Assembly: GCA_028684065.1 (NCBI GenBank) | Contig: JAQUGO010000008.1 | Coordinates: 83,832 to 147,831, forward strand | Source of the DNA: Sulfurospirillaceae bacterium | GTDB taxonomy: Bacteria > Campylobacterota > Campylobacteria > Campylobacterales > Sulfurospirillaceae | Length of the DNA stretch: 64,000 bases | Reading direction: 5' to 3' | Shown here: positions 1 through 64,000 of the stretch, one piece after another | Position numbering within the stretch: the first letter of the stretch is position 1 | Layout of the letters: every line of letters starts with the position of its first letter | Notes under the pieces: model-generated | What the model was told of the DNA's origin: nothing | Databases searched by the model: none | Seen by the model: only the letters and a program-made list of their open reading frames with translations | Translations under genes and position numbers: made by a program

Positions 1-1557
1 TTCTTGTGAATCAATAGCATTGCGCAGTGCTTGTTCAATATGCAAGTTTTTAAGATAACCTTCTTGCATCGTATTAGCAAAGATGTGAGCACTATTTTTC
101 ATTTTTTTGGATTCATACATAGCAATATCAGCGGCTCTTAAAAGGGTATCTAAATCTTCTGCATGTTCAGGATATTTGGCTATACCAATACTGGCTCCCA
201 TACTAAGAGTTAATTTATTAATAGTATATGGTTGTGAGATTTTAGTGATTATGGTGTGTGATAGTTTCAAAAGTTCAACATCGCGATACTCGTAAACAAA
301 GATAACAAATTCGTCGCCTCCTTGCCGTATGACAACAGCATCTTGTGGGATACTGTTTTTGAGTCTCTTCGCGAGTTCCACTAAAACATAATCTCCACAT
401 TGGTGTCCAAAATTGTCATTAATATTTTTAAAATGATCCATGTCGACATATAAAATAGCAAAAGCTGGAGCATCTTTGTAGAGCCATTCATCTATATGTT
501 GTTGTAAATAACTTCGATTTGGAAGACCTGTCAATTTATCATGCGTTGCTTGGAACATCAAATCGGCTGTGCGTTTTATGTCAGCATTAGCAATAAGTCG
601 GAATAGAAAGAAGAGAATCAATTGTGTAACAACAAATATCGCAATAAGTTGAAGAAAAATAGAGATAAATTCTTGGACTAAAATAGTGAAATCAGTTTGC
701 GCTGTTGTCCATAACTTATAATGTTTGTCATATTGTATCGAAGTGATTTTTTTACCAGTAGTATTACTGCAGGTAAAAGAAATAATTTGTTCACTATCAC
801 GAAGTTGATCTAAGGTCATATGATAGGCGGCTAAGACAATGTGTTCAATATTTGAAATGGTTTGGGCCGGAATAGGTTCTAAATAAAATAGGTGTGCAGT
901 TTTATTGTTGTTAGAGCGAAAGAGTGTATAAAAATCATGATCACGAATCATTGAAATAACGCGATCTTGACTATTATGAATTGTTTTACTTAATAGATTA
1001 AAAGAGGACTCAACCCTTAATCCTCCAACCATAACAGCAATAACCTCGCCCTCATGATTACGAATAGCTTTACGTAAAGGGATAACCCATTCTTTGAGAG
1101 AGTGAAACATATAGGTACGACCTAAAACCATATGTTGGGAAGACAGTGTTTCAAGAAATGAGTCTTTACTTTCAATTTGTGATAATAAGTTTGGTAAATT
1201 AGAAACGTCTGGATGCGAGCTCATAAAAGTCAATTGCCCTTGCGGCGTGGATAATCCAAAAGCTGCAATAGAAGGATTAAGCGTCAACAAACTATCTAAG
1301 GCCTTTAAGGATTCAGGATTGTTCCTAAAATCGTCATCTTCCATAAATCTTCGACCTAATATATCAAGCATCATTTCTTGATTTTGAAATAAAGAATGGG
1401 TAGAAGTTGCTATTAAATTGACAATATTTTCTTGTGCAGTTTGGTGTTTAGCATAAATATATTTCCACTGTGTATAAGCAATAGTGAAGAGTAGAATTAG
1501 TGAAGTTGTGAATAAAATATAAAATAATAACCATATATTCTTTTTAAAAATTGCCAC
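1..1557 (-). CDS. Membrane-bound GGDEF-EAL protein (3' part cut by the window edge)
   Basis: The minus strand is open for 519 codons from a GTG at 1557 to the left edge, with AAGGAT six bases before the GTG. A membrane segment lies near residues 6-27, followed by a periplasmic sensor region of about 250 residues and a second membrane segment near residue 290-315. The GGDEF motif is intact at residues 413-417, so diguanylate cyclase activity is likely. The last visible residues (IEQALRNAI) look like the start of an EAL domain, which would lie outside the window. The probable role is a cyclic-di-GMP enzyme responding to an external ligand. The ligand cannot be told from the sequence. Confidence 0.85.
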   Translation of the reverse strand, partial: MAIFKKNIWLLFYILFTTSLILLFTIAYTQWKYIYAKHQTAQENIVNLIATSTHSLFQNQEMMLDILGRRFMEDDDFRNNPESLKALDSLLTLNPSIAAFGLSTPQGQLTFMSSHPDVSNLPNLLSQIESKDSFLETLSSQHMVLGRTYMFHSLKEWVIPLRKAIRNHEGEVIAVMVGGLRVESSFNLLSKTIHNSQDRVISMIRDHDFYTLFRSNNNKTAHLFYLEPIPAQTISNIEHIVLAAYHMTLDQLRDSEQIISFTCSNTTGKKITSIQYDKHYKLWTTAQTDFTILVQEFISIFLQLIAIFVVTQLILFFLFRLIANADIKRTADLMFQATHDKLTGLPNRSYLQQHIDEWLYKDAPAFAILYVDMDHFKNINDNFGHQCGDYVLVELAKRLKNSIPQDAVVIRQGGDEFVIFVYEYRDVELLKLSHTIITKISQPYTINKLTLSMGASIGIAKYPEHAEDLDTLLRAADIAMYESKKMKNSAHIFANTMQEGYLKNLHIEQALRNAIDSQE

Positions 1558-1762
1558 AACTTTATCCTTGGTTATCAATAGAGTGAGAAATAAAATTTTT
1601 TAAGATTTTTAATTATAACATTTTTTTAAAAGAAACTTTGATTATTTCGTTAAATAAATATTACGTTTTCATAAAAAAATTATTATTAAGATTAAATATT
1701 TGAATAGACTAAAAAGATAGGATTAGCACTAAGTCAAAATTTTGAACTATGGTAGCTTATGC

Positions 1763-1768
1763 TATAAT
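1763..1768 (+). promoter_or_regulatory. -10 box (TATAAT) of the ABC-F/SUI1 operon
   Basis: A perfect TATAAT lies 27 bases before the ATG at 1796, with TTGAAC at 1742-1747 as a possible -35. Because it falls inside the longer open frame that begins at 1742, it argues that translation starts at 1796 and not at 1742. Confidence 0.6.
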
Positions 1769-1795
1769 CGCGAAAAACATAGAGAAAGAGTACCA

Positions 1796-3391
1796 ATGGT
1801 AGAAGTTAATAATCTCACAATGCGGTTTTCACAACAGCTTTTGTTTGAAAATATCAATTTAAAATTAGATAGAGGTAAGCGCTATGGGCTAATAGGTGCC
1901 AATGGAGCGGGTAAAACAACCTTTTTAAAAATCTTGGCAGGACAACTAGAGCAAACAAGTGGGAATATTTCAATTGAAAATGGTTTACGTGTAGGTGTTT
2001 TAAGTCAAAATCAATATGCTTTTGAAGAGTACAGCTTAAAAGATGCCGTAATGTATGGCAATAAACGTTTGTATGATGCGATTAAAGAAAAAGAGTATTT
2101 GTATGAAAATGGCGATTTTAATGATGATAAAGTTAATGATCGTTTAGCCGAACTTGAGATTATCTGTGCCGAAGAAGACCCAACATATGAAGTTGATGTA
2201 ACGATTGAGAAGATTTTAGCATCCCTTGGTTTTCCAGTTGAAAACCATAATGATTTGATGAGTGAACTAACAGGAGGCGATAAATTTAAAATTCTTTTGG
2301 CGCAAGTGCTTTATCCAAGACCTGATGTTCTTTTCTTGGATGAACCAACGAACAATTTAGACCTAGAAGCCATCTCATGGCTTGAAGAACAGTTAATCCG
2401 CCATGAAGGAACGATGGTTGTTATCTCCCATGATAGGCACTTCTTGAACTCTGTTGTCACGAATATTCTTGATGTTGATTTTAAAAAGATTCGTGAATTT
2501 ACAGGTAACTATGATGAATGGTATATGGCGGCTAACTTGATAGCCAAACAGCAAGAGATGGATAGAGATAAAAAGCTGAAAGAAAAAGAAGAACTTGAAG
2601 CTTTCGTAAGACGCTTTTCAGCCAATGCTTCTAAAGCCAAGCAAGCGACTTCTCGTCAAAAGCGCTTGGAAAAGTTAGATATTGCAGACATTCAAACATC
2701 TTCACGTCGTGATCCTAGTATTGTCTTTAAAATGGGACGAGATATTGGCAATGAAGTGTTAGAAGTTGAAGATATTGAAAAAAGTTATGGAGATACAAAA
2801 GTTCTTCACAAGATTAGTTTTAAAGCTGAAAAAGGCGAAAAAATTGCACTTATTGGACATAACGGTGTGGGTAAAACGACACTGTGTAATATCCTAATGG
2901 AAGCATTGGAAAGTGATGGAGGAAAAGTCAAATGGGGCGCAACGATTATTCCTAGTTATTTTCCTCAAAACTCAACTGATATGATAACGGGCAATTTTCA
3001 ATTATTTGAGTGGTTACAACAGTATGATGAAAAAAAAGACTTAGATGAAATTCGAAAATGCTTAGGGCGTATGCTTTTCTCGGGAGAAGAACAGAAAAAA
3101 AGTGTTAATAAACTCAGTGGTGGCGAAAAGCACCGCATGATGCTTTCCAAAATGATGCTGCAAAAAGGTAACTTTCTAGTCCTTGATGAGCCTGATAACC
3201 ATCTTGATTTGGAAGCTATTATCGCTCTAGGCGAAGGGCTTTACAAATTTCCTGGCAATGTGATTTGTGTCACACACGATAGAGAGCTGATTGATGCTTT
3301 TGCCAATCGTATCATTGAGTTACACGCTGATGGAAGCATAACTGATTTTAAAGGTGATTATGAGACCTTTAGAGAGACGTATGGCAGATAA
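1796..3391 (+). CDS. ABC-F family ATPase (YbiT-like)
   Basis: This 531-residue protein has two ABC ATPase domains and no membrane segments. Domain 1 has Walker A GANGAGKTT, signature LTGGD and Walker B LFLDEPTNNLD. Domain 2 has GHNGVGKTT, LSGGEKHR and LVLDEPDNHLD. A charged linker rich in Lys and Glu (around residues 255-310) joins them, as in ABC-F proteins that act on the ribosome E site. The length equals that of E. coli YbiT. The start at 1796 is chosen over 1742 because a TATAAT box lies between them. The gene overlaps the SUI1-like gene by 11 bases, so the two are probably translationally coupled. Substrate transport is unlikely. Confidence 0.9.
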   Translation: MVEVNNLTMRFSQQLLFENINLKLDRGKRYGLIGANGAGKTTFLKILAGQLEQTSGNISIENGLRVGVLSQNQYAFEEYSLKDAVMYGNKRLYDAIKEKEYLYENGDFNDDKVNDRLAELEIICAEEDPTYEVDVTIEKILASLGFPVENHNDLMSELTGGDKFKILLAQVLYPRPDVLFLDEPTNNLDLEAISWLEEQLIRHEGTMVVISHDRHFLNSVVTNILDVDFKKIREFTGNYDEWYMAANLIAKQQEMDRDKKLKEKEELEAFVRRFSANASKAKQATSRQKRLEKLDIADIQTSSRRDPSIVFKMGRDIGNEVLEVEDIEKSYGDTKVLHKISFKAEKGEKIALIGHNGVGKTTLCNILMEALESDGGKVKWGATIIPSYFPQNSTDMITGNFQLFEWLQQYDEKKDLDEIRKCLGRMLFSGEEQKKSVNKLSGGEKHRMMLSKMMLQKGNFLVLDEPDNHLDLEAIIALGEGLYKFPGNVICVTHDRELIDAFANRIIELHADGSITDFKGDYETFRETYGR

Positions 3392-3713
3392 CATACCTTT
3401 TAGTATAGGCTCTGCTTTAGATAATGCATTAGGGTGGAGTTTAGAAGCGGAAACAAAGGGCTCTTCTAAAGAAATAAAAGAGCCTTGTAAGCACCGTTTA
3501 GTTTTAAAAATGGAAAAAAGAAGAGGCAAACCTGTTAGTATGGTTGGCCCTTTTTCCCTCAGTAAAGAGAGAATGACTTTGGTCTGCTCAAACGTTAAAA
3601 GACGACTTGGCAGTGGTGGTACATGTAAAGATGAGTGGATGGAGTTTCAAGGCGAGTGTCGTGAAAAACTTAAACTTTTTTTGCAAGACGAAGGATTTTT
3701 GTTTAAGGCTTAG
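3381..3713 (+). CDS. SUI1/eIF1-like protein (YciH family)
   Basis: The 110-residue product ends in a SUI1-type domain: the stretch VSMVGPFSLSKERM, then VKRRLGSGGTCKD, then QGECREKLKLFL matches the beta-alpha pattern of eIF1/YciH, including the glycine-rich loop before a Lys-Asp pair. An open frame begins at 3354, but ATG 3381 has a purine-rich GAGAGACG just before it and gives the usual family length. Bacterial YciH proteins are thought to influence start-codon selection, though the role in this lineage is not established. The gene overlaps the 3' end of the ABC-F ATPase gene, a pairing of two ribosome-linked proteins. Confidence 0.8.
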   Translation: MADNIPFSIGSALDNALGWSLEAETKGSSKEIKEPCKHRLVLKMEKRRGKPVSMVGPFSLSKERMTLVCSNVKRRLGSGGTCKDEWMEFQGECREKLKLFLQDEGFLFKA

Positions 3714-3715
3714 AT

Positions 3716-4627
3716 ATGACACATATATTTTCCTCATTGCTTCCTATTTGTTTGATGATATCAACGGGATTTTTTTTTAAATATATCAAATTCCCCACTC
3801 TTGAATTTTGGCCCATGGCGGATAAATTTACTTATTATGTTTTAATGCCAGCACTTCTTATTTATAAACTTTCCACAGCAAAAATTGACCTTTCCCAATC
3901 AGTGAATCTTGTTGTAACAAGCCTTGTGAGTATTTTTATTGTTTTAACACTTTTGATTGTACTTAATTTTTTACTGCATTTTGAAGCAAAAGCGTTCACC
4001 TCCATTGTACAAGGCAGTATTCGGTTTAACTCCTATGTCTTTTTGGCCTTTGTAGATACGGTATATGGTGATAAAGGTCTTGTTTTAGCGGCTATTGTAA
4101 TGGCATTTGTTATCCCCGTTCTAAATATTTTATGTATCTCTATCTTTGCAGTTTATGTACGACATGGCGATTTTTCATTTAAAGCCTTTCTCAAAACAAT
4201 TATAAAGAATCCTTTGATTGGAGCGTGTATCGTTGGTGGTATTGTTAATGTTAGTGGCGTTCATATACCGATTTTCGTGCTTAAATATTTTTCTGTAGTT
4301 AGTAATGCCGCTTTACCAATGGGATTACTTTCTGTGGGGGTTGGATTGGAGCTGAAGTATCTTAAAGATGCCAAAAAAGAGTTATTGGTATCAACCCTTG
4401 TCAAATTACTAATGTTTCCTTTGATTGCTTATGGCGTTGGTATCCTTTTTGGTTTAAGTGGTCTCAGTTTGAGTATTGCTGTTATTTTTGGGGCAATGCC
4501 AACGGCTGTATCAGGTTATATTTTAGCACGAGAACTTGGCGGAGATATTTCTCTCATGGCGTCTATCATTACACTTCAAACCTTAGCATGCATGGCTACA
4601 CTTTTTTTAATAGTACCCATTTTATAA
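3716..4627 (+). CDS. AEC (auxin efflux carrier) family permease
   Basis: The 303-residue protein is almost wholly hydrophobic, with about ten predicted membrane segments in two halves and the family-typical motif ALPMGLLSVGVGLEL in the second half. AEC proteins in bacteria export or import small organic acids such as malate, but the substrate cannot be inferred here. The ATG lies two bases after the stop of the SUI1-like gene, so it is probably co-transcribed with the ABC-F and SUI1 genes. The 3' end overlaps the convergent RCK gene by six bases. Confidence 0.85.
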   Translation: MTHIFSSLLPICLMISTGFFFKYIKFPTLEFWPMADKFTYYVLMPALLIYKLSTAKIDLSQSVNLVVTSLVSIFIVLTLLIVLNFLLHFEAKAFTSIVQGSIRFNSYVFLAFVDTVYGDKGLVLAAIVMAFVIPVLNILCISIFAVYVRHGDFSFKAFLKTIIKNPLIGACIVGGIVNVSGVHIPIFVLKYFSVVSNAALPMGLLSVGVGLELKYLKDAKKELLVSTLVKLLMFPLIAYGVGILFGLSGLSLSIAVIFGAMPTAVSGYILARELGGDISLMASIITLQTLACMATLFLIVPIL

Positions 4628-5314
4628 GGAAAAGTCTTTTTTATAGCGCAGAATTTCTTCTGTCTGCCCTATAACAACGAGGATGTCTCCAGCGTCAAGC
4701 TTATGGTTAAATCCCTCTGTGATAAAAATAAACTCTTTTTTGAGCTCTTTATCGTGAATGCCGACTAAGAGAAAATTATAAGCTTCATTAGGGTAGATGT
4801 CGTTAATCATATGGTGATTCAGTGGGGAATTTTCTGTAATGGTAATCTGTTCCATATTAAGGTCGTGGTAGCCAAAAACAGTCGCATCAATAACATTCAT
4901 CACATCAGGTTGGGTAATCAGTTTATAAATCTTCTTGCCACTGATTTGGTAGGGATCTAAGATCGTACTTGCCCCTGCAATTTCAAGTTTATGAATAGCG
5001 TCTTTCGTATGCGTAATAGCGATGACATGTAAAGAAGGGTCTAAGGCTTTTACAGAAAGAATTAAAAAAACGTTTTTGGCATCGTCATCAAACAGTGTAA
5101 AAATAAAATTAACATTTTCTCCAATACCTTCTTCTAAAAGTATATCATCTGTGTAATCTAAGATTTTAAGATTAAACCCTAGCTTCTCTGCTTGTGGAAG
5201 TAACGATGCATCGTTATCAATGAGTGTAAAGTTATAACCTTTTGCTTTAAGCTGAGAACTAATTTCTATGGCTGATTTGGTGAATCCAAAGATGAGTATT
5301 TTTTCTGTTTTCAT
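4622..5314 (-). CDS. RCK (TrkA-N/TrkA-C) domain protein, channel partner
   Basis: The 230-residue soluble protein has an N-terminal Rossmann-like RCK domain (residues 5-130) and a C-terminal TrkA-C domain (about 150-225, with the typical DAGDILVVIGQTEEI end). The nucleotide loop is degenerate: GFTKSA stands where a GxGxxG is expected, so NAD binding may be weak or lost. Its ATG overlaps the last four bases of the K+ channel gene. The likely role is a regulatory ring subunit for that channel, which already carries its own RCK domains. Confidence 0.85.
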   Translation of the reverse strand: MKTEKILIFGFTKSAIEISSQLKAKGYNFTLIDNDASLLPQAEKLGFNLKILDYTDDILLEEGIGENVNFIFTLFDDDAKNVFLILSVKALDPSLHVIAITHTKDAIHKLEIAGASTILDPYQISGKKIYKLITQPDVMNVIDATVFGYHDLNMEQITITENSPLNHHMINDIYPNEAYNFLLVGIHDKELKKEFIFITEGFNHKLDAGDILVVIGQTEEILRYKKDFSL

Positions 5315-6903
5315 TTGGGAGCTCTTTTATCACTATGTTTTTTAAGAAGATTAATATGGTGTCTTTTACCCATAATAATCAAAGTATCATCTTTGTGGAT
5401 GACAAAATCGCCTGGTGGATTAAAATAAAAGATTTTATCATCAATAGCATAGGTTAAAAGGGCGGTTGGCTCTACCTCTTCACGAACAACGCCAAAGAGA
5501 AGTAAACGTTTTTCCCTAAGCTCTAAGGTTGCAATTGTTTTATTGATGTATATGGATTTTTCATAAATTTTAAGGGATTCAAAAAGAACGCCCGTTGTTT
5601 CAGTTAACATATCATCAAGGGCAGCATATGAAATGGGTTGGTCGATGTATTGAGAACCCATGAGGCCAATGGTTTCATCGGCACTGAGTGCAAAGTTAGC
5701 ACCCGCTAGCATATATTTTTTCTTATGATAACTTTTAACCACGCGTGCAATAATATCAATCTCTTTACTGAGGCTTCGTGCAGTCATAGTAATAAAAACA
5801 TTCATTTCATCACTGTTGGTGACACAGATAACTTTAGAAGCACGTTTTCCCACTCCTAACTGTCCTAATAGTTTACTTTTTGAAGCATCACCAAGGATAC
5901 CAATCATTCCTCGTTGATTGGCTAACTTGATTTTTTCGGCATCTATATCAATAATAACGACGGCATAGCCATCATCGTGGAGCATTTTTGCAACGACTTC
6001 ACCAACTCTGCCATAGCCACAGACGAGAATATAACTTTTGAGTCGCTCAATATCCGCTAGGGTTCGACTGCTTTTAAGTTCTTGTAATTTTGTTTGAAAA
6101 GAAGAGACAATGATAGATGTTAAGAAAGCTAAGATAGCCACACCAAAGATAATTAAAATCATCGAAATAACCATACCTTCTTTGGTAACAGGTACAATAT
6201 CACCATAGCCAACGGTTCCCATCGTTACGATTGACCAGTATATAGCATCAAAAAGAGTATTGATTTTTGGGTTCACATTTGTTTCAAAGATGTAGATGGC
6301 AGAGCTTCCGGTGAAAATCACAAAACCTGCGAAAATGGCTAATGTAAAAAGTTCAAATTTTTTCTCAGATATAATCGTTGTAAATGTTTTCATACTCCTG
6401 GCATAGCGAAAGAGTTTAAAAATACGAAATAAAAGAAAAATACGCAAAAAACGAAGTGGTCTATAACTTGGCAAGATTGCCAATAAATCAATAATCGCTA
6501 GAGGTGAGATAATATATTCTATTTTTTTAGAAATAATGGTGTGCAATGTTTTAAAAAGCGAAAAAGAGGCATGGTTATTGAGGGCATATTCATAACGTTC
6601 GAGAAAAAGTTTATGACTATCGGAATAAATCCATAAACGTAAAAGATATTCGGTGATGAAGACAACAAGCGAAGCATTGATAAAAAAGTCCATAAACGGG
6701 TGTAAGTCTGGATTTTTAACTTCATAGAGCAAAAACAGCACGCTGAGTACGACTAAAATAACCATAAACAAGTCAAAATAAAATTTTAACTTAGATGTTG
6801 GGTGTTCGAGTAATGTTCTACAAAATTCTTTTGAACGACGATATTTTTTTGAGTGCTCCACAAAATAGGCAAAGCGTACTAATAGTGATACGATAAAGTC
6901 CAC
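5311..6903 (-). CDS. Voltage-gated-type K+ channel with C-terminal RCK domains
   Basis: The 530-residue protein starts at GTG 6903 with AAAAAAGG seven bases upstream. It has six membrane segments, an arginine-bearing S4-like helix (FLRIFLLFRIFKLFRYAR) and the selectivity filter TVGYGD. An intact RCK Rossmann motif VCGYGRVGEVV follows at about residue 290, then a TrkA-C-like end. It should conduct potassium across the inner membrane, gated by ligand or voltage. The adjacent RCK-only gene overlaps by four bases, suggesting a heteromeric gating ring. The gene follows the selenoprotein gene, separated by a hairpin. Confidence 0.9.
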   Translation of the reverse strand: MDFIVSLLVRFAYFVEHSKKYRRSKEFCRTLLEHPTSKLKFYFDLFMVILVVLSVLFLLYEVKNPDLHPFMDFFINASLVVFITEYLLRLWIYSDSHKLFLERYEYALNNHASFSLFKTLHTIISKKIEYIISPLAIIDLLAILPSYRPLRFLRIFLLFRIFKLFRYARSMKTFTTIISEKKFELFTLAIFAGFVIFTGSSAIYIFETNVNPKINTLFDAIYWSIVTMGTVGYGDIVPVTKEGMVISMILIIFGVAILAFLTSIIVSSFQTKLQELKSSRTLADIERLKSYILVCGYGRVGEVVAKMLHDDGYAVVIIDIDAEKIKLANQRGMIGILGDASKSKLLGQLGVGKRASKVICVTNSDEMNVFITMTARSLSKEIDIIARVVKSYHKKKYMLAGANFALSADETIGLMGSQYIDQPISYAALDDMLTETTGVLFESLKIYEKSIYINKTIATLELREKRLLLFGVVREEVEPTALLTYAIDDKIFYFNPPGDFVIHKDDTLIIMGKRHHINLLKKHSDKRAPK

Positions 6904-6926
6904 AGATAAACCTTTTTTGTGTACAA

Positions 6927-6950
6927 ATCCTCCTTCAATATAAGGAGGAT
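6927..6950 (-). terminator. Hairpin between the selenoprotein and K+ channel genes
   Basis: Nine-base arms (ATCCTCCTT and its complement) flank a six-base loop, four bases after the selenoprotein stop. There is no clean U run after the stem on the minus strand, so it may be a weak terminator or an RNA-processing site. Confidence 0.45.
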
Positions 6951-6954
6951 ACTT

Positions 6955-7200
6955 TTAATATCCAGCCGTTTTTAAGAGAGCCGTTATTTCTCCGACTTCA
7001 GGAAAGCGCTCAATAGGCGTTCCTATTTTTTCGGTTTTTGAGAAGATCAGCTTATCTTCCACCATAACATCGAAATAACCACCTCGTTTAGGAACGAGTA
7101 AAACTTGAGCGTCTGGGTATGCTCTTTCTATCTCATCTTTCGCACGGAAAGCTTTTGGCATATACCCTCACTTAGTACAGTAAAAAATAGTAAAATTCAT
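6955..7200 (-). CDS. SelW/Rdx-family selenoprotein with in-frame UGA (Sec11)
   Basis: Reading minus from ATG 7200, the frame gives MNFTIFYCTK, a UGA at 7170-7168, then GYMPKAFRAKDEI and on to a stop at 6955, 81 residues in all. The CxxU motif (C8, Sec11) sits at the N-terminal beta strand exactly where Rdx/SelW/SelT proteins carry CxxC or CxxU. The rest (GGYFDVMVEDKLIFSK, then ERFPEVGEI) matches that thioredoxin-like fold. AAGGAT precedes the ATG with normal spacing. A start at 7161, after the UGA, would remove the first strand and the redox motif and has no ribosome site. The role is probably a thiol redox protein. It follows the EAL-HDOD gene by nine bases, so they are likely co-transcribed. 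Confidence 0.88.
7137..7151 (-). promoter_or_regulatory. Candidate bacterial SECIS hairpin
   Basis: Beginning 17 bases after the UGA, the coding strand reads CUUUC-CGUGC-GAAAG: a five-pair stem with a five-base loop containing GU. Bacterial SECIS elements sit inside the coding region just after the UGA and carry G and U in the apical loop, for binding by SelB. Spacing and loop fit. The stem is short, so folding should be checked. Confidence 0.65.
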
Positions 7201-7209
7201 TGTAATCCT

Positions 7210-8448
7210 TTATTCTTTAGTATGATTGCTTTCTGTGACAAATATACTCGCTTTTGAGCATGCGAGCAGAAGATCTTCTTGCTTGAAACATGGTGCATGC
7301 GTAAGTCCTTGAATCATTGCCTCAATATCTTTAGAATGGTTCATTTCAATCGCAATATGTAAGAATTCACCTAATATTCCTTTGTGAAAAAGAAGAGCGT
7401 CTTTCATCTCTTGATCAAGATTAAGGTTCAGTAAAAATTCCTCCATAGGCATTGATAAATAAGCATCAAGAAGCGAAAGGCTACCTGTTAAAAATGCTTT
7501 ATTGGCTAATTCGTTATATCCGCAAAGGAGCGCTAATTCTTCCATCAATTTAGCTCGAAATTTCGCACTGTTAAAAAGTTCTTCTCCAAAAGGTTTTTTT
7601 TCAGGACTCTCATATAAAAACAAGCCTAACCAAGAGAGTAATTTAAGAGATCCCAATAAAGTTATCATCTGCTTTATATTGGTAATCTCAGTTCGAAAAT
7701 GGTATGCCCCAGAATTAAGGTGTCTTAGAAGATTATAGACAAGATCAGGACAAGTAGAAAGTTTTTGAGAGATAAAATTTGGATCATCATTTTCATAAAT
7801 ACAGTTCATCAGCCTGAGGGCATTCATCACATTAGGTTCAAATTTTTCTCCACTAACAATCATTGGCTTTTCAAAAAAGTAGCCTTGAAAAAATTTAAAA
7901 TGTAGTTTTTGACAGGTGATGTACTCTTCATAAGTTTCTATTTTTTCGGCCAATAGATCGATAGAATGGCGTTTGAGTTTTGCAATAGCATGACTTACAT
8001 TTTTTATGCCAAGTGCAAGAATATCAATTTTAATGATATCAATATAAGGGAAAAGAGGTTCAAAATCCCTCATTGTAGCATCTGAACAATCAAAATCATC
8101 TAGCGAAAAACGGTATCCAAGGGAATACATGTATTTAATACGCTCAATAAGCGCTAATGTAACACGAGTATACTCCAAAATTTCGAAGCGAAATTTGTCT
8201 TTGGGTAAGAGAAGTAGCGTGTCACTAAAGAGAATGGCTTCATCTACATTGACAAAACCTATTTTCTCTCCTAGGATAACATTGACCCCTAAGTTGTGTA
8301 CGAGATTGATAATAACACGTGCTGTGGCTAGGGCACTGTTCTCAAAAGTAGCAGCATTGTTAATATCACATGAACGGTATAAAAGTTCATAAGCAAAGCA
8401 CTGTTCGTGAATATTAAAAATAGGCTGTCTACCAATATACGTTATCAC
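7210..8448 (-). CDS. EAL-HDOD signalling protein (YuxH-like)
   Basis: The 412-residue protein has an N-terminal EAL-like domain (about 1-200) and a C-terminal HDOD domain (about 205-400). The EAL signature reads YELLYR and the usual DDFG is DDFD, and other metal ligands are not clear, so phosphodiesterase activity is doubtful. Proteins of this architecture usually act as signalling scaffolds. It has no membrane segment. It is the first gene before the selenoprotein. The intergenic stretch at 8449-8498 separates it from dppF and holds a TTATATT-rich region that may be its promoter. Confidence 0.85.
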   Translation of the reverse strand: MITYIGRQPIFNIHEQCFAYELLYRSCDINNAATFENSALATARVIINLVHNLGVNVILGEKIGFVNVDEAILFSDTLLLLPKDKFRFEILEYTRVTLALIERIKYMYSLGYRFSLDDFDCSDATMRDFEPLFPYIDIIKIDILALGIKNVSHAIAKLKRHSIDLLAEKIETYEEYITCQKLHFKFFQGYFFEKPMIVSGEKFEPNVMNALRLMNCIYENDDPNFISQKLSTCPDLVYNLLRHLNSGAYHFRTEITNIKQMITLLGSLKLLSWLGLFLYESPEKKPFGEELFNSAKFRAKLMEELALLCGYNELANKAFLTGSLSLLDAYLSMPMEEFLLNLNLDQEMKDALLFHKGILGEFLHIAIEMNHSKDIEAMIQGLTHAPCFKQEDLLLACSKASIFVTESNHTKE

Positions 8449-8498
8449 AACAAACCTTTTGTTCTTAAACTTGTTATATTTTGAATAATTATATCAAA

Positions 8499-9290
8499 TT
8501 AAAAAGCAATTTTAGGAATAGCTTTTAATAAGGTTTGTGTATAAGAATGTTCAGGGTGTTCAAACAACTCTTCAACGCTCTTTTGCTCCACAATATCACC
8601 AAAATACATGACGATAATTCTATCGGAGATATGTTCAACAACACCTAAATCATGAGATATAAAAATATAGGTTAGGTTAAATTCTTGTTGTAAATCAAGT
8701 AATAAATTCAAAACTTGTGCCTGTATGGAAACATCTAATGCACTCACAGGTTCATCACAGACAATGACTTCAGGATTCAGGGCTAAAGCTCTTGCTATAC
8801 CAATTCTTTGGCGCTGACCACCAGAAAATTGATGGGGGTAACGCCAGTACCACTCTTCATTCAAGCCTACTTTTTTCATCAATGAATAGACTCTGTCCAA
8901 AATATCTTTATCACTCATATTCGTGTTAAGACGTAAAGGCTCTGAGATAATGGTCCCGACATTCCATCGTGGATTTAACGAAGAGTAAGGATCTTGAAAG
9001 ATGATTTGTACTTTTTTCCGGTATTCTTTCAGTTCTGCTGCTGTAAAAGTTGCAATATCTTTACCTTCAAATAAGATAGACCCACTGGTTGGCTCCTCAA
9101 TATTTAAAAGCATTTTAGCCGTGGTGGATTTGCCACAGCCGCTCTCTCCAACAATGCTTAAAATTTCTCCACGGGCAACATTGAAAGAGATACCATTGAC
9201 CGCTTTAATACTAAGAGGTTTGGCAAAAAGTCCTTTTTTAATGGTGTAGGCTTTGGTTAAATTTTTAATTTCAAAGATAGATTCACTCAT
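8499..9290 (-). CDS. dppF: Peptide ABC transporter ATP-binding protein DppF
   Basis: The 263-residue ATPase has Walker A GESGCGKST, the signature FSGGQRQRIGIARAL, Walker B VIVCDEPVSALD and the oligopeptide-transporter C-terminal extension (HPEHSYTQTLLKAIP). It energises import of short peptides through DppBC. It is the last gene of a five-gene operon in the order A-B-C-D-F, and its start overlaps the dppD stop by four bases. Nickel or opine substrates cannot be excluded for this family. Confidence 0.9.
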   Translation of the reverse strand: MSESIFEIKNLTKAYTIKKGLFAKPLSIKAVNGISFNVARGEILSIVGESGCGKSTTAKMLLNIEEPTSGSILFEGKDIATFTAAELKEYRKKVQIIFQDPYSSLNPRWNVGTIISEPLRLNTNMSDKDILDRVYSLMKKVGLNEEWYWRYPHQFSGGQRQRIGIARALALNPEVIVCDEPVSALDVSIQAQVLNLLLDLQQEFNLTYIFISHDLGVVEHISDRIIVMYFGDIVEQKSVEELFEHPEHSYTQTLLKAIPKIAF

Positions 9291-10147
9291 CGTATTTCCT
9301 TAGGGAAAGAGAGGTAGTTGACACTTTCATCAACCGTTTCAAGGCGTGATTTACGTTTAGCATGTCCTGGTGTAGGGATAGAACCTAATAAGGCTTTTGT
9401 GTAGGGATGTCTAGGATCGCTAAAGAGTTCTTTTGCGCTTGCACTCTCTACGACTACACCTTTATACATAACCACAACATGATCGGCCATTTGTGCAACG
9501 ACACCTAAATCGTGTGTAATAAAAAGAATAGAAGTTCCTTTTTCACGTTTGAGTTTATTCATAAGTTCCAAGACTTGCGCTTGAATCGTGACATCCAAAG
9601 CCGTTGTTGGTTCATCCGCAATCAATAATTTCGGTTCACATGCCATTGCCATAGCAATCATAACGCGTTGGCGCTGACCACCACTCAGTTTAAAAGGATA
9701 TTCGTTATATTTTTCAGGTGCATTGGGCATGCCAACAAGTTCTAAAGCCTCAATGACTTTGCTATAGCGCTCTTGTTTATTAAGGGTAGGCTGATGGAGT
9801 TTAATAACTTCATCAAGTTGAAAACCAACCGTATACGTTGGGTTCAATGAGGTCATTGGTTCTTGAAAGATCATGGCGACATGAGAACCTCGAATGCCTC
9901 TAAGTTCTTTTTCACTCATCTTCAGAAGATTGACACCTTCGAGGAAAATCTCTCCCCCTTCAATGACACCAGGTTTATCAACAAGCCCCATAATGGATAA
10001 AGAAGTGATACTTTTACCACTACCACTTTCGCCTACGATACAGAGCGTTTCGCCTTCTTTTAAACTAAAACTTACATCATTAACAGCTTTATTGATGCCG
10101 TTTTCAGAATAAAAATAGGTTTTGAGATGGTTCACTTCAAGCATCAT
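9287..10147 (-). CDS. dppD: Peptide ABC transporter ATP-binding protein DppD
   Basis: The 286-residue partner ATPase has GESGSGKS, LSGGQRQRVMIAMAM and LLIADEPTTALD, with the oligopeptide C-terminal motif (DPRHPYTKALLGSIP). ATG 10147 is preferred to the adjacent second ATG because AAAGG stands seven bases before it. It overlaps dppC by four bases and dppF by four bases, so the ATPases and permeases are translated as a chain. Confidence 0.9.
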   Translation of the reverse strand: MMLEVNHLKTYFYSENGINKAVNDVSFSLKEGETLCIVGESGSGKSITSLSIMGLVDKPGVIEGGEIFLEGVNLLKMSEKELRGIRGSHVAMIFQEPMTSLNPTYTVGFQLDEVIKLHQPTLNKQERYSKVIEALELVGMPNAPEKYNEYPFKLSGGQRQRVMIAMAMACEPKLLIADEPTTALDVTIQAQVLELMNKLKREKGTSILFITHDLGVVAQMADHVVVMYKGVVVESASAKELFSDPRHPYTKALLGSIPTPGHAKRKSRLETVDESVNYLSFPKEIR

Positions 10148-11016
10148 GCTTTAGCCTTTAATTTGGGGTCAAGTACATCCATAAGACCATCACCAATTAA
10201 GTTAAAACCTAAAACAGTGAGAAAAATAGCAAGGCCTGGATAGAAAATCATCCACGGAGCCGTTGTTATAAATTGTAATGAATCAGCAAGCATAGCACCC
10301 CATTCAGGCATTGGTGGTTGTGCCCCAAGCCCTAAAAAGCTTAGTCCAGCAGCTTCTAAAACGGCTGAAGCAAAACCCATTGTAGCTTGAACAATAATGG
10401 GGGTTGTGCAGTTTGGTAAGATGACTTTGAACATCAAACGAAGATTGTTTGAGCCATTTACTCGACTTGCAATAACATATTCTTTTTCTTTCTCTGCTAA
10501 AACTGAACCCCTAACAATACGCGCGTACGTTGGAATACCAACAATACCGATGGCAATCATAGCATTATATAAACTAGGTCCTAAGATGGAGACAATGACA
10601 ATAGCTAATAAAATAGCTGGAATGGAAAGCATAATATCGACAATACGCATGATAATAGCATCAATCCATTTACCATAATAGCCTGCAAAGACGCCCATTG
10701 TTAAACCAAAGAAGAGGGAAATACTGACTGAAATTGTTCCAACCATAATAGAAATACGGGCACCATAAACAATGCGAGAGAAAAGGTCTCGACCAAAATC
10801 ATCGGTACCAAGAAGATGTTCTATACTACCACCTTCTTCCCAAAAGGGTGGAATCAGTCTTGCCGAAAGGTCTTGTATATTAGGTAAATGTGGCGCTATT
10901 AAGGGTGAAAACAGTGCGAAAGTCACGAGTAAAAGCGCAATAAAAAAGCCTAAAACAGCCGATTTATTTTTTTTGAAATGCTTGATAAATTCAAGAAGTC
11001 TATTTTCATTTTGCAT
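10144..11016 (-). CDS. dppC: Peptide ABC transporter permease DppC
   Basis: The 290-residue inner-membrane protein has an N-terminal anchor (about residues 18-40) and a five-helix BPD_transp_1 domain. The ATPase-contact EAA motif lies in the segment AGLSFLGLGAQPPMPEWG. The start ATG shares one base with the dppB stop (TAATG). Confidence 0.9.
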   Translation of the reverse strand: MQNENRLLEFIKHFKKNKSAVLGFFIALLLVTFALFSPLIAPHLPNIQDLSARLIPPFWEEGGSIEHLLGTDDFGRDLFSRIVYGARISIMVGTISVSISLFFGLTMGVFAGYYGKWIDAIIMRIVDIMLSIPAILLAIVIVSILGPSLYNAMIAIGIVGIPTYARIVRGSVLAEKEKEYVIASRVNGSNNLRLMFKVILPNCTTPIIVQATMGFASAVLEAAGLSFLGLGAQPPMPEWGAMLADSLQFITTAPWMIFYPGLAIFLTVLGFNLIGDGLMDVLDPKLKAKA

Positions 11017-12020
11017 TAGCTCAACCTTATTTTTGGATTGATTAAGGCATAGAGCAAATCAACAATGAGATTGACAAAGATAAACATGGTTGCAATAATA
11101 AGTGTAGCCGATTGAATGATAGGAAAGTCTCTTTGATAAACAGCGTTGACAATCCATTTTCCAATACCTGGCCAAGAAAAAGTTGTTTCGGTTAAAATGG
11201 CTCCGGCAAAAAGAGTTCCTAACATCAAGCCTATAACGGTGATAACAGGCATCATTGCATTGCGAAGGGCGTGCACCATAACGACTTGGAAAACAGAACA
11301 CCCTTTAGCACGAGCGGTACGAATATAGTCCTCTTTCATCACTTCAATCATTGACGAGCGTGTCATACGAGCAATAATCGCCATAGGTATTGTTCCTAAG
11401 GCAACCGCTGGGAGGATAAGGTGTTTAAAGGCATCCCAAAAAGCAGCATAATCATCTGCCAAGATAGTATCGATAAGGTAAAAACCAGTGATATTTTCCA
11501 CATAAAATTCATAACCTAATCGGCCTGAGACTGGTAACCATCCCAGTGAAACGGAAAAAAAGTAAATTAAAACAAGGCCTAACCAAAAGACAGGCATTGA
11601 AACTCCCGCAAGAGCAATAAACATACTGCCATAATCAAAGATAGAGTAGCGTTTAATCGCTGAGATGATTCCTGCGCCAATGCCCAGAACGATAGCAAGA
11701 ATCATCGCACACATTGCCAATTCCATCGTTGCTGGGAAGCGTTCCATAAATTCACCAAGTACGGGTTGTTTACTTTTAAAAGAATTCCCAAAATCACCAT
11801 GCACTGCTTTAGAAGCAAAGAGATAGTATTGTGTATAAAGCGGTTTATTTAAACCCATTTCTTCTCTTAATTTTTCGACGGATTCTTTATTGGCGTGGTC
11901 ACCTAAAAGAGCAAGTGCTGGGTCACCAGGGGAGAGATGAACCATAAAAAACACAATCAGTGAAACACCAAATAGTGTAGGGATAGCCCACAAGAGGCGC
12001 TTAATAATAAAACTGAACAA
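11016..12020 (-). CDS. dppB: Peptide ABC transporter permease DppB
   Basis: The 334-residue permease has the DppB/OppB N-terminus (LLWAIPTLFGVSLIVFFMVHLSPGDP is summarised here by its LSPGDP motif), six membrane helices and an EAA loop near RTARAKGCS. A 113-base gap containing a strong hairpin separates it from dppA, which may lower expression of the permeases relative to the binding protein. Confidence 0.9.
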   Translation of the reverse strand: MFSFIIKRLLWAIPTLFGVSLIVFFMVHLSPGDPALALLGDHANKESVEKLREEMGLNKPLYTQYYLFASKAVHGDFGNSFKSKQPVLGEFMERFPATMELAMCAMILAIVLGIGAGIISAIKRYSIFDYGSMFIALAGVSMPVFWLGLVLIYFFSVSLGWLPVSGRLGYEFYVENITGFYLIDTILADDYAAFWDAFKHLILPAVALGTIPMAIIARMTRSSMIEVMKEDYIRTARAKGCSVFQVVMVHALRNAMMPVITVIGLMLGTLFAGAILTETTFSWPGIGKWIVNAVYQRDFPIIQSATLIIATMFIFVNLIVDLLYALINPKIRLS

Positions 12021-12096
12021 GAAGTCTCCTAGGTACTATTTTTTGAGAAACGATTACAGAGTCAAATTTTTTCTCAAGAAATAGTTAATTAAAGTG

Positions 12097-12126
12097 TTAC
12101 ATGTAGAGGGTTTCCTCTACATGTAA
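12097..12126 (-). terminator. Perfect hairpin between dppA and dppB
   Basis: Thirteen-base perfect arms (TTACATGTAGAGG and its complement) enclose a GTTT loop, eight bases after the dppA stop. There is no strong U run on the minus strand. Such hairpins after a binding-protein gene commonly protect its mRNA or partly terminate transcription, giving more binding protein than permease. Each arm contains the octamer TACATGTA that recurs in the window. Confidence 0.65.
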
Positions 12127-12133
12127 AGAAAGA

Positions 12134-13726
12134 TTATTTGGCTAACCATACGTCTTTAAAGCGACGTTTACCAATTGGATCAAGTTTGAATCCATTGACT
12201 TTTTCAAGAACAGGAGCAACAACTACAGAGTTTGCTATTGTTACCCATGGGGCATCTTCTGCAAAAATGACTTGAGCTTTTTCATATAGTGCTGTTCGCT
12301 CTTTTACGTCAGAAGTTACTTTAGCTTTATTGATGAGCTCATTAAATTCTTTGTTTTTCCAAAAGGCAAAATTTTGTGCAGGAAGCTGTGCTGCTGCTTC
12401 ACTTAAAAGAACATAGAGGAAGTTGTCTGGATCTGCATTATCACCTGTCCAACCAAGAAGACACATTTGGTGTTCACCTTGTTTAGTTTTTGCAAGATAA
12501 GTAACCCAGTCATACGAAACAATTTTAGCTTTAATGCCTACTTTTGCAAGGTCTGCTTGCATCGCTTCTGCGACTTTACGTCCATTTGGATTGTAAGGAC
12601 GAGGTACTGGCATCGCCCAAAGGTCTGTTTCAAAACCATTTTCTAATCCCGCTTCTTTTAACAAAGCTTTTGCTTTTTCAGGATTGTATTCATAGTCTTT
12701 AATATTTTTGTTGTAACTCCACATTGTTGGTGGAATAGGGCTTTTAGCTACTTTTCCAAAACCTGCATAAACAGCATCAACAATAGCGGCTTTATTAATC
12801 GCATAGTTAATCGCTTGTCTTACTTTGACATTATCAAAGGGCTTGATATTTTCATTCATCGCTAGGTAACCAACATTAAGACCTTCTTGTTTAATAAGCT
12901 TAATTTTTGGGTCTGTTTCCATCGCGGCAACTTCTTCAGGATTTGGTAAATCCATAATATGAATAGCACCTGTTTTAAGTTCAGCGGCACGAACAGAGTT
13001 ATTAGGAATAACTTTTAAGATAAGTGTTTTAACATACGGTTTGCCACCCCAATAACTTTCATTAGCTTGAAAAATCATGCGGTCATCTTTGAGCCATTTT
13101 TCAAATACAAAAGGCCCAGTTCCCACGGCTAAACGGTTCAAATCATCCGCTTTACCCGCTTTGAGTAAATCATCAGCAAACTCTTTACAAACGATAGACG
13201 CAAAATCCATAGCAAGGTTAGCCATAAAAGGAGCTTCTGGTTTTAAAAGTGTAAACTTGACAGTATATTTATCAACTTTGACAACATCTTTAACAATTTT
13301 ATCCATATCCATGGCGGACCAATATTCATAATCGCCACCAATTTTAATGTAAGGGTTGGTTTTGTCAAATTGACGTTTAAAAGAGAAAACAACATCATCA
13401 GCAGTCATCTCTACTTTTTTCTTGAAGAATTTAGTAGTGTGAAACATAACACCTTTGCGTAAATGAAAAACATATTCTAGGCCATCTTTAGAAATGTCCC
13501 ATGAAGTTGCAAGAGCAGGCTCTAACTCAGTGCTACCATATTTGAATTGTACAAGGTTATCATACACTTGTGTTGAAGCGTAAAAACTCTCACCATCGGT
13601 TGCGTGAGCAGGGTCAATCGTTGAGCTATCGCCTCCTCTACCAAATACTAGGGTACCACCATATTGTGGTGCTGCAAATGCAATGCTTGAAAGAAAAAGC
13701 ATCAATGCTAAAAACAGTTTTTTCAT
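12134..13726 (-). CDS. dppA: Periplasmic peptide-binding protein DppA
   Basis: The 530-residue SBP_bac_5 protein has a Sec signal peptide (MKKLFLALMLFLSSIAFA, cleavage near residue 18). The mature start YGGTLVFGRGGDSSTIDPA is typical of dipeptide-binding proteins. Family features such as VRQAINYAINKAAIVD near residue 300 are present. It is first in the dpp operon. TTTCCTCC just upstream on the plus strand corresponds to a GGAGGAAA ribosome site on the minus strand. Confidence 0.92.
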   Translation of the reverse strand: MKKLFLALMLFLSSIAFAAPQYGGTLVFGRGGDSSTIDPAHATDGESFYASTQVYDNLVQFKYGSTELEPALATSWDISKDGLEYVFHLRKGVMFHTTKFFKKKVEMTADDVVFSFKRQFDKTNPYIKIGGDYEYWSAMDMDKIVKDVVKVDKYTVKFTLLKPEAPFMANLAMDFASIVCKEFADDLLKAGKADDLNRLAVGTGPFVFEKWLKDDRMIFQANESYWGGKPYVKTLILKVIPNNSVRAAELKTGAIHIMDLPNPEEVAAMETDPKIKLIKQEGLNVGYLAMNENIKPFDNVKVRQAINYAINKAAIVDAVYAGFGKVAKSPIPPTMWSYNKNIKDYEYNPEKAKALLKEAGLENGFETDLWAMPVPRPYNPNGRKVAEAMQADLAKVGIKAKIVSYDWVTYLAKTKQGEHQMCLLGWTGDNADPDNFLYVLLSEAAAQLPAQNFAFWKNKEFNELINKAKVTSDVKERTALYEKAQVIFAEDAPWVTIANSVVVAPVLEKVNGFKLDPIGKRRFKDVWLAK

Positions 13727-13822
13727 ATTTCCTCCAGAAATTTAATTTTTTACAGTGTAAATCTTTTTAGGTATAAAGCATCTTAAATAGATGTTTTGTC
13801 TCACGAAAAAATGTCTTACCGG

Positions 13823-15136
13823 TTACTTTTTTTCATTATCAAATTTGATATTAATCATACCACAGAATCTTTTATCTTTATAAAATTGCACCATAAAGGT
13901 ATGCTCATGTTTATCAATAGCATAGGTTTTAACAAAGTCTTTATGGGCTACTTTGATACCGCTTTCATTCGTGATACCTGTTTTAGAAAAGCCGATAAGG
14001 TTAATACGATAACCTTTGATATCCTCTGCCATAAAATCATGTTTTACACTAATAAGTGTGCCTATTTTAACGACAGTCTTTTTCCCATCAATAACGACGT
14101 TAACATTATCTAAAGAGTTATCAAAGTCACTGTATTCAGGTTTTAGGCGTGACACTAAAATATTGCCATTCATAATTTTATAGGTATCTTTATCTTGGAT
14201 AACACTGACCAAAGGGTTATCACTTGAATAGACTAATTTATCTTTGTTCATTGGAAAATAAGCAATCGATGATTTAAGGGTAGAAAGGTTGAGTGTAATT
14301 TTAGTTGTAGGAATTTCTAGCATCCCATAATCGTCTAAAAGAGTATCAATATTTTTCTGTGTAAGCTCAAAAGGGCGTGAAAATTTGATGTTCATAAGGT
14401 TCATAAATTCTTCGATAGTTTTGAGTTGATAAAATACTTTTTGGGAAAGATTGGTAATATTTTTACTTGTTTCAATGGCAAATGCGGGTTTATTATTGGT
14501 AATTGAAAAATAAGTCAAGCTTTGTTGCATCGCCTTATCTTGTTTTTTTGTATTGGTATCTTTAACATTAAATTCATGAACATCTTCGAGCAAATCAATA
14601 TTAGTTTCTTTATTCACTTTCTTAGCAATTTCAGCAAGATTACCATATTTGGCATTAGGAATTTGTTGCTGATCAATAATAGTAGCTTGTCCCCACGCTT
14701 TAGGGTTAAAATTTTTATTAATATTTTTTTCGCGATAAAACCCTTGTCCATCATGCAAATTCAGTGTTAAATCAACTTTTGAAGTTAGAATGAGTTTTTT
14801 AATATCTGAAACGATTTGAAAATCTTTATCTTTCGTTTCAATTTTGGCAAATTTTCGGTTCATATCACCATACGTCCCGCGGACATTTTTGGCAATGCTA
14901 TCAAAATTAAGATTGGGTACTATCCAAACATTTCCATTTTCAATAGTATAGTATTTTGTCAGGAGGAGAGGTGCAAAATAGCCTCCAGGTTCATCACCAT
15001 GAATACCACCAATAATAAGAAGGGTGCTGCCATTATTTTTACCTTCTTTTTTAACAAGAGAGTAATGAAGGTTTGCGCTAAAGGCAACGGTTGAAAACAG
15101 AACACAGAAGCTCACGATAAGGGGTTTCAAATTCAT
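13823..15136 (-). CDS. csd4: Csd4/Pgp1-like peptidoglycan DL-carboxypeptidase
   Basis: The 437-residue exported protein (signal peptide about residues 1-20) is a zinc carboxypeptidase of the M14 type. The metal motif GGIHGDEPGG puts His46 and Glu49, with His128 in NLHDGQG as the third ligand. These are the same positions as in H. pylori Csd4, whose length is nearly equal. In H. pylori Csd4 the first ligand is an unusual glutamine (Gln46), whereas here it is a normal histidine. The enzyme trims muropeptide tripeptides to dipeptides and is needed for helical shape in Helicobacter and Campylobacter. It stands alone, 60 bases from the HIT gene. Confidence 0.85.
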   Translation of the reverse strand: MNLKPLIVSFCVLFSTVAFSANLHYSLVKKEGKNNGSTLLIIGGIHGDEPGGYFAPLLLTKYYTIENGNVWIVPNLNFDSIAKNVRGTYGDMNRKFAKIETKDKDFQIVSDIKKLILTSKVDLTLNLHDGQGFYREKNINKNFNPKAWGQATIIDQQQIPNAKYGNLAEIAKKVNKETNIDLLEDVHEFNVKDTNTKKQDKAMQQSLTYFSITNNKPAFAIETSKNITNLSQKVFYQLKTIEEFMNLMNIKFSRPFELTQKNIDTLLDDYGMLEIPTTKITLNLSTLKSSIAYFPMNKDKLVYSSDNPLVSVIQDKDTYKIMNGNILVSRLKPEYSDFDNSLDNVNVVIDGKKTVVKIGTLISVKHDFMAEDIKGYRINLIGFSKTGITNESGIKVAHKDFVKTYAIDKHEHTFMVQFYKDKRFCGMINIKFDNEKK

Positions 15137-15196
15137 ACAGTATCTTTACTTTTTTTGGAAAAGCTTATCGTAATTGAAATAAAATTTACCAAAAAC

Positions 15197-15574
15197 TTAG
15201 TTTGCACTCATAAGTTTTGCACAAAGTAACATGGAGAATTTTTCAAAAGGTAGCAATTCAAGGACACCATCACGTTGTTTAATACCCCACATAGATTCTG
15301 GAAAATGTGAATCGTTCTTAAATCTAGCCATCACATGGATATGCAGATGTGGGACATAGTTACCAAATATCGCAATATTGACTTTCTCAGGGTTATAGTA
15401 CAAAAGCATCTCTTTTTCAACAATAAGCATGGCTTTTAACATAGCATTTCGTGTTAACTCATCGCAATCACTGAGCTCTTTATAGGGCTTTTGAGCAAAA
15501 ATTTTTACCCAAGGAATCGAAGCGTTTTCTTTTTCAATGTAAAAATAACTGTTTTCATAGATCTTCTCTGACAT
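15197..15574 (-). CDS. HIT-family nucleotide hydrolase/transferase
   Basis: The 125-residue protein carries the histidine triad HLHIHV and the upstream KVNIAIFGNYVPH strand typical of HIT proteins. Three ATG codons follow each other at 15580, 15577 and 15574. The last lies seven bases from AAGGAG and is chosen. The gene overlaps the 3' end of the radical SAM gene by 20 bases, so the pair is co-transcribed. The substrate of this HIT branch is unknown. Confidence 0.8.
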   Translation of the reverse strand: MSEKIYENSYFYIEKENASIPWVKIFAQKPYKELSDCDELTRNAMLKAMLIVEKEMLLYYNPEKVNIAIFGNYVPHLHIHVMARFKNDSHFPESMWGIKQRDGVLELLPFEKFSMLLCAKLMSAN

Positions 15575-16448
15575 CATCATTCTCCTTAAAGCGCTCTTTA
15601 TAAGCACATTTTTGACATAATAATTCTACGGCATGGTCTTGTTTAAAGCCTTGCTGTATCGCTTTGGTACGAGAGGAGGTTAGTATCTTCGCTAAAGGAC
15701 TTACATGTAAATCTCCAAGCGCGATAATACCATCTTTATCCAAACAACATGGCACCACAATACCGCTGCTTAAAATTCCAAAATGAGAGCTAAGCCCTTG
15801 GCAGGTGCCTTCACTTTGATGGTTTGATTGAAGGTTTGGCCACTCAAAATAGCTATCAAAATGCAGCAGTGTTTTCTCTTCAAGACGAATTGATTTTGGG
15901 CGGGCTTCGTCAATTTCCTTAACATGTAAAGGTATGTTAAAGGCATGTTCTAGCAAAGTAAAGAGCGTTTGGTTAAAAGCTTTTTCACTGTGCGTTTCGT
16001 CCATATTCCAAATACGAAGGTTGATAAACATTTCTTTACGGAGTGTTTGCTTGAGCTTGCAAAGCTCCACAATTGGCGCCATGTACGCTTCTAAAGAAAG
16101 AGGCATACTGTTTTTATTGTAACTGTTCAAAGAGATGTTAACTTGCTTAATCGCAGGGTGTAACAACAGTTTTAAATCCCTTTTTCCTAAAAAATAGCCA
16201 CTGGTGGTGAGTGCAACACGAAATCCTTTGGCTTTTGTGATATCCAAATACTCTTTGAGATTGGAAAGCGTGAGTGGGTCACCAACGATATGATAAGCCA
16301 GCTCTTTGGTATAGGGTTGCAACTGAGTGAGAATACTCTCAAAAAACGTTGGACTCATCGTTTGATTTGGCAAGGTTTTAGGCGGACAAAAACTACAGGC
16401 AAGGCCACAGATATTGGTAAGTTCGATATAGACTCTGTAAAATTTCAT
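15555..16448 (-). CDS. Radical SAM protein with SPASM-like C-terminus
   Basis: The 297-residue protein has CGLACSFC near residues 14-21, the CxxxCxxC [4Fe-4S] motif for S-adenosylmethionine cleavage. A C-terminal cysteine set (VVPCCLD and LCQKCAY) resembles a SPASM/twitch auxiliary cluster. The substrate is not recognisable. The ATG at 16448 has no ribosome site, but a TATAAT on the minus strand ends seven bases before it, so the mRNA may start at the ATG itself (leaderless). The longer frame from a TTG at 16466 would run through that -10 box and the palindrome edge. Confidence 0.8.
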   Translation of the reverse strand: MKFYRVYIELTNICGLACSFCPPKTLPNQTMSPTFFESILTQLQPYTKELAYHIVGDPLTLSNLKEYLDITKAKGFRVALTTSGYFLGKRDLKLLLHPAIKQVNISLNSYNKNSMPLSLEAYMAPIVELCKLKQTLRKEMFINLRIWNMDETHSEKAFNQTLFTLLEHAFNIPLHVKEIDEARPKSIRLEEKTLLHFDSYFEWPNLQSNHQSEGTCQGLSSHFGILSSGIVVPCCLDKDGIIALGDLHVSPLAKILTSSRTKAIQQGFKQDHAVELLCQKCAYKERFKENDDVREDL

Positions 16449-16458
16449 GGCGGTATTA

Positions 16459-16488
16459 TACCCCAATTTATGTTGATAAATTGGGGTA
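16459..16488. promoter_or_regulatory. Palindrome abutting a TATAAT box (operator candidate 1)
   Basis: Thirteen-base perfect arms (TACCCCAATTTAT and its complement) enclose GTTG. It lies after the cytochrome b gene and immediately before a minus-strand TATAAT (16460-16455) facing the radical SAM gene. A nearly identical palindrome lies at 25897-25926 in the equivalent place after the second operon. There is no U run in either direction, so an operator is as likely as a terminator. Confidence 0.6.
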
Positions 16489-16507
16489 AATTTTATATAT
16501 TAAAACA

Positions 16508-17203
16508 CTAAACTTCTTGCAACTTTCGATACCACAGTGGATGGTGTTCTTTGACGTAATCCTCATCCATCTCCCCTGTTTTAAACATAGCATTATAAGC
16601 GGCCTTATTCGCAGGGTGTGTTGCAAAATAGATATGTATCAGCAACGTAATAGCTAAAACGATATAGCTGATCGCGTGTGCTCCTCTGGCTAATGAGATA
16701 AAGTCATGGGTTAAAGCACTTCTGAAAACTAGCATGTAACCTGATACAACGATCATAATCATTGATAAAACAATAACCCAAGCACTGGCTTTTTGTCCTG
16801 TATTCATTTTACCAAATTCAGCGTGTTTGAGGTCAATATAATTCTTTTTCATTTCGACAACACCATCTACGATGGCTACGGCTCCCCAACGATCTGGCCA
16901 GATACTTAGTGTTAAAACTTTCCGTAACATGGAGAGAACAAAAGGGATCATAATTCCCGTTAAAGCAAAAGCGCTTCCCCAATGAATGACACGTAAAAAT
17001 GAGATACCTGAAGCCAAGATATGTTCACTGTGCATATCACCCGTAAAATAGTTGATAGGATAGCCTATAGCAAAAGCAATAAAATTGAATTTATCCGACA
17101 AAATAGGTAATCCACTCAAAGATAAAAAAGCAACAAAGTGAATCATATGTTTATGAAACCACATCTCTAAAGAGCTGTACGCTAAAACTTTTTTATTACT
17201 CAT
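16508..17203 (-). CDS. FdnI/PhsC-type cytochrome b subunit, copy 1
   Basis: The 231-residue membrane protein has four membrane helices with histidines placed for two b hemes (FHKHMIHF near residue 15, RVIHWGSAF, GAHAISYIVLAITLLIHIYFATHP summarised by its HIYFATHP end). It would take electrons from menaquinol, or pass them to it, for the molybdoenzyme. ATG 17203 is preferred to an upstream in-frame codon because GAAGGAG stands seven bases before it. It overlaps the iron-sulfur subunit gene by eight bases. Confidence 0.85.
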   Translation of the reverse strand: MSNKKVLAYSSLEMWFHKHMIHFVAFLSLSGLPILSDKFNFIAFAIGYPINYFTGDMHSEHILASGISFLRVIHWGSAFALTGIMIPFVLSMLRKVLTLSIWPDRWGAVAIVDGVVEMKKNYIDLKHAEFGKMNTGQKASAWVIVLSMIMIVVSGYMLVFRSALTHDFISLARGAHAISYIVLAITLLIHIYFATHPANKAAYNAMFKTGEMDEDYVKEHHPLWYRKLQEV

Positions 17204-18008
17204 GAAAATCTCCTTCACCAGCAGCAATTTTTTTCTTTCGTTTATCCAACCAGTAGATAAAGTGTGCGGTAGTTCCAACAACGGTGGCAACAGCTAATGC
17301 GCCACCACCTATTTTAGCGTAGTCCCTCCATTGAATAGCTGTACGCTCAGGCTTTGTATCTAATTGATAAGCCGCTAAATCACTCTCTTCAACGATTGTA
17401 ATCCATTTAAGTGTTCCAACATAATTATTGAGGCTTTCAGCACCATAGACAACGTATTTTTTACCCGTTTTTTGAGTATAAATAGCGGCTCTTTTAGAGG
17501 CCTCTTCGATGACATTTTCTTTGTAGCCTGAAAACATGGCTGTTGTAGGGCAGGCTTCAACGCAGCTTTGTTTTAGGTCATTTTCCACTCTATCATAACA
17601 GCCACTGCATTTATAGGCTTTGCCATTATCCGCACTGTATTTTGGAACATCAAAAGGGCACGCATCACCACAGCTTTGACAGCCTATGCAGATATCTTGA
17701 TTGATCACCACCTCTCCACCAGCGCGTGTTGTAATCGCTCCCGTTGGACAAATATGTTGACACGGCGAATTTTCACAATGGTTGCAATGATGAAAAGCCG
17801 TTACTTGTCTTGCATTAGGATACATGCCTATCTCGCTTCTTCGAGGAGAGAGATAATTAAGATGAGGCATAGGTATTTGGACACTTTTTTCAATACCCAT
17901 TTCGCCTTCTCTTTGTAATCTTAAACGATTTTCTGCTGAACAATTTACCATACATGCAAAGCACCTGATACATGCTTGAGTATCATAACATTTGATTTGC
18001 TCTCTCAT
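17196..18008 (-). CDS. Four-cluster ferredoxin subunit with C-terminal anchor, copy 1
   Basis: The 270-residue protein has four cysteine groups (CYDTQACIRCFACMVNC, CNHCENSPCQHIC, CIGCQSCGDAC, CSGCYDRVENDLKQSC) that fit four [4Fe-4S] clusters, as in FdnH/PhsB proteins. A single C-terminal membrane helix (about 232-252, before LDKRKKK) would anchor it next to the cytochrome b subunit, as in FdnH. It carries electrons between the cytochrome and the catalytic subunit. It overlaps the catalytic gene by four bases. Confidence 0.88.
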   Translation of the reverse strand: MREQIKCYDTQACIRCFACMVNCSAENRLRLQREGEMGIEKSVQIPMPHLNYLSPRRSEIGMYPNARQVTAFHHCNHCENSPCQHICPTGAITTRAGGEVVINQDICIGCQSCGDACPFDVPKYSADNGKAYKCSGCYDRVENDLKQSCVEACPTTAMFSGYKENVIEEASKRAAIYTQKTGKKYVVYGAESLNNYVGTLKWITIVEESDLAAYQLDTKPERTAIQWRDYAKIGGGALAVATVVGTTAHFIYWLDKRKKKIAAGEGDFHE

Positions 18009-20557
18009 ACAGACTTCCTTATACTAATGATAAAATCTTGGCTTGAGTGCCCTGTGGTTAGGGGATTAAACGCAAAATTTGCAATATGATTGGGATTTAA
18101 ACCTATCTTACTTACATTGCGTAAACCTTTGGTCATATTGCGGAAATATCCAGCACCCATTCCATAGTAACTAAATAGCGCATCAGGGTGTACCACTTCG
18201 CTCAAGATAACACGTGCTTTAACAACAAGTTCTGGCTTATCAATATTGATAATTTCAACAATATCATCGGTTTTAAGCCCTAAGGTTATTCCTTTTTGAT
18301 GGTTGATAAACACAGCATCAGCATTGGTGTCATGGTGCAAGGTTTGCAATAAAGTATTATTTTTAGTTTGCTGACCTGTAAAACTTCCTAGAGGATGAAA
18401 CCCTGTAATGGGAATGAATTCATGGTTTGCAAGCTTTGTTTTTTTCTCTAGCCAGTAAGGTTTGTTATTCATAGGTAGTGGAGAAGCGTATTCGGCTCTA
18501 TCGTAACCTCTCTCTTGTAACTCAGCTCTTTTTTTCGCCAAATAGGTTGAATAAAGCTCAATCTTCCCCGTTGGCGTTCCTTTTGCCTTGATACCATAAT
18601 GCTTTTCTCCTACCCAAATGCGGCCATTGAGGATAGATTCTAGGGGTGGGATTGTTGCCATTTCAGCATCATTAAGACCACTGAGTTTGCTGTACTGTTT
18701 TTTCCATAACGACATTATCCCTTCACGCTCAAATTCTCCAAAATACTGTTCAAACACTTCAGCTTTAAGCGTTCGTTTTGCTAGTTGCATAATAATGCAG
18801 TATCCATCTTTAGAGTCATACATCGGCTCGACGGCTTTACGGTTGACACCAATAGTAGGAATGGGGGATTTATACGAGGTATTGATTGCTTCATCTCTTT
18901 CTAAGAAAGTACAATCTGGCATAACAATGTCTGCATACATAATCGTTTCATTTAAAAAAGGCGAGATAGCGACAATCATCTCCAAGGTTTTAAGTGCTTT
19001 GATAATTTCTCCGCTTCCAGCAGAGCCACCTACGATATTTTGTCCTGAAAAAATAGCAACACGCTGTTTGTAAGGTTTTTCACTCAAAACAGTTTTAATC
19101 CATGTACGGCGATAGTAATGATCACTCATAAAAGCAGAACTAGGGTCGTTTTTAAGGTACCATTGTGGAATAGACATGTCTGTAGCGTGAGGTACATGAA
19201 TGTATTTAGCTGTTTTGACACTGCGATTGTAAAACACACCTCCTTTAACACCCAATGTGCCCAAAAGTACATTGATTTGAGTGATAAGAAGCTTTTCTCT
19301 TAAACTGGATGCATAACGTTCAGCCCTGTATCCTCTATCTATAAAACAAGCAGGCTTAGTATCATTAAGTTTTTTAGCCAGCTGTACAATGCTCGTAGCG
19401 GGAATAGATGTTTGCTCTTGAGTCCATTCAGGAGTACAGTGCTCAACTGATTGTTGTATCATCTCTAAAGATGTTTTACATGCGATTTTAACCCCCTCAA
19501 TTTCTACGTCAAAAGAACCAAATAAAGTTGCATTTTTTGCTTCAGATTTAAAAGTTACAACACCATCTGAAACAACAAGGTAATCAAGAACTTTAACACT
19601 CTTTCCTTTCTCCTCTTTTTCAATCTGGCGTATTTGTGCAGGTAATCCTGTTGCTACATTGATAAGCATATCGGCATTAGTGTATTTTTTAAGGTAGTCC
19701 AAATCAAAAAAACGATTTTTGAAGATTTCATGCATGATTCCCATCAAAAAAGGCGCATCCGTACCAGGCCTTATAGGTACCCACTGTGCATCACTTTCTC
19801 CTGCTTCAGAAGGTTTTCGAGGGTCAACTACGGCAATTTGCATACCATTTTTTTTGCCCAAGCCAAACATTCGGCCCCACGCATGGCAGACAAGTCCACC
19901 GCCAGGATTGCGTTGCAACAAAATTCCAAATTTTGCATTTTCATAATCTGAACTAATGGCACCTGTACTTTGGTCAGGTACTCCACTGGCATCTTTACCT
20001 CCAATGATGGCAGAAAGTCCTACAGTGAGACTATTTGCAAAGCATGTGTCGCCATATCCTGGAATATTAGGAGTGCCATAAATTTTAAAAAATTCACTGT
20101 CAAGCCCGGGTGCGCTATTAAAGCGGGGCAAAAAAGCAACCGATTTTTGATCATTTTCAGTTTCAATGGTTTTAAGCTTGCCTGCAACTAGGTCAAGTAC
20201 TTCATCCCATGATGCTTTTCTAAATTTGCCTTCACCTCGTTCACCAATTCGGATAAGGGGCGTTTTAATACGATCAGGATCATACAATGCACCCATGGCA
20301 GCACGTCCACGCCCACAAATCCCACCGTATGGTGTATCCATGTTGGCTTCGATTCTTACGACTTTATTTTGACTTACCGTAGCAATCATGGGGCACAATT
20401 GTGCGCACATATGGCACAATAGTGGTACCTTTTTTTCAATTCCAAAATCTGCTTCAGTGACAGTTTTTGCTTCGGCTTTCACATTGGTGATGATACTTCC
20501 TCCGATGACAGATGCTACTGTACCCTTTAGAAAATCGCGCCTTGATGTTTTCCTCAA
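18005..20557 (-). CDS. PsrA/PhsA-type molybdopterin oxidoreductase, copy 1
   Basis: The 850-residue catalytic subunit begins with a Tat signal (SRRDFLKG). Cys48, Cys51, Cys55 and Cys81 bind the FS0 [4Fe-4S] cluster, followed by CGRGRAAMGALYDPDRIKTP and GERGEGKFRKASWDE, which are typical of polysulfide/thiosulfate reductases. Cys172 in GYGDTCFAN is the likely molybdenum ligand. It is about 90 residues longer than PsrA. Cofactor and Tat export place it on the periplasmic face. The substrate (thiosulfate, polysulfide, or another sulfur or selenium oxyanion) cannot be fixed by sequence reading. Copy 2 at 27438-29990 has exactly the same length and is co-linear throughout. Confidence 0.85.
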   Translation of the reverse strand: MRKTSRRDFLKGTVASVIGGSIITNVKAEAKTVTEADFGIEKKVPLLCHMCAQLCPMIATVSQNKVVRIEANMDTPYGGICGRGRAAMGALYDPDRIKTPLIRIGERGEGKFRKASWDEVLDLVAGKLKTIETENDQKSVAFLPRFNSAPGLDSEFFKIYGTPNIPGYGDTCFANSLTVGLSAIIGGKDASGVPDQSTGAISSDYENAKFGILLQRNPGGGLVCHAWGRMFGLGKKNGMQIAVVDPRKPSEAGESDAQWVPIRPGTDAPFLMGIMHEIFKNRFFDLDYLKKYTNADMLINVATGLPAQIRQIEKEEKGKSVKVLDYLVVSDGVVTFKSEAKNATLFGSFDVEIEGVKIACKTSLEMIQQSVEHCTPEWTQEQTSIPATSIVQLAKKLNDTKPACFIDRGYRAERYASSLREKLLITQINVLLGTLGVKGGVFYNRSVKTAKYIHVPHATDMSIPQWYLKNDPSSAFMSDHYYRRTWIKTVLSEKPYKQRVAIFSGQNIVGGSAGSGEIIKALKTLEMIVAISPFLNETIMYADIVMPDCTFLERDEAINTSYKSPIPTIGVNRKAVEPMYDSKDGYCIIMQLAKRTLKAEVFEQYFGEFEREGIMSLWKKQYSKLSGLNDAEMATIPPLESILNGRIWVGEKHYGIKAKGTPTGKIELYSTYLAKKRAELQERGYDRAEYASPLPMNNKPYWLEKKTKLANHEFIPITGFHPLGSFTGQQTKNNTLLQTLHHDTNADAVFINHQKGITLGLKTDDIVEIINIDKPELVVKARVILSEVVHPDALFSYYGMGAGYFRNMTKGLRNVSKIGLNPNHIANFAFNPLTTGHSSQDFIISIRKSV

Positions 20558-20610
20558 AAGACTCTCCTTAGATTAGTTTAAGAATTTGTTTTCTCAATTT
20601 AATGCTAACA

Positions 20611-20659
20611 AAGTGGTAGGGAGGAAGTGGGGTTATAATTAAATATGGTATTTATTATA
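20611..20659. promoter_or_regulatory. G-rich repeats and -10 boxes upstream of molybdoenzyme operon 1
   Basis: On the plus strand AAGTGG occurs at 20611 and 20625, the second as AAGTGGGG running into TTATAAT (20633-20639). On the minus strand a TATAAT at 20659-20654 faces the operon. The G-rich units resemble those at 21141 and 25856. They could be a response-regulator site in the leader or core promoter of the operon. Confidence 0.4.
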
Positions 20660-20680
20660 ATTAAAACAGAATTTAAAATG

Positions 20681-21094
20681 CTATAAAGTAACACGTTGGT
20701 CAAATTCTTTGTCCAATACATTTTTGATTTTATAAAGAATTTTATGTTTTACATCGTTATAACAATATTCTTTTCCTAGACCTTTATAACCTATATAAAA
20801 AAGAGTTCCTTCACAAGGAGGAGGTGTGGCTTTTTCAGTAAGGTAATCAAAAAGTACAAAGGTTGCGTCAAATGTATGATTGACGATCTCTTCATAGTGC
20901 TTAATATTAAAGGTGTGAATTTTGATGTGTTTAGAACGGAGCATTAATTGCATTTCTTCAATGTTCTCTGGTAAATAATTAATCCCACAGGAGTAAAAAT
21001 TTAACATACAGTGACTGAACTGTTGGCGTAATAAAGCTTCTGCAATCATAGAACAACATGTATTTCCTGCTGAAAAAAGTAATATATTTTTCAT
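20681..21094 (-). CDS. Degenerate LMW-PTP/ArsC-fold protein (likely pseudoenzyme)
   Basis: The 137-residue protein opens with ILLFSAGNTCCSMIAEALL, which aligns with the phosphatase/arsenate-reductase loop FxCxGNxCRSxxAE. The nucleophilic cysteine is Ser8 and the loop arginine is Cys14, so neither phosphatase nor arsenate-reductase chemistry is expected. The remaining fold (beta strand, helix, YSCGI strand) is kept. It lies between the first molybdoenzyme operon and a c-di-GMP protein, and direct GTGGGGT repeats stand upstream. The role may be ligand or protein binding in regulation. Confidence 0.65.
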   Translation of the reverse strand: MKNILLFSAGNTCCSMIAEALLRQQFSHCMLNFYSCGINYLPENIEEMQLMLRSKHIKIHTFNIKHYEEIVNHTFDATFVLFDYLTEKATPPPCEGTLFYIGYKGLGKEYCYNDVKHKILYKIKNVLDKEFDQRVTL

Positions 21095-21140
21095 AATTTC
21101 CCTCTATTGTAAATTCGTTGAGGTTAGTTTATCGCACAAT

Positions 21141-21188
21141 GTGGGGTAAAGTGGGGTGATGAAAACAGGCTTCCATGGCGGGGTAACT
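21141..21188. promoter_or_regulatory. GTGGGGT direct repeats
   Basis: GTGGGGTAAA at 21141 and GTGGGGTGAT at 21151 form a ten-base-period direct repeat, with a third unit GCGGGGTAAC at 21179. They stand 50-95 bases before the pseudo-phosphatase gene. A period of 10-11 bases is what OmpR-type regulators use, and such a regulator is encoded at 25108-25797. Confidence 0.5.
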
Positions 21189-21257
21189 ATACAGCGTTAA
21201 AGTGTTTATTTCTTGATGAGAAATGATAACTCACATTATAGATAAAAGATGGTGCGC

Positions 21258-23222
21258 TTAAGTAAACAAAGTAGCACTGGGTTCTGCTATATAATAGCCT
21301 TGTGAGTAATCGATACCTAGCGCACAGACGGTGTCAAATATTTCTTTCGTTGAAACATATTCGGCAACTGTTTTCATATTTCGAGCTTGCGCAAATGTGA
21401 TAATAGCTTTAACAATATCGATTGAACCATCGTTGATATTAATATTTTTAATAATTGATCCATCTATCTTAATATAGGTAGCGCTTAGTTTGATAAGGTA
21501 ATCAAAATTGGAATAGCCTGAGCCAAAATCATCAATAGCCAGTCTACACCCGCACGTTTTTGCACGTTCTAAAAACATTAAAACATCTTGGTTGTTTTTC
21601 ATATTTTCTGATTCCACAAGTTCTATAATAACTTGCTTATGAACATCATAAGTATGAATACTCTCCCATAGGCACGCTCTTGTTTCTTCACTTAAAATAT
21701 CACTCATGGTTAGGTTGATGGAAAAGTCCAGTCCTGTCTGGTAAAAGGTTTTACATGTTTTTTGAATCATTTGTTTGGTAATATCGGGGTATTGTCTGGT
21801 TTTTTTGGCAATTTCTAGAAAATAATAGGGAGTTATGATTTCATCTTTGTCAATAATTCGTGCTAAGGATTCGTATTTTTCGATGACACGTGTTCTATTA
21901 TTGAAAATAGGCTGAAAAAATGGTGTAATGGTACTTTTATCAATAGCCTCTTTGATTTTATTGGCCCAGTACATATTAAGTTCATACTCTTTAGCGAGCT
22001 CAATCTCTTTGCGGTATTCACAAAAGAGAGAATTTTGGCTTTTCGCATAATTTTTAGCAATATCGACAGTGGAAAGCAAGTCCTCCGGTTTTTCGCGAGA
22101 GATTGCCATCACGACAGAGAAAAAAATTGTTTTATCATCAAGAAGTACAGCTTGATTATTAAGGCTAGTATGCAATTTTTCGGCCATTGTATCAAAATCT
22201 GCTTGATACTTTTGATCGACCAAAATGATAAATTCATCCGCATTAATACGGTATAAATTTAGGTTTTCTGGAAGCAGTGTTAAGAGTTGTATTGCGAAGA
22301 CTTTTAAGAGCGCATCACCAACTTTATAACCGTAAAAATCATTCACTTCACCAAAACGAACGATATCAAAAAGAATAAGATAGGGTGCGTTTGCCTTTTT
22401 GATATCGAGTAAGAGTTTAAAGCGATTGCCAACACCAGTGATATAATCCGTTTGAGCTTGTATTTTAAGATTATTCGTAGCGGTCATAAGCTCTGTAACA
22501 TCATGACGAACGCCAATATACTTTGTAATATTTCCTTGATAATCAAGTAGCGGAGAGATTGAAACACTCGAATAAAAAGAGCTCCCGTCTTTTCGTTTAT
22601 TTTTTAAAAGGCCTTTCCATATTTTTTTATTTTGAATCGTTGACCACAACTGTTTAAAGGTCTCTTTTGTGCTATCTGGGTGACGCATAATATTATGAGG
22701 TTTTCCTAAAATTTCATCAAGAGTATAACCAGAGTTATTTAAAAATTCTTTATTGGCATGAACGATATTTCCATCAAGATTAGCTATTGTAATGGTATTG
22801 TTGGAGTCTAGAATTTCTTTGTATGTTTCGAGTTCAATCTGTGCTGTTTTATGGGCTGTAATATCATTAATATAGCCAAAAAAGTGCACAACATCGCCTT
22901 GTTGATTACGAATAATCTGAACATTTTTTTCGACCCAAATAATGGTTCCATCTTTGTGTCTAAGTCTATAGGGCGTATGCTTAAATCGCGTGGCTTGAGA
23001 ATGTGAAAAGAACTCTATTTCATGCCTAAAAAGGGGTAAATCATTCGGATAGATAAGGTCTAAGCAATATATTAAGCCATTTTCTAGCTCTTCTTTATTA
23101 TATCCCAAAAGAGATTGGACATTCTGACTTACGTATAAAACGCTCCACTTTTCATCTGGCTTGCATTTAAAAAAAACAGTAGGGCTTAGATTGAGATAAT
23201 TCTCAAAATTATTCTGAATCAT
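21258..23222 (-). CDS. PAS-PAS-GGDEF-EAL protein, probable c-di-GMP phosphodiesterase
   Basis: The 654-residue soluble protein has two PAS domains (about 5-125 and 135-250), a GGDEF domain and an EAL domain (about 415-650). The GGDEF site reads NADEF at 327-331, so cyclase activity is probably lost. The EAL side keeps Glu451 (ESL), Asp564-Asp565-Phe566-Gly567 and the following KIDGS and AEYV segments, so c-di-GMP hydrolysis is likely. PAS domains suggest redox or ligand sensing. No membrane segment is visible. It sits between the two molybdoenzyme operons. Confidence 0.88.
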   Translation of the reverse strand: MIQNNFENYLNLSPTVFFKCKPDEKWSVLYVSQNVQSLLGYNKEELENGLIYCLDLIYPNDLPLFRHEIEFFSHSQATRFKHTPYRLRHKDGTIIWVEKNVQIIRNQQGDVVHFFGYINDITAHKTAQIELETYKEILDSNNTITIANLDGNIVHANKEFLNNSGYTLDEILGKPHNIMRHPDSTKETFKQLWSTIQNKKIWKGLLKNKRKDGSSFYSSVSISPLLDYQGNITKYIGVRHDVTELMTATNNLKIQAQTDYITGVGNRFKLLLDIKKANAPYLILFDIVRFGEVNDFYGYKVGDALLKVFAIQLLTLLPENLNLYRINADEFIILVDQKYQADFDTMAEKLHTSLNNQAVLLDDKTIFFSVVMAISREKPEDLLSTVDIAKNYAKSQNSLFCEYRKEIELAKEYELNMYWANKIKEAIDKSTITPFFQPIFNNRTRVIEKYESLARIIDKDEIITPYYFLEIAKKTRQYPDITKQMIQKTCKTFYQTGLDFSINLTMSDILSEETRACLWESIHTYDVHKQVIIELVESENMKNNQDVLMFLERAKTCGCRLAIDDFGSGYSNFDYLIKLSATYIKIDGSIIKNININDGSIDIVKAIITFAQARNMKTVAEYVSTKEIFDTVCALGIDYSQGYYIAEPSATLFT

Positions 23223-23344
23223 TACATAATTCCTAAAATAGTAAGTTTTTTTGCCGAATTGCTAATTAATGAGGTACGATTATACCACGTAAAAAAGTTT
23301 TTTTTAGTCGCTTGCATTAATTGATACGAATTATAAATGGCTGG

Positions 23345-25111
23345 TTATGAAAGAATAATTTCAAATACAGCTCCACCTTCTTCATTGTAAACAATAAGCC
23401 AACCTTTTTGGTTCTTTTCCACAATATTCTTTGTCATATAAAGGCCTATGCCAGTACCACTGCTCGCATGTTTTGAAGAGACATAGGGTTCAAAGATTTT
23501 AGTGATAGGCTCAAAAGTGATTCCTCCGCCATTATCTTTAATTTTGATAACTTTTTTAGCATTTCTTTCAAAAATAGAGACACTAATTTTTGGGTTTATG
23601 ATTGCTCGTTCGATGAGTACATCTTTAGCGTTGCCAAGAATATTTAAAATCGCTTGTGTCAACTCGCTTTCTAATCCTTCAATATACAATTTACATTCCT
23701 CATGGACTTCAATGGTGATATGATGATTTTTTAAAGCCGCGCTTAGAAGATAAAAAGATTTATAATAAGCATCATTAATACAAAACGTTGTTATTTTCTC
23801 GTTTGTCGAAAAAAAGTTACGAAAATCATCGATAGTTTGAGACATATGCGTGATCAGATTTTCGGCTTTATATGTGATATTTTTAAGTTCTTTACTGTTG
23901 AGAATTCCCTGCTCAAAACAGACTTCTAATCGTATAAATAAGCTTCCTAACTCGGTCAAAGGCTGTCTCCATTGATGTGCGATATTGCCTATCATCTCTC
24001 CCATGCTCGCAAGTTTATCTTGCCGAATCATAATACGTTCTTTTTCCATAGTCTCTTCTTCTTTAAGAAGTCTATTTTTTATTTCTTCTTTAACTCGCGC
24101 TTCTAAATTTTTATTGGTTAAAAGGAGATCGTGCTCGCTTTGTTGAAGTTTACGGTTCGTTTCATTAAGTTTTTTGGTCAAAATATTGAAGCCAAAATTG
24201 ACCACAAAAGCACTTAGTATGATAAAGATAAAAGAGATAACAAATGTCTTTTTAATCCAGTAAAAAAGCTCTTGCTTATGCTCAGTTGTTTCATACAAAA
24301 AAACAAAACGCGCAAGGTTTTGGGCATCTTTATTGATGATATAAAAAATTTCTGTGGTAAAAGTTCTTTCTCCTAACCTTAGGGTATCGGTAGAGCAGGC
24401 CGAAAGGTCTTTGAATATATCACTTGATTGTAGCGCAAGAGGTAAGGTACTAGAAAGGAGTTGAAAATTGCAAATCATAGGTAATGTTTTATTTCTTGAT
24501 CCGTAAATATCAGTATTGACAAATAGCGATGTTTGAATTCCTAATGTTTGTTTCATATAATGAAGAAAATAGTTAATATCTACAACAAATTCAACCATTC
24601 CAATAAATACTCCATTTTCTAAAGATGGAACAAAAATATTATAGGTGAACTCATTTTTTTTCATACTAAACATTGCATAACTTTTGCCTTCTTGAATATC
24701 CCCAATAATATGCTGCTCAAAAGGGAGTTGACTAAAAGAAAACAGTGGGGTAAACGCATTATCGTAAAATCTTACATCTTTAAGGTAGGGATTCTCAATT
24801 TGGATTTCATCCCAATTAGATTGAAGTAAGGTATGAATTTGAGAGATATTTTTCTCTTTAAGGGCTTGTTTAATGGCGTTAGAACTCATGCATGAAACCC
24901 CTCTATGGGTAAAAAATTTCAAAGCAGAATCTGAAGACTGTTGATAAGCATTGACGATTTCATAGGAGAAAGCATCTTCACTGTGCGTCAGAGTACTTTT
25001 GAGCTCTTGATAACGAATAAGTCCTAAAATAAGAAAAAAAAGAATAAAAAAAAGAAGTAAAGGAATCATCGTTTTAATTTTAGGAGTGAGTGAAATTTCA
25101 TGTATTTTCAT
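23345..25111 (-). CDS. Membrane sensor histidine kinase
   Basis: The 588-residue protein has membrane helices at about 14-34 and 288-308 enclosing a 250-residue periplasmic sensor of the double-Cache type. A coiled coil (about 310-365) and the H box GNIAHQWRQPL with His379, characteristic of Campylobacterota kinases, follow. Then come the N box (LNILGNAKDVL) and the G2 box GTGIGLYMTK. It overlaps the response regulator gene by four bases. Its place between the two molybdoenzyme operons suggests it senses their periplasmic substrate. Confidence 0.88.
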   Translation of the reverse strand: MKIHEISLTPKIKTMIPLLLFFILFFLILGLIRYQELKSTLTHSEDAFSYEIVNAYQQSSDSALKFFTHRGVSCMSSNAIKQALKEKNISQIHTLLQSNWDEIQIENPYLKDVRFYDNAFTPLFSFSQLPFEQHIIGDIQEGKSYAMFSMKKNEFTYNIFVPSLENGVFIGMVEFVVDINYFLHYMKQTLGIQTSLFVNTDIYGSRNKTLPMICNFQLLSSTLPLALQSSDIFKDLSACSTDTLRLGERTFTTEIFYIINKDAQNLARFVFLYETTEHKQELFYWIKKTFVISFIFIILSAFVVNFGFNILTKKLNETNRKLQQSEHDLLLTNKNLEARVKEEIKNRLLKEEETMEKERIMIRQDKLASMGEMIGNIAHQWRQPLTELGSLFIRLEVCFEQGILNSKELKNITYKAENLITHMSQTIDDFRNFFSTNEKITTFCINDAYYKSFYLLSAALKNHHITIEVHEECKLYIEGLESELTQAILNILGNAKDVLIERAIINPKISVSIFERNAKKVIKIKDNGGGITFEPITKIFEPYVSSKHASSGTGIGLYMTKNIVEKNQKGWLIVYNEEGGAVFEIILS

Positions 25112-25797
25112 TGTTCAGAATCCATCGTATAGCCAATGCCAAAAATATTATGTATTAGAGGTGCAGGGAGTTTTTTTCGCAACACTTTCACTAAAGATTT
25201 CAAAGCTTCTTTGCTGACTATTTCCCATCCCCAAATGGATTCAATGAGTTCTTCGAATGAAAAAATCTTTGAAGGTTGTTGACTCATAAGCTCTATAAGC
25301 TTCAATTCATGCAACGAAAGAGGAATTTTTGTTTGTTTAAAGAAAAGATTTTTTGTAACATAATCAAAGGTATAACTATTTTTCAAGGTGATGCATTCTT
25401 TTCCTTTTATACGTTTGATAAGACATTCTTCAATTGCATTTAAAAGAGAATTTTTTGAAAAAGGTTTAAGGAGATAACGCGTAATGTTAAGTTCAATAGC
25501 CCTAAAAAGGTAGGGTTGTTCTGTATGAGCTGTGAGAACAATAACAGGGATTTCTTGATTTGTTTTACGAATAAGCGTTAGTACCTCAATGCCATCATAC
25601 TTTGGCATGCAGATATCAAAGATGAGTAAATCGGGGTTTTTTTCTTCAAACAATTCAAGAGCCTCTTGTCCATCCTTGGCAACAAAAACATCTTTGAAGA
25701 GTAAAGAGAGAACAAAACTGATGTTTTCACGAATACCTTCTTCATCTTCAGCATATAAAACTCTAATGTTTTTATATAAAGAAGTATTGTTAACCAT
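25108..25797 (-). CDS. OmpR-type response regulator
   Basis: The 229-residue protein has a receiver domain (phospho-acceptor Asp in LLIFDICMPKYDG, switch Thr in VLTAHT, Lys in LLKPFS) and a C-terminal winged-helix domain (LSLHELKLIELM to FGIGYTMD). ATG 25797 is chosen because AAAGG lies six bases before it. The ATG at 25803 touches the ribosome site. It is the first gene of the pair with the kinase. Repeats and a palindrome upstream suggest autoregulation. Confidence 0.88.
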   Translation of the reverse strand: MVNNTSLYKNIRVLYAEDEEGIRENISFVLSLLFKDVFVAKDGQEALELFEEKNPDLLIFDICMPKYDGIEVLTLIRKTNQEIPVIVLTAHTEQPYLFRAIELNITRYLLKPFSKNSLLNAIEECLIKRIKGKECITLKNSYTFDYVTKNLFFKQTKIPLSLHELKLIELMSQQPSKIFSFEELIESIWGWEIVSKEALKSLVKVLRKKLPAPLIHNIFGIGYTMDSEQ

Positions 25798-25855
25798 TAT
25801 CATCCTTTGTGTAGTCCACCAAATATAAATATTTTAAGAGTACTGTATCTTAGCA

Positions 25856-25877
25856 TTAGGGGCAAATTAGGGTTATA
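25856..25877. promoter_or_regulatory. TTAGGG direct repeat before the response regulator
   Basis: TTAGGGGCAAA followed by TTAGGGTTATA gives two half-sites exactly 11 bases apart, 60-80 bases before the regulator's ATG. Compare the GTGGGGT repeats at 21141. Confidence 0.4.
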
Positions 25878-25896
25878 TGATAGTAAAGTAACATTA

Positions 25897-25926
25897 TACC
25901 CCAATTTATACGTATAAATTGGGGTA
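25897..25926. promoter_or_regulatory. Perfect 30-base palindrome abutting a TATAAT box (operator candidate 2)
   Basis: Fifteen-base arms (TACCCCAATTTATAC and its complement) meet with no loop. It lies 17 bases after the copy 2 cytochrome b stop. A minus-strand TATAAT at 25898-25893 overlaps its edge and faces the two-component genes about 95 bases away. The half-site is the same as at 16459-16488. Confidence 0.65.
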
Positions 25927-25943
25927 AATTGAGGCTAAAAGGG

Positions 25944-26639
25944 TTAGAGTTTTTGAAGCTTTCGGTACCACAAAGAGTGATGTTCTTTGACGTACTCTTC
26001 ATCCATTTCACCTGTTTTAAACATCGCTTTATACGCTGCTTGATTGGCAGGATGTGTTGCAAAGTAGATATGAATTAGAAGTGTAACTGCAAGAACAATA
26101 AAGCTTATCGCATGAGCTCCTCGTGCGATAGAGATAATGTCGTGTGTAATGGCACTTCTGAAAATCAGAATATAACCAGAGATAACGATAACAACCATAC
26201 ACACTGTCAAAAGCCACGCACTTGCTTTTTGTCCTGTATTCATCTTACCAAATTCGGCGTGTTCAAGGTCGATATAATTTTTCTTCATCTCACCGATACC
26301 TTCAAATACAGCACTCGCACCCCATTTATCAGGCCAGATACTCAAAGTTAATACTTTTTGTGTCATCGAAATCACAAAAGGAATCATGATGGCCGTAAAG
26401 GTAAAGGCACTGAGCCAGTGAATCACACGCAGAAAAGAGATACCAGAAGCCAAGATACCTTCGCTATTCATATCCCCTGCTAAAAAGTTAATCGAATGAC
26501 CAATCCCATAGGCGATAAAATGAAACTTCTCTGATAAAATTGGAAGTCCACTTAATGTTAAAAAAGCAACAAAGTGAATCATATGTTTATGAAACCACAT
26601 ATCCAATGAGCTATAGGCTAAAACGGTTTTAGTTTTCAT
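25944..26639 (-). CDS. FdnI/PhsC-type cytochrome b subunit, copy 2
   Basis: This 231-residue protein is a close paralog of the copy 1 cytochrome, with the same four helices and heme-ligand histidines (FHKHMIHF, RVIHWLSAF, HIYFATHP). Differences are mostly in loops. ATG 26639 follows AAAGGAAATAGCC and overlaps the ferredoxin subunit stop by 11 bases. It would connect copy 2 of the molybdoenzyme to the quinone pool. Confidence 0.85.
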   Translation of the reverse strand: MKTKTVLAYSSLDMWFHKHMIHFVAFLTLSGLPILSEKFHFIAYGIGHSINFLAGDMNSEGILASGISFLRVIHWLSAFTFTAIMIPFVISMTQKVLTLSIWPDKWGASAVFEGIGEMKKNYIDLEHAEFGKMNTGQKASAWLLTVCMVVIVISGYILIFRSAITHDIISIARGAHAISFIVLAVTLLIHIYFATHPANQAAYKAMFKTGEMDEEYVKEHHSLWYRKLQKL

Positions 26640-27441
26640 GGCTATTTCCTTTTTCTGCAATTTTTTTCTTGCGTTTATCGAGCCAATAGATAAAGTGCGC
26701 TGTCGTTCCAAGTGCGACAGCCACCGTCATTACAGCACCAGCCACTTTAGCGGTATCTCTCCATTGCATAAGAGTTCGCTCAGGTTTTGTGTCAAGTTTG
26801 TACGCTTCTAATTCTGTTTCTTCAACGATGGTTATCCACTTAAGATGCCCCACATAATCATTGAGTTTATCAGCGCCATAAACGATATATTTTTTACCCG
26901 TTTTTTCAGTGTATAAAGCAGCCCTTTTTTTGGCTTCCTCAATAACATTTTCCGCATTTCCAGAAAACATAGCAAGGGTGGGGCATGCTTCAACACAACT
27001 TTGTTTCAAGCCATTTTCCACGCGATCATAACAGCCTGTACACTTGTAGGCTTTACCGTTTTCTTTACTGTAAACAGGTACATCAAAAGGACATGCATCG
27101 CCACAACTTTGACAGCCGATACACGCTTTGGCATTAATCACGACTTCACCACCAGAGCGTGTTGTTATAGCGCCTGTTGGACAGATACCTTGGCATGGGG
27201 CATTTTCACAATGGTTGCAGTGGTGAAAAGCAGTAACTTGCCTAGCATTAGGATAAACGCCTATTTCTTTACGAATGGGGGTTAAATAATTAAAATGAGG
27301 CATAGTCGCTTGTACGCTTTGTTCCACATTCATTACACCTTCTCGTTGCAAACGCACGCGATTTTCAACCGAACAATTAATCATACATGCAAAACAACGG
27401 ATGCATGCTTGTGTGTCATAACATTTGATTTGCTGTTTCAT
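26629..27441 (-). CDS. Four-cluster ferredoxin subunit with C-terminal anchor, copy 2
   Basis: The 270-residue protein has the same length and the same cysteine spacing as copy 1 (CYDTQACIRCFACMINC, CNHCENAPCQGIC, CIGCQSCGDAC, CTGCYDRVENGLKQSC). It also has the same C-terminal membrane helix before LDKRKKK. It overlaps the catalytic gene by four bases. Confidence 0.88.
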   Translation of the reverse strand: MKQQIKCYDTQACIRCFACMINCSVENRVRLQREGVMNVEQSVQATMPHFNYLTPIRKEIGVYPNARQVTAFHHCNHCENAPCQGICPTGAITTRSGGEVVINAKACIGCQSCGDACPFDVPVYSKENGKAYKCTGCYDRVENGLKQSCVEACPTLAMFSGNAENVIEEAKKRAALYTEKTGKKYIVYGADKLNDYVGHLKWITIVEETELEAYKLDTKPERTLMQWRDTAKVAGAVMTVAVALGTTAHFIYWLDKRKKKIAEKGNSHEN

Positions 27442-29990
27442 ACGGATTTCCTTATGCTAACGATAAAATCTTGAGCAGGTTGCCCTGTTGTTAATGGATT
27501 GAAGGTAAAGTTGGCGATATGATTAGGGTTAAAGCCTATTTTGTTGACATTGCGAAGAAAGTGTGTCATCGTATTGTAAAAGCCAGCTCCCGTGCCATAG
27601 TAGCAAAAGAGTGCGTCAGGATGAACGGTGTCACTGAGCACAACGCGCGCTTTATTCATCATCTCAGGTTTATCAATATTGATGATTTCAACGATATCAT
27701 TCGTTTTGAGTTTTAACGCTTTACCTTTTTCACGGTTAATAAACACAGCATCTGTATTGGTTGCCTCATTGATGGTTTGCAACAAAGTATTGTTTTTTGT
27801 TTGTTGACCTGTAAACGTTCCTAAAGGATGAAAACCCGTTATCGGTATAAACTCATTGTTACTAAGTTTCGCTTTTTGTTGAATCCAAAAAGGTTTATTA
27901 TAAACAGGTAGTGGCGAGGCATAGTCTGCTTTATCAAAGCCTTTTTCTGTAAATTCAGCTTTTTTATTGGCTAGGAATGTTGAATAAAGTTCAATTTTGC
28001 CAGTAGGGGTACCTTTGGCTTTGATGCCATAATGCTTTTCACCTACCCAAACGCGACCATTTAAGATGGATTCTAGTGGAGGAATGGTCGCCATTTCAGC
28101 CTCATTGAGACCGCTTAATTTACTGTACTGTTTTTTCCAAATTGACATCATGCCTTCACGTTCAAATTCACCAAAATATTGCTCAAAAAGTTCAGGTTTA
28201 AGTGTTCGTTTTGCCAACTGTAGGATAATCCAATAGCCATCTTTGGATTCATATAAAGGTTCAATGGCTTTACGGTTGACACCGATAGTTGGGATAGGCG
28301 TTTTATACGAAGTATTAATTGCTTCATCTCTTTCCATAAAGGTACAATCAGGCATTACGATATCCGCGTACATAATCGTTTCATTTAAAAAAGGAGAAAT
28401 CGCCACAATCATCTCGAGTTTTTGAAGCCCTTGAATAATCTCACGGCTTCCTGCTGAGCCACCGACGATATTTTGTCCTGAAAAGATAGCCACACGTTGT
28501 TTGTAAGGTTTCTCACTCAGAAGTGTTTTTATCCATGTTCGTCGATAATGTTTATCGCTCATAAAATTTGAATTAATATCATTTTTAAGATACCACTGTG
28601 AGATCGAAGTATCTTTGGTTTTAGGCGCGTGCATATACCCTGTTGTCTTAACACTACGGTTGTAAAATACACCACCTTTAACGCCAAAAGCACCAAGAAG
28701 AACATTGATTTGTGTAATGAGAAGTTTTTCACGCAAGGAAGAAGCATAACGCTCTGAACGGTATCCACGCTCGATAAAACAGGCAGGTTTGGTATCATTG
28801 AGTTTTTTAGAGATGTCAATAATATTTTGTGCAGGGATAGAAGTCTCTTCTTGTACCCATTCAGGAGTAAAAAATTTAACTTCCTCTTTCATCATCTCTA
28901 AAGCTGTCTTACATGCAACGCTTTTACCTTCAATGTCTAGGGTGAAACTTCCAAAAAGAGCACTTGTTTGGGCTTCAGATTTAAACATGAAACCTTGCTC
29001 TGTGGAGACAAGATAATCAAGTATTTCCTCTTTTTTGCCTTTCACCTCTTTTTCAAGTTGGCGTGTTTGTACCGGAAGGCCTGTTTTAACATCAATGAGC
29101 ATATCAGAATTGGTATGTTTAGCAAGATAAGCGCTATCAAAATAGTTGTTTTTAAAAATTTCGTGCATTAATCCTAATAAAAAAGGCCCATCTGTTCCAG
29201 GGCGAATGGGTACCCAATTGGCATCGGTTTCACCTGCTTCAGAAGGTTTTCTAGGGTCTACTACTGTTACTTGCATTCCATTACGTTTGCCGCGTCCAAA
29301 CATATTACCCCAGGCATGGCAGACAAGTGCACCACCAGGATTTCGTTGTAATAAAATGCCGTATTTTGCATTTTCATAATCAGGGCTGACCGAACCTGTA
29401 CTTTGATCAGGAACACCACTGGCGAGTTTTCCACCCACAACAGCGGAAAGCCCAACGGTTAATCCATTGCCAAAGCAAACATCACCATAACCGATAATGT
29501 TTGGAGTACCATAAACTTTGAAGAAGTTAGAGTCTAACTCTTGAGCGCTGTTGAACCGCGGTAAAAAGGCAACAGATTTTTGATCATTTTCAGCTTCAAT
29601 GGCTTTGAGCTTACCTGCAACTAGGTCAAGCACTTCATCCCATGATGCTTTTCTAAATTTTCCCTCGCCTCTTTCTCCGACACGAATCAATGGAGTTTTG
29701 ATGCGGTCTGGGTCATACAAGGCACCCATAGCGGCACGTCCTCGTCCACAAATACCACCATAAGGTGTATCCATGTTGGCTTCCATACGTACAATCCTGC
29801 CATCACGTACAGTTGCTATCATGGGGCAAAATTGTGCACACATGCGGCAAAGAAGCGGAACTTTTTTCTCTACACCAAAGTCGACTTGGGTGACCGTAGC
29901 AGCTTCAGCTTTCGTTTTGGTAAGAATACTTCCTCCTAGAACAGAACCAACTGCTCCTTTTAAAAAATCTCGTCTTGATGTCTTACTCAA
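27438..29990 (-). CDS. PsrA/PhsA-type molybdopterin oxidoreductase, copy 2
   Basis: This 850-residue Tat-exported (SRRDFLKG) catalytic subunit is co-linear with copy 1. Cys48, Cys51, Cys55, Cys81 and the presumed molybdenum ligand Cys172 (GYGDVCFGN) are kept. The residues around the ligand differ from copy 1 (TCFANS against VCFGNG), as do segments at about 310-370 and 430-490, so the substrate may differ. A TCCTCC on the plus strand just upstream marks a GGAGGA ribosome site. The operon order A-B-C matches copy 1. Confidence 0.85.
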   Translation of the reverse strand: MSKTSRRDFLKGAVGSVLGGSILTKTKAEAATVTQVDFGVEKKVPLLCRMCAQFCPMIATVRDGRIVRMEANMDTPYGGICGRGRAAMGALYDPDRIKTPLIRVGERGEGKFRKASWDEVLDLVAGKLKAIEAENDQKSVAFLPRFNSAQELDSNFFKVYGTPNIIGYGDVCFGNGLTVGLSAVVGGKLASGVPDQSTGSVSPDYENAKYGILLQRNPGGALVCHAWGNMFGRGKRNGMQVTVVDPRKPSEAGETDANWVPIRPGTDGPFLLGLMHEIFKNNYFDSAYLAKHTNSDMLIDVKTGLPVQTRQLEKEVKGKKEEILDYLVSTEQGFMFKSEAQTSALFGSFTLDIEGKSVACKTALEMMKEEVKFFTPEWVQEETSIPAQNIIDISKKLNDTKPACFIERGYRSERYASSLREKLLITQINVLLGAFGVKGGVFYNRSVKTTGYMHAPKTKDTSISQWYLKNDINSNFMSDKHYRRTWIKTLLSEKPYKQRVAIFSGQNIVGGSAGSREIIQGLQKLEMIVAISPFLNETIMYADIVMPDCTFMERDEAINTSYKTPIPTIGVNRKAIEPLYESKDGYWIILQLAKRTLKPELFEQYFGEFEREGMMSIWKKQYSKLSGLNEAEMATIPPLESILNGRVWVGEKHYGIKAKGTPTGKIELYSTFLANKKAEFTEKGFDKADYASPLPVYNKPFWIQQKAKLSNNEFIPITGFHPLGTFTGQQTKNNTLLQTINEATNTDAVFINREKGKALKLKTNDIVEIINIDKPEMMNKARVVLSDTVHPDALFCYYGTGAGFYNTMTHFLRNVNKIGFNPNHIANFTFNPLTTGQPAQDFIVSIRKSV

Positions 29991-30467
29991 ATTTTCCTCC
30001 TAAAATGGATCTAATTTTTGTTGAATCAATATAAATTAGTTGACGAAAGAAATTCTAAACCTTTTGCATGATAATTACATAACAAAAATAAATAAAATTA
30101 ATTAATAGTTTAATCATATAAATTTTTTAGTTTTATAATATATGTGTATAAAATACACATAATGATTCTATTTTAGAAAGGTTAAGTAAATTTTACTTGA
30201 AAATGTCACGAGAATACAAGGGCTTTAGAAATTAATAGGCTTAATATCTGAATTTATTTCTGATACATATGAAGATAATTTTAAGTTACTATTAGAAACA
30301 ATAAAGTAAATATCTTTGTAATTATTAATAAATTGACGAATAAAATTTTAAAATTATAGGTAGAAACAATCAATAACGCTAGCAAAAAAGTTTTTTGATA
30401 AGGATTTTAGTATGTTATTTGAAAATCTAAATAATTAACTGTATTGTACAACGAAGGTAAAGTAGGA
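29991..30467. other. 477-base AT-rich intergenic region
   Basis: No open frame of note is seen. The region is very AT-rich and must hold the promoter of molybdoenzyme operon 2 (minus strand). The G-rich repeats seen near operon 1 are absent, which suggests different control of the second operon. Confidence 0.5.
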
Positions 30468-30950
30468 TTAAGGCTGCTGTGCTTTTAGATATGCTTTTCG
30501 TTTTTCAATACCTTTAAAGCTTTTTTGGGTCAAATCAGGAAATGCACCATTTAAGCCTTTGCCATCATTCCCATGACATCCACCACAGTTACTGGTATAA
30601 AACATTTGAGCTTTTTGACCTTTCGCATCATCACTGCTTTTTTTACCGGAAAGAGATACTACATAACGGGCGATATTTGGGGCATCTTCTTTGGTCGCAA
30701 TTCCTGCATCCATGGCGCCTCCAGGGTAGCCTAATGAACCATCCGAACCGTGGTTAATCACATTAAGGATGTACTCTTCAAGATATTCATTGGTATCAAT
30801 AATGCGGAGTTCCTTCTTCTGTGCTTCTTGTATGTCTACAACAACTTCAGGTATAGGCTTTACATGTAAAGGTTTTTTGGGTTCTTCTTTCTTTTCACAG
30901 CCAAGAAGAAGAATCCCCAAGAGAACCGTAATAAGAAATTTAAAAATCAC
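30468..30950 (-). CDS. Lipoprotein c-type cytochrome
   Basis: The 160-residue protein has a lipoprotein signal (LLLGC, Cys18), a Pro/Lys-rich linker and one heme motif CGGCH in the C-terminal half with the DGKGLNGAFPDL loop of small class I cytochromes. GGAMDAGIATKEDAPNIARYV before the heme motif resembles the region in CcoP-like cytochromes. It would face the periplasm, anchored to a membrane by its lipid. Its start overlaps the 3' end of the diguanylate cyclase gene by 11 bases, implying co-expression. Confidence 0.8.
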   Translation of the reverse strand: MIFKFLITVLLGILLLGCEKKEEPKKPLHVKPIPEVVVDIQEAQKKELRIIDTNEYLEEYILNVINHGSDGSLGYPGGAMDAGIATKEDAPNIARYVVSLSGKKSSDDAKGQKAQMFYTSNCGGCHGNDGKGLNGAFPDLTQKSFKGIEKRKAYLKAQQP

Positions 30951-32772
30951 TCTTCATTTCTTTGTTTTCTATCATCGCAGGCTCAAAAAGCTTCACGCAA
31001 TTACGCCCACTATCTTTGGCGGCATAAAGGGCTATATCTGCAAATTTAATGCATTTCCACATAGAATCAGAATCTTTAGAAAACATAGAAGCACCAACAC
31101 TCAGTGTTTTGTAAAAACTGGCATTTGTATTGGATTGAATAGGCGATTTTTCAAAAGCGAGTCGTATTTTATTGGCAATAGTTTTAACCATATGTTCTTC
31201 ACATTGATAAAGCAGAACAAGAAATTCTTCGCCACCAAAACGAAAAGCAGTATCAGCTTCTCGAATATTGTCTTTAAGTATTTTAGAAAGCATTTTTAGT
31301 GCTTTATCCCCCACATCATGTCCATAGGTGTCATTGACCATTTTGAAAAAGTCAATATCAATCATCAATATACCATACGTTGTCTCATTTCTTTTAGCTT
31401 GGGAAAGGGCTTTATCAATATACTCATCTAAATATTTACGATTATACAGTCCCGTTAGAGCATCGGTAGTGGAAGAAATTTTTAAAATTTCTGTTAAGTT
31501 TTTACTGACAAGTTCAGGGCGTGCAGCATCTATATAATTTTGAATGAGGGGTAATTTTTCATGAATTTTATCAATTTCATCTTGTGAACTTGCCGACATT
31601 GTCAGTAAAAGTTCAAGGTCATCACTAATAAGATAAGGGATACATAAATAATGTTCGCATACATCGCTGCATGAGCCACAAATATTGGTAAATGTATTTG
31701 AATTGACCATTTGTTTGGTACGCATAGCCCGACATCGTGGGTCAATTGGCCTTTGAACTGTTGAAGCATCGAAAACAATTGTTGGATGTATCGCATGTTT
31801 GCCTGTTTCTACAAGTGTAAAATCTTTGAGGTGAATTACATCTTTGAGAATCATGCCAATACGGTCATAGACATGCTCTTTATCTTCATCAAACTCAATG
31901 GTGCGTTTAAATTGGTAGATGTCGGAGAGCTCATGAACGATATTTTTCACTTCAAGAAGCAGGTCTTGATCAGTTTGTGATTTCAATGAGAGGAATTTTT
32001 TAATCGACCCTTCGATATCCACTAATGTAAGCTCCAATTTGTCAAAAAAGGAGTTAATCCAAAAGCGTACATTCTGACAATCTGGACTGCTTCCAAAAGG
32101 TCGAACTCTTCGTCTATAATCACCCTCTTGTGCTTTTTTCATCACAAAATTAATTGAGTCAAAAAGACCCATTAAAGGCTTCATAGAGCGGTTAATAATG
32201 AAAAAGACTAAAATCATAATAAGAATAGAAAAGCCAAGAATAATAGAAGATGTCCAAATCCCATTATTGCGTAATTCTTCAAGATCAAACACCATACTGA
32301 CGACACCTAAAACATGACCTTCTTGAGCGGCATGGCATTTTAAGCAGTTAGGATTGCCATTTTCTTTAGCGATATAAGGAGCTGTGACACGAAGTTTCAC
32401 ATGCTGCGAGGTTTCTTCAGTGTTTTTATAGATTCTTCCATTTTTAAGGACTTGTTCATCAATAGCATCACGTACTATTTCATTATTACGTCCTTTGCCA
32501 AATTGGTCGATAACATTTTGACCTCTTGCTATCCAGAGGGACTCTACACCTTTTGATGTTGCGATTTTTTTTAGAAAGAAATCGCGTTGGTCCATTGTGC
32601 CGCTGAGCATGTGTGCGGTTAATCCATCCTGGATGAGTTCCGCAATCACTTCCGCTTTTTCTTCAGCATTTTTCATGCCAAAATGACGCAATGAAACCGT
32701 TGAAATAATCAATAAAAGTGCAAATGAAATAAAAATCGTCCCAAGAATAATGAAAGAGAGTTTTTTCTGCAT
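30940..32772 (-). CDS. Diguanylate cyclase with periplasmic heme c sensor and cytoplasmic cysteine cluster
   Basis: The 610-residue protein has helices at about 5-27 and 172-193. The periplasmic part contains CLKCH at 143-147 within a Tll0287/DUF3365-like domain, so it should bind heme c covalently. After a HAMP-like stretch, a GAF-like region holds Cys347, Cys365, Cys368, Cys372 and Cys377, which could bind a metal or Fe-S cluster. The GGDEF domain reads GGEEF at 513-517 with the inhibitory RxxD site at 504-507, so it should be active and product-inhibited. It is followed by a lipoprotein cytochrome c gene. Probable role: redox or gas sensing. Confidence 0.85.
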   Translation of the reverse strand: MQKKLSFIILGTIFISFALLLIISTVSLRHFGMKNAEEKAEVIAELIQDGLTAHMLSGTMDQRDFFLKKIATSKGVESLWIARGQNVIDQFGKGRNNEIVRDAIDEQVLKNGRIYKNTEETSQHVKLRVTAPYIAKENGNPNCLKCHAAQEGHVLGVVSMVFDLEELRNNGIWTSSIILGFSILIMILVFFIINRSMKPLMGLFDSINFVMKKAQEGDYRRRVRPFGSSPDCQNVRFWINSFFDKLELTLVDIEGSIKKFLSLKSQTDQDLLLEVKNIVHELSDIYQFKRTIEFDEDKEHVYDRIGMILKDVIHLKDFTLVETGKHAIHPTIVFDASTVQRPIDPRCRAMRTKQMVNSNTFTNICGSCSDVCEHYLCIPYLISDDLELLLTMSASSQDEIDKIHEKLPLIQNYIDAARPELVSKNLTEILKISSTTDALTGLYNRKYLDEYIDKALSQAKRNETTYGILMIDIDFFKMVNDTYGHDVGDKALKMLSKILKDNIREADTAFRFGGEEFLVLLYQCEEHMVKTIANKIRLAFEKSPIQSNTNASFYKTLSVGASMFSKDSDSMWKCIKFADIALYAAKDSGRNCVKLFEPAMIENKEMKSDF

Positions 32773-32795
32773 AATGAACCTATATATAAAAGAAA

Positions 32796-34607
32796 TTATT
32801 CAACGGTAACGCTTTTAGCAAGGTTACGAGGCATATCGACATCATTACCTAGGCGAATTGAAATTTCAAGTGCTAAAAGTTGCGTAATTAACATCATTTC
32901 AAAAAATTCACCCATAGGATGGATATGGGCTTTGGTTTTAATAAAATCATCGGCTAATTCAAATGTTTCAGGACTAATCACAAGCAGTGTAGAATCGCGT
33001 GCACTAAGTTCTTCAACATTACTTTTCATCTTGTCGTATAGCAATGTTTTAGGCATAAGCGCTATTGTGAAAAGTTCACTATCGGCCAAGGCAATCGGGC
33101 CATGTTTCATTTCACCAGCAGGATACCCCTCTGCATGTAAATAGCTAATTTCTTTAAGTTTTAAAGCACCTTCAAGAGCAAGTGGGTAAAAAATATCTCG
33201 GCCGATAAAGAAAAAGCCGTGCCCATGCAGGTAGCGTTTAGAAAGGCGATGAAGCTTTTCATGAATGGCTTCATCGACATGTAAAGCTAAAGGGATTCGT
33301 AATAAAGCTTCGATTTCTTCAGTCATAAGTTCAGAAGGAATGGTTTTTTTCTGTTCTCCCATAAAAAGGGTGAAAAGCCAGAGGGTAATCACTTGTGTCG
33401 CAAAAGCTTTTGTGCTTGCCACACCTTTTTCAATGCCTGCTCGGGTTAATAGTGTAAAATCAGCGGTTCGAACGATGGATGAATTGTCTACATTACAAAT
33501 AGCAAGAGTCGTCATACCTCTATTTTTAGCCATTTTGAGTGCTTCTAAGGTATCCGCTGTTTCACCGCTTTGTGAAATTACTACAAAAAGTGTTGTCGTA
33601 TCTAAAAGAGGCGTTTTATAACGAAATTCACTGGCAATTTCTACATTGCATCGCACTTTTGCAAGGCGTTCAAAAAGATAACTCGCGGTGAGTGCCGCGT
33701 GATAACTCGTACCGCATGCACAAATTTTAATAGCATTAATATTATCGAAATTAATATGACTGAGTTCATCAAGAACAACGGAATTACCTTTAATACGGCC
33801 CATTAAGGTTTCACCGACAACGAGTGATTGTTCATAAATCTCTTTTTCCATAAAGAAACGATATCCGTCTTTTTGTGCAGAAATTTTATCTAGCGTTAAA
33901 GGTTGCATCTTTAAAGATTGAGATGTAGTGTTTTTTAAAAGCGTGATAGAATGATTTTGTGCCCAGCCATATTGACCATCTTCTAAGTACATAACCTCTT
34001 TAACCCATCCAATTAAGGGAGCATCTGAAGAACTAAAAAAGATTTCATTGTCGGTGCTTTTACCAATCACAAGAGGGACGGCATTCTTAGCAAAAAAGAT
34101 AACATCAGGCTCTTTAAGGCTAATCAATAAAATAGCGTAAGCCCCTTGTAAAGAGGAGACGGTTTTTTCAAAAGCGCTAAAAGCTGTTTCACCATTTCGT
34201 ATAAATTTTTCAAATAGATGAACGATGACTTCAGTGTCAGTTTGACTTAAAAATTCAACGCCATCTTTAAGAAGGTCTTCTTTAATTTCTTTATAATTTT
34301 CAATAATTCCATTATGGATAACATATGAGAATTTTCCCCAATGAGGATGTGCGTTAATTTCTGTAGGCTTACCATGTGTTGCCCATCTCGTATGTCCAAT
34401 ACCTATACCAAAACCACTGGAACTATAATTTTTTGTTTTGGCATCCAAATGGCTTAGTTTACCTGTTGCTTTAAATGAATCAATTTCGCCATTTTTTAAA
34501 ACAGCAATACCTGCAGAATCATACCCTCGGTATTCGAGTTCTTTAAGCCCACTTAATAAAAAGTTTCGTTTTTCTTTTACACCGATATAGCCAACAATGC
34601 CACACAT
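32796..34607 (-). CDS. glmS: Glutamine-fructose-6-phosphate aminotransferase
   Basis: The 603-residue enzyme makes glucosamine-6-phosphate for cell-wall synthesis. Cys2 of MCGIVGYIG is the glutaminase nucleophile after Met removal. The N-terminal domain has GHTRWATHG, and two SIS domains follow (CGTSYHAAL and HGFFFIGRD). The C-terminus PRNLAKSVTVE is the family's signature end. Length is normal. It lies 20 bases after glnD on the same strand. Confidence 0.97.
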   Translation of the reverse strand: MCGIVGYIGVKEKRNFLLSGLKELEYRGYDSAGIAVLKNGEIDSFKATGKLSHLDAKTKNYSSSGFGIGIGHTRWATHGKPTEINAHPHWGKFSYVIHNGIIENYKEIKEDLLKDGVEFLSQTDTEVIVHLFEKFIRNGETAFSAFEKTVSSLQGAYAILLISLKEPDVIFFAKNAVPLVIGKSTDNEIFFSSSDAPLIGWVKEVMYLEDGQYGWAQNHSITLLKNTTSQSLKMQPLTLDKISAQKDGYRFFMEKEIYEQSLVVGETLMGRIKGNSVVLDELSHINFDNINAIKICACGTSYHAALTASYLFERLAKVRCNVEIASEFRYKTPLLDTTTLFVVISQSGETADTLEALKMAKNRGMTTLAICNVDNSSIVRTADFTLLTRAGIEKGVASTKAFATQVITLWLFTLFMGEQKKTIPSELMTEEIEALLRIPLALHVDEAIHEKLHRLSKRYLHGHGFFFIGRDIFYPLALEGALKLKEISYLHAEGYPAGEMKHGPIALADSELFTIALMPKTLLYDKMKSNVEELSARDSTLLVISPETFELADDFIKTKAHIHPMGEFFEMMLITQLLALEISIRLGNDVDMPRNLAKSVTVE

Positions 34608-34627
34608 ATATTTTTCCTCGTTATTCG

Positions 34628-37153
34628 TTAAATAAAAAAATCTAAAATTTGTTGTTTATTTTTACATAAACCGTCTGTCTTTTCAATTAAGAGCATGTTC
34701 CGGGTTCGATTCTTTATGGTTTGAATTTTTGCCATTGAAATATCAATCTGATGGTCATCGAAAATACTCATCAGGTAGGCCATAAGGCCATTTTGGTTTT
34801 TTGCATTAATATGCATTGAAGCATAATTTTTTGAATGCTCACAATTAATGGTGATTTCTCCCTCTAAAATAAGAGGTTTTTTCAGTGAGAGTTTTTTACT
34901 CATATCAAAAGAGTTATCGACGAGTTCTTTGATATAATCAATATCACAAGGTTCAACTTTTTCATTAAAATCTATTTGAAAGTATTTTTTTCCATCAAAA
35001 AGTTTATAAATATCCATATGGACTAAGTCAAGATAGGAAAGTTTTCCTAACAGATAACCGATATTAAAACTTAGTCCTCTAATGACAGTAATCCCTAAGT
35101 GTGTATCATTTGTAATTTTAAAACGGTAAGAATCAATAGGAGTCTCTTCGGTTTCTGTGACTATTTGGACAATTTCTTGTGGTTTTTGCTTTATATAAAA
35201 ATAGTTGGATTGTATTGAGAGTGCTTTTTTTTGCAATGCTTTTGAAAGCGCTAAAAAATCAGGAGATTTTTTAAGTGCATTTTCTTTGCGTAAGCGTTTG
35301 GCTGTTTCATCGATAAGTTCTTCTTTGTTAAACATTTCCATTGAAAAATTATAAAACTCACGTAATAATTTAGCACTAAAACCTGAATAGATATTTTCAT
35401 TCACAGCATTCATGTCTGAATACGTTAGTATATAGAGCATTTTTAGAATTTGTGGCGATTGAAGTTTGGTGATAAAAGAGAGAACCACTTGTTCATTATA
35501 GATATCTTCTCGAATAGCGGTATTGCTCATAAGGGTATGGAATTTTATCAAAATCATAGCTGTCGTAATAGCTTCTTCCGAAAAGTCTAACTTTTGAGCA
35601 TAAAAACGGAAGATTCGTGCACCCAACTCACTATGGTTTTCTTTGCGCCCTTTTCCGATGTCATGTAAAAAGACCACAAGTTTCATTAACGCTTTGCCCT
35701 CAGGACAAAGGTCATCAAAAAGGGCTTTGATAAAAGGTTCTTTGATGTGTTCTAGATGGTATAAACTGTGTAAAGAGTGAATGTCGACAGGGTATTTGTG
35801 ATAGCCATCAAATTGTGCGAGATTGACGATATGTTTAAACGGTTTAATCAATTGTTGTAGCAAAGAAGCTTCGTATAAAAGATTAAATATGGCATAGACA
35901 TTAGGGTTAAAAAGGATAGCTTTGACATAGCGATAAGTTTTTTTGGAGTTATGTTCAGGAAATCGACTACGTCTGATATAGTCAACATAACTAATGTCAA
36001 AGTTTATTGTTGGATTGTCGAAGCCTTGTAGTTGTTCTAAGGCCATATTGATATGAAGGCTAGGTTTTTTAAATGAAGCAATAATACGGTTATCGACATT
36101 GTAAAGACCCGATTCGATACGGCCATGTCTTAAGGATTCAATCATTGAAAGGTTGCATAATAAGCTAGCGGTGAGTTTTTTGACAAAGATTTGACACGTA
36201 ATATCAATGGTATGCATTGCGGCCAAAGTTTTTGTCGAAAGTTGTGTTTGTGCATTTTTCAAAATTTTATTTTGGAAGCCTAGCTTTTGGGCCACATCTG
36301 GAATAAACTCAAGATTTAAAACATCTTGTTTCTTTTTAGCACTTAAATGCAGGGCTGAGCGTACACGGTATAAAAATTCTAAAGCGATACGGAACTCTCG
36401 AAACTCTTCTTCATTGATAATATTAGGTACTAAATCACGTAATCGCACACTACCAAAGAGAATTTTACAAATCCACGCTAAAGTATTGGCATCCCTAAGT
36501 CCACCCACTCCTTCTTTAATGTGGGGCTCCATACTCATAGGATTTTGCTTGCGGCGTTCATCGTTGGCAGCCAAAATTTGGCCAATGACATTCTTTCTAT
36601 CCCACTTTTGTATTTTTAACAATTCTCTTTCAGTTTCCATCCAAAGCAGTTTAGAGCCACATAAATAACGAGACTCTAGCATCGCTGTTTTAATGGTTAA
36701 ATCCTGATTACTTGCGCCTACTAATTCACTCAGTTTGTGGGTTCGATGTCCTAGTTTCATACCCGCATCCCATGCTAAATAAAGCATTGCTTGGATCATG
36801 GGCTCAATGTTATATCCTGGAACATCTTTATAGACAATCATCAAATCAACATCCGAATAAACACACAATTCTTCTCTGCCATAACTTCCCATTCCTACTA
36901 ATACAATAGGAATAGCATTGGCAAAAGGCATATAATTACCAAAATATTTCCGTAAGATATATTTGTAAATAAGAACAATAAAAAGATCGATTTTTTTGGT
37001 GTGCTTGACGAGAAAATCTTTACCTTGATTTTCAACAAAAATTTCATTTAGCGAACCCAAATAACTTTTAATATGCTCTTTAATGAGTTTTGAAATTTCA
37101 AAATCGCTGGCATTTTTATCAAGTAGGTCTTCAATAATATGTTCAATTTCCAT
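34628..37153 (-). CDS. glnD: PII uridylyltransferase/uridylyl-removing enzyme
   Basis: The 841-residue protein has the nucleotidyltransferase motif [15 protein letters not shown] (about residues 118-132), an HD domain with [13 protein letters not shown] (near 490) and two C-terminal ACT regions (about 690-840) that would sense glutamine. GlnD modifies PII proteins according to nitrogen status. It is the first gene before glmS, so glutamine sensing and a glutamine-using enzyme sit together. It is divergent from trpB. Confidence 0.93.
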
Positions 37154-37178
37154 ACGCCATCCTCATAATGCTTTGTGA

Positions 37179-37184
37179 TATAAT
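37179..37184 (+). promoter_or_regulatory. -10 box (TATAAT) of trpB
   Basis: A perfect TATAAT lies 61 bases before the chosen trpB start at 37246 and inside the longer open frame from 37168, supporting the later start. Confidence 0.6.
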
Positions 37185-37245
37185 ACAGAAAATGAGCCTA
37201 TATCTAGCTCAAAAGAGAGTTAATTTTTACTCAAAAAGGATACTT

Positions 37246-38457
37246 ATGATACAAAAGCCTTATCTTAAAGCCTTTCCCGATACAAAAGGGTATTTTGGAA
37301 AATTTGGTGGAGCATTTTTGCCCCCTGTATTGATTGAACAGTTTCAGAAGATTGAGCAAGCCTATTTAACCATTGGCAATTCGCACAATTTTATTCAAGA
37401 GCTGAGGGACATCCGTAAGCATTATCAAGGTCGCCCCACACCGGTGTATTACGCAAAACGTTTAACAGAGTATGTTGGTGGAGCCAGAATTTATCTTAAA
37501 CGAGAAGATTTGAATCATACGGGTGCTCACAAGCTTAATCACTGTATGGGTGAAGCGCTATTGGCTAAATATTTGGGTAAGAAAAAATTGATTGCAGAAA
37601 CGGGAGCAGGGCAACACGGTGTGGCTCTTGCGACCGCAGCGGCGTATTTTGGATTAGAGTGTGAAATTCATATGGGTGAAGTAGATATTGCCAAAGAACA
37701 TCCCAATGTTGTTCGTATGCGGATCCTTGGCGCGAAAATAGTACCCGTCAGTTTTGGAGCTAGAACTCTTAAAGAAGCCGTAGATTCAGCTTTTGAAGCC
37801 TATCTAAAAGATCCCGAAAATAGCATTTATTGCATCGGCTCTGTTGTTGGTCCGCATCCTTTTCCAATGATGGTGAGAGATTTTCAAAGTGTTGTGGGCA
37901 TCGAAGCAAGAGAGCAATTTTTAGAGATGACAGGTAATTTACCTGATAATTTGGTCGCATGTGTGGGTGGTGGTAGTAATGCAATGGGACTTTTTTCAGC
38001 GTTCATTGAAGACCCTTGCGAGATGTATGGTGTTGAACCAGGTGGTACAGGCACAAAATTAGGTGAGCATGCCGCAAGTTTAACATATGGTACTGAGGGC
38101 ATTTTACATGGGTTTAATTCCATTATGCTTAAAAACGAAGAGGGTGAGCCTGCGGCTGTTTATTCCATCGCAAGTGGTTTGGATTATCCTTCCGTTGGAC
38201 CAGAACATGCCTACTTGAATACGACAGGACGCACAAAAGTTGGCATTGCCGATGATAAAGAAACGATTCAAGCCTTTTATGATTTAAGCCATTATGAAGG
38301 CATCATCCCAGCCCTTGAGAGTGCTCACGCTGTTGCTTTTGCCATGAAGCTCGCTAAAGAAAAACCGTATGAATCTATCTTGGTCAATCTTAGTGGACGA
38401 GGCGATAAAGATATTGATTTTGTGGTCGCTAATTATAAGCCAGAAGATTATTTGTAA
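37246..38457 (+). CDS. trpB: Tryptophan synthase beta chain, solitary copy
   Basis: The 403-residue PLP enzyme condenses indole and serine. Motifs: HTGAHKLNH with the PLP lysine, ETGAGQHG with the catalytic glutamate, and the phosphate loop [16 protein letters not shown] stands five bases before ATG 37246, and the promoter falls upstream of it. No trpA or other trp gene is adjacent, so this may be a second trpB or serve indole salvage. The residues [11 protein letters not shown] after the PLP lysine differ from the usual NNALGQALLAKR. Confidence 0.9.
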
Positions 38458-38464
38458 GAAACCA

Positions 38465-38490
38465 AGAAGAGGCTTTAAAGAGCCTCTTCT
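38465..38490 (+). terminator. Hairpin after trpB
   Basis: Ten-base perfect arms (AGAAGAGGCT and its complement) with a six-base loop begin eight bases after the trpB stop. No long U run follows on the plus strand. It may serve both trpB and the convergent pentapeptide gene. Confidence 0.6.
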
Positions 38491-38523
38491 AAGTCAAAGA
38501 GCGTTACATGTAGAGAAAAAAAT

Positions 38524-39129
38524 TTAATCTACCAGTATAATTCCCATCGATTCCAGTAGAAAAAGGGCTTCATAGCGTCTGAAAATCGCTCCTTTAAGGT
38601 GATTGAATCGAATATCTATCATTGTGTTTTGAGCGTCCATAAAGTTGACATTTTCTAAATGGGTATTATTAAATAAAGTTCCCTTAAAATTACTGCCACT
38701 TAAATCGGCTTTTTTCAATGTTGCATTGCGGAAATCGACCTCTTTGACGCGACACTCTTTTATCACAAATCCTTCTAAATTTAAACCAAAAAAGTTACTA
38801 TCATCCAAAATACAATCATTAAAAAACAAAGGTTCAGCATTCAGTAGGCTATGCCAGTCGGCTTTTGTCCAATCTATCCCAATCATTTTGCATGAAGTAA
38901 ATTTAACGTTACTCATTTTAGTATTGGCTAATTTTGTTAGACTAAGATTACAGCTTTCAAAACGGCATTCAGTAAACTTGCATGAGGAAAAAAAAGCTTC
39001 ATTAAAGTCGCAGGAAACAAAGGTGCAGTCATCAAATTCTGCCTTGGTGATTGTTAAACCCTGCAGATTAATGCCTTTAAAGGTTTCTGCGAATACATCC
39101 ATAGTATCAGTTATATAGTCTAAGATCAC
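38524..39129 (-). CDS. Pentapeptide-repeat protein
   Basis: The 201-residue protein contains repeated A(N/D)Lxx-like units, for example FDDCTFVSCDFNEAFFSSC and later VDFRNATLKKADLSGSNF, which form a right-handed quadrilateral beta helix. There is no signal peptide or membrane segment. Some members of this fold bind DNA gyrase, but most have no known function, and none can be assigned here. It stands alone, convergent to trpB. Confidence 0.8.
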   Translation of the reverse strand: MILDYITDTMDVFAETFKGINLQGLTITKAEFDDCTFVSCDFNEAFFSSCKFTECRFESCNLSLTKLANTKMSNVKFTSCKMIGIDWTKADWHSLLNAEPLFFNDCILDDSNFFGLNLEGFVIKECRVKEVDFRNATLKKADLSGSNFKGTLFNNTHLENVNFMDAQNTMIDIRFNHLKGAIFRRYEALFLLESMGIILVD

Positions 39130-39195
39130 AATAGAGCCTTTTGGGAATGATTACTTATCCATTTAAATGGAGATTAAAAAGGTAGTAAACTTTTT

Positions 39196-39555
39196 TCATT
39201 TACAGACGAAGGTGATAAGATCAAATTCAATCGTTCCAATACGAGGGTGGCTTAGCCAGTCGGATGGGTTGTTTGCAATGTCTTTGACAGAGCGCGGGCT
39301 GCTCCCCATCATACGTATACTTCGTGTACTACAGTTAATTTCTGAACGTATAAACAATAGGGTGTTGGCCGTTACGCTTTCAAAGACAATACTATAATTG
39401 GTATCGTTTTTTCTAGTTTCCAGCATATAATATTTTGATAAGCTACCATAAGCAGTTTGTGGAATAGGTGTCTCTTTGATAGTATCGACGCCGTAAAGGC
39501 AAAGAGTTAGCGGTATTAAAAGCATTATACAACGTTGTATCAATCGGGTATTCAT
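39196..39555 (-). CDS. Small exported protein of unknown function
   Basis: The 119-residue protein has an N-terminal hydrophobic signal (about residues 8-22, IMLLIPLTLCLYG) and a mature part with two cysteines (Cys75 and Cys118 region) that could form a disulfide. It matches no family I recognise. It has its own short upstream region and no obvious operon partner. Confidence 0.55.
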   Translation of the reverse strand: MNTRLIQRCIMLLIPLTLCLYGVDTIKETPIPQTAYGSLSKYYMLETRKNDTNYSIVFESVTANTLLFIRSEINCSTRSIRMMGSSPRSVKDIANNPSDWLSHPRIGTIEFDLITFVCK

Positions 39556-39697
39556 CGTGACTCTTTTTTAGCTAAATATTTATAAATTATACTATAATCA
39601 CATCATAACATATGTCAAATACAATTTTGTTTTAACCTCTCTTTATAAAAAAAATTGCTAGAATCTTTACTTTAATTTTACACCATGAAAGTAACGT

Positions 39698-40762
39698 ATG
39701 AATCTTCTTGAAAAGTTAGACAATAATGAGCGCTTAAGTTTAGAAGATGGAATAGCTTTATACGAGCTAGACCTCTTTACACTGGGCAAATATGCCAACG
39801 CAAAACGAAGAGCACTCCACCAGAACAAGGCTTTTTTTAATATTAATCGACATATTAATCCCACCAATATTTGCAAAGACATTTGTAAATTTTGCGCTTT
39901 TTCTGCTAACCGTAAAAATCCTAACCCTTACACCATGAGCCACGAAGAGATTTTAAACATTTTAGATCATTCCATTAAAAATGGTATTACTGAAGTGCAT
40001 GTGGTTTCCGCACACAATCCTGATGCTGGATTTGAGTGGTATATGGAGATTTTTTCTAAAATCAAAGCGCGATTTCCTTCTTTACATGTCAAGGCTTTGA
40101 CGGCTGCTGAGATTAACTTTTTAGCGACTCAATATAAACTCAGTTTTGCTGAAGTCATTGATAAAATGATTGAATATGGTGTTGATTCAATGCCAGGAGG
40201 CGGGGCTGAAATTTTTGATGAAAAAGTACGTGATTATATCTGTAAGGGTAAAGTAAGCTCAATAGAATGGTTGCAGATTCACGAATTGTGGCATAAAAGA
40301 GGGCATGAGTCTAATGCGACGATGCTATTTGGACATGTGGAAAGTCGTGAAAATCGAATCGACCATATGCTTCGTTTACGTGCTTTGCAAGATATTACAG
40401 GTGGTTTTAATGCTTTTATTCCTCTTGTATATCAACGTGAGAATAACTATTTGCATGTAGAGAACTTTTTAAGTTCCAATGAAATTTTAAAAACGTATGC
40501 AATTAGCCGCTTGATGCTGGATAATATCGCGCATATTAAAGCATATTGGGCGACATCAACGATTAACTTAGCTTTAGTAGCCCTTGAATATGGCGCTGAT
40601 GACCTCGATGGAACGATTGAAGCTGAAGCGATTCAGTCTGCAGCGGGAGCTAAAAGTGCCCATGGTCTCAAACTTGAAACCTTTTTAGAATTGATAGAAA
40701 CAAGTAATTTTATACCAGTTCAGCGCGATAGTCTTTATAATGAATTACGAATTTACAACTAA
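39698..40762 (+). CDS. mqnE: Aminofutalosine synthase (menaquinone synthesis)
   Basis: The 354-residue radical SAM enzyme has CKDICKFCAF (CxxxCxxC) near residue 57 and the MqnE/MqnC-type motif SMPGGGAEIF near residue 163. It joins the 3-[(1-carboxyvinyl)oxy]benzoate intermediate to SAM-derived adenosine in the futalosine route to menaquinone, the route used by Campylobacterota. MqnC is the main alternative, but length and the PGGGAEIF context fit MqnE better. TAGAAT at 39659-39664 is a plausible -10. The ribosome site is weak (GAAAG). Confidence 0.85.
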   Translation: MNLLEKLDNNERLSLEDGIALYELDLFTLGKYANAKRRALHQNKAFFNINRHINPTNICKDICKFCAFSANRKNPNPYTMSHEEILNILDHSIKNGITEVHVVSAHNPDAGFEWYMEIFSKIKARFPSLHVKALTAAEINFLATQYKLSFAEVIDKMIEYGVDSMPGGGAEIFDEKVRDYICKGKVSSIEWLQIHELWHKRGHESNATMLFGHVESRENRIDHMLRLRALQDITGGFNAFIPLVYQRENNYLHVENFLSSNEILKTYAISRLMLDNIAHIKAYWATSTINLALVALEYGADDLDGTIEAEAIQSAAGAKSAHGLKLETFLELIETSNFIPVQRDSLYNELRIYN

Positions 40763-40784
40763 AATCTTACAAAAAGGATAGACA

Positions 40785-42065
40785 TTGGGTTTTTTTAAAC
40801 TTCAAGAAAATGGTACAAATGTCAAAACTGAGCTAACTGCAGGTTTTACAACATTCTTGACCATGATGTACATCGTTCCTGTTAATGCCATTATTATGAG
40901 CAAAACTGGAATGCCAATGGAGGCTTTAATCACAGCAACAGCTTTGATTACCATCTTCTCAACAGTTCTAAATGGTCTTTGGGCAAATACTCCAATCGCA
41001 ATGAGCGTAGGAATGGGACTTAATGCGTATTTTACATTTGGGTTAGTTTTAGGTATGAAAATACCATGGCAAACCGCTTTAGGTGTTGTATTTCTCTCTG
41101 GTATGCTCTTCTTATTACTCTCATTTACACAACTGCGTGTATGGATTATGAAAAGTGTTCCAACGGATTTAAGACGTGCTATTAGTGCTGGTATTGGTTC
41201 CTTTATCGCTTTTATTGGGCTTAAAAGTATGGGTATGATTATCGCTAATCCAGCTGTTTTGGTAGGTGTTGGTAATTTTAAAAATCCAAATGTGCTTTTG
41301 GGTGTCTTAGGTTTAATTTTGGTATTTGCTTTTTATTCATGGAAAATTAAAGGCGCTTTTATTTTAGCGGTGATTTTAACGTCTGTCATTGCATGGGTTC
41401 TTGGTATTGCTCCGTATCCAACAGGGTTATTTTCATTTCCAGCTTCTCCAAGTTCTATTGTCTTACAATTAGATATCACATCAGCATTTACGTTATCATT
41501 GCTCCCTGTTATCATAACTTTTTTGATTACGGATTTATTTGATTCATTGGGTACGCTTGCTGGTGTTGGATACAGAGCAGGATTGTTTAAAGAAGACGGT
41601 AAAGAGCTCCAAAAAACATTGGAAGTTGATGCAGCAGCAACCGTTGCAGGCTCCCTTCTTGGTGTTTCTACCACAACTAGTTTTATCGAAAGTGCCGCGG
41701 GTGTTGAAGAAGGTGGAAGAACGGGCTTAACTGCTGTGACGACAGGTTTACTTTTCATCTTAACTCTCTTTATGATGCCACTGTTTAAAGCCATCCCTGA
41801 AAATGCAATTTACCCTGTTTTGGTAATGGTAGGTGTTCTCATGTTTAGTGAGCTTTCACATATCAATTTTAAAGATACTGCAACTGCTGTTGCTACATTT
41901 ATGATTGTTATCATGATGCCGCTGACATTTTCCATTACAAATGGTTTAGCATTTGGTCTTATCTCTTATTTGATTATCAAATTAATTAAAAAAGAATTTA
42001 AAGATATTAATTTTGGCATTGTATTCTTGACCTTTGTCAGTTTAATTGTCTTTATTGTGCAATAA
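40785..42065 (+). CDS. Purine permease (NCS2/AzgA family)
   Basis: The 426-residue protein starts at TTG 40785 with AAAAAGGA five bases before. It has about 12-14 membrane segments and the AzgA-type motifs TAGFTTFLTMMYI near the N-terminus and VGMGLNAYFTF. These transporters import adenine, guanine or hypoxanthine. The phosphoribosyltransferase gene follows 10 bases later, so uptake and phosphoribosylation of purines are coupled. Confidence 0.88.
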   Translation: MGFFKLQENGTNVKTELTAGFTTFLTMMYIVPVNAIIMSKTGMPMEALITATALITIFSTVLNGLWANTPIAMSVGMGLNAYFTFGLVLGMKIPWQTALGVVFLSGMLFLLLSFTQLRVWIMKSVPTDLRRAISAGIGSFIAFIGLKSMGMIIANPAVLVGVGNFKNPNVLLGVLGLILVFAFYSWKIKGAFILAVILTSVIAWVLGIAPYPTGLFSFPASPSSIVLQLDITSAFTLSLLPVIITFLITDLFDSLGTLAGVGYRAGLFKEDGKELQKTLEVDAAATVAGSLLGVSTTTSFIESAAGVEEGGRTGLTAVTTGLLFILTLFMMPLFKAIPENAIYPVLVMVGVLMFSELSHINFKDTATAVATFMIVIMMPLTFSITNGLAFGLISYLIIKLIKKEFKDINFGIVFLTFVSLIVFIVQ

Positions 42066-42075
42066 AGGAAGTCAT

Positions 42076-42525
42076 TTGCGTTATTACAGTTATGAAGAAT
42101 TTAAAATAGATGTCAATAAATTGGCAAAAGAGATAAAACCATACAATCCAGATGTCATTCTTGCCATTGCAAGAGGTGGTATGACATTGGGGCATTTCCT
42201 TGCCGAGGCATTAGAAATGCGTGATTTGTATTCCATTAATTCAGTTCATTATGAAGAGTCACGAAAATTGGATACGATTAATATCTTTAATATTCCCGAT
42301 TTAAGTAAAGCAAAACGTGTTATTGTAGTGGATGACATTATTGATAGTGGTGAGACTATGATTGAGATTCAAAAAGTTTTAACTCAAAAATACCCTCATA
42401 TTGAGCTAAAAATAGCTTCCGTTTTTTATAAAGAAAAAGCATTACTCAGACCTGATTTTGCAGCGCGTGAAGCAACAGAATGGATAGAATTCTTCTGGGA
42501 TTTTCAAATTGACAAATATAAATAA
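42076..42525 (+). CDS. Purine (xanthine/hypoxanthine-type) phosphoribosyltransferase
   Basis: The 149-residue protein has the PRPP-binding loop VIVVDDIIDSGETM and the N-terminal VILAIARGGM segment of type I phosphoribosyltransferases. TTG 42076 is chosen because AAAGGA lies seven bases upstream and the frame before it overlaps the permease. It would convert an imported purine base into its nucleotide. The exact base is not certain. A hairpin follows the stop. Confidence 0.85.
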   Translation: MRYYSYEEFKIDVNKLAKEIKPYNPDVILAIARGGMTLGHFLAEALEMRDLYSINSVHYEESRKLDTINIFNIPDLSKAKRVIVVDDIIDSGETMIEIQKVLTQKYPHIELKIASVFYKEKALLRPDFAAREATEWIEFFWDFQIDKYK

Positions 42526-42526
42526 T

Positions 42527-42556
42527 GAAGAGAAGAGGCAAAAGCCTCTCTTCTTC
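42527..42556 (+). terminator. Hairpin after the phosphoribosyltransferase gene
   Basis: Thirteen-base arms (GAAGAGAAGAGGC against GCCTCTCTTCTTC, with one A-C mismatch and one G-U pair) enclose AAAA right after the stop. A U run is missing, so it may be an attenuator between this operon and the MFS gene. Confidence 0.55.
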
Positions 42557-42562
42557 GCTTCG

Positions 42563-43720
42563 TTGAAAAATTTTCAACTTTCTATTATCTATACATGTAC
42601 CATTTTAACATTATGTACACTTTACGCAGTACAACCCATACAGCCGTTATTTGAACAAGAATTTAGTTTAAGTCGTTTTGAAGCGGTTATCTTTACAACA
42701 GTTATCATGCTTCCTTTGGGATTTGCCCCCATTTTTTATGGCTATATTTTAGAAACCCTCTCTTCTAAACGATTTGTTAAAAACGCTGTTTTACTCTTGG
42801 GTTTTTTGGAGCTTTTATTTGCGATGAGTAACAGCTATCCACTTTTATTGGGACTTCGTGCGTTACAAGGGCTTATTATTCCTGCTATCTTAACCTCTTT
42901 AATGAGCTATATCGCCTTTATTACACCTAAAGATAAGGTACAACAAGCGATGGGATACTATATCGGTGCAACTATCTTTGGAGGTTTTATAGGGCGATTG
43001 CTTTCAGGAACACTAAGCGATTTATTTGGGTGGCGCATCTTTTTTGTTCTTTTAGGGATTTCGTTGATTGTGATGTTTTGGCTTTTAGGTTATGTTAGTG
43101 AAGAGGTCAAAGTTGATTTTGTTAAGCCAAAGTTTTCACAAGTTATGCGTGTTTTGCAACAAAAAGTGTTTTTAAATATCTATTTGATGATGTTTACGGT
43201 CTTCTTTGTTTTTCAAGCCATTCTCAATTTTATTCCCTTTCAACTTCAAACACTTAGTGGTGAGATGAGCCATGGGAAAGTGGGCTTGATGTATGCGGGA
43301 TATATCATTGGTTTTGTCATTTCGATACGTATTTTGCCTATTATTCGCTTTTGGGGTGGTGAGGCTAAAACAATCATGGCTGGCTTATTTATCTATCTCG
43401 TAGGAATTCAGGTTTTTTATGCCAATTCTTATATCGTTATGTTTTTAGGCATGTTTGTTTTTTGTGCAGGTTTTTTTATTATCCATGCTACGAGTTCTGG
43501 ATTTATTAGTAAAATGGCTCACGAAAATCGTGCTATTTCCAATGGACTTTACCTCTCCTTTTATTATGCAGGAGGAACTTTTGGGACCTTTGCACCAGGT
43601 GTTTTTTTCCAATACTTGGGTTGGCAAACTTTTTTAATTGTACTCACTCTCTTAGCTTTTTCTACAATTATTTTTGCGAGACAAATTCAAAACTTTACAA
43701 AAAACTCACAGCATCTCTAA
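42563..43720 (+). CDS. MFS transporter (AraJ-like drug or sugar efflux)
   Basis: The 385-residue protein has 12 predicted membrane helices and MFS motifs such as GRLLSGTLSDLFGWR between helices 4-6. The start is uncertain: the frame is open from TTG 42509, but that would pass through the hairpin at 42527-42556, so TTG 42563 (just after it and before the first helix) is preferred. Neither has a good ribosome site. The substrate is unknown. The 3' end overlaps the convergent SCO gene by 15 bases. Confidence 0.75.
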   Translation: MKNFQLSIIYTCTILTLCTLYAVQPIQPLFEQEFSLSRFEAVIFTTVIMLPLGFAPIFYGYILETLSSKRFVKNAVLLLGFLELLFAMSNSYPLLLGLRALQGLIIPAILTSLMSYIAFITPKDKVQQAMGYYIGATIFGGFIGRLLSGTLSDLFGWRIFFVLLGISLIVMFWLLGYVSEEVKVDFVKPKFSQVMRVLQQKVFLNIYLMMFTVFFVFQAILNFIPFQLQTLSGEMSHGKVGLMYAGYIIGFVISIRILPIIRFWGGEAKTIMAGLFIYLVGIQVFYANSYIVMFLGMFVFCAGFFIIHATSSGFISKMAHENRAISNGLYLSFYYAGGTFGTFAPGVFFQYLGWQTFLIVLTLLAFSTIIFARQIQNFTKNSQHL

Positions 43721-44278
43721 AAGAGCTGTGTACACATCATTGGTATTTTGTGGATGAGCGAGCTTATGCGCTAACTTGCCCTTCTTATCCATGATATAGA
43801 TAAAAGAAGTATGCGCCACCGTATACTCTTGCGTAGAATTACTATCATATTCTTTTGCATAGTAAGCACCATAATTTTGGGTTATCTCTTTTAGATACTT
43901 TTCATTGCCAGTTAGTCCAATTGCATAGGAATAAAAGTAGTGTGCATACTCTTTTAAAGCTTTTGGTGTATCCCTATTAGGGTCAACACTAATAAAAATT
44001 AACTGAAAATTTTCTGCTTTGTCTTTAGGTAATTTTGCAAGTGCTGAGGCAATGACACTGAGCGAAGTTGGACAGATATCGGGGCAATACATATATCCAA
44101 AATAGATAATGGGAATTTTCCCTTGAAAATCACTTAATTTGACATGACCTTCGCTTGAGTCAAGTTTAAACGCATAGTGGGCTATCGTTTTTTGCTCTTC
44201 AATGTAAGGTATAATGACAAAAATAGTCAAGGCAATTAACAGAATAGGTGTTAGAATGAACCAAAGAGTTTTACGCAT
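43706..44278 (-). CDS. SCO1/SenC copper chaperone
   Basis: The 190-residue protein has an N-terminal membrane anchor (about 6-25) and a thioredoxin-like domain with CPDIC (Cys65, Cys69) and a later histidine in HTSFIYIMD, the three copper ligands of SCO proteins. SCO proteins deliver copper to the CuA site of cytochrome oxidase. It follows the PCuAC gene by one base and stands next to the oxidase locus. Confidence 0.88.
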   Translation of the reverse strand: MRKTLWFILTPILLIALTIFVIIPYIEEQKTIAHYAFKLDSSEGHVKLSDFQGKIPIIYFGYMYCPDICPTSLSVIASALAKLPKDKAENFQLIFISVDPNRDTPKALKEYAHYFYSYAIGLTGNEKYLKEITQNYGAYYAKEYDSNSTQEYTVAHTSFIYIMDKKGKLAHKLAHPQNTNDVYTALLEML

Positions 44279-44279
44279 C

Positions 44280-44723
44280 TTAATGTTTCATTTCATTCAT
44301 TGCCGATTTAATGGGAAGATGTTTTAATTGGATAACGTCACCATTAGAAAAGAAAAGTGAAAAGTCATTAATAAAATCGTCTACAACAAGAGGTTTCGTT
44401 AACCCTAAAAGCATTACATGTAAGCCTCCAGGTTTGAGCTCAACGGTGGTATTTGCAGGTATTTCTATCGTTGGAATGTGCTGCATCTTCATCATTGCTC
44501 CACTCATTACATGTTCATGGAGTTCGAGTTTTTCTGCACTTGTAGAAACTACTTTTTGCAAATAAACGATTTTATTGCTACTATTTTTTATCTTCATAAA
44601 TGCTGCTGAATTAGGCAATCCTATTGGTACTGCGCGTATATATGCATCTATCACTTCAATTGAGCTTGAGTAAAGAGCAGTAGTAAAAAGAAAAATATAG
44701 ACTGCAAAAGTGTGTTTAAGCAT
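44280..44723 (-). CDS. PCuAC periplasmic copper chaperone
   Basis: The 147-residue exported protein (signal about residues 1-19) has the PCuAC copper motif: HEHVMSGAMMKM followed about 20 residues later by GGLHVMLLGL. PCuAC loads copper together with SCO onto cytochrome oxidases. Its gene and SCO form a minus-strand pair divergent from the oxidase operon, with 173 bases between them that must hold both promoters. Confidence 0.88.
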   Translation of the reverse strand: MLKHTFAVYIFLFTTALYSSSIEVIDAYIRAVPIGLPNSAAFMKIKNSSNKIVYLQKVVSTSAEKLELHEHVMSGAMMKMQHIPTIEIPANTTVELKPGGLHVMLLGLTKPLVVDDFINDFSLFFSNGDVIQLKHLPIKSAMNEMKH

Positions 44724-44856
44724 TGAAATCTCCTTTGTATAAAGTTATCAAATAAGCAGTGTAAAATAAAAGGAGTAAAAAACTCTTTAAAAGTTACAAA
44801 ATATAAACATTTTAAGATTAAAATCAATTATTAAGCATTTCCTTTGAAGTGGATGT

Positions 44857-44862
44857 TATACT
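44857..44862 (+). promoter_or_regulatory. Likely -10 box (TATACT) of the oxidase operon
   Basis: TATACT lies 35 bases before the SCO ATG at 44897 in the only substantial intergenic stretch upstream of the operon. Confidence 0.4.
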
Positions 44863-44896
44863 TCTTGTTAGTATTTTTCGTCAAAAAGGTTACTGT

Positions 44897-45679
44897 ATGA
44901 AGGTTTTTATTATTTTATTTTTTATAATCTTAAATTTCAGTTTTGCTTCAAGTGATAAGATTGGGACGTATGAACGTTTAGGAAACAGCGTGCCAATGGA
45001 TTTGATATTTACAAATGAAAAAGGCGAGACTAAAAGCTTAGGAGAATTTATGGCGGGAAAACCAACCATAATTTCACTTAACTATTTTTCATGCCCCGGT
45101 ATTTGTGGTCCTCAAATTGATGGCATAGTAAGCTCCTTAAATAAAATTCAACTCGTTGAGGGTAAAGATTATAAAGCTTTAACCATTAGTTTTGATAGCA
45201 ATGATACGGCAAAAACAGCGTATGAGAGTAAAAAGAACCATCTGCGTGTTATGCGCAGTGATTTTAATCAAGAAGCATGGAACTTTTTAATTCCAAAGGA
45301 TAAAGCTACTATCGATGCTTTAGCTGCGTCTTTAGGATTTGAATATGAAAAAATCATCAACAAACAAGGCTTTGTAGATTACATCCATCCAGCAGGTCTA
45401 GCCATACTCTCTCCCTCTGGAAGAATAACCCGTTATCTTAATGGCATCCAATATTTGCATTTTGATGTCAAAATGGCTTTATTAGAAGCGATGGAAGAGA
45501 AGGTTCGCCCTACAATTTCCAAAGCACTCGCTTTTTGTTTTTCATTTAACCCTGAAAATAGTAAATACGTTCTTGCAACCAACAAGATTTTTGCAACGAT
45601 TATGATTATTGTGATAGGGAGTTTGTTTATTTATCTATTTATTACTGGAAAAAAACGCAACAAAGGAGACACTTTATGA
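44897..45679 (+). CDS. SCO-like protein with C-terminal membrane anchor
   Basis: The 260-residue protein has a signal peptide (about 1-17), CPGIC (Cys66, Cys70) and a later HPAGLAIL histidine for copper, and a C-terminal helix (about 233-252). ATG 44897 follows AAAAAGGT, and an in-frame codon at 44849 lies on the -10 region. It is the first gene of the oxidase operon and overlaps ctaD by four bases, so it probably metallates this oxidase. The anchor at the C-terminus and not the N-terminus distinguishes it from the SCO at 43706. Confidence 0.88.
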   Translation: MKVFIILFFIILNFSFASSDKIGTYERLGNSVPMDLIFTNEKGETKSLGEFMAGKPTIISLNYFSCPGICGPQIDGIVSSLNKIQLVEGKDYKALTISFDSNDTAKTAYESKKNHLRVMRSDFNQEAWNFLIPKDKATIDALAASLGFEYEKIINKQGFVDYIHPAGLAILSPSGRITRYLNGIQYLHFDVKMALLEAMEEKVRPTISKALAFCFSFNPENSKYVLATNKIFATIMIIVIGSLFIYLFITGKKRNKGDTL

Positions 45680-47346
45680 ATACTTTCTCGCATACAAGCT
45701 TTTACGATAAAACACATACGGTTTTTGGACATCACAACAGTAAGATTTTACAATGGATTTTTAGCATTGATCATAAACGGATTAGTCTTTTATATCTGTT
45801 TGTCATGATGGGATTCTTTTTAGTAGCAGTTTGTTTAGCCTTATCAATGCGACTGGAGCTTTTTAGTCCCGGTCAAGATATTATGAGTCCTGAGCGTTAC
45901 AATCAAGTTTTTACGTTGCATGGTGTGATTATGATTTTTTTATTTATTGTTCCAGGTATTCCTGCCGCACTTGGCAATTTTTTGTTGCCACTGCAAATTG
46001 GGGCGCGTGATGTCTCTTTCCCAAGACTCAATTTGCTTTCATGGTGGGTTTACGTTGCTGGAGCACTCCTCGCTATCTCTTCACTTTTTGTGGGTGATGG
46101 CTTTGCCGATACCGGGTGGACATTTTATGCACCTTACAGCATTAAAACAGGCACGAATGTTGTTTGGGCCTTAGGGGCAGCTTTTATATTGGGATTGGCT
46201 TCTATCTTAACAGGTATTAATTTTGTAGTTACGATTCATCGTCTTCGTGCCCCTGGTATGACATTTTTTAAAATGCCACTTTTTGTATGGGGATTGTACT
46301 CAACCGCATGGATACAAATATTAGCCACTCCGATTGTTGGTATTTCTTTGGTTATGGTTATTTTTGAGCGTGTATTTGGTGTAGGTTTTTTTGACCCAAC
46401 CAAAGGGGGTGATCCTGTTTTGTTTGAACATATGTTTTGGATTTACTCCCATCCAGCGGTGTATTTGATGATTTTACCGGCTTTTGGTATTGCTTCTGAA
46501 ATTATTCCTACATTTTGTCGTAAACCTATTTTTGGGTACCACTCCATTGCTGTTTCTAGCGCAATGATTGCGGGGATTGGTTATTTGGTTTGGGGACACC
46601 ATATGTTTACATCAGGTATTTCTGAGACTATCAAATTGATTTTTTCTGTTTTAACATTTTTTGTAGCTATCCCAACGGGCGTTAAATTTTTTGATTGGAT
46701 TGCGACGATGTATAAGGCTTCAATTGAATTTAAAGCGCCTATGATTTGGGCCGTTGGTACGTTTGTAACGTTTATCATTGGAGGTTTGACGGGGCTTATC
46801 TTAGGAACAGTAGGTGTTGATGTTTATTTTCATGATACCTATTTTGTTGTAGCTCATTTTCATTATACGATGCTTGGTGGTGTTGCTTTTTTAATGTTCG
46901 CAGGATTTCATTATTGGTTCCCTAAAATCACAGGTAGAATGTACAGTGAAAAGCATGCAAAATATGCTTTTTTTACTGTTTTTGTTGGATTTAATCTTTT
47001 ATGGTTTCCTATGTTTTTAGCGGGTGCTTTTGGTATGCCACGACGTTATTTTGATTATCTCCCTGAGTTTGAGATTTATCATAAGTTTTCAGGTATCGGT
47101 GCATTGATTTTTGCGACGGGTATTATTTACATGTTAATAACATTGTATCGTGGTTGGAGATATGGTGAATTAGCTGGCCCAAATCCTTGGAATGCGACAA
47201 CTTTAGAATGGCAGATACCTTCTCCTCCACAATTGGAAAATTTTGGCACGATTCCTTATGTTGATTTTCAACCGTATGAATACATTAATGGTGAACCTGT
47301 TCATAAGATGGATTTAGGTGTAAAGGAGGGAAACAAAGATGCATAA
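45676..47346 (+). CDS. ctaD: Cytochrome c oxidase subunit I, A2-type
   Basis: The 556-residue subunit has 12 helices. Heme a ligands are His82 and His396, the heme a3 ligand is His394, and CuB is held by His259, His308 and His309, with the His-Tyr crosslink pair His259-Tyr263. The helix VI motif is YSHPAV (257-262), where A1 oxidases have xGHPEV. The Tyr-Ser pair replacing the glutamate marks an A2-type proton channel. It reduces oxygen and pumps protons. It overlaps subunit III by eight bases. Confidence 0.95.
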   Translation: MNTFSHTSFYDKTHTVFGHHNSKILQWIFSIDHKRISLLYLFVMMGFFLVAVCLALSMRLELFSPGQDIMSPERYNQVFTLHGVIMIFLFIVPGIPAALGNFLLPLQIGARDVSFPRLNLLSWWVYVAGALLAISSLFVGDGFADTGWTFYAPYSIKTGTNVVWALGAAFILGLASILTGINFVVTIHRLRAPGMTFFKMPLFVWGLYSTAWIQILATPIVGISLVMVIFERVFGVGFFDPTKGGDPVLFEHMFWIYSHPAVYLMILPAFGIASEIIPTFCRKPIFGYHSIAVSSAMIAGIGYLVWGHHMFTSGISETIKLIFSVLTFFVAIPTGVKFFDWIATMYKASIEFKAPMIWAVGTFVTFIIGGLTGLILGTVGVDVYFHDTYFVVAHFHYTMLGGVAFLMFAGFHYWFPKITGRMYSEKHAKYAFFTVFVGFNLLWFPMFLAGAFGMPRRYFDYLPEFEIYHKFSGIGALIFATGIIYMLITLYRGWRYGELAGPNPWNATTLEWQIPSPPQLENFGTIPYVDFQPYEYINGEPVHKMDLGVKEGNKDA

Positions 47347-47989
47347 TCAACCTGAAATTATCTACGATAAACAAGGAAATGCTCATGTGATCGTTGATTA
47401 CAACGATGATTACATTGGAGCAAAGCTTGGTTTTTGGCTCTTCTTATTTACAGAAATGATGATTTTTGGCTCAATGTTTTTAATTTATGCCTTTTACATG
47501 TTCCAGTTTAGCGATACGTTTGTGCAGTATTCTGCCACGCTTAATGTCAAAATGGGTGGCACAAATACATTTATACTGTTAGTGAGTGCATTAACGATGG
47601 GACTATCATTGGTAAGGCTTCGACAAGGTAATGTAGAAGGGGCGAAAAAATTTATTTGGGCGACAATTGTTTTAGCGCTCATCTTTTTAAGTATTAAGTA
47701 TTTTGAATGGTCAGCGGAGATTCACCATGGCATTTACCCAGGTTCTCCTACCCTTAAAAGTATGGGCGATGGTGCTGTGATGTTTTTTGGCCTTTATTTT
47801 GTAATAACAGGTTTACATGGCATTCATATTATCTTAGGTATTGGTGCAATGATATGGGTATTGGGACTTGTTCGTAAGGGAAAAATTACACCTACAAAGT
47901 TTGTTGTATTAGAAAATACAGCGCTGTATTGGGATTTAGTGCACTTGGTATGGGTGTTTGTATTTCCTTTATTTTATTTAATACATTAG
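47339..47989 (+). CDS. ctaE: Cytochrome c oxidase subunit III
   Basis: The 216-residue protein has five to seven helices with the subunit III features EWSAEIHHG and GLHGIHIILG, and YWDLVHLVWVFVFPLFYL at the end. It stabilises subunit I. It is nine bases before subunit IV. Confidence 0.93.
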   Translation: MHNQPEIIYDKQGNAHVIVDYNDDYIGAKLGFWLFLFTEMMIFGSMFLIYAFYMFQFSDTFVQYSATLNVKMGGTNTFILLVSALTMGLSLVRLRQGNVEGAKKFIWATIVLALIFLSIKYFEWSAEIHHGIYPGSPTLKSMGDGAVMFFGLYFVITGLHGIHIILGIGAMIWVLGLVRKGKITPTKFVVLENTALYWDLVHLVWVFVFPLFYLIH

Positions 47990-47998
47990 GAGGGCAAT

Positions 47999-48340
47999 AT
48001 GGAATTACATCAAAATGAAGCGCTGCATCCCATTAAAGCATCAACATATGTCACAGTATTTGCTCTTTTAATCAGCCTTACGGTCTTAACACTAGTGCAA
48101 CCACTTGTGCTTAAACTGGCACTTGCATCGACGTTAAGCATACAACTTGGTATCGCTTTTATGAAAGCTTTTTTAATCGTAGCCTATTATATGCATATCA
48201 AATCAAATACTCCTTTATTTCGAGTTCTTATTTATGGGTCATTAGCTATTTTAGGGGTGATTTATATCATCATGGCGATAGATACCTATTATCGTTATAC
48301 ACCAAATGATTTATTTCAACTGCTACAAAAGGAGGGCTAG
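47999..48340 (+). CDS. ctaF: Cytochrome c oxidase subunit IV
   Basis: The 113-residue protein has three helices and the family stretch FMKAFLIVAYYMHIK. AGGAGGGC stands close before the ATG. Position between subunits III and II supports the call. Confidence 0.85.
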   Translation: MELHQNEALHPIKASTYVTVFALLISLTVLTLVQPLVLKLALASTLSIQLGIAFMKAFLIVAYYMHIKSNTPLFRVLIYGSLAILGVIYIIMAIDTYYRYTPNDLFQLLQKEG

Positions 48341-48343
48341 GCT

Positions 48344-49612
48344 ATGTTAGAGGGAATGAAAGGCGTATCGAGCTTTGCCAGTGAAATTGATTTAGCCATA
48401 TGGGTGGTAATGGGCATCTCTATAGGAATTTTTATTGTTGTTGTAGGGGTGATGTTTTATTTTCTGTATACCTATAGAGCCAAAAAAGACAGTCGAGAAA
48501 AAATAAAAAATATTGAACATAATGTCTATTTAGAGATAGCATGGACGGTTATTCCAACGTTTCTTTTAGCCATCATGTTTTATTATGGGTATACAAGTCT
48601 GAAAGTTATGCGAGAAGTTCCTAAAGAAACGATGGATATTAATGTCACAGGGCAAATGTGGTTTTGGACACATGAATATGCTAATGGTAAAAAAACGAAA
48701 GACCTTTATGTCCCTATTGGAACCAATGTAAAGCTTAATATTACAGCCAATAAAAACGATGTTTTGCACAGTTATTATGTTCCTGCTTTTAGATTCAAGC
48801 AAGATGCCGTTCCAGGAAAAATGAACACGGCTTGGTTTAATGCTAAAGAGTTGGGTCATTTTGATATTCAATGTGCAGAATATTGTGGAACACGGCACGC
48901 TTACATGCGTGCTAAAATACATGTCATAGATAAAGAAACATTTGATACATGGTATAAAAGCGATAAAAAAACACCATTTGACCAAGAGAGCGTGGCAACG
49001 ACAAAACATCCAGGGCTTGAGCTTTTGGAAAGTAATGGGTGTTTAGGATGTCATTCCGTGGATGGCTCTATCCTTGTGGGTCCAAGCTATAAAGATATGT
49101 TTGGTCACAAAGTTAAAGTCAGTGTTAATGGTACCCTTAAAGAAGTAATCGCAGATGAAGCCTACCTCAAACGAGCTATTTTAGAGCCTGATAGTGAAGT
49201 GGTTGACGGCTTTAGTGCCGGCATGATGAGCTCGTATAAAGATGTTCTCACCGAAAAGCAAATCGATGACATTATTGATTATTTTAAAAATGGACAAAAT
49301 ACTCCTAAAGAAGATATAGGCGCAAAAGCGACAAGTATTTTGGAAAGTAATGGGTGTTTAGGATGTCATTCGGTGGATGGCTCTATCCTTGTGGGTCCAA
49401 GTTATAAAGATATGTTTGGTCATAAAGTTAAAGTCAGTGTTAATGGTACCCTTAAAGAAGTAATTGCGGATGAAGCCTACCTTAAACGAGCTATTTTAGA
49501 GCCTGATAGTGAAGTGGTTGACGGCTTTAGTGCCGGCATGATGAGTTCATACAAAGGGATTTTGAGCGACAGTGATATTGATATAGTCATTGAATATTTT
49601 AAAGGATTATAA
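48344..49612 (+). CDS. ctaC: Cytochrome c oxidase subunit II with two fused cytochrome c domains
   Basis: The 422-residue protein has two helices (about 18-42 and 66-84). The CuA domain has His142, Cys177, Glu179, Cys181, His185 and Met188 (CAEYCGTRHAYM). Two cytochrome c domains follow, with CLGCH at 233-237 and 338-342. The two domains are identical over 72 residues and their DNA is a tandem repeat with a 315-base offset and only synonymous differences. A normal caa3 subunit II has one such domain. The gene comes after subunits I, III and IV, an unusual order. Confidence 0.95.
   Translation: MLEGMKGVSSFASEIDLAIWVVMGISIGIFIVVVGVMFYFLYTYRAKKDSREKIKNIEHNVYLEIAWTVIPTFLLAIMFYYGYTSLKVMREVPKETMDINVTGQMWFWTHEYANGKKTKDLYVPIGTNVKLNITANKNDVLHSYYVPAFRFKQDAVPGKMNTAWFNAKELGHFDIQCAEYCGTRHAYMRAKIHVIDKETFDTWYKSDKKTPFDQESVATTKHPGLELLESNGCLGCHSVDGSILVGPSYKDMFGHKVKVSVNGTLKEVIADEAYLKRAILEPDSEVVDGFSAGMMSSYKDVLTEKQIDDIIDYFKNGQNTPKEDIGAKATSILESNGCLGCHSVDGSILVGPSYKDMFGHKVKVSVNGTLKEVIADEAYLKRAILEPDSEVVDGFSAGMMSSYKGILSDSDIDIVIEYFKGL
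49023..49241 (+). repeat. Tandem cytochrome c domain repeat, unit 1
   Basis: This 219-base segment recurs at 49338-49556. I count nine differences, all at third codon positions and all silent. Confidence 0.92.
49338..49556 (+). repeat. Tandem cytochrome c domain repeat, unit 2
   Basis: Second copy of the segment at 49023-49241, offset by 315 bases (105 codons). The roughly 32-codon linker between the copies is not repeated in the same form. Confidence 0.92.
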
Positions 49613-49613
49613 G

Positions 49614-50501
49614 ATGCAAAGTATAGCCCAAAAATCAGAAAAATCTTTGTTTAAAGACTACCTTTCACTTACTAAGGCTCCGCTTTCGGCGGCAGTTGGT
49701 TTGCCTGGACTTTTGGTTTATTTGCTTGTCAAGCAACACTTTAGTGTAGAGTTGTGGATTGCTTTGTTAGGCATTTTCCTTTTAGCACTTGGTGTAAGTG
49801 CTCTCAATCAATACCAAGAACGCCATATAGACGCACAAATGCCTCGCACGCAAAATCGACCCTTAGTAACAGGGTCGATTAGTGAAACGGAAGCCTTATG
49901 GTTGATTGTATCACTGATTGGTTTTGCAACAATCTGTTTTTATGCAGTGTTAGGTTGGATTGGCATTGTCATCAGTGCCAGCGTTATTATTATTTACAAT
50001 GTCATGTATACACCGCTGAAAAAAATAAGTCCTTATGCTGTAATTCCGGGGGCTATTTTAGGAGTGATCCCACCTGTTATTTGTTGGATGATAGCAGGTG
50101 AAAGTATTACTAGTCATGCTTTTATCTCGCTGGCGTGGTTTTATTTTATATGGCAAATTCCACATTTTTGGCTATTGGTGCTCATGTATTATAAAGATTA
50201 TGCAAAGGCTGGTTTACCAACAATGGTAGATGTTTTTGGGGTTGTGACGCTGGCTCGCATTACATTTATTTGGATACTGCTTACTATCATATCTGCATTA
50301 ATGGTCGTTCCTTTTTTTATGCCTAAAAGTTATGTGATACTGGGGCTTATCTTAGGACATTCACTTTTTTTATTATGGAAAAGTTTAGTATTGCTTAACC
50401 CATCTATGTGGGTTGAGCGCCTTACATGTAAAAAGACTTTTATGCAGTTAAATCTTTATACCTTAGCGATTGTACTTTTCTTAGTTATAGATCATTGGTA
50501 A
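49614..50501 (+). CDS. ctaB: Protoheme IX farnesyltransferase
   Basis: The 295-residue membrane enzyme makes heme O from protoheme and farnesyl diphosphate. Motifs: NQYQERHIDAQMPRTQNRPL (first Asp-rich substrate motif) and YKDYAKAGLPTM. AAAGGA lies seven bases before ATG 49614. No heme A synthase (CtaA) gene is seen in the window, so the oxidase heme could be O unless ctaA is elsewhere. Confidence 0.93.
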   Translation: MQSIAQKSEKSLFKDYLSLTKAPLSAAVGLPGLLVYLLVKQHFSVELWIALLGIFLLALGVSALNQYQERHIDAQMPRTQNRPLVTGSISETEALWLIVSLIGFATICFYAVLGWIGIVISASVIIIYNVMYTPLKKISPYAVIPGAILGVIPPVICWMIAGESITSHAFISLAWFYFIWQIPHFWLLVLMYYKDYAKAGLPTMVDVFGVVTLARITFIWILLTIISALMVVPFFMPKSYVILGLILGHSLFLLWKSLVLLNPSMWVERLTCKKTFMQLNLYTLAIVLFLVIDHW

Positions 50502-50589
50502 AAGAGCTCTATATAATAAAATTTATTTAAAAGCAATAAAATAGTTGAATTATATAAAATTAAATTTTATATGTAACAATTTGTTACTT

Positions 50590-50608
50590 TGCACAAAATA
50601 GCCAAAAT
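50590..50608 (+). promoter_or_regulatory. TGCACAAAAT element upstream of tctC
   Basis: TGCACAAAATAGCCAAAAT lies about 110 bases before the tctC start and 61 bases before a TACGAT -10 candidate (50669-50674). The same TGCACAAAAT core precedes the porin (57661) and oadG (63600) genes. Confidence 0.5.
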
Positions 50609-50701
50609 AGCCAAAATAGAAAATACACATCAAATTGCTTTTATATTGCTACGGAATAGAAAAAGTGCTACGATGATGAAAATTTCATAAAAGGAAGTGT
50701 C

Positions 50702-51679
50702 ATGAATAAAAAGTTACAATTTGTAACAAGTATGCTAGCTGTAGTTGCACTAAGCAGTGCTTTGAACGCATTTGAGCCTAAAAAGCCAGTATGTTTGGCT
50801 CCTGCCAAACCAGGTGGTGGATTTGACCTTACATGTAGACTTGTTACTAACTCAATGATGGCTGCAAAGCTTTTAGATAAGCCAATGATAGTTAGCTTTA
50901 TGCCAGGAGGCGTTGGTGCTGTTGCTTATAACCATGTTATTGGACAACGTGCAAATGATCCAGAAATGATTGTAGCTGCTAGTACTGGTTCAGCTTTGAA
51001 TATTGCGCAAGGTAAATTTGGTAATCATGATGAAAATTCTGTTAAATGGTTAGCAGGACTTGGTGCAGATTATGGTGCTGTAATCGTTAAAGCGGATGCA
51101 AAATGGAATACATTGGCTGAGATGCTAGCTGACCTTAAAGCTAATCCTAAAAATTTTGCATTAGGTTCTGGTGGTTCAATTGGATCTCAAGATTGGTTTA
51201 AAGCGGCACTTATTGCCAAAGCTGCAGGGATTGATCCTAAAGAGATGAAATACGTAGCATTTGAAGGTGGTGGAGAAGCTCTAACAGCACTTCTTGGTGG
51301 ACATATTCAAATTTACCCAGGAGATATTGCAGAGTTTTCAGGTCAATATGAATCAGGTAAATATAAAGTGCTTGCTATTCTTTCAGAAGATAGACTTCCT
51401 GGAAAATTTAGCAATCTTCCTACAGCAAAAGAGCAAGGTTTTGATGTTGTTTGGACAATTTGGAGAGGTTTCTACTTAGCCCCAAATGTAACGGAAGAGC
51501 AGTATAACTTCTGGGTTGCAAAAATACAAGAATTGGTTAAAACACCAGAATTTGCAAAAGAGAGAGACCTTAGAGGCTTATTCCCATTCACAAAAATTGG
51601 CAAAGAGTATGATACGTTTGTTAAAGCGGAAGTCGCTAAGTTTAGAACAATGGCAAAAGAGGCAGGACTTACAAAATGA
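50702..51679 (+). CDS. tctC: Tripartite tricarboxylate transporter binding protein TctC
   Basis: The 325-residue protein has a signal peptide (about 1-23, cleaved near LNAF) and the Bug/TctC features KPGGGFDLTCR, GGVGAVAYNHV and LGSGGSIGSQD, where the carboxylate ligand binds. It captures citrate or a related acid in the periplasm. AAAAGGAA precedes the ATG. It overlaps tctB by four bases. Confidence 0.92.
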   Translation: MNKKLQFVTSMLAVVALSSALNAFEPKKPVCLAPAKPGGGFDLTCRLVTNSMMAAKLLDKPMIVSFMPGGVGAVAYNHVIGQRANDPEMIVAASTGSALNIAQGKFGNHDENSVKWLAGLGADYGAVIVKADAKWNTLAEMLADLKANPKNFALGSGGSIGSQDWFKAALIAKAAGIDPKEMKYVAFEGGGEALTALLGGHIQIYPGDIAEFSGQYESGKYKVLAILSEDRLPGKFSNLPTAKEQGFDVVWTIWRGFYLAPNVTEEQYNFWVAKIQELVKTPEFAKERDLRGLFPFTKIGKEYDTFVKAEVAKFRTMAKEAGLTK

Positions 51680-52122
51680 TAGACAGACTTTTTGGAGTAT
51701 TTTTACTACTCCTTGGTCTTTTCTTTATATGGGGAGGAACTTCATTAGAAGTTCCTTTCTCATATGATCCATTAGGACCAAAATTTTTCCCAATAGCGGC
51801 GGGAGGACTCTTAAGCTTATTGTCACTTTTTGTTATCGCAAAGCCTAAAAAGATCGTTTTCCCAGAATTAAATACGATAGTCAAAACAGGTTTAATAGTC
51901 CTTTTGCTATTTATCTATCAATTAACATTTCAGCCTTTAGGATTTATATTGGCTACGGCCATTTTAGTCTTTTTTATGTCTCGTATTTTTAAAGGAACTT
52001 CATTACAAGCACTTGGCTCTGCCATTGGTGTTAGTGTTGTAGTTTATTTAATCTTTGGTATTGCGCTTGATGTTCCACTTCCTCATGGCATTATCTTAGA
52101 TGCATTGTTAGGAGCTTCATAA
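51676..52122 (+). CDS. tctB: Tripartite tricarboxylate transporter small subunit TctB
   Basis: The 148-residue protein has four predicted helices in the TctB pattern, starting MIDRLFGVFLLLLGLFFIW. It forms the membrane unit with TctA. It overlaps tctC by four bases and shares one base with tctA. Confidence 0.88.
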   Translation: MIDRLFGVFLLLLGLFFIWGGTSLEVPFSYDPLGPKFFPIAAGGLLSLLSLFVIAKPKKIVFPELNTIVKTGLIVLLLFIYQLTFQPLGFILATAILVFFMSRIFKGTSLQALGSAIGVSVVVYLIFGIALDVPLPHGIILDALLGAS

Positions 52123-53639
52123 TGGAAGTATTATCACTTTTAGGCAGCGGTTTTGGTACCGTTTTTCAACCACTGAATTTATTTTTAATTTTTTTAGGAA
52201 GTATTCTTGGTACACTCTTTGGAGCACTTCCAGGTCTTGGACCTATCAATGGAGTGGCCATCCTTTTACCCATTTGTTATACCTTGGGTTTGCCTGTTGA
52301 GTCTTCATTGATTTTACTCGCAGGTATTTATTATGGTGCTGAGTTTGGTGGGCGGATTTCTAGTATTCTTCTCAATGTTCCAGGCGATGCAGGTGCTGTA
52401 TTTACAACATTAGATGGTTATCCCTTAGCACAAAAAGGGCTTGCAGGACCAGCTCTTGCACTCTCCGGAGTTTCTTCCTTTATTGGTGGGACAATAGCCA
52501 TTATAGGACTTACTTTCTTTGCACCGATATTAGCAAGCTTTGCGATTGACTTTGGTCCATCTGAATATTTTGTATTGATGATTTTTGCGTTTGCAACGGT
52601 TTCTGCATTGATGGGTGCTAGCCCTGTCAAGAGCTTAGTCGGTGTTGCTATAGGTTGGATAATTGGCATTGTTGGAGTTGATTCAACAACCGGTGTAATG
52701 CGTTTTAGTTTTGGTGAAGCAGAACTCTATGATGGCTTTGAGTTTTTAACGGTCATTGTTGGTTTCTTTGCTGTCAGTGAAATTATGTTGATGTTAGAGC
52801 ATCACAGCAGTGAAAACTTTGAGATGCCAAAGATTACACGTATCTATGTTACTATGAAAGAAATCTTGTATTGTAAATGGACGATTTTGCGCTCTTCTGT
52901 CATTGGTTTTGTTGTAGGGGTACTTCCTGGAACAGGCGCATCAATAGCCAGTGCTGTTTCCTATACACTCGAGCAAAAACTTGTGGATAAAGAGGGAACG
53001 TTTGGAACAGGTGATATGCGTGGTCTTGCTGCACCAGAATCTGCGAATAATGCATGTGCTGGTGGCGCACTTATTCCTATGTTAACACTCGGTGTTCCTG
53101 GTAGTGCTACAACAGCCGTTTTATTAGGTGCTTTGATGCTTTATAATATCAATCCTGGCCCTATGTTATTTGTAGATCAGCCTGTTTTAGTATGGGGTCT
53201 TATAGCTTCAATGTATGTGGGTAATATCATGCTCTTAGTGATTAACTTCCCATTAGTAAGAGTCTTTACTAAAATTCTTCAAGTACCGTATTGGTTACTT
53301 GTACCTTCTGTCATTGTTTTGGCCTTTGTGGGTGTTTATTCTGTTAATGCAAGCACTTTTTCTTTAGGTATGGCAACAATGCTAGGTATTTTAGGATACT
53401 TTTTACGTAAATTACATTACCCAATGGCGCCAGTCATTTTAGGATTTGTCTTGTGTGAAATTATGGAAGACAACTTAAGACGTGCATTTGCTATCAGTGG
53501 TGGTGAGATTAATATCTTCTTTGGAAGTGCTATAAACCTTACTTTATGGGGTATGACACTTGCTATTTTTTGCGTGCCAATGCTTTCAAAATTTATTGCT
53601 AAAAAATATTCTTTGGGAAAAAAGATAGCTTCAAAATAG
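52122..53639 (+). CDS. tctA: Tripartite tricarboxylate transporter large subunit TctA
   Basis: The 505-residue protein has about 12 helices. The conserved glycine-rich loop GALPGLGPINGVAILLP near residues 33-49 and its second-half counterpart VVGVLPGTGASIASAVSY are present, as is ESANNACAGGALIPMLTLGVPGS (cited by its ESANNA core). It moves tricarboxylate across the inner membrane with a cation gradient. A strong terminator follows. Confidence 0.95.
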   Translation: MEVLSLLGSGFGTVFQPLNLFLIFLGSILGTLFGALPGLGPINGVAILLPICYTLGLPVESSLILLAGIYYGAEFGGRISSILLNVPGDAGAVFTTLDGYPLAQKGLAGPALALSGVSSFIGGTIAIIGLTFFAPILASFAIDFGPSEYFVLMIFAFATVSALMGASPVKSLVGVAIGWIIGIVGVDSTTGVMRFSFGEAELYDGFEFLTVIVGFFAVSEIMLMLEHHSSENFEMPKITRIYVTMKEILYCKWTILRSSVIGFVVGVLPGTGASIASAVSYTLEQKLVDKEGTFGTGDMRGLAAPESANNACAGGALIPMLTLGVPGSATTAVLLGALMLYNINPGPMLFVDQPVLVWGLIASMYVGNIMLLVINFPLVRVFTKILQVPYWLLVPSVIVLAFVGVYSVNASTFSLGMATMLGILGYFLRKLHYPMAPVILGFVLCEIMEDNLRRAFAISGGEINIFFGSAINLTLWGMTLAIFCVPMLSKFIAKKYSLGKKIASK

Positions 53640-53672
53640 TGAATGTTTTTAACAAACAATCTTATCGTTACA

Positions 53673-53707
53673 AAAAGCCTAATGAAGTAAAATTTCATTA
53701 GGCTTTT
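53673..53707 (+). terminator. Intrinsic terminator of the tctCBA operon
   Basis: Fourteen-base perfect arms (AAAAGCCTAATGAA and its complement) around a seven-base loop end in TTTT. The A run before and T run after would also allow termination on the minus strand. Confidence 0.9.
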
Positions 53708-53729
53708 ATCATTCTTACAAGGAAAGTAA

Positions 53730-55304
53730 ATGTCTCTGCAGACCATAAAAGGAAAATTAACGCTTCTCTTAACGGTATTAATTATAGGGGTGAGCTTTCT
53801 TGGATACCAAATGGTGACAATGGGAAATAACGCTGAACTGACGGCAACACGTTTAGTTTCAGTTGGAAAAATAGAAGCTCGAATTTTACAAATGCGCCTT
53901 GAACAACGAAATTATCAAAGTTATTTTCAACAATCAGCTCTTGATAGTTATAAAAGTAACTATGAAGAGCTGATTAAACAAATAGATATTCTTTCCGCTA
54001 TCTTATTGAGTCCTGATAATCAAAAAAAAATTCAAATACTTAAAAAAGATATTCAAATCTGGTATCCCTTAAATGACCCTCAAAAGATGGTTGATAGCGG
54101 CTCCATTGAGGCCTATAATGTTGATGTAGATCCCAGTAAAAAAACCTTAAGCCCCTTTGATCTCATGTTAAAGCAAGTGCAAGAACTTTCCGAAAATGTA
54201 GGTCAGGTCAATCTTGATAATTTAGCCAAAAATGAGCATGTTGCAGAAGTGGTATTGGCTTTGGTTTCCCTTTTTGTTTTAATAGTGTTTTTCCTCGTGA
54301 CCAATTCTATTAAATCATCGGTCAATAAAGCAAAAGAAGGCTGTGAAAAGATACGTAGTAGTAAAGATTTAAGTACAAGTATAGAAACAGGCACAAAAGA
54401 CGAGATAAACCATATTACACAAGCTGTCAATATGCTGATGTAAGAAGTAGCTCATGCTCTTGATGAAGCAAAGCAAAATGCTCTCGAAAATGCTTCTGTA
54501 GCTGAAGAGCTTTCCAGTACAAGTTTGCAAATCGGTAAAAGAGTTGAAGAAGAATCACAAGTTGTTTTTCAAACACAAAGTGATGCTCAAACGGTTGCAT
54601 CTGAGATACAAGAAGCAAGCACACAAGCTAATAAAGTGAAAGAAATTACAACAAAAGCTCAACGTAGCCTTCATACCGCTCAAACGTTATTACAAGATAC
54701 GATTAAGCAACTTAATGTAACGGCTGAAAATGAAGCAACGATTAATGAACGTTTGAACCAACTTTCTCACGAAGCCAATCAAGTGAAACAGGTTTTAGAT
54801 GTTATTGGAGATATTGCCGATCAAACCAACCTTTTAGCACTCAATGCCGCCATTGAAGCTGCGCGTGCTGGCGAGCATGGCCGAGGATTTGCAGTTGTTG
54901 CTGATGAAGTGCGAAAATTAGCTGAACGTACACAAAAAAGTCTTCTTGAAACCAATGCTACAGTAAATGTTATTGTTCAATCTATTCATGAAATTAGTGG
55001 TGAAATGAACCAAAATACAACACGTATTCATGACCTATCAACTTTTTCAAGTAAAGTGACAGGCCAAACAGAAGATGCGGTAGAAATGTTGAATCAAAGT
55101 GTTGAAGCTACGAATGTTGTTGTCATAAAAGCAGAAAATAATGTTAGGCTCATTAAAACATCTGTCATAGAAAAGATTCATTTTATTACAGAACTTTCAA
55201 GTTCAAATGCGAGAAGTGTCGAAGAAATTGGTGCAGCGTCAGAACATTTATCGAAGCTAGCTGAAAAATTGAGTCAAGCACTTTCACGGTTTAAAACAGC
55301 CTAA
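53730..55304 (+). pseudogene. Methyl-accepting chemotaxis protein gene broken by an in-frame TAA
   Basis: One frame runs from ATG 53730 to 55304 (525 codons) with a single internal stop TAA at 54441-54443. The 5' part codes for a helix near residue 10-28, a four-helix-bundle-like periplasmic domain, a second helix (about 167-187) and a HAMP domain. The 3' part codes for the signalling domain with the hairpin tip [19 protein letters not shown]. Both parts are otherwise intact, so the stop looks recent, or is a sequencing error or a suppressed codon. It lies inside the tricarboxylate locus and would have been its chemoreceptor. Confidence 0.85.
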
Positions 55305-55320
55305 ATAAATAACTCAGTTT

Positions 55321-56004
55321 CTAGGTTGTCTTGAGTTTATATTTACGCTCAGGACGACCTACCGCGCCATACTGTGAATCTACTTCAACTTTGCTGGTAG
55401 ACACCAAATACTCCAAATAGCGCCTAGCCGTTGTGCGATGAATCCCTAATTGTTCAGCAATTTCACTGGCTGAGCAAAAGCCTTCATTCTGATGCAAAGC
55501 CGATAAGATTTTCTCAAGCGTAAGGCCATCAACACCTTTAGGTAATCCTACATGTAAAGGTTTTTGGGTTTGCAATGTTTTGTTAAAAAATGCATCGACT
55601 TTACTTTGAGAAAGTTCTTCTTTACCAAAAACTTGTTCTTTATAGGATTGATATTTTCCCAAAGAAGCGGAAAATCGGTAAAACATGATAGGTTTAATAA
55701 GATAGTCAAAAACACCATAACGAAGGGACTTTTCCAAAGAGGCCATCTCTTTGGCCGCCGTAATTAAAATAACATCTGTCGCGATAGTATTTTGGCGCAT
55801 CCATCCTAAAAAATCTATTCCATTGCCATCGGGGAAATAGACATCGAGTAAGAGTAAATCAGGTTTCATCAATGTAATAAATTCTTTAAGTTCCTCAATC
55901 GTATTGGCAATAGATACCACTTCAAAACCTTCAACTTTTTCAACCATGCTTTGGTGTAATAGCGCAATTCTTGGATCATCTTCAGCAATTAATACTTTAA
56001 TCAT
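55321..56004 (-). CDS. CitB/DcuR-type response regulator
   Basis: The 227-residue protein has a receiver domain (Asp in LLLLDVYFPDGNG, Lys in YLIKPI) and a C-terminal helix-turn-helix (SEIAEQLGIHRTTARRYLEYL) as in CitB, CitT and DcuR. It overlaps the sensor kinase gene by eight bases. It probably activates the tct, porin and oad promoters through the TGCACAAAAT element, although TctD is the alternative. Confidence 0.88.
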   Translation of the reverse strand: MIKVLIAEDDPRIALLHQSMVEKVEGFEVVSIANTIEELKEFITLMKPDLLLLDVYFPDGNGIDFLGWMRQNTIATDVILITAAKEMASLEKSLRYGVFDYLIKPIMFYRFSASLGKYQSYKEQVFGKEELSQSKVDAFFNKTLQTQKPLHVGLPKGVDGLTLEKILSALHQNEGFCSASEIAEQLGIHRTTARRYLEYLVSTSKVEVDSQYGAVGRPERKYKLKTT

Positions 56005-57589
56005 TTCTTAGGCTACCTTTTGGAATATGAATACTGATAATAGTACCATAATTTCCTTTGCCAATAGATATAAAACCACCTAACCATTCAAGGGTACTTT
56101 TGACGAAAAAAAGACCATAGCCACTGTGCAATTCACCTTTGGTGGTAAAGCCTTTTTCAAAGATTCTTTCTCGTATGTCATCTTGAATACCTCCACCAGA
56201 ATCTTCGATATCAAAAATAATATCATTGCCAATATCTGTGGCAAATAAAATGACCTCTTTTTTCTCTGAAGTTGCCGCTGCATCAATGGCATTGTTGATG
56301 ATATTCCCAAGTATTGTTAAGAGATGCTTTGAAATGGATGGATCAATGATTTCTTGAATTGAGCTATTTTCATCTAATATAATTTTCACCCCTTTGTCAA
56401 AAGCAAAGTAGTATTTTCCAATAAAAATGGAAGCAACTACAGAGTCGTAAATCACACTTTGAAAACGTTCAATGATTTTTTCATCGGGTATATGATCCTG
56501 AGAAATAAGAGCAATGGCTTGGTCGTATTCTCCAATCTGAATATGCCCTGAGATAAGATGGAGAAGGTTTGAAAATTCATGTTTCTTTTCACGCAGACGC
56601 TCGGAGTATTGTTTAACGCGTGTTAATTCCCAAACAAGTGAATCAATCTCCTCTTTTTTACGGCAACTAGCAACCATTCCAATAGTGAGATCATCATGGA
56701 CTAAAGGTGAAAGGTTGCAAATATATTCTGTGTTATCAATGTCGATATTAATATCTTTTAGCTCTTTACATGTCAGCAAAAACTTCTGTAAGGCATGAGG
56801 CGGATCACTAGGCATTTCATTTAAATGAAAATAGTTTTTTGCTACTTCGTTAAATAAAGTTATATGACCTTCTTTATCGGTTGCAATAATCGCTTCTTTA
56901 ACGGCATTTAAAATGGCTTCTTTTTCTAAGAAGAGACGGCTTATCTCTTTGGGCTCATATCCAAGAAGTGAGTTTTTAATTTTTTTTGAGAGTACAAATG
57001 CCATAAAAATAGTAATGAGTAACGCACCATACAGATAGGATAAAAAATTATGGCGGTATTGCTCTACAATTTGACTGACTTGCTTTTCTAGGTATCCTAC
57101 AGAAACGATACCAATAATGTCACCATGACGATTAAAAATAGGTGATTTTCCCCGAATTGAAGGTCCAAGCGTACCGATAGATTTAGAGATGTAGTACATT
57201 CCATACTTAAATGCTAGGTCATTATCTTCTCCTACCATTTTATGTCCAATACGTTTCTTATTAGGATGCGTAAGTCTGATGGAGTTAGTATCCCCTATAA
57301 CAATAAATTCTGCATCAATATGACGTTCTATATACGAAATAAACTCTTGAAGTTTTCCTTCTGGGTCTTTTTTTTCGACGAGGTCAATTACTTCTGGCAT
57401 CATTGAAATGGTTTGTGAAATAGCAAGGGCTCGTTGTCCAATCTGCTCTTCCATCAATTCTTTTAAAATCTGACTTAAAAAAAGTGTAAATGTTAAGAGA
57501 GTGATAATAACAAGCATCGTTGAGAAGAGAAGAATCTTTGGTAAAAGACCTTCGCGTAAGAAAGAGAATTTTTTTAATGTCTGATTCAT
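55997..57589 (-). CDS. CitA/DcuS-type sensor histidine kinase
   Basis: The 530-residue kinase has two helices (about 18-38 and 188-207) around a periplasmic PAS-like Cache domain with RLTHPNKKRIGH and GPSIRGKSPIF, matching citrate and C4-dicarboxylate sensors. A cytoplasmic PAS domain follows, then the Spo0B-type helix KKHEFSNLLHLISGHI with the phospho-His, and an ATPase domain (NIINNAIDAA, DSGGGI, GYGLFFVKS). It likely senses external citrate or a related acid. Confidence 0.9.
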   Translation of the reverse strand: MNQTLKKFSFLREGLLPKILLFSTMLVIITLLTFTLFLSQILKELMEEQIGQRALAISQTISMMPEVIDLVEKKDPEGKLQEFISYIERHIDAEFIVIGDTNSIRLTHPNKKRIGHKMVGEDNDLAFKYGMYYISKSIGTLGPSIRGKSPIFNRHGDIIGIVSVGYLEKQVSQIVEQYRHNFLSYLYGALLITIFMAFVLSKKIKNSLLGYEPKEISRLFLEKEAILNAVKEAIIATDKEGHITLFNEVAKNYFHLNEMPSDPPHALQKFLLTCKELKDINIDIDNTEYICNLSPLVHDDLTIGMVASCRKKEEIDSLVWELTRVKQYSERLREKKHEFSNLLHLISGHIQIGEYDQAIALISQDHIPDEKIIERFQSVIYDSVVASIFIGKYYFAFDKGVKIILDENSSIQEIIDPSISKHLLTILGNIINNAIDAAATSEKKEVILFATDIGNDIIFDIEDSGGGIQDDIRERIFEKGFTTKGELHSGYGLFFVKSTLEWLGGFISIGKGNYGTIISIHIPKGSLRND

Positions 57590-57650
57590 GGTAATCCTAG
57601 CAAGAGAGTCATAAATAGATATTTTATGTTACAAAATGTAGCTATTTCCC

Positions 57651-57678
57651 TTGCACACAATGCACAAAATTCCCATAA
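57651..57678 (+). promoter_or_regulatory. TTGCAC / TGCACAAAAT element upstream of the porin gene
   Basis: TTGCACACAA followed by TGCACAAAATTCCCATAA lies 55-82 bases before a TAGAAT -10 candidate (57733-57738), an activator-like position. The oadG copy at 63601 matches it in 16 of 18 bases (GCACAAAATCCACATAAT). Confidence 0.55.
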
Positions 57679-57772
57679 TATGGCTATTTATTTAAAACAA
57701 TTTTATCTTATATTTTCTTAATTTAAATCGTGTAGAATCATCTCGTAACCAAAAAAACTCTAAGGAGAAAAT

Positions 57773-58963
57773 ATGAAATTAGCTAAACTTAGTTTGGCGG
57801 CTATCGTAGTTGCTGGCCTTGTATCCAGCTCATTTGCAGCAGACACATTGGCTGATGCTTTTAAAAATGGAAAGGTAACGGGCGAAATCAAAGCCTTCTA
57901 TTTTGACAGAGATAATGGCACTGGTGCAGAAAATGCATCTATTTTTGTAACAGGTTTAATGTTGAATTATGTAACAGATTCATTAAATGGATTTAAAGTT
58001 GGTGCAACAATGCAATCCAGCAATGCTCCATTTGCTTCTACAGAAGCAAAATCAGTATTTAAAACCGATATGTATGGCCCAGGCGCTGTACTTTCTGAAG
58101 CTTATTTAGAATATACCATTGCTAAAACAACAGCAAAAGTTGGTCGCCAATTTATCAGTTCTCCATTAGTTTCAAACAGTGGTAGCCGTGTTATTAAGGG
58201 TTCTTTTGAAGGCGCTACCTTAATCAATACTGATTTACCAAATACAACTCTTGGATTTATTTATGTCGATAAATGGCAGGCTAGAACGAACAATGGCCTT
58301 GTCCCAAAAACATTAGGAGAGATAGCTGACTTTAAACAAATAGGTGATGGTGGTGCTTATTCACTCTATGTCATTAATAAATCTATCCCAGGCACGATGC
58401 TTTCAGCTGCATGGGTTGGTGTTGAAAATTCTAATTATGCTACAACTGACGGAGATATGGACCTTTTCCGTTTGGAAGCAACCTATAATGGTAAAGCTTC
58501 AAACTTTAGCTATAACTTGGGTGGACAATATTTCGTAACTGAATACAGTGGCACTTCAAAAGATTCAAATGGTTTTGCATTAAAAGCAGGTGTGGGTGTT
58601 TCTAATATTGATGCTTATGTTGCCTATTCAAAAATTTCAGATGATGGCAAAGTTAAATATGGTGTTGGTTATGGTGCAGATAGTTTATACACACAATCTC
58701 CAATCATTTCTGATAACTACGGTGCTGGAACAGAAGCATATGCTGTTGACATCGCCTATAATTTCAATGCAGATGCAAAAATAGGTATTGATTATACAAC
58801 GACAGAAGATGTTGCGAACAAAAAACTTTCTTACAGTGCTGTCTATGGTTCTTATAAATTTGGCGGTGCACTCAAAGGCTTGGGCGTTCTTGTTCAATAT
58901 GAAGAAGAAGGTAAAGACGGTGATGCTAAAGAGTTAAGATTTAAAGCAAACTATAAATTCTAA
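57773..58963 (+). CDS. Outer-membrane porin (Campylobacterota MOMP/OprD-like)
   Basis: The 396-residue protein has a signal peptide (cleavage near AFAAD, residues 22-23), alternating hydrophobic beta strands throughout and a C-terminal phenylalanine (RFKANYKF), the outer-membrane insertion signal. AAGGAGAAA precedes the ATG. Its place between the citrate-type two-component systems suggests uptake of the tricarboxylate through the outer membrane. Confidence 0.85.
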   Translation: MKLAKLSLAAIVVAGLVSSSFAADTLADAFKNGKVTGEIKAFYFDRDNGTGAENASIFVTGLMLNYVTDSLNGFKVGATMQSSNAPFASTEAKSVFKTDMYGPGAVLSEAYLEYTIAKTTAKVGRQFISSPLVSNSGSRVIKGSFEGATLINTDLPNTTLGFIYVDKWQARTNNGLVPKTLGEIADFKQIGDGGAYSLYVINKSIPGTMLSAAWVGVENSNYATTDGDMDLFRLEATYNGKASNFSYNLGGQYFVTEYSGTSKDSNGFALKAGVGVSNIDAYVAYSKISDDGKVKYGVGYGADSLYTQSPIISDNYGAGTEAYAVDIAYNFNADAKIGIDYTTTEDVANKKLSYSAVYGSYKFGGALKGLGVLVQYEEEGKDGDAKELRFKANYKF

Positions 58964-59091
58964 TCTATCTTAATATTATGGAGTGAGTGGTACGTAAATG
59001 TGTCATTCACTTCACTTCTCTTCCTTTTTCTTCAAACAATTATATGCTATGCTTTGGTTTAATAAATTTTTATACTGATAAGGTAGACGTA

Positions 59092-59757
59092 TTGCGAATC
59101 TTAATCTTAGAAGACAATGAAACATTGGCCTTAGGACTTTCTAAAACGCTTAGCGAAGCTGGATATGCTGTTGATGTTTCGCACGATGGAAAAGAGGGAA
59201 AAGATATTTTAGAGTATGAACCGTATGACTTATTGGTTTTAGATTTGGGGCTTCCTGGTCTTGATGGGATGGAAATTCTCAAACAACTACGCAAACGTCA
59301 CCAAAAGCTTCCTGTTCTTATTATTTCAGCAAGAGATAAGTTAGATCAAAAAATTTTGGGGTTAGAAAGCGGTGCTGATGATTACTTGTGTAAACCCTTT
59401 GCTCTTGAAGAAGTGGTTGCAAGAGTTCATGCTCTTTTACGTAGAGCCATGCAAGATGGGCAACCTGTTACAAAGATAGGTGAATTATCTTTTGATACTG
59501 TTACCCGAACGTTAACATGTAAGGATGAACGTGTTGAGCTAAGTTTTCGTGAAATCAGTATTTTTGAACATCTTTTAATGCATGCCAACCAAGTGCTCAG
59601 TAAAGACAATATAGCTTCACATATCGCTTCATTTGATGATGATTTTAACCCAACAGCCATTGAAACATATATTTCACGTTTGCGTAAAAAGTTAGGGGAG
59701 AGTGTAACGCTGCAAACAGTGCGTGGGTTAGGTTATATTTTGATTACTAAAAAATAA
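59092..59757 (+). CDS. tctD: TctD-type OmpR-family response regulator
   Basis: The 221-residue protein has a receiver domain (LLVLDLGLPGLDG, YLCKPF) and a winged helix ending TVRGLGYILI. TTG 59092 follows AAGGT at normal spacing. The frame is open from 58987, but those residues precede the first beta strand and match no receiver. It shares one base with the kinase gene (TAATG). TctD/TctE pairs control tripartite tricarboxylate transport in other proteobacteria. Confidence 0.88.
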   Translation: MRILILEDNETLALGLSKTLSEAGYAVDVSHDGKEGKDILEYEPYDLLVLDLGLPGLDGMEILKQLRKRHQKLPVLIISARDKLDQKILGLESGADDYLCKPFALEEVVARVHALLRRAMQDGQPVTKIGELSFDTVTRTLTCKDERVELSFREISIFEHLLMHANQVLSKDNIASHIASFDDDFNPTAIETYISRLRKKLGESVTLQTVRGLGYILITKK

Positions 59758-61133
59758 TGAAAACACTCTCTATTCGTTCAAGACTTATTAATCTATTGAG
59801 CATCTCTTTAATCATTGTAGCTCTAGCATCTTTTTGTTCTATCTTTATTTTTTTAAATTATAAAGTCAACAAACATTTTGATAATGCTTTGATGGCCGAG
59901 GCAAGTAATATTATTAATAGATTGTATGTGCAACGTGGTCAAATACAATTTATAGCACCAGAACTGAGCATTAATCTCCAAACAGCCTCAGGTAAAGGAA
60001 GTGTCTTTTACAGTATTGAGAATGAACATAAGACGGTTATCTCAGGATTTGAATCTATTCCTAGGCCTCATTTTAATAAACGGATGGATAATGTAGTATT
60101 TTATGATGCAGAGTATGCAACTGAGCCTATTCGAGCACTCTTAATGGTCCATAAAATGGAGCGCAATGGCGTAGGGTATTATGCTACGATTATTATTGCT
60201 GAGACCCTAGAGGATCGACACGATATGATTCAAGAGATTTTTTTAGTTATTAGTGGCGTGACATGTATTCTTATTTTTATTGTGGTAATCGTTTCATTGA
60301 TTGCCGTCAATAAAGGTATTGAACCTCTCGTTAATCTTCAGTATTTTATTAAGAAACGTGATATCAATGACTTGACGCCTATCTCTGAAAAAAATGTTCC
60401 CAAAGAAGTTCTCTCTTTAGTGGAAAGCATTAATCAACTTTTTATTAAATTAAAAAAGAGTTTTTCACACATTGAGCATTTTAATGCGGATGTTTCCCAT
60501 CAATTACGCACACCGTTGGCCGAATTGAAAGTCTTAATTGAAATGGATGAGGAACTTAAAAAAGGTGGGCATAAAAATAAATATATCAAAATTATTGATA
60601 CGATGTCACATACCACACAGCAACTTCTCATGTATGCTAAAACCAATCCAGATGCCTTTGATAGAGTACGATTTGAGCCTATGAATTTAACAGAACTTTG
60701 CCAGAGAGTTGCTTCTGATAAAGTTTTATTTTTCTATCAAGAAGGTTTTGAATTTGAATTTGATGCTATTGACGCCACATGGATTAATGGTGGGCCCATC
60801 ATTTTAGAAAGTCTGATTAACAACCTTTTAGATAATGCTTTACATTATGCACGTACACCAGAAGGAAAAGCTATAGGCGTTGTCATATTGCGCGTTAAGA
60901 AAGAAGATAAAAGAATTATTTTATCAGTTATAGACGAAGGCCCTGGTATTGAAGAGTGTTATTTTGATAAAGTGTATGAACGTTTTTTTAGACTCGATAC
61001 TAAAACATACGGTAGTGGTCTTGGTTTGGGAATTGTCAAGCAAATAGCCTTATTGCATAATGCAACGCTCTTTCTCTCCAATGGTACGCCTCAAGGATTG
61101 AGAATTGATGTTAGTTTTCCATCACTTGCGTAG
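59757..61133 (+). CDS. tctE: TctE-type sensor histidine kinase
   Basis: The 458-residue kinase has two helices (about 12-35 and 163-186), a short periplasmic domain of the TctE type, a HAMP region and the H box FNADVSHQLRTPLAELK. An N box (LINNLLDNALHYA), DEGPGIE and GSGLGLGIVKQ follow. It overlaps the tctD stop and, convergently, the 3' end of a TctC-like gene by 12 bases. Confidence 0.9.
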   Translation: MKTLSIRSRLINLLSISLIIVALASFCSIFIFLNYKVNKHFDNALMAEASNIINRLYVQRGQIQFIAPELSINLQTASGKGSVFYSIENEHKTVISGFESIPRPHFNKRMDNVVFYDAEYATEPIRALLMVHKMERNGVGYYATIIIAETLEDRHDMIQEIFLVISGVTCILIFIVVIVSLIAVNKGIEPLVNLQYFIKKRDINDLTPISEKNVPKEVLSLVESINQLFIKLKKSFSHIEHFNADVSHQLRTPLAELKVLIEMDEELKKGGHKNKYIKIIDTMSHTTQQLLMYAKTNPDAFDRVRFEPMNLTELCQRVASDKVLFFYQEGFEFEFDAIDATWINGGPIILESLINNLLDNALHYARTPEGKAIGVVILRVKKEDKRIILSVIDEGPGIEECYFDKVYERFFRLDTKTYGSGLGLGIVKQIALLHNATLFLSNGTPQGLRIDVSFPSLA

Positions 61134-62117
61134 TAAATAAGCATTTTCTTGATAGCTTGAAAAGGTTTTTTGCATTATTTCGTTGGATTTTTTAGGACCT
61201 GTCCATGCGCCACCAATTTTCTCTGTACGCAATATGCGTTGGACTTCTTTTTTGCCCAAAACTTTAATAAAACTTTGGATTAAAAGTGCGTATCTTTCTG
61301 GATAATCTCGTTTAAGTTGGGCACTAACGGCAAAACCACGCATTGAACCATAAAAAACTGGAACTTGAAATCCTAAAGGACTGATAGCTTCATTGACCGT
61401 AGGAATATCCCATTGGACAAGTCTTTCGTTACTAAAAACGGCAAGTGCACGTAAATATTCTCGAATAGGCTCACTTCCTTCAGAGCTCACTAAAATCATA
61501 TCAACTTTTTTTTTGGTTATCGCTTCACGGGCCAATTTGCCATTATTAAAGAGGTGTAATTCAATATTTTGAGCAGAAATATTGTACTGATTCAAAAGTA
61601 ACTGTAAAAGAAGGTGTCCATTAGAATCCTCCATTACAGCAATTTTTATTTTTTTTTCGCCGCTTTTCATAAGCATAAGAATCTCAGACAATGAGTGATA
61701 AGGAGATTCGTGGTTCACAGCAATAATGTCATTATCGAACCATTGAATATTAATATAATCAAAGTCTTCTATTTTATATGGTGCATCTTTCGACAGAATA
61801 GTATGTGCAAGATAGGGTGTAAAGGTTGTCACAAAAAGAGTATATCCATCAGCAGGTTGTTCTAAAACGTAGCTTGCCGCTATTTTGGTGCCTTCCCCTT
61901 GTTTGTTAATAATTTCAACAGGAACTTTAAGCGTTTCTTCTAAAAAAGGAGCCATAATGTGAGCTAATCTATCGCAACTTCCTCCCTCCCCAAATCCTAC
62001 AATAAGACGAATGGGTTGATTCGGGAAATCCTGTGTAGAAGCCAATACTGAGATATGGAAGAAACTTACAGTAAAGAATATGCATAATGCATTACGCAGA
62101 TAATACAGCATCTTCAT
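61122..62117 (-). CDS. TctC-like binding protein, orphan copy 2
   Basis: The 331-residue protein has a signal peptide (about 1-28) and the TctC start FPNQPIRLIVGFGEGGSCDRLAHI. It keeps the ligand loops but lacks adjacent tctA or tctB. The upstream frame is open to 62186, but AAAAAGGA lies near ATG 62117, which also gives a normal signal peptide. In related systems an extra TctC gives a periplasmic signal to the TctE kinase, which is convergent to this gene. Confidence 0.82.
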   Translation of the reverse strand: MKMLYYLRNALCIFFTVSFFHISVLASTQDFPNQPIRLIVGFGEGGSCDRLAHIMAPFLEETLKVPVEIINKQGEGTKIAASYVLEQPADGYTLFVTTFTPYLAHTILSKDAPYKIEDFDYINIQWFDNDIIAVNHESPYHSLSEILMLMKSGEKKIKIAVMEDSNGHLLLQLLLNQYNISAQNIELHLFNNGKLAREAITKKKVDMILVSSEGSEPIREYLRALAVFSNERLVQWDIPTVNEAISPLGFQVPVFYGSMRGFAVSAQLKRDYPERYALLIQSFIKVLGKKEVQRILRTEKIGGAWTGPKKSNEIMQKTFSSYQENAYLLRK

Positions 62118-62249
62118 AAGATATACATTCCTTTTTTTAACAAAGTATAACACAAACAGATTAAGAACTATCCTTATATATAGCAATCATTTGTTACTAA
62201 TTGTAAAATAATTTGATACTTTTTTGGAAATATGTTTATGGATTTTCAT

Positions 62250-62283
62250 TGCAAGGTTCACGACAGATTGCAATGTTAGTATC
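62250..62283. repeat. 34-base intergenic repeat, left copy
   Basis: TGCAAGGTTCACGACAGATT and following bases recur at 63453-63486 with three differences. The two copies bracket the third TctC-like gene. Confidence 0.75.
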
Positions 62284-62423
62284 GCCAAATCTAGAGGATA
62301 TAGATGTCATAAAAGTTTTTCCCTATATCCAGAAATGGCACCGTAACCCATAATTTTGCCTTTACGTAAACCCACTGGAGACACGAGAATGCCTTGAATC
62401 TATAAATACAGTAAGGAGCAACG

Positions 62424-63383
62424 ATGAAAAAAATATGGCTAATTTTGGCTTTAAATATGATGGTCTTTATTTCGCACGCAATAGCATCTTATCCAGAAAG
62501 AATGATTGAAGTGATTGTTCCCTTTGGAGAAGGAAGCGAAAGCGATATTTTTGCACGTAAGTTTTCTGCACTTTTATCTGAAAAGCTAGGCATAACTGTG
62601 CAACCCATCAATAAAAAAGGTGGTAGTGGACTTATTGGCATGGTTTTTGCGGCACAGCAACAAAACAATGGTTATACTATCTTGGAAATCACACCTTCTC
62701 ACGTGATTTCAGATTTGGTAGAAACGGCTCCTTTTAAACTGATGAGAGATTTTGAGCCATTAGCACGTATTCAATCAGATATGTATATTTTGGGTGTTCA
62801 AAAAAATAGTAAATTTCAAAATTTTAAAGATATGGTTGTATATGGTCGAGACCATGAAATTATCTTTGCGGGTGTAAATTCTAGCGCGTTAGATAATATG
62901 ACCTTAGCGGCACTTTCTGAAGCAACTAATATGAAATTAAAATATGTTCCTTATAAATCTGGAGCAGAGGTAAGAGCTGCCTTAGTCAGTGGCGAAGTAG
63001 ATGTTTATTTTGACAAAATTATTTCAGCAGTCAAATATATTAAAGATGGCTCTGTTAGGCCAATGGTTGTATTGGGGGATGAGCGTATTAGAAGTCTTGA
63101 AGTATTGAATGATGTCCCATGCACTGTCGAGCTTGGCTATAACATTACTATCAGTTCTTGGAGAGGTTTTGTTGTTAAAAAAGAAACACCCCAAGAGATT
63201 AAAGATTTGCTGATTGCAAAAATGAAAGAGGTCTCTGATAGTCCCGAATATAAACTATTTGCAGAACAAACACTTACCAATCTATCTTCAGGATATCTGG
63301 ATGCTGATGGATTTGCTAAACAATGGGCAAAAGAGTATAAAATTCTTGATCCAATTGCAAAGAAAATTGGTTTAAAAAAATAA
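62424..63383 (+). CDS. TctC-like binding protein, orphan copy 3
   Basis: The 319-residue protein has a signal peptide (about 1-21) and the TctC pattern YPERMIEVIVPFGEGSESDIF, with GGSGLIGMVFAAQQ following. AAGGAGCAACG precedes the ATG. It is divergent from copy 2 and bracketed by a 34-base repeat. No membrane partner is adjacent, so it may share TctAB with the first copy or act in sensing. Confidence 0.85.
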   Translation: MKKIWLILALNMMVFISHAIASYPERMIEVIVPFGEGSESDIFARKFSALLSEKLGITVQPINKKGGSGLIGMVFAAQQQNNGYTILEITPSHVISDLVETAPFKLMRDFEPLARIQSDMYILGVQKNSKFQNFKDMVVYGRDHEIIFAGVNSSALDNMTLAALSEATNMKLKYVPYKSGAEVRAALVSGEVDVYFDKIISAVKYIKDGSVRPMVVLGDERIRSLEVLNDVPCTVELGYNITISSWRGFVVKKETPQEIKDLLIAKMKEVSDSPEYKLFAEQTLTNLSSGYLDADGFAKQWAKEYKILDPIAKKIGLKK

Positions 63384-63452
63384 GCTCTAAGAAGAATACC
63401 TCTCAATGGATAGTCACAATGAAGCACTTTTGAATAATGTGTCTCTTTTTAC

Positions 63453-63486
63453 TGCAAGGTTCATGACAGATTCCAATGTTATTATC
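63453..63486. repeat. 34-base intergenic repeat, right copy
   Basis: See 62250-62283. The 373-base gap at 63384-63756 holds this repeat and the TGCACAAAAT element, and no other gene is seen in it. Confidence 0.75.
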
Positions 63487-63599
63487 ACTTTAACAAAGAT
63501 TGTTAGAGTATAAATGCTTCTTTGTTATTTTATAAAGAGCCAAATGAAATTTGTACTCTGTATAAATGATTTTAAATGAGGTTTTGCACTTACATAATA

Positions 63600-63618
63600 T
63601 GCACAAAATCCACATAAT
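63600..63618 (+). promoter_or_regulatory. TGCACAAAAT element upstream of oadG
   Basis: TGCACAAAATCCACATAAT, with TTGCAC also at 63584-63589, stands about 140 bases before the oadG ATG. It matches the porin element in sequence and layout. Confidence 0.5.
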
Positions 63619-63756
63619 CACTAAAGAAATTTTGAACGATTAAATATCAGATAAGCTTAATTATTATTAAGTAAAATGATTTCAATAGATGTAATGATAA
63701 AAAATAAGTTTTGATAAAAATTAATAGAGAATATTATGTATAAAAAGGATTGTTTT

Positions 63757-63996
63757 ATGGAGATAAATCTTATTGCTGAGGGCTTTAAATTTATGGTGCT
63801 TGGCATGTCTACAGTTTTCATGTTTTTGATTTTACTGGTTTTTATTTTAAATATTCAGGCTAAGGTGTTGACAAAATTTTTTCCACAGAAGAGCGTAGCG
63901 GAGAATGCAGGTGGGAAAGTGGCACGGGCTAAGTCAACGGATAATCTAGCGGTGGTAGCGGCGATAGCTGCAACACTCAAGACATATAAAAAATAA
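63757..63996 (+). CDS. oadG: Oxaloacetate decarboxylase gamma subunit
   Basis: The 79-residue protein has one N-terminal helix (FKFMVLGMSTVFMFLILLVFI region) and a charged tail ending in AVVAAIAATLKTYKK, the OadG layout. AAAAAGGA lies seven bases before ATG 63757. Na+-pumping oxaloacetate decarboxylase uses the product of citrate cleavage. The alpha and beta subunit genes are expected just beyond the right edge. It links tricarboxylate uptake to sodium energetics. Confidence 0.82.
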   Translation: MEINLIAEGFKFMVLGMSTVFMFLILLVFILNIQAKVLTKFFPQKSVAENAGGKVARAKSTDNLAVVAAIAATLKTYKK

Positions 63997-64000
63997 CATA

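Follow-up and report, generated by a model that had tools for sequence, protein, structure and literature searches.

The window (the whole 64,000-nucleotide stretch of DNA that was analyzed) carries a short minus-strand gene, selW, whose reading frame runs through a UGA codon and which directly follows a gene for an EAL-HDOD protein. The features of the locus are as follows.

7210 to 8448, minus strand: EAL-HDOD gene directly upstream of selW, with domains PF00563 and PF08668
7206 to 7209, minus strand: Shine-Dalgarno-like AGGA before ATG 7200, identified by eye
7200 to 6955, minus strand: selW, from ATG 7200 to TAA 6957-6955, 81 residues with UGA counted as selenocysteine (Sec), followed by the TAA
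7170 to 7168, minus strand: in-frame UGA, the predicted Sec codon, residue 11 in a CxxU motif
7151 to 7137, minus strand: SECIS-like apical hairpin CUUUC-CGUGC-GAAAG, stem 7151-7147 with 7141-7137, recognized by covariation
5311 to 6903: potassium channel gene with ion-channel and TrkA domains, downstream of selW

The preliminary description of this DNA had proposed a frame from ATG 7200 with one UGA at codon 11 after YCTK, which was confirmed by the translation of 7200-6955: the N-terminus around the UGA reads MNFTIFYCTK-U-GYMPKAFR, and there is no second TGA in frame. When TGA is treated as a stop, the list of open reading frames contains at selW only the truncated 68-residue frame (7161-6955), as had also been stated. 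The gene had been called hidden, which is correct only in part, given that NCBIfam families exist for such proteins and genes of this kind are described in the available parts of published reports. The Rdx-family assignment was borne out, with a match to PF10262 (Rdx/SelW) of 62.8 bits when the UGA is read as a residue (Pfam gathering cut-off, 22.6); the part after the UGA scores 37.7 bits by itself and rises to 62.8 with the part before it. selW also passes the cut-off of the NCBIfam model TIGR02174, CXXU_selWTH (48.1 bits; cut-off, 34.2) and, with U scored as C, narrowly misses the 88-bit equivalog cut-off of NF041051, SelTWH_Campy, at 84.7 bits; the match spans nearly all of both profiles. 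Within the C8-T-K-U11 motif, C8 and position 11 are invariant in 17 alignment rows, each of which has UGA at the latter position. A purine-rich stretch like AGGA was seen by eye before the start in 18 rows from the same genus.

A structure predicted from the 17-row alignment, with Sec modelled as Cys, had a mean pLDDT of 89.2 and a pTM of 0.79, and its elements follow the order strand-helix-strand-strand-strand-helix. C8 ends the first strand (residues 2 to 8) of this model, and residue 11 falls in the loop that leads into the first helix (residues 14 to 27). The best 20 PDB rows in Foldseek had E values of 8.4e-06 to 2.2e-04 and came from six entries, all of which were also recovered by sequence search (8 distinct chains). 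The predicted model, which is not a solved structure, and the Foldseek matches are consistent with a thioredoxin-like Rdx fold.

The UGA is kept in the best match of every genome in which we found the gene. Of 100 genomes searched, 37 (the source genome included) contain selW, and the best match in each of the 37 has a single TGA as its only in-frame stop. A sample of 298 genomes of the class, which overlaps the first set and is an even draw from a larger group, not a census, yielded matches in 95 genomes, and the best match had an in-frame TGA in 95 of 95; the one in genome G263 contains a TAA besides its single TGA. An in-frame UGA also occurs at 6 loci outside the class.

Three side observations concern individual copies. 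Loci L093 to L098 (five Desulfobulbaceae-type loci and one Gammaproteobacterium MAG) carry a UGA-containing selW with a hairpin of other letters. Three genomes of genus g37 (G319:C1:1266851-1267450, G223:C1:1241578-1242189, and G178:C1:1224550-1225191) have two adjacent SelW copies, and in two of these genomes a UGA copy is paired with a copy that has no in-frame stop; the stop-free copy is probably a Cys form. In the single-contig genome G014 (locus L047), the selW frame is broken in its second half, the second fragment being the 38th match of the 100-genome search, and this interruption may reflect true decay or a sequencing error.

The hairpin had been described as a CUUUC/GAAAG stem beginning 17 bases after the UGA, and we found it to start at the 17th base, with CUUUC at 7151-7147, the loop CGUGC, and GAAAG at 7141-7137. 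A single-sequence fold of 56 nt was no more stable than its shuffled versions (z, 0.94; 168 of 200 shuffles fold as well or better), so one sequence alone would not mark this hairpin as special, but comparison does. The covariation set comprised 28 loci of 30 fetched, giving 26 distinct rows and 130 cells, and every row forms all five pairs (100% of the 130 cells). Changes on both sides of a pair affect 12 cells and three of the five pairs. Pair 3 changes from UA to CG, pair 4 from UA to CG or UG, and pair 5 from CG to GC. The covariation score was reached by 0 of 500 shuffles and the figure of three pairs with two-sided changes by 6 of 500; the count of further pair types, one of five covariation measures, was unremarkable (reached by 118 of 500). 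Versions of the stem slid along the alignment paired in only 49 to 67% of cells, and RNAalifold recovered the identical stem. These shuffle tests are inflated by related sequences; differently spelled stems from separate phyla are independent of that kinship. The survey covered 30 of the 37 selW genomes and left out genomes found only in the 298-genome sample.

Across 51 UGA loci, 36 of them distinct, all 36 form 5 of 5 pairs at an equal distance from the UGA, including the five Desulfobulbaceae-type loci and the Gammaproteobacterium, in which letters of the stem or loop differ. The Cys homologues, in an alignment that the preliminary description had put forward, form only 0 to 2 pairs in 17 of 17 cases (12 Demequina, another actinomycete, 3 archaea, and SAR202), although these controls come from distant phyla and differ in base composition. 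A SECIS-like hairpin that is kept by compensatory change lies just after the UGA. An Rfam search over 6700-7500 returned nothing at the gathering score and two rows below it; bacterial SECIS families are not known to be in the Rfam library, and without them a missing match is expected. The stem also constrains the protein: F occurs with K, S with E, and L with R, combinations in which the stem stays paired, and F occurs with E too, through a U-G pair.

We considered that the functional protein could instead be the 68-residue product of the internal ATG at 7161, which lacks the Cys, with the upstream part serving as a leader. A GAGG that overlaps the UGA precedes this ATG by 4 nt, all 18 loci of the same genus retain both UGAGG and the ATG (the label Sulfurospirillum rests on contigs common to named records, e.g., Sulfurospirillum diekertiae and S. 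cavolei), and the 68-residue frame alone still matches Rdx at 37.7 bits. However, none of the 12 loci of other genera retains the internal ATG. A Leu or Arg codon stands in its place, which is TTG (a possible start) at 4 loci and not a start codon at the other 8, and UGAGG is not conserved in these 12 loci either. Codons 1 to 10 are under purifying selection, with a pN/pS of 0.26 compared to 0.25 after the UGA (16 same-genus genes, 120 pairs, uncorrected proportions). The selW start also abuts the upstream gene, lying from 4 bases inside to 21 bases past the EAL-HDOD stop in 18 of 18 same-genus loci, with a gap of at most 16 nt in 16 of the 18, and under an internal start the hairpin covariation would have no clear reason. 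We rejected this explanation, which we consider very unlikely, based on the loss of the ATG in other genera, the selection on codons 1 to 10, and the position of the start. A conserved start after the UGA had been named as a finding that would speak against a selenoprotein; all 18 same-genus loci have their start before it. Given that the internal ATG and GAGG are kept genus-wide, there is room for a minor internal-start product, which may exist within the genus.

The source genome (2.67 Mb, 99.94% complete) carries the genes of the Sec machinery. The absence of this machinery had likewise been named as a counterargument, and selA, selB, the tRNA-Sec gene, and selD were all found: selA, selB, and selD score 511.5, 297.9, and 355.8 bits, respectively, each above its cut-off, and tRNA-Sec scores 48.3 bits against a cut-off of 47, with the anticodon UCA. 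At least two formate dehydrogenase-like frames (C11:165415-166935 and C11:154802-156319) contain one TGA each; they score below the curated cut-off of the family model, which no row of 8 genomes reached. A stretch of about 37 kb on a single contig holds selA, selB, selD, and both formate dehydrogenase-like frames; tRNA-Sec is on another contig.

Among the genomes searched, selA was found in 32 of 37 with selW compared to 27 of 63 without it. It was not found in five selW genomes (G001, G007, G017, G036, and G040), of which all but G017 have tRNA-Sec above the cut-off and are drafts, 86 to 94% complete; selB was found only in G036 of the five, and selD in G001, G036, and G040. In G017 (MAG Sulfurospirillum sp. 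UBA2217; loci L038 and L084), which is 99% complete, selA, selB, tRNA-Sec, and selD were all below the cut-off or not found, and no TGA-bearing formate dehydrogenase-like row was among the matches listed. This genome keeps selW with its UGA and an intact covarying hairpin. G017 may truly have lost the trait, or its sel genes may fall in an assembly gap; a missing assembly piece is possible given that selA, selB, selD, and the formate dehydrogenase-like frames are clustered in the source genome. G018, which is 77% complete, has selA and selB and no tRNA-Sec above the cut-off, a case that calls for caution on absences of Sec genes.

That selW died recently, with the UGA a true stop mutation, could be argued from the later interruption of the frame in G014 and from G017, which seems to be without Sec machinery, but we rejected this extremely unlikely explanation because of the conservation of the UGA (all 95 class best matches and the 6 loci outside the class) and the low pN/pS. 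We likewise give almost no credence to the UGA being read as another residue through Trp or Cys suppression, which has no direct support beyond the point that a genome truly lacking Sec machinery (perhaps G017) would need something similar, and which is opposed by the presence of tRNA-Sec, SelA, SelB, and SelD and by a hairpin that UGA copies form and Cys copies do not.

The conservation of the UGA, the covariation of the hairpin, the machinery genes, the purifying selection before and after the UGA, and the gene order lead us to the reading of the UGA in selW as Sec, decoded by the cell's own machinery under the predicted guidance of the conserved hairpin, and we put the probability of this sequence-based prediction at about 95%. 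SelB carrying Sec-tRNA(UCA) would bind the loop of the hairpin as the ribosome arrives at the UGA. The product would be an 81-residue protein with a thioredoxin-like fold and a Cys-x-x-Sec site in the loop that joins the first strand to the first helix. To our knowledge, the biological role of bacterial SelW is not known; the predicted job of the protein encoded here is likely small thiol/selenol redox chemistry. The locus offers a clean comparative case in which UGA is coding and an RNA hairpin shapes the protein sequence.

The adjoining EAL-HDOD gene had been pointed out in the preliminary description, and we confirmed both domains; its stop and ATG 7200 are separated by 9 nt. The EAL-HDOD gene is adjacent to selW, upstream and on the same strand, in 18 of 18 same-genus loci, with gaps of -4 to 21 nt, and judging by this spacing the two genes are probably translated from one transcript. 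EAL-HDOD is found in none of 12 loci (about 3 kb each) from other genera of the same family, nor in 6 longer loci of 9.7 to 12.2 kb (L088 to L091, L101, and L104) from six of these twelve. The pairing thus holds throughout the genus loci examined and not in the family, and it says nothing certain on function. In genus g4, a DUF2333 gene is upstream of selW in place of EAL-HDOD in all three loci tested (e.g., L050, 553-1497), and in the other 6 loci the upstream protein has a similar C-terminus, as judged by eye.

A link between selW and the potassium channel gene was dropped, given that the same-genus loci L038 and L039 have no channel beside selW and keep EAL-HDOD. A 9-bp inverted repeat at 6927-6950, between selW and the channel gene, is terminator-like on the plus strand only; the minus-strand stretch around it folds with a z of -2.15. 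A relative of the ABC-ATPase-like gene at 8499-9290 (named by eye) is present in 7 of 9 g4 loci.

The EAL-HDOD neighbor, present in all same-genus loci examined, gives a concrete functional lead, and the modest interest of the locus comes from this neighbor and from the orphan case of G017. One could imagine a signalling pair in the Sulfurospirillum group, in which SelW, as the selenium-dependent member, would report a redox or selenium state and the EAL-HDOD protein (c-di-GMP type), produced along with it, would adjust its activity to that state, an idea that we regard as unlikely. A literature search for selenoprotein, EAL domain, and HDOD together found nothing, and a search for Sulfurospirillum with selenocysteine returned no title about SelW among those listed.

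The Rdx structures 2fa8, 2ojl, 2obk, 3dex, 2oka, and 2p0g have a fold like that of the predicted selW model (query TM score, 0.74 to 0.82) and share only 21 to 27% identity with it; their chains, we assume, carry Cys and not Sec. SelW-like selenoproteins are established in some bacteria, as had been claimed, according to the available parts of PMC4607533 and PMC11955535. The former reported SelW selenoproteins in Epsilonproteobacteria in 2015, some of them completely missed in annotation, and describes a common apical SECIS hairpin of 5/6 bp a few nucleotides after the UGA with an invariant loop G. The gene described here resembles these Sec-containing SelW genes in its apical hairpin after the UGA; the main text of PMC4607533, as far as available, does not mention Sulfurospirillum, EAL, or HDOD. 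In Campylobacter jejuni, a selW orthologue is mentioned in an intergenic transcript (PMC3847290, available part), and the accessible portion of PMC11955535 places selW on CJnc60, gives a length of about 80 residues, says that its UGA is read by tRNA-Sec, and in 2025 supported full-length translation with Ribo-seq and proteomics. Our selW is similar in its roughly 80 residues and in-frame UGA and may differ in being tightly paired with EAL-HDOD; the main text of that paper, in its accessible portion, does not mention HDOD. SELENOW-like proteins are listed as pfam10262 with CxxU in the available part of PMC9312934, and that of PMC1794560 reports very few or no Cys homologues of SelW-like proteins in Sec-containing organisms, which fits our class survey (UGA in 95 of 95). 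The selenoprotein reading is therefore not new in kind, such genes being already known in related bacteria; what appears to be new, from genome comparison, is that the Sulfurospirillum group has a SelW member and that this gene is closely paired with EAL-HDOD throughout the genus loci examined.
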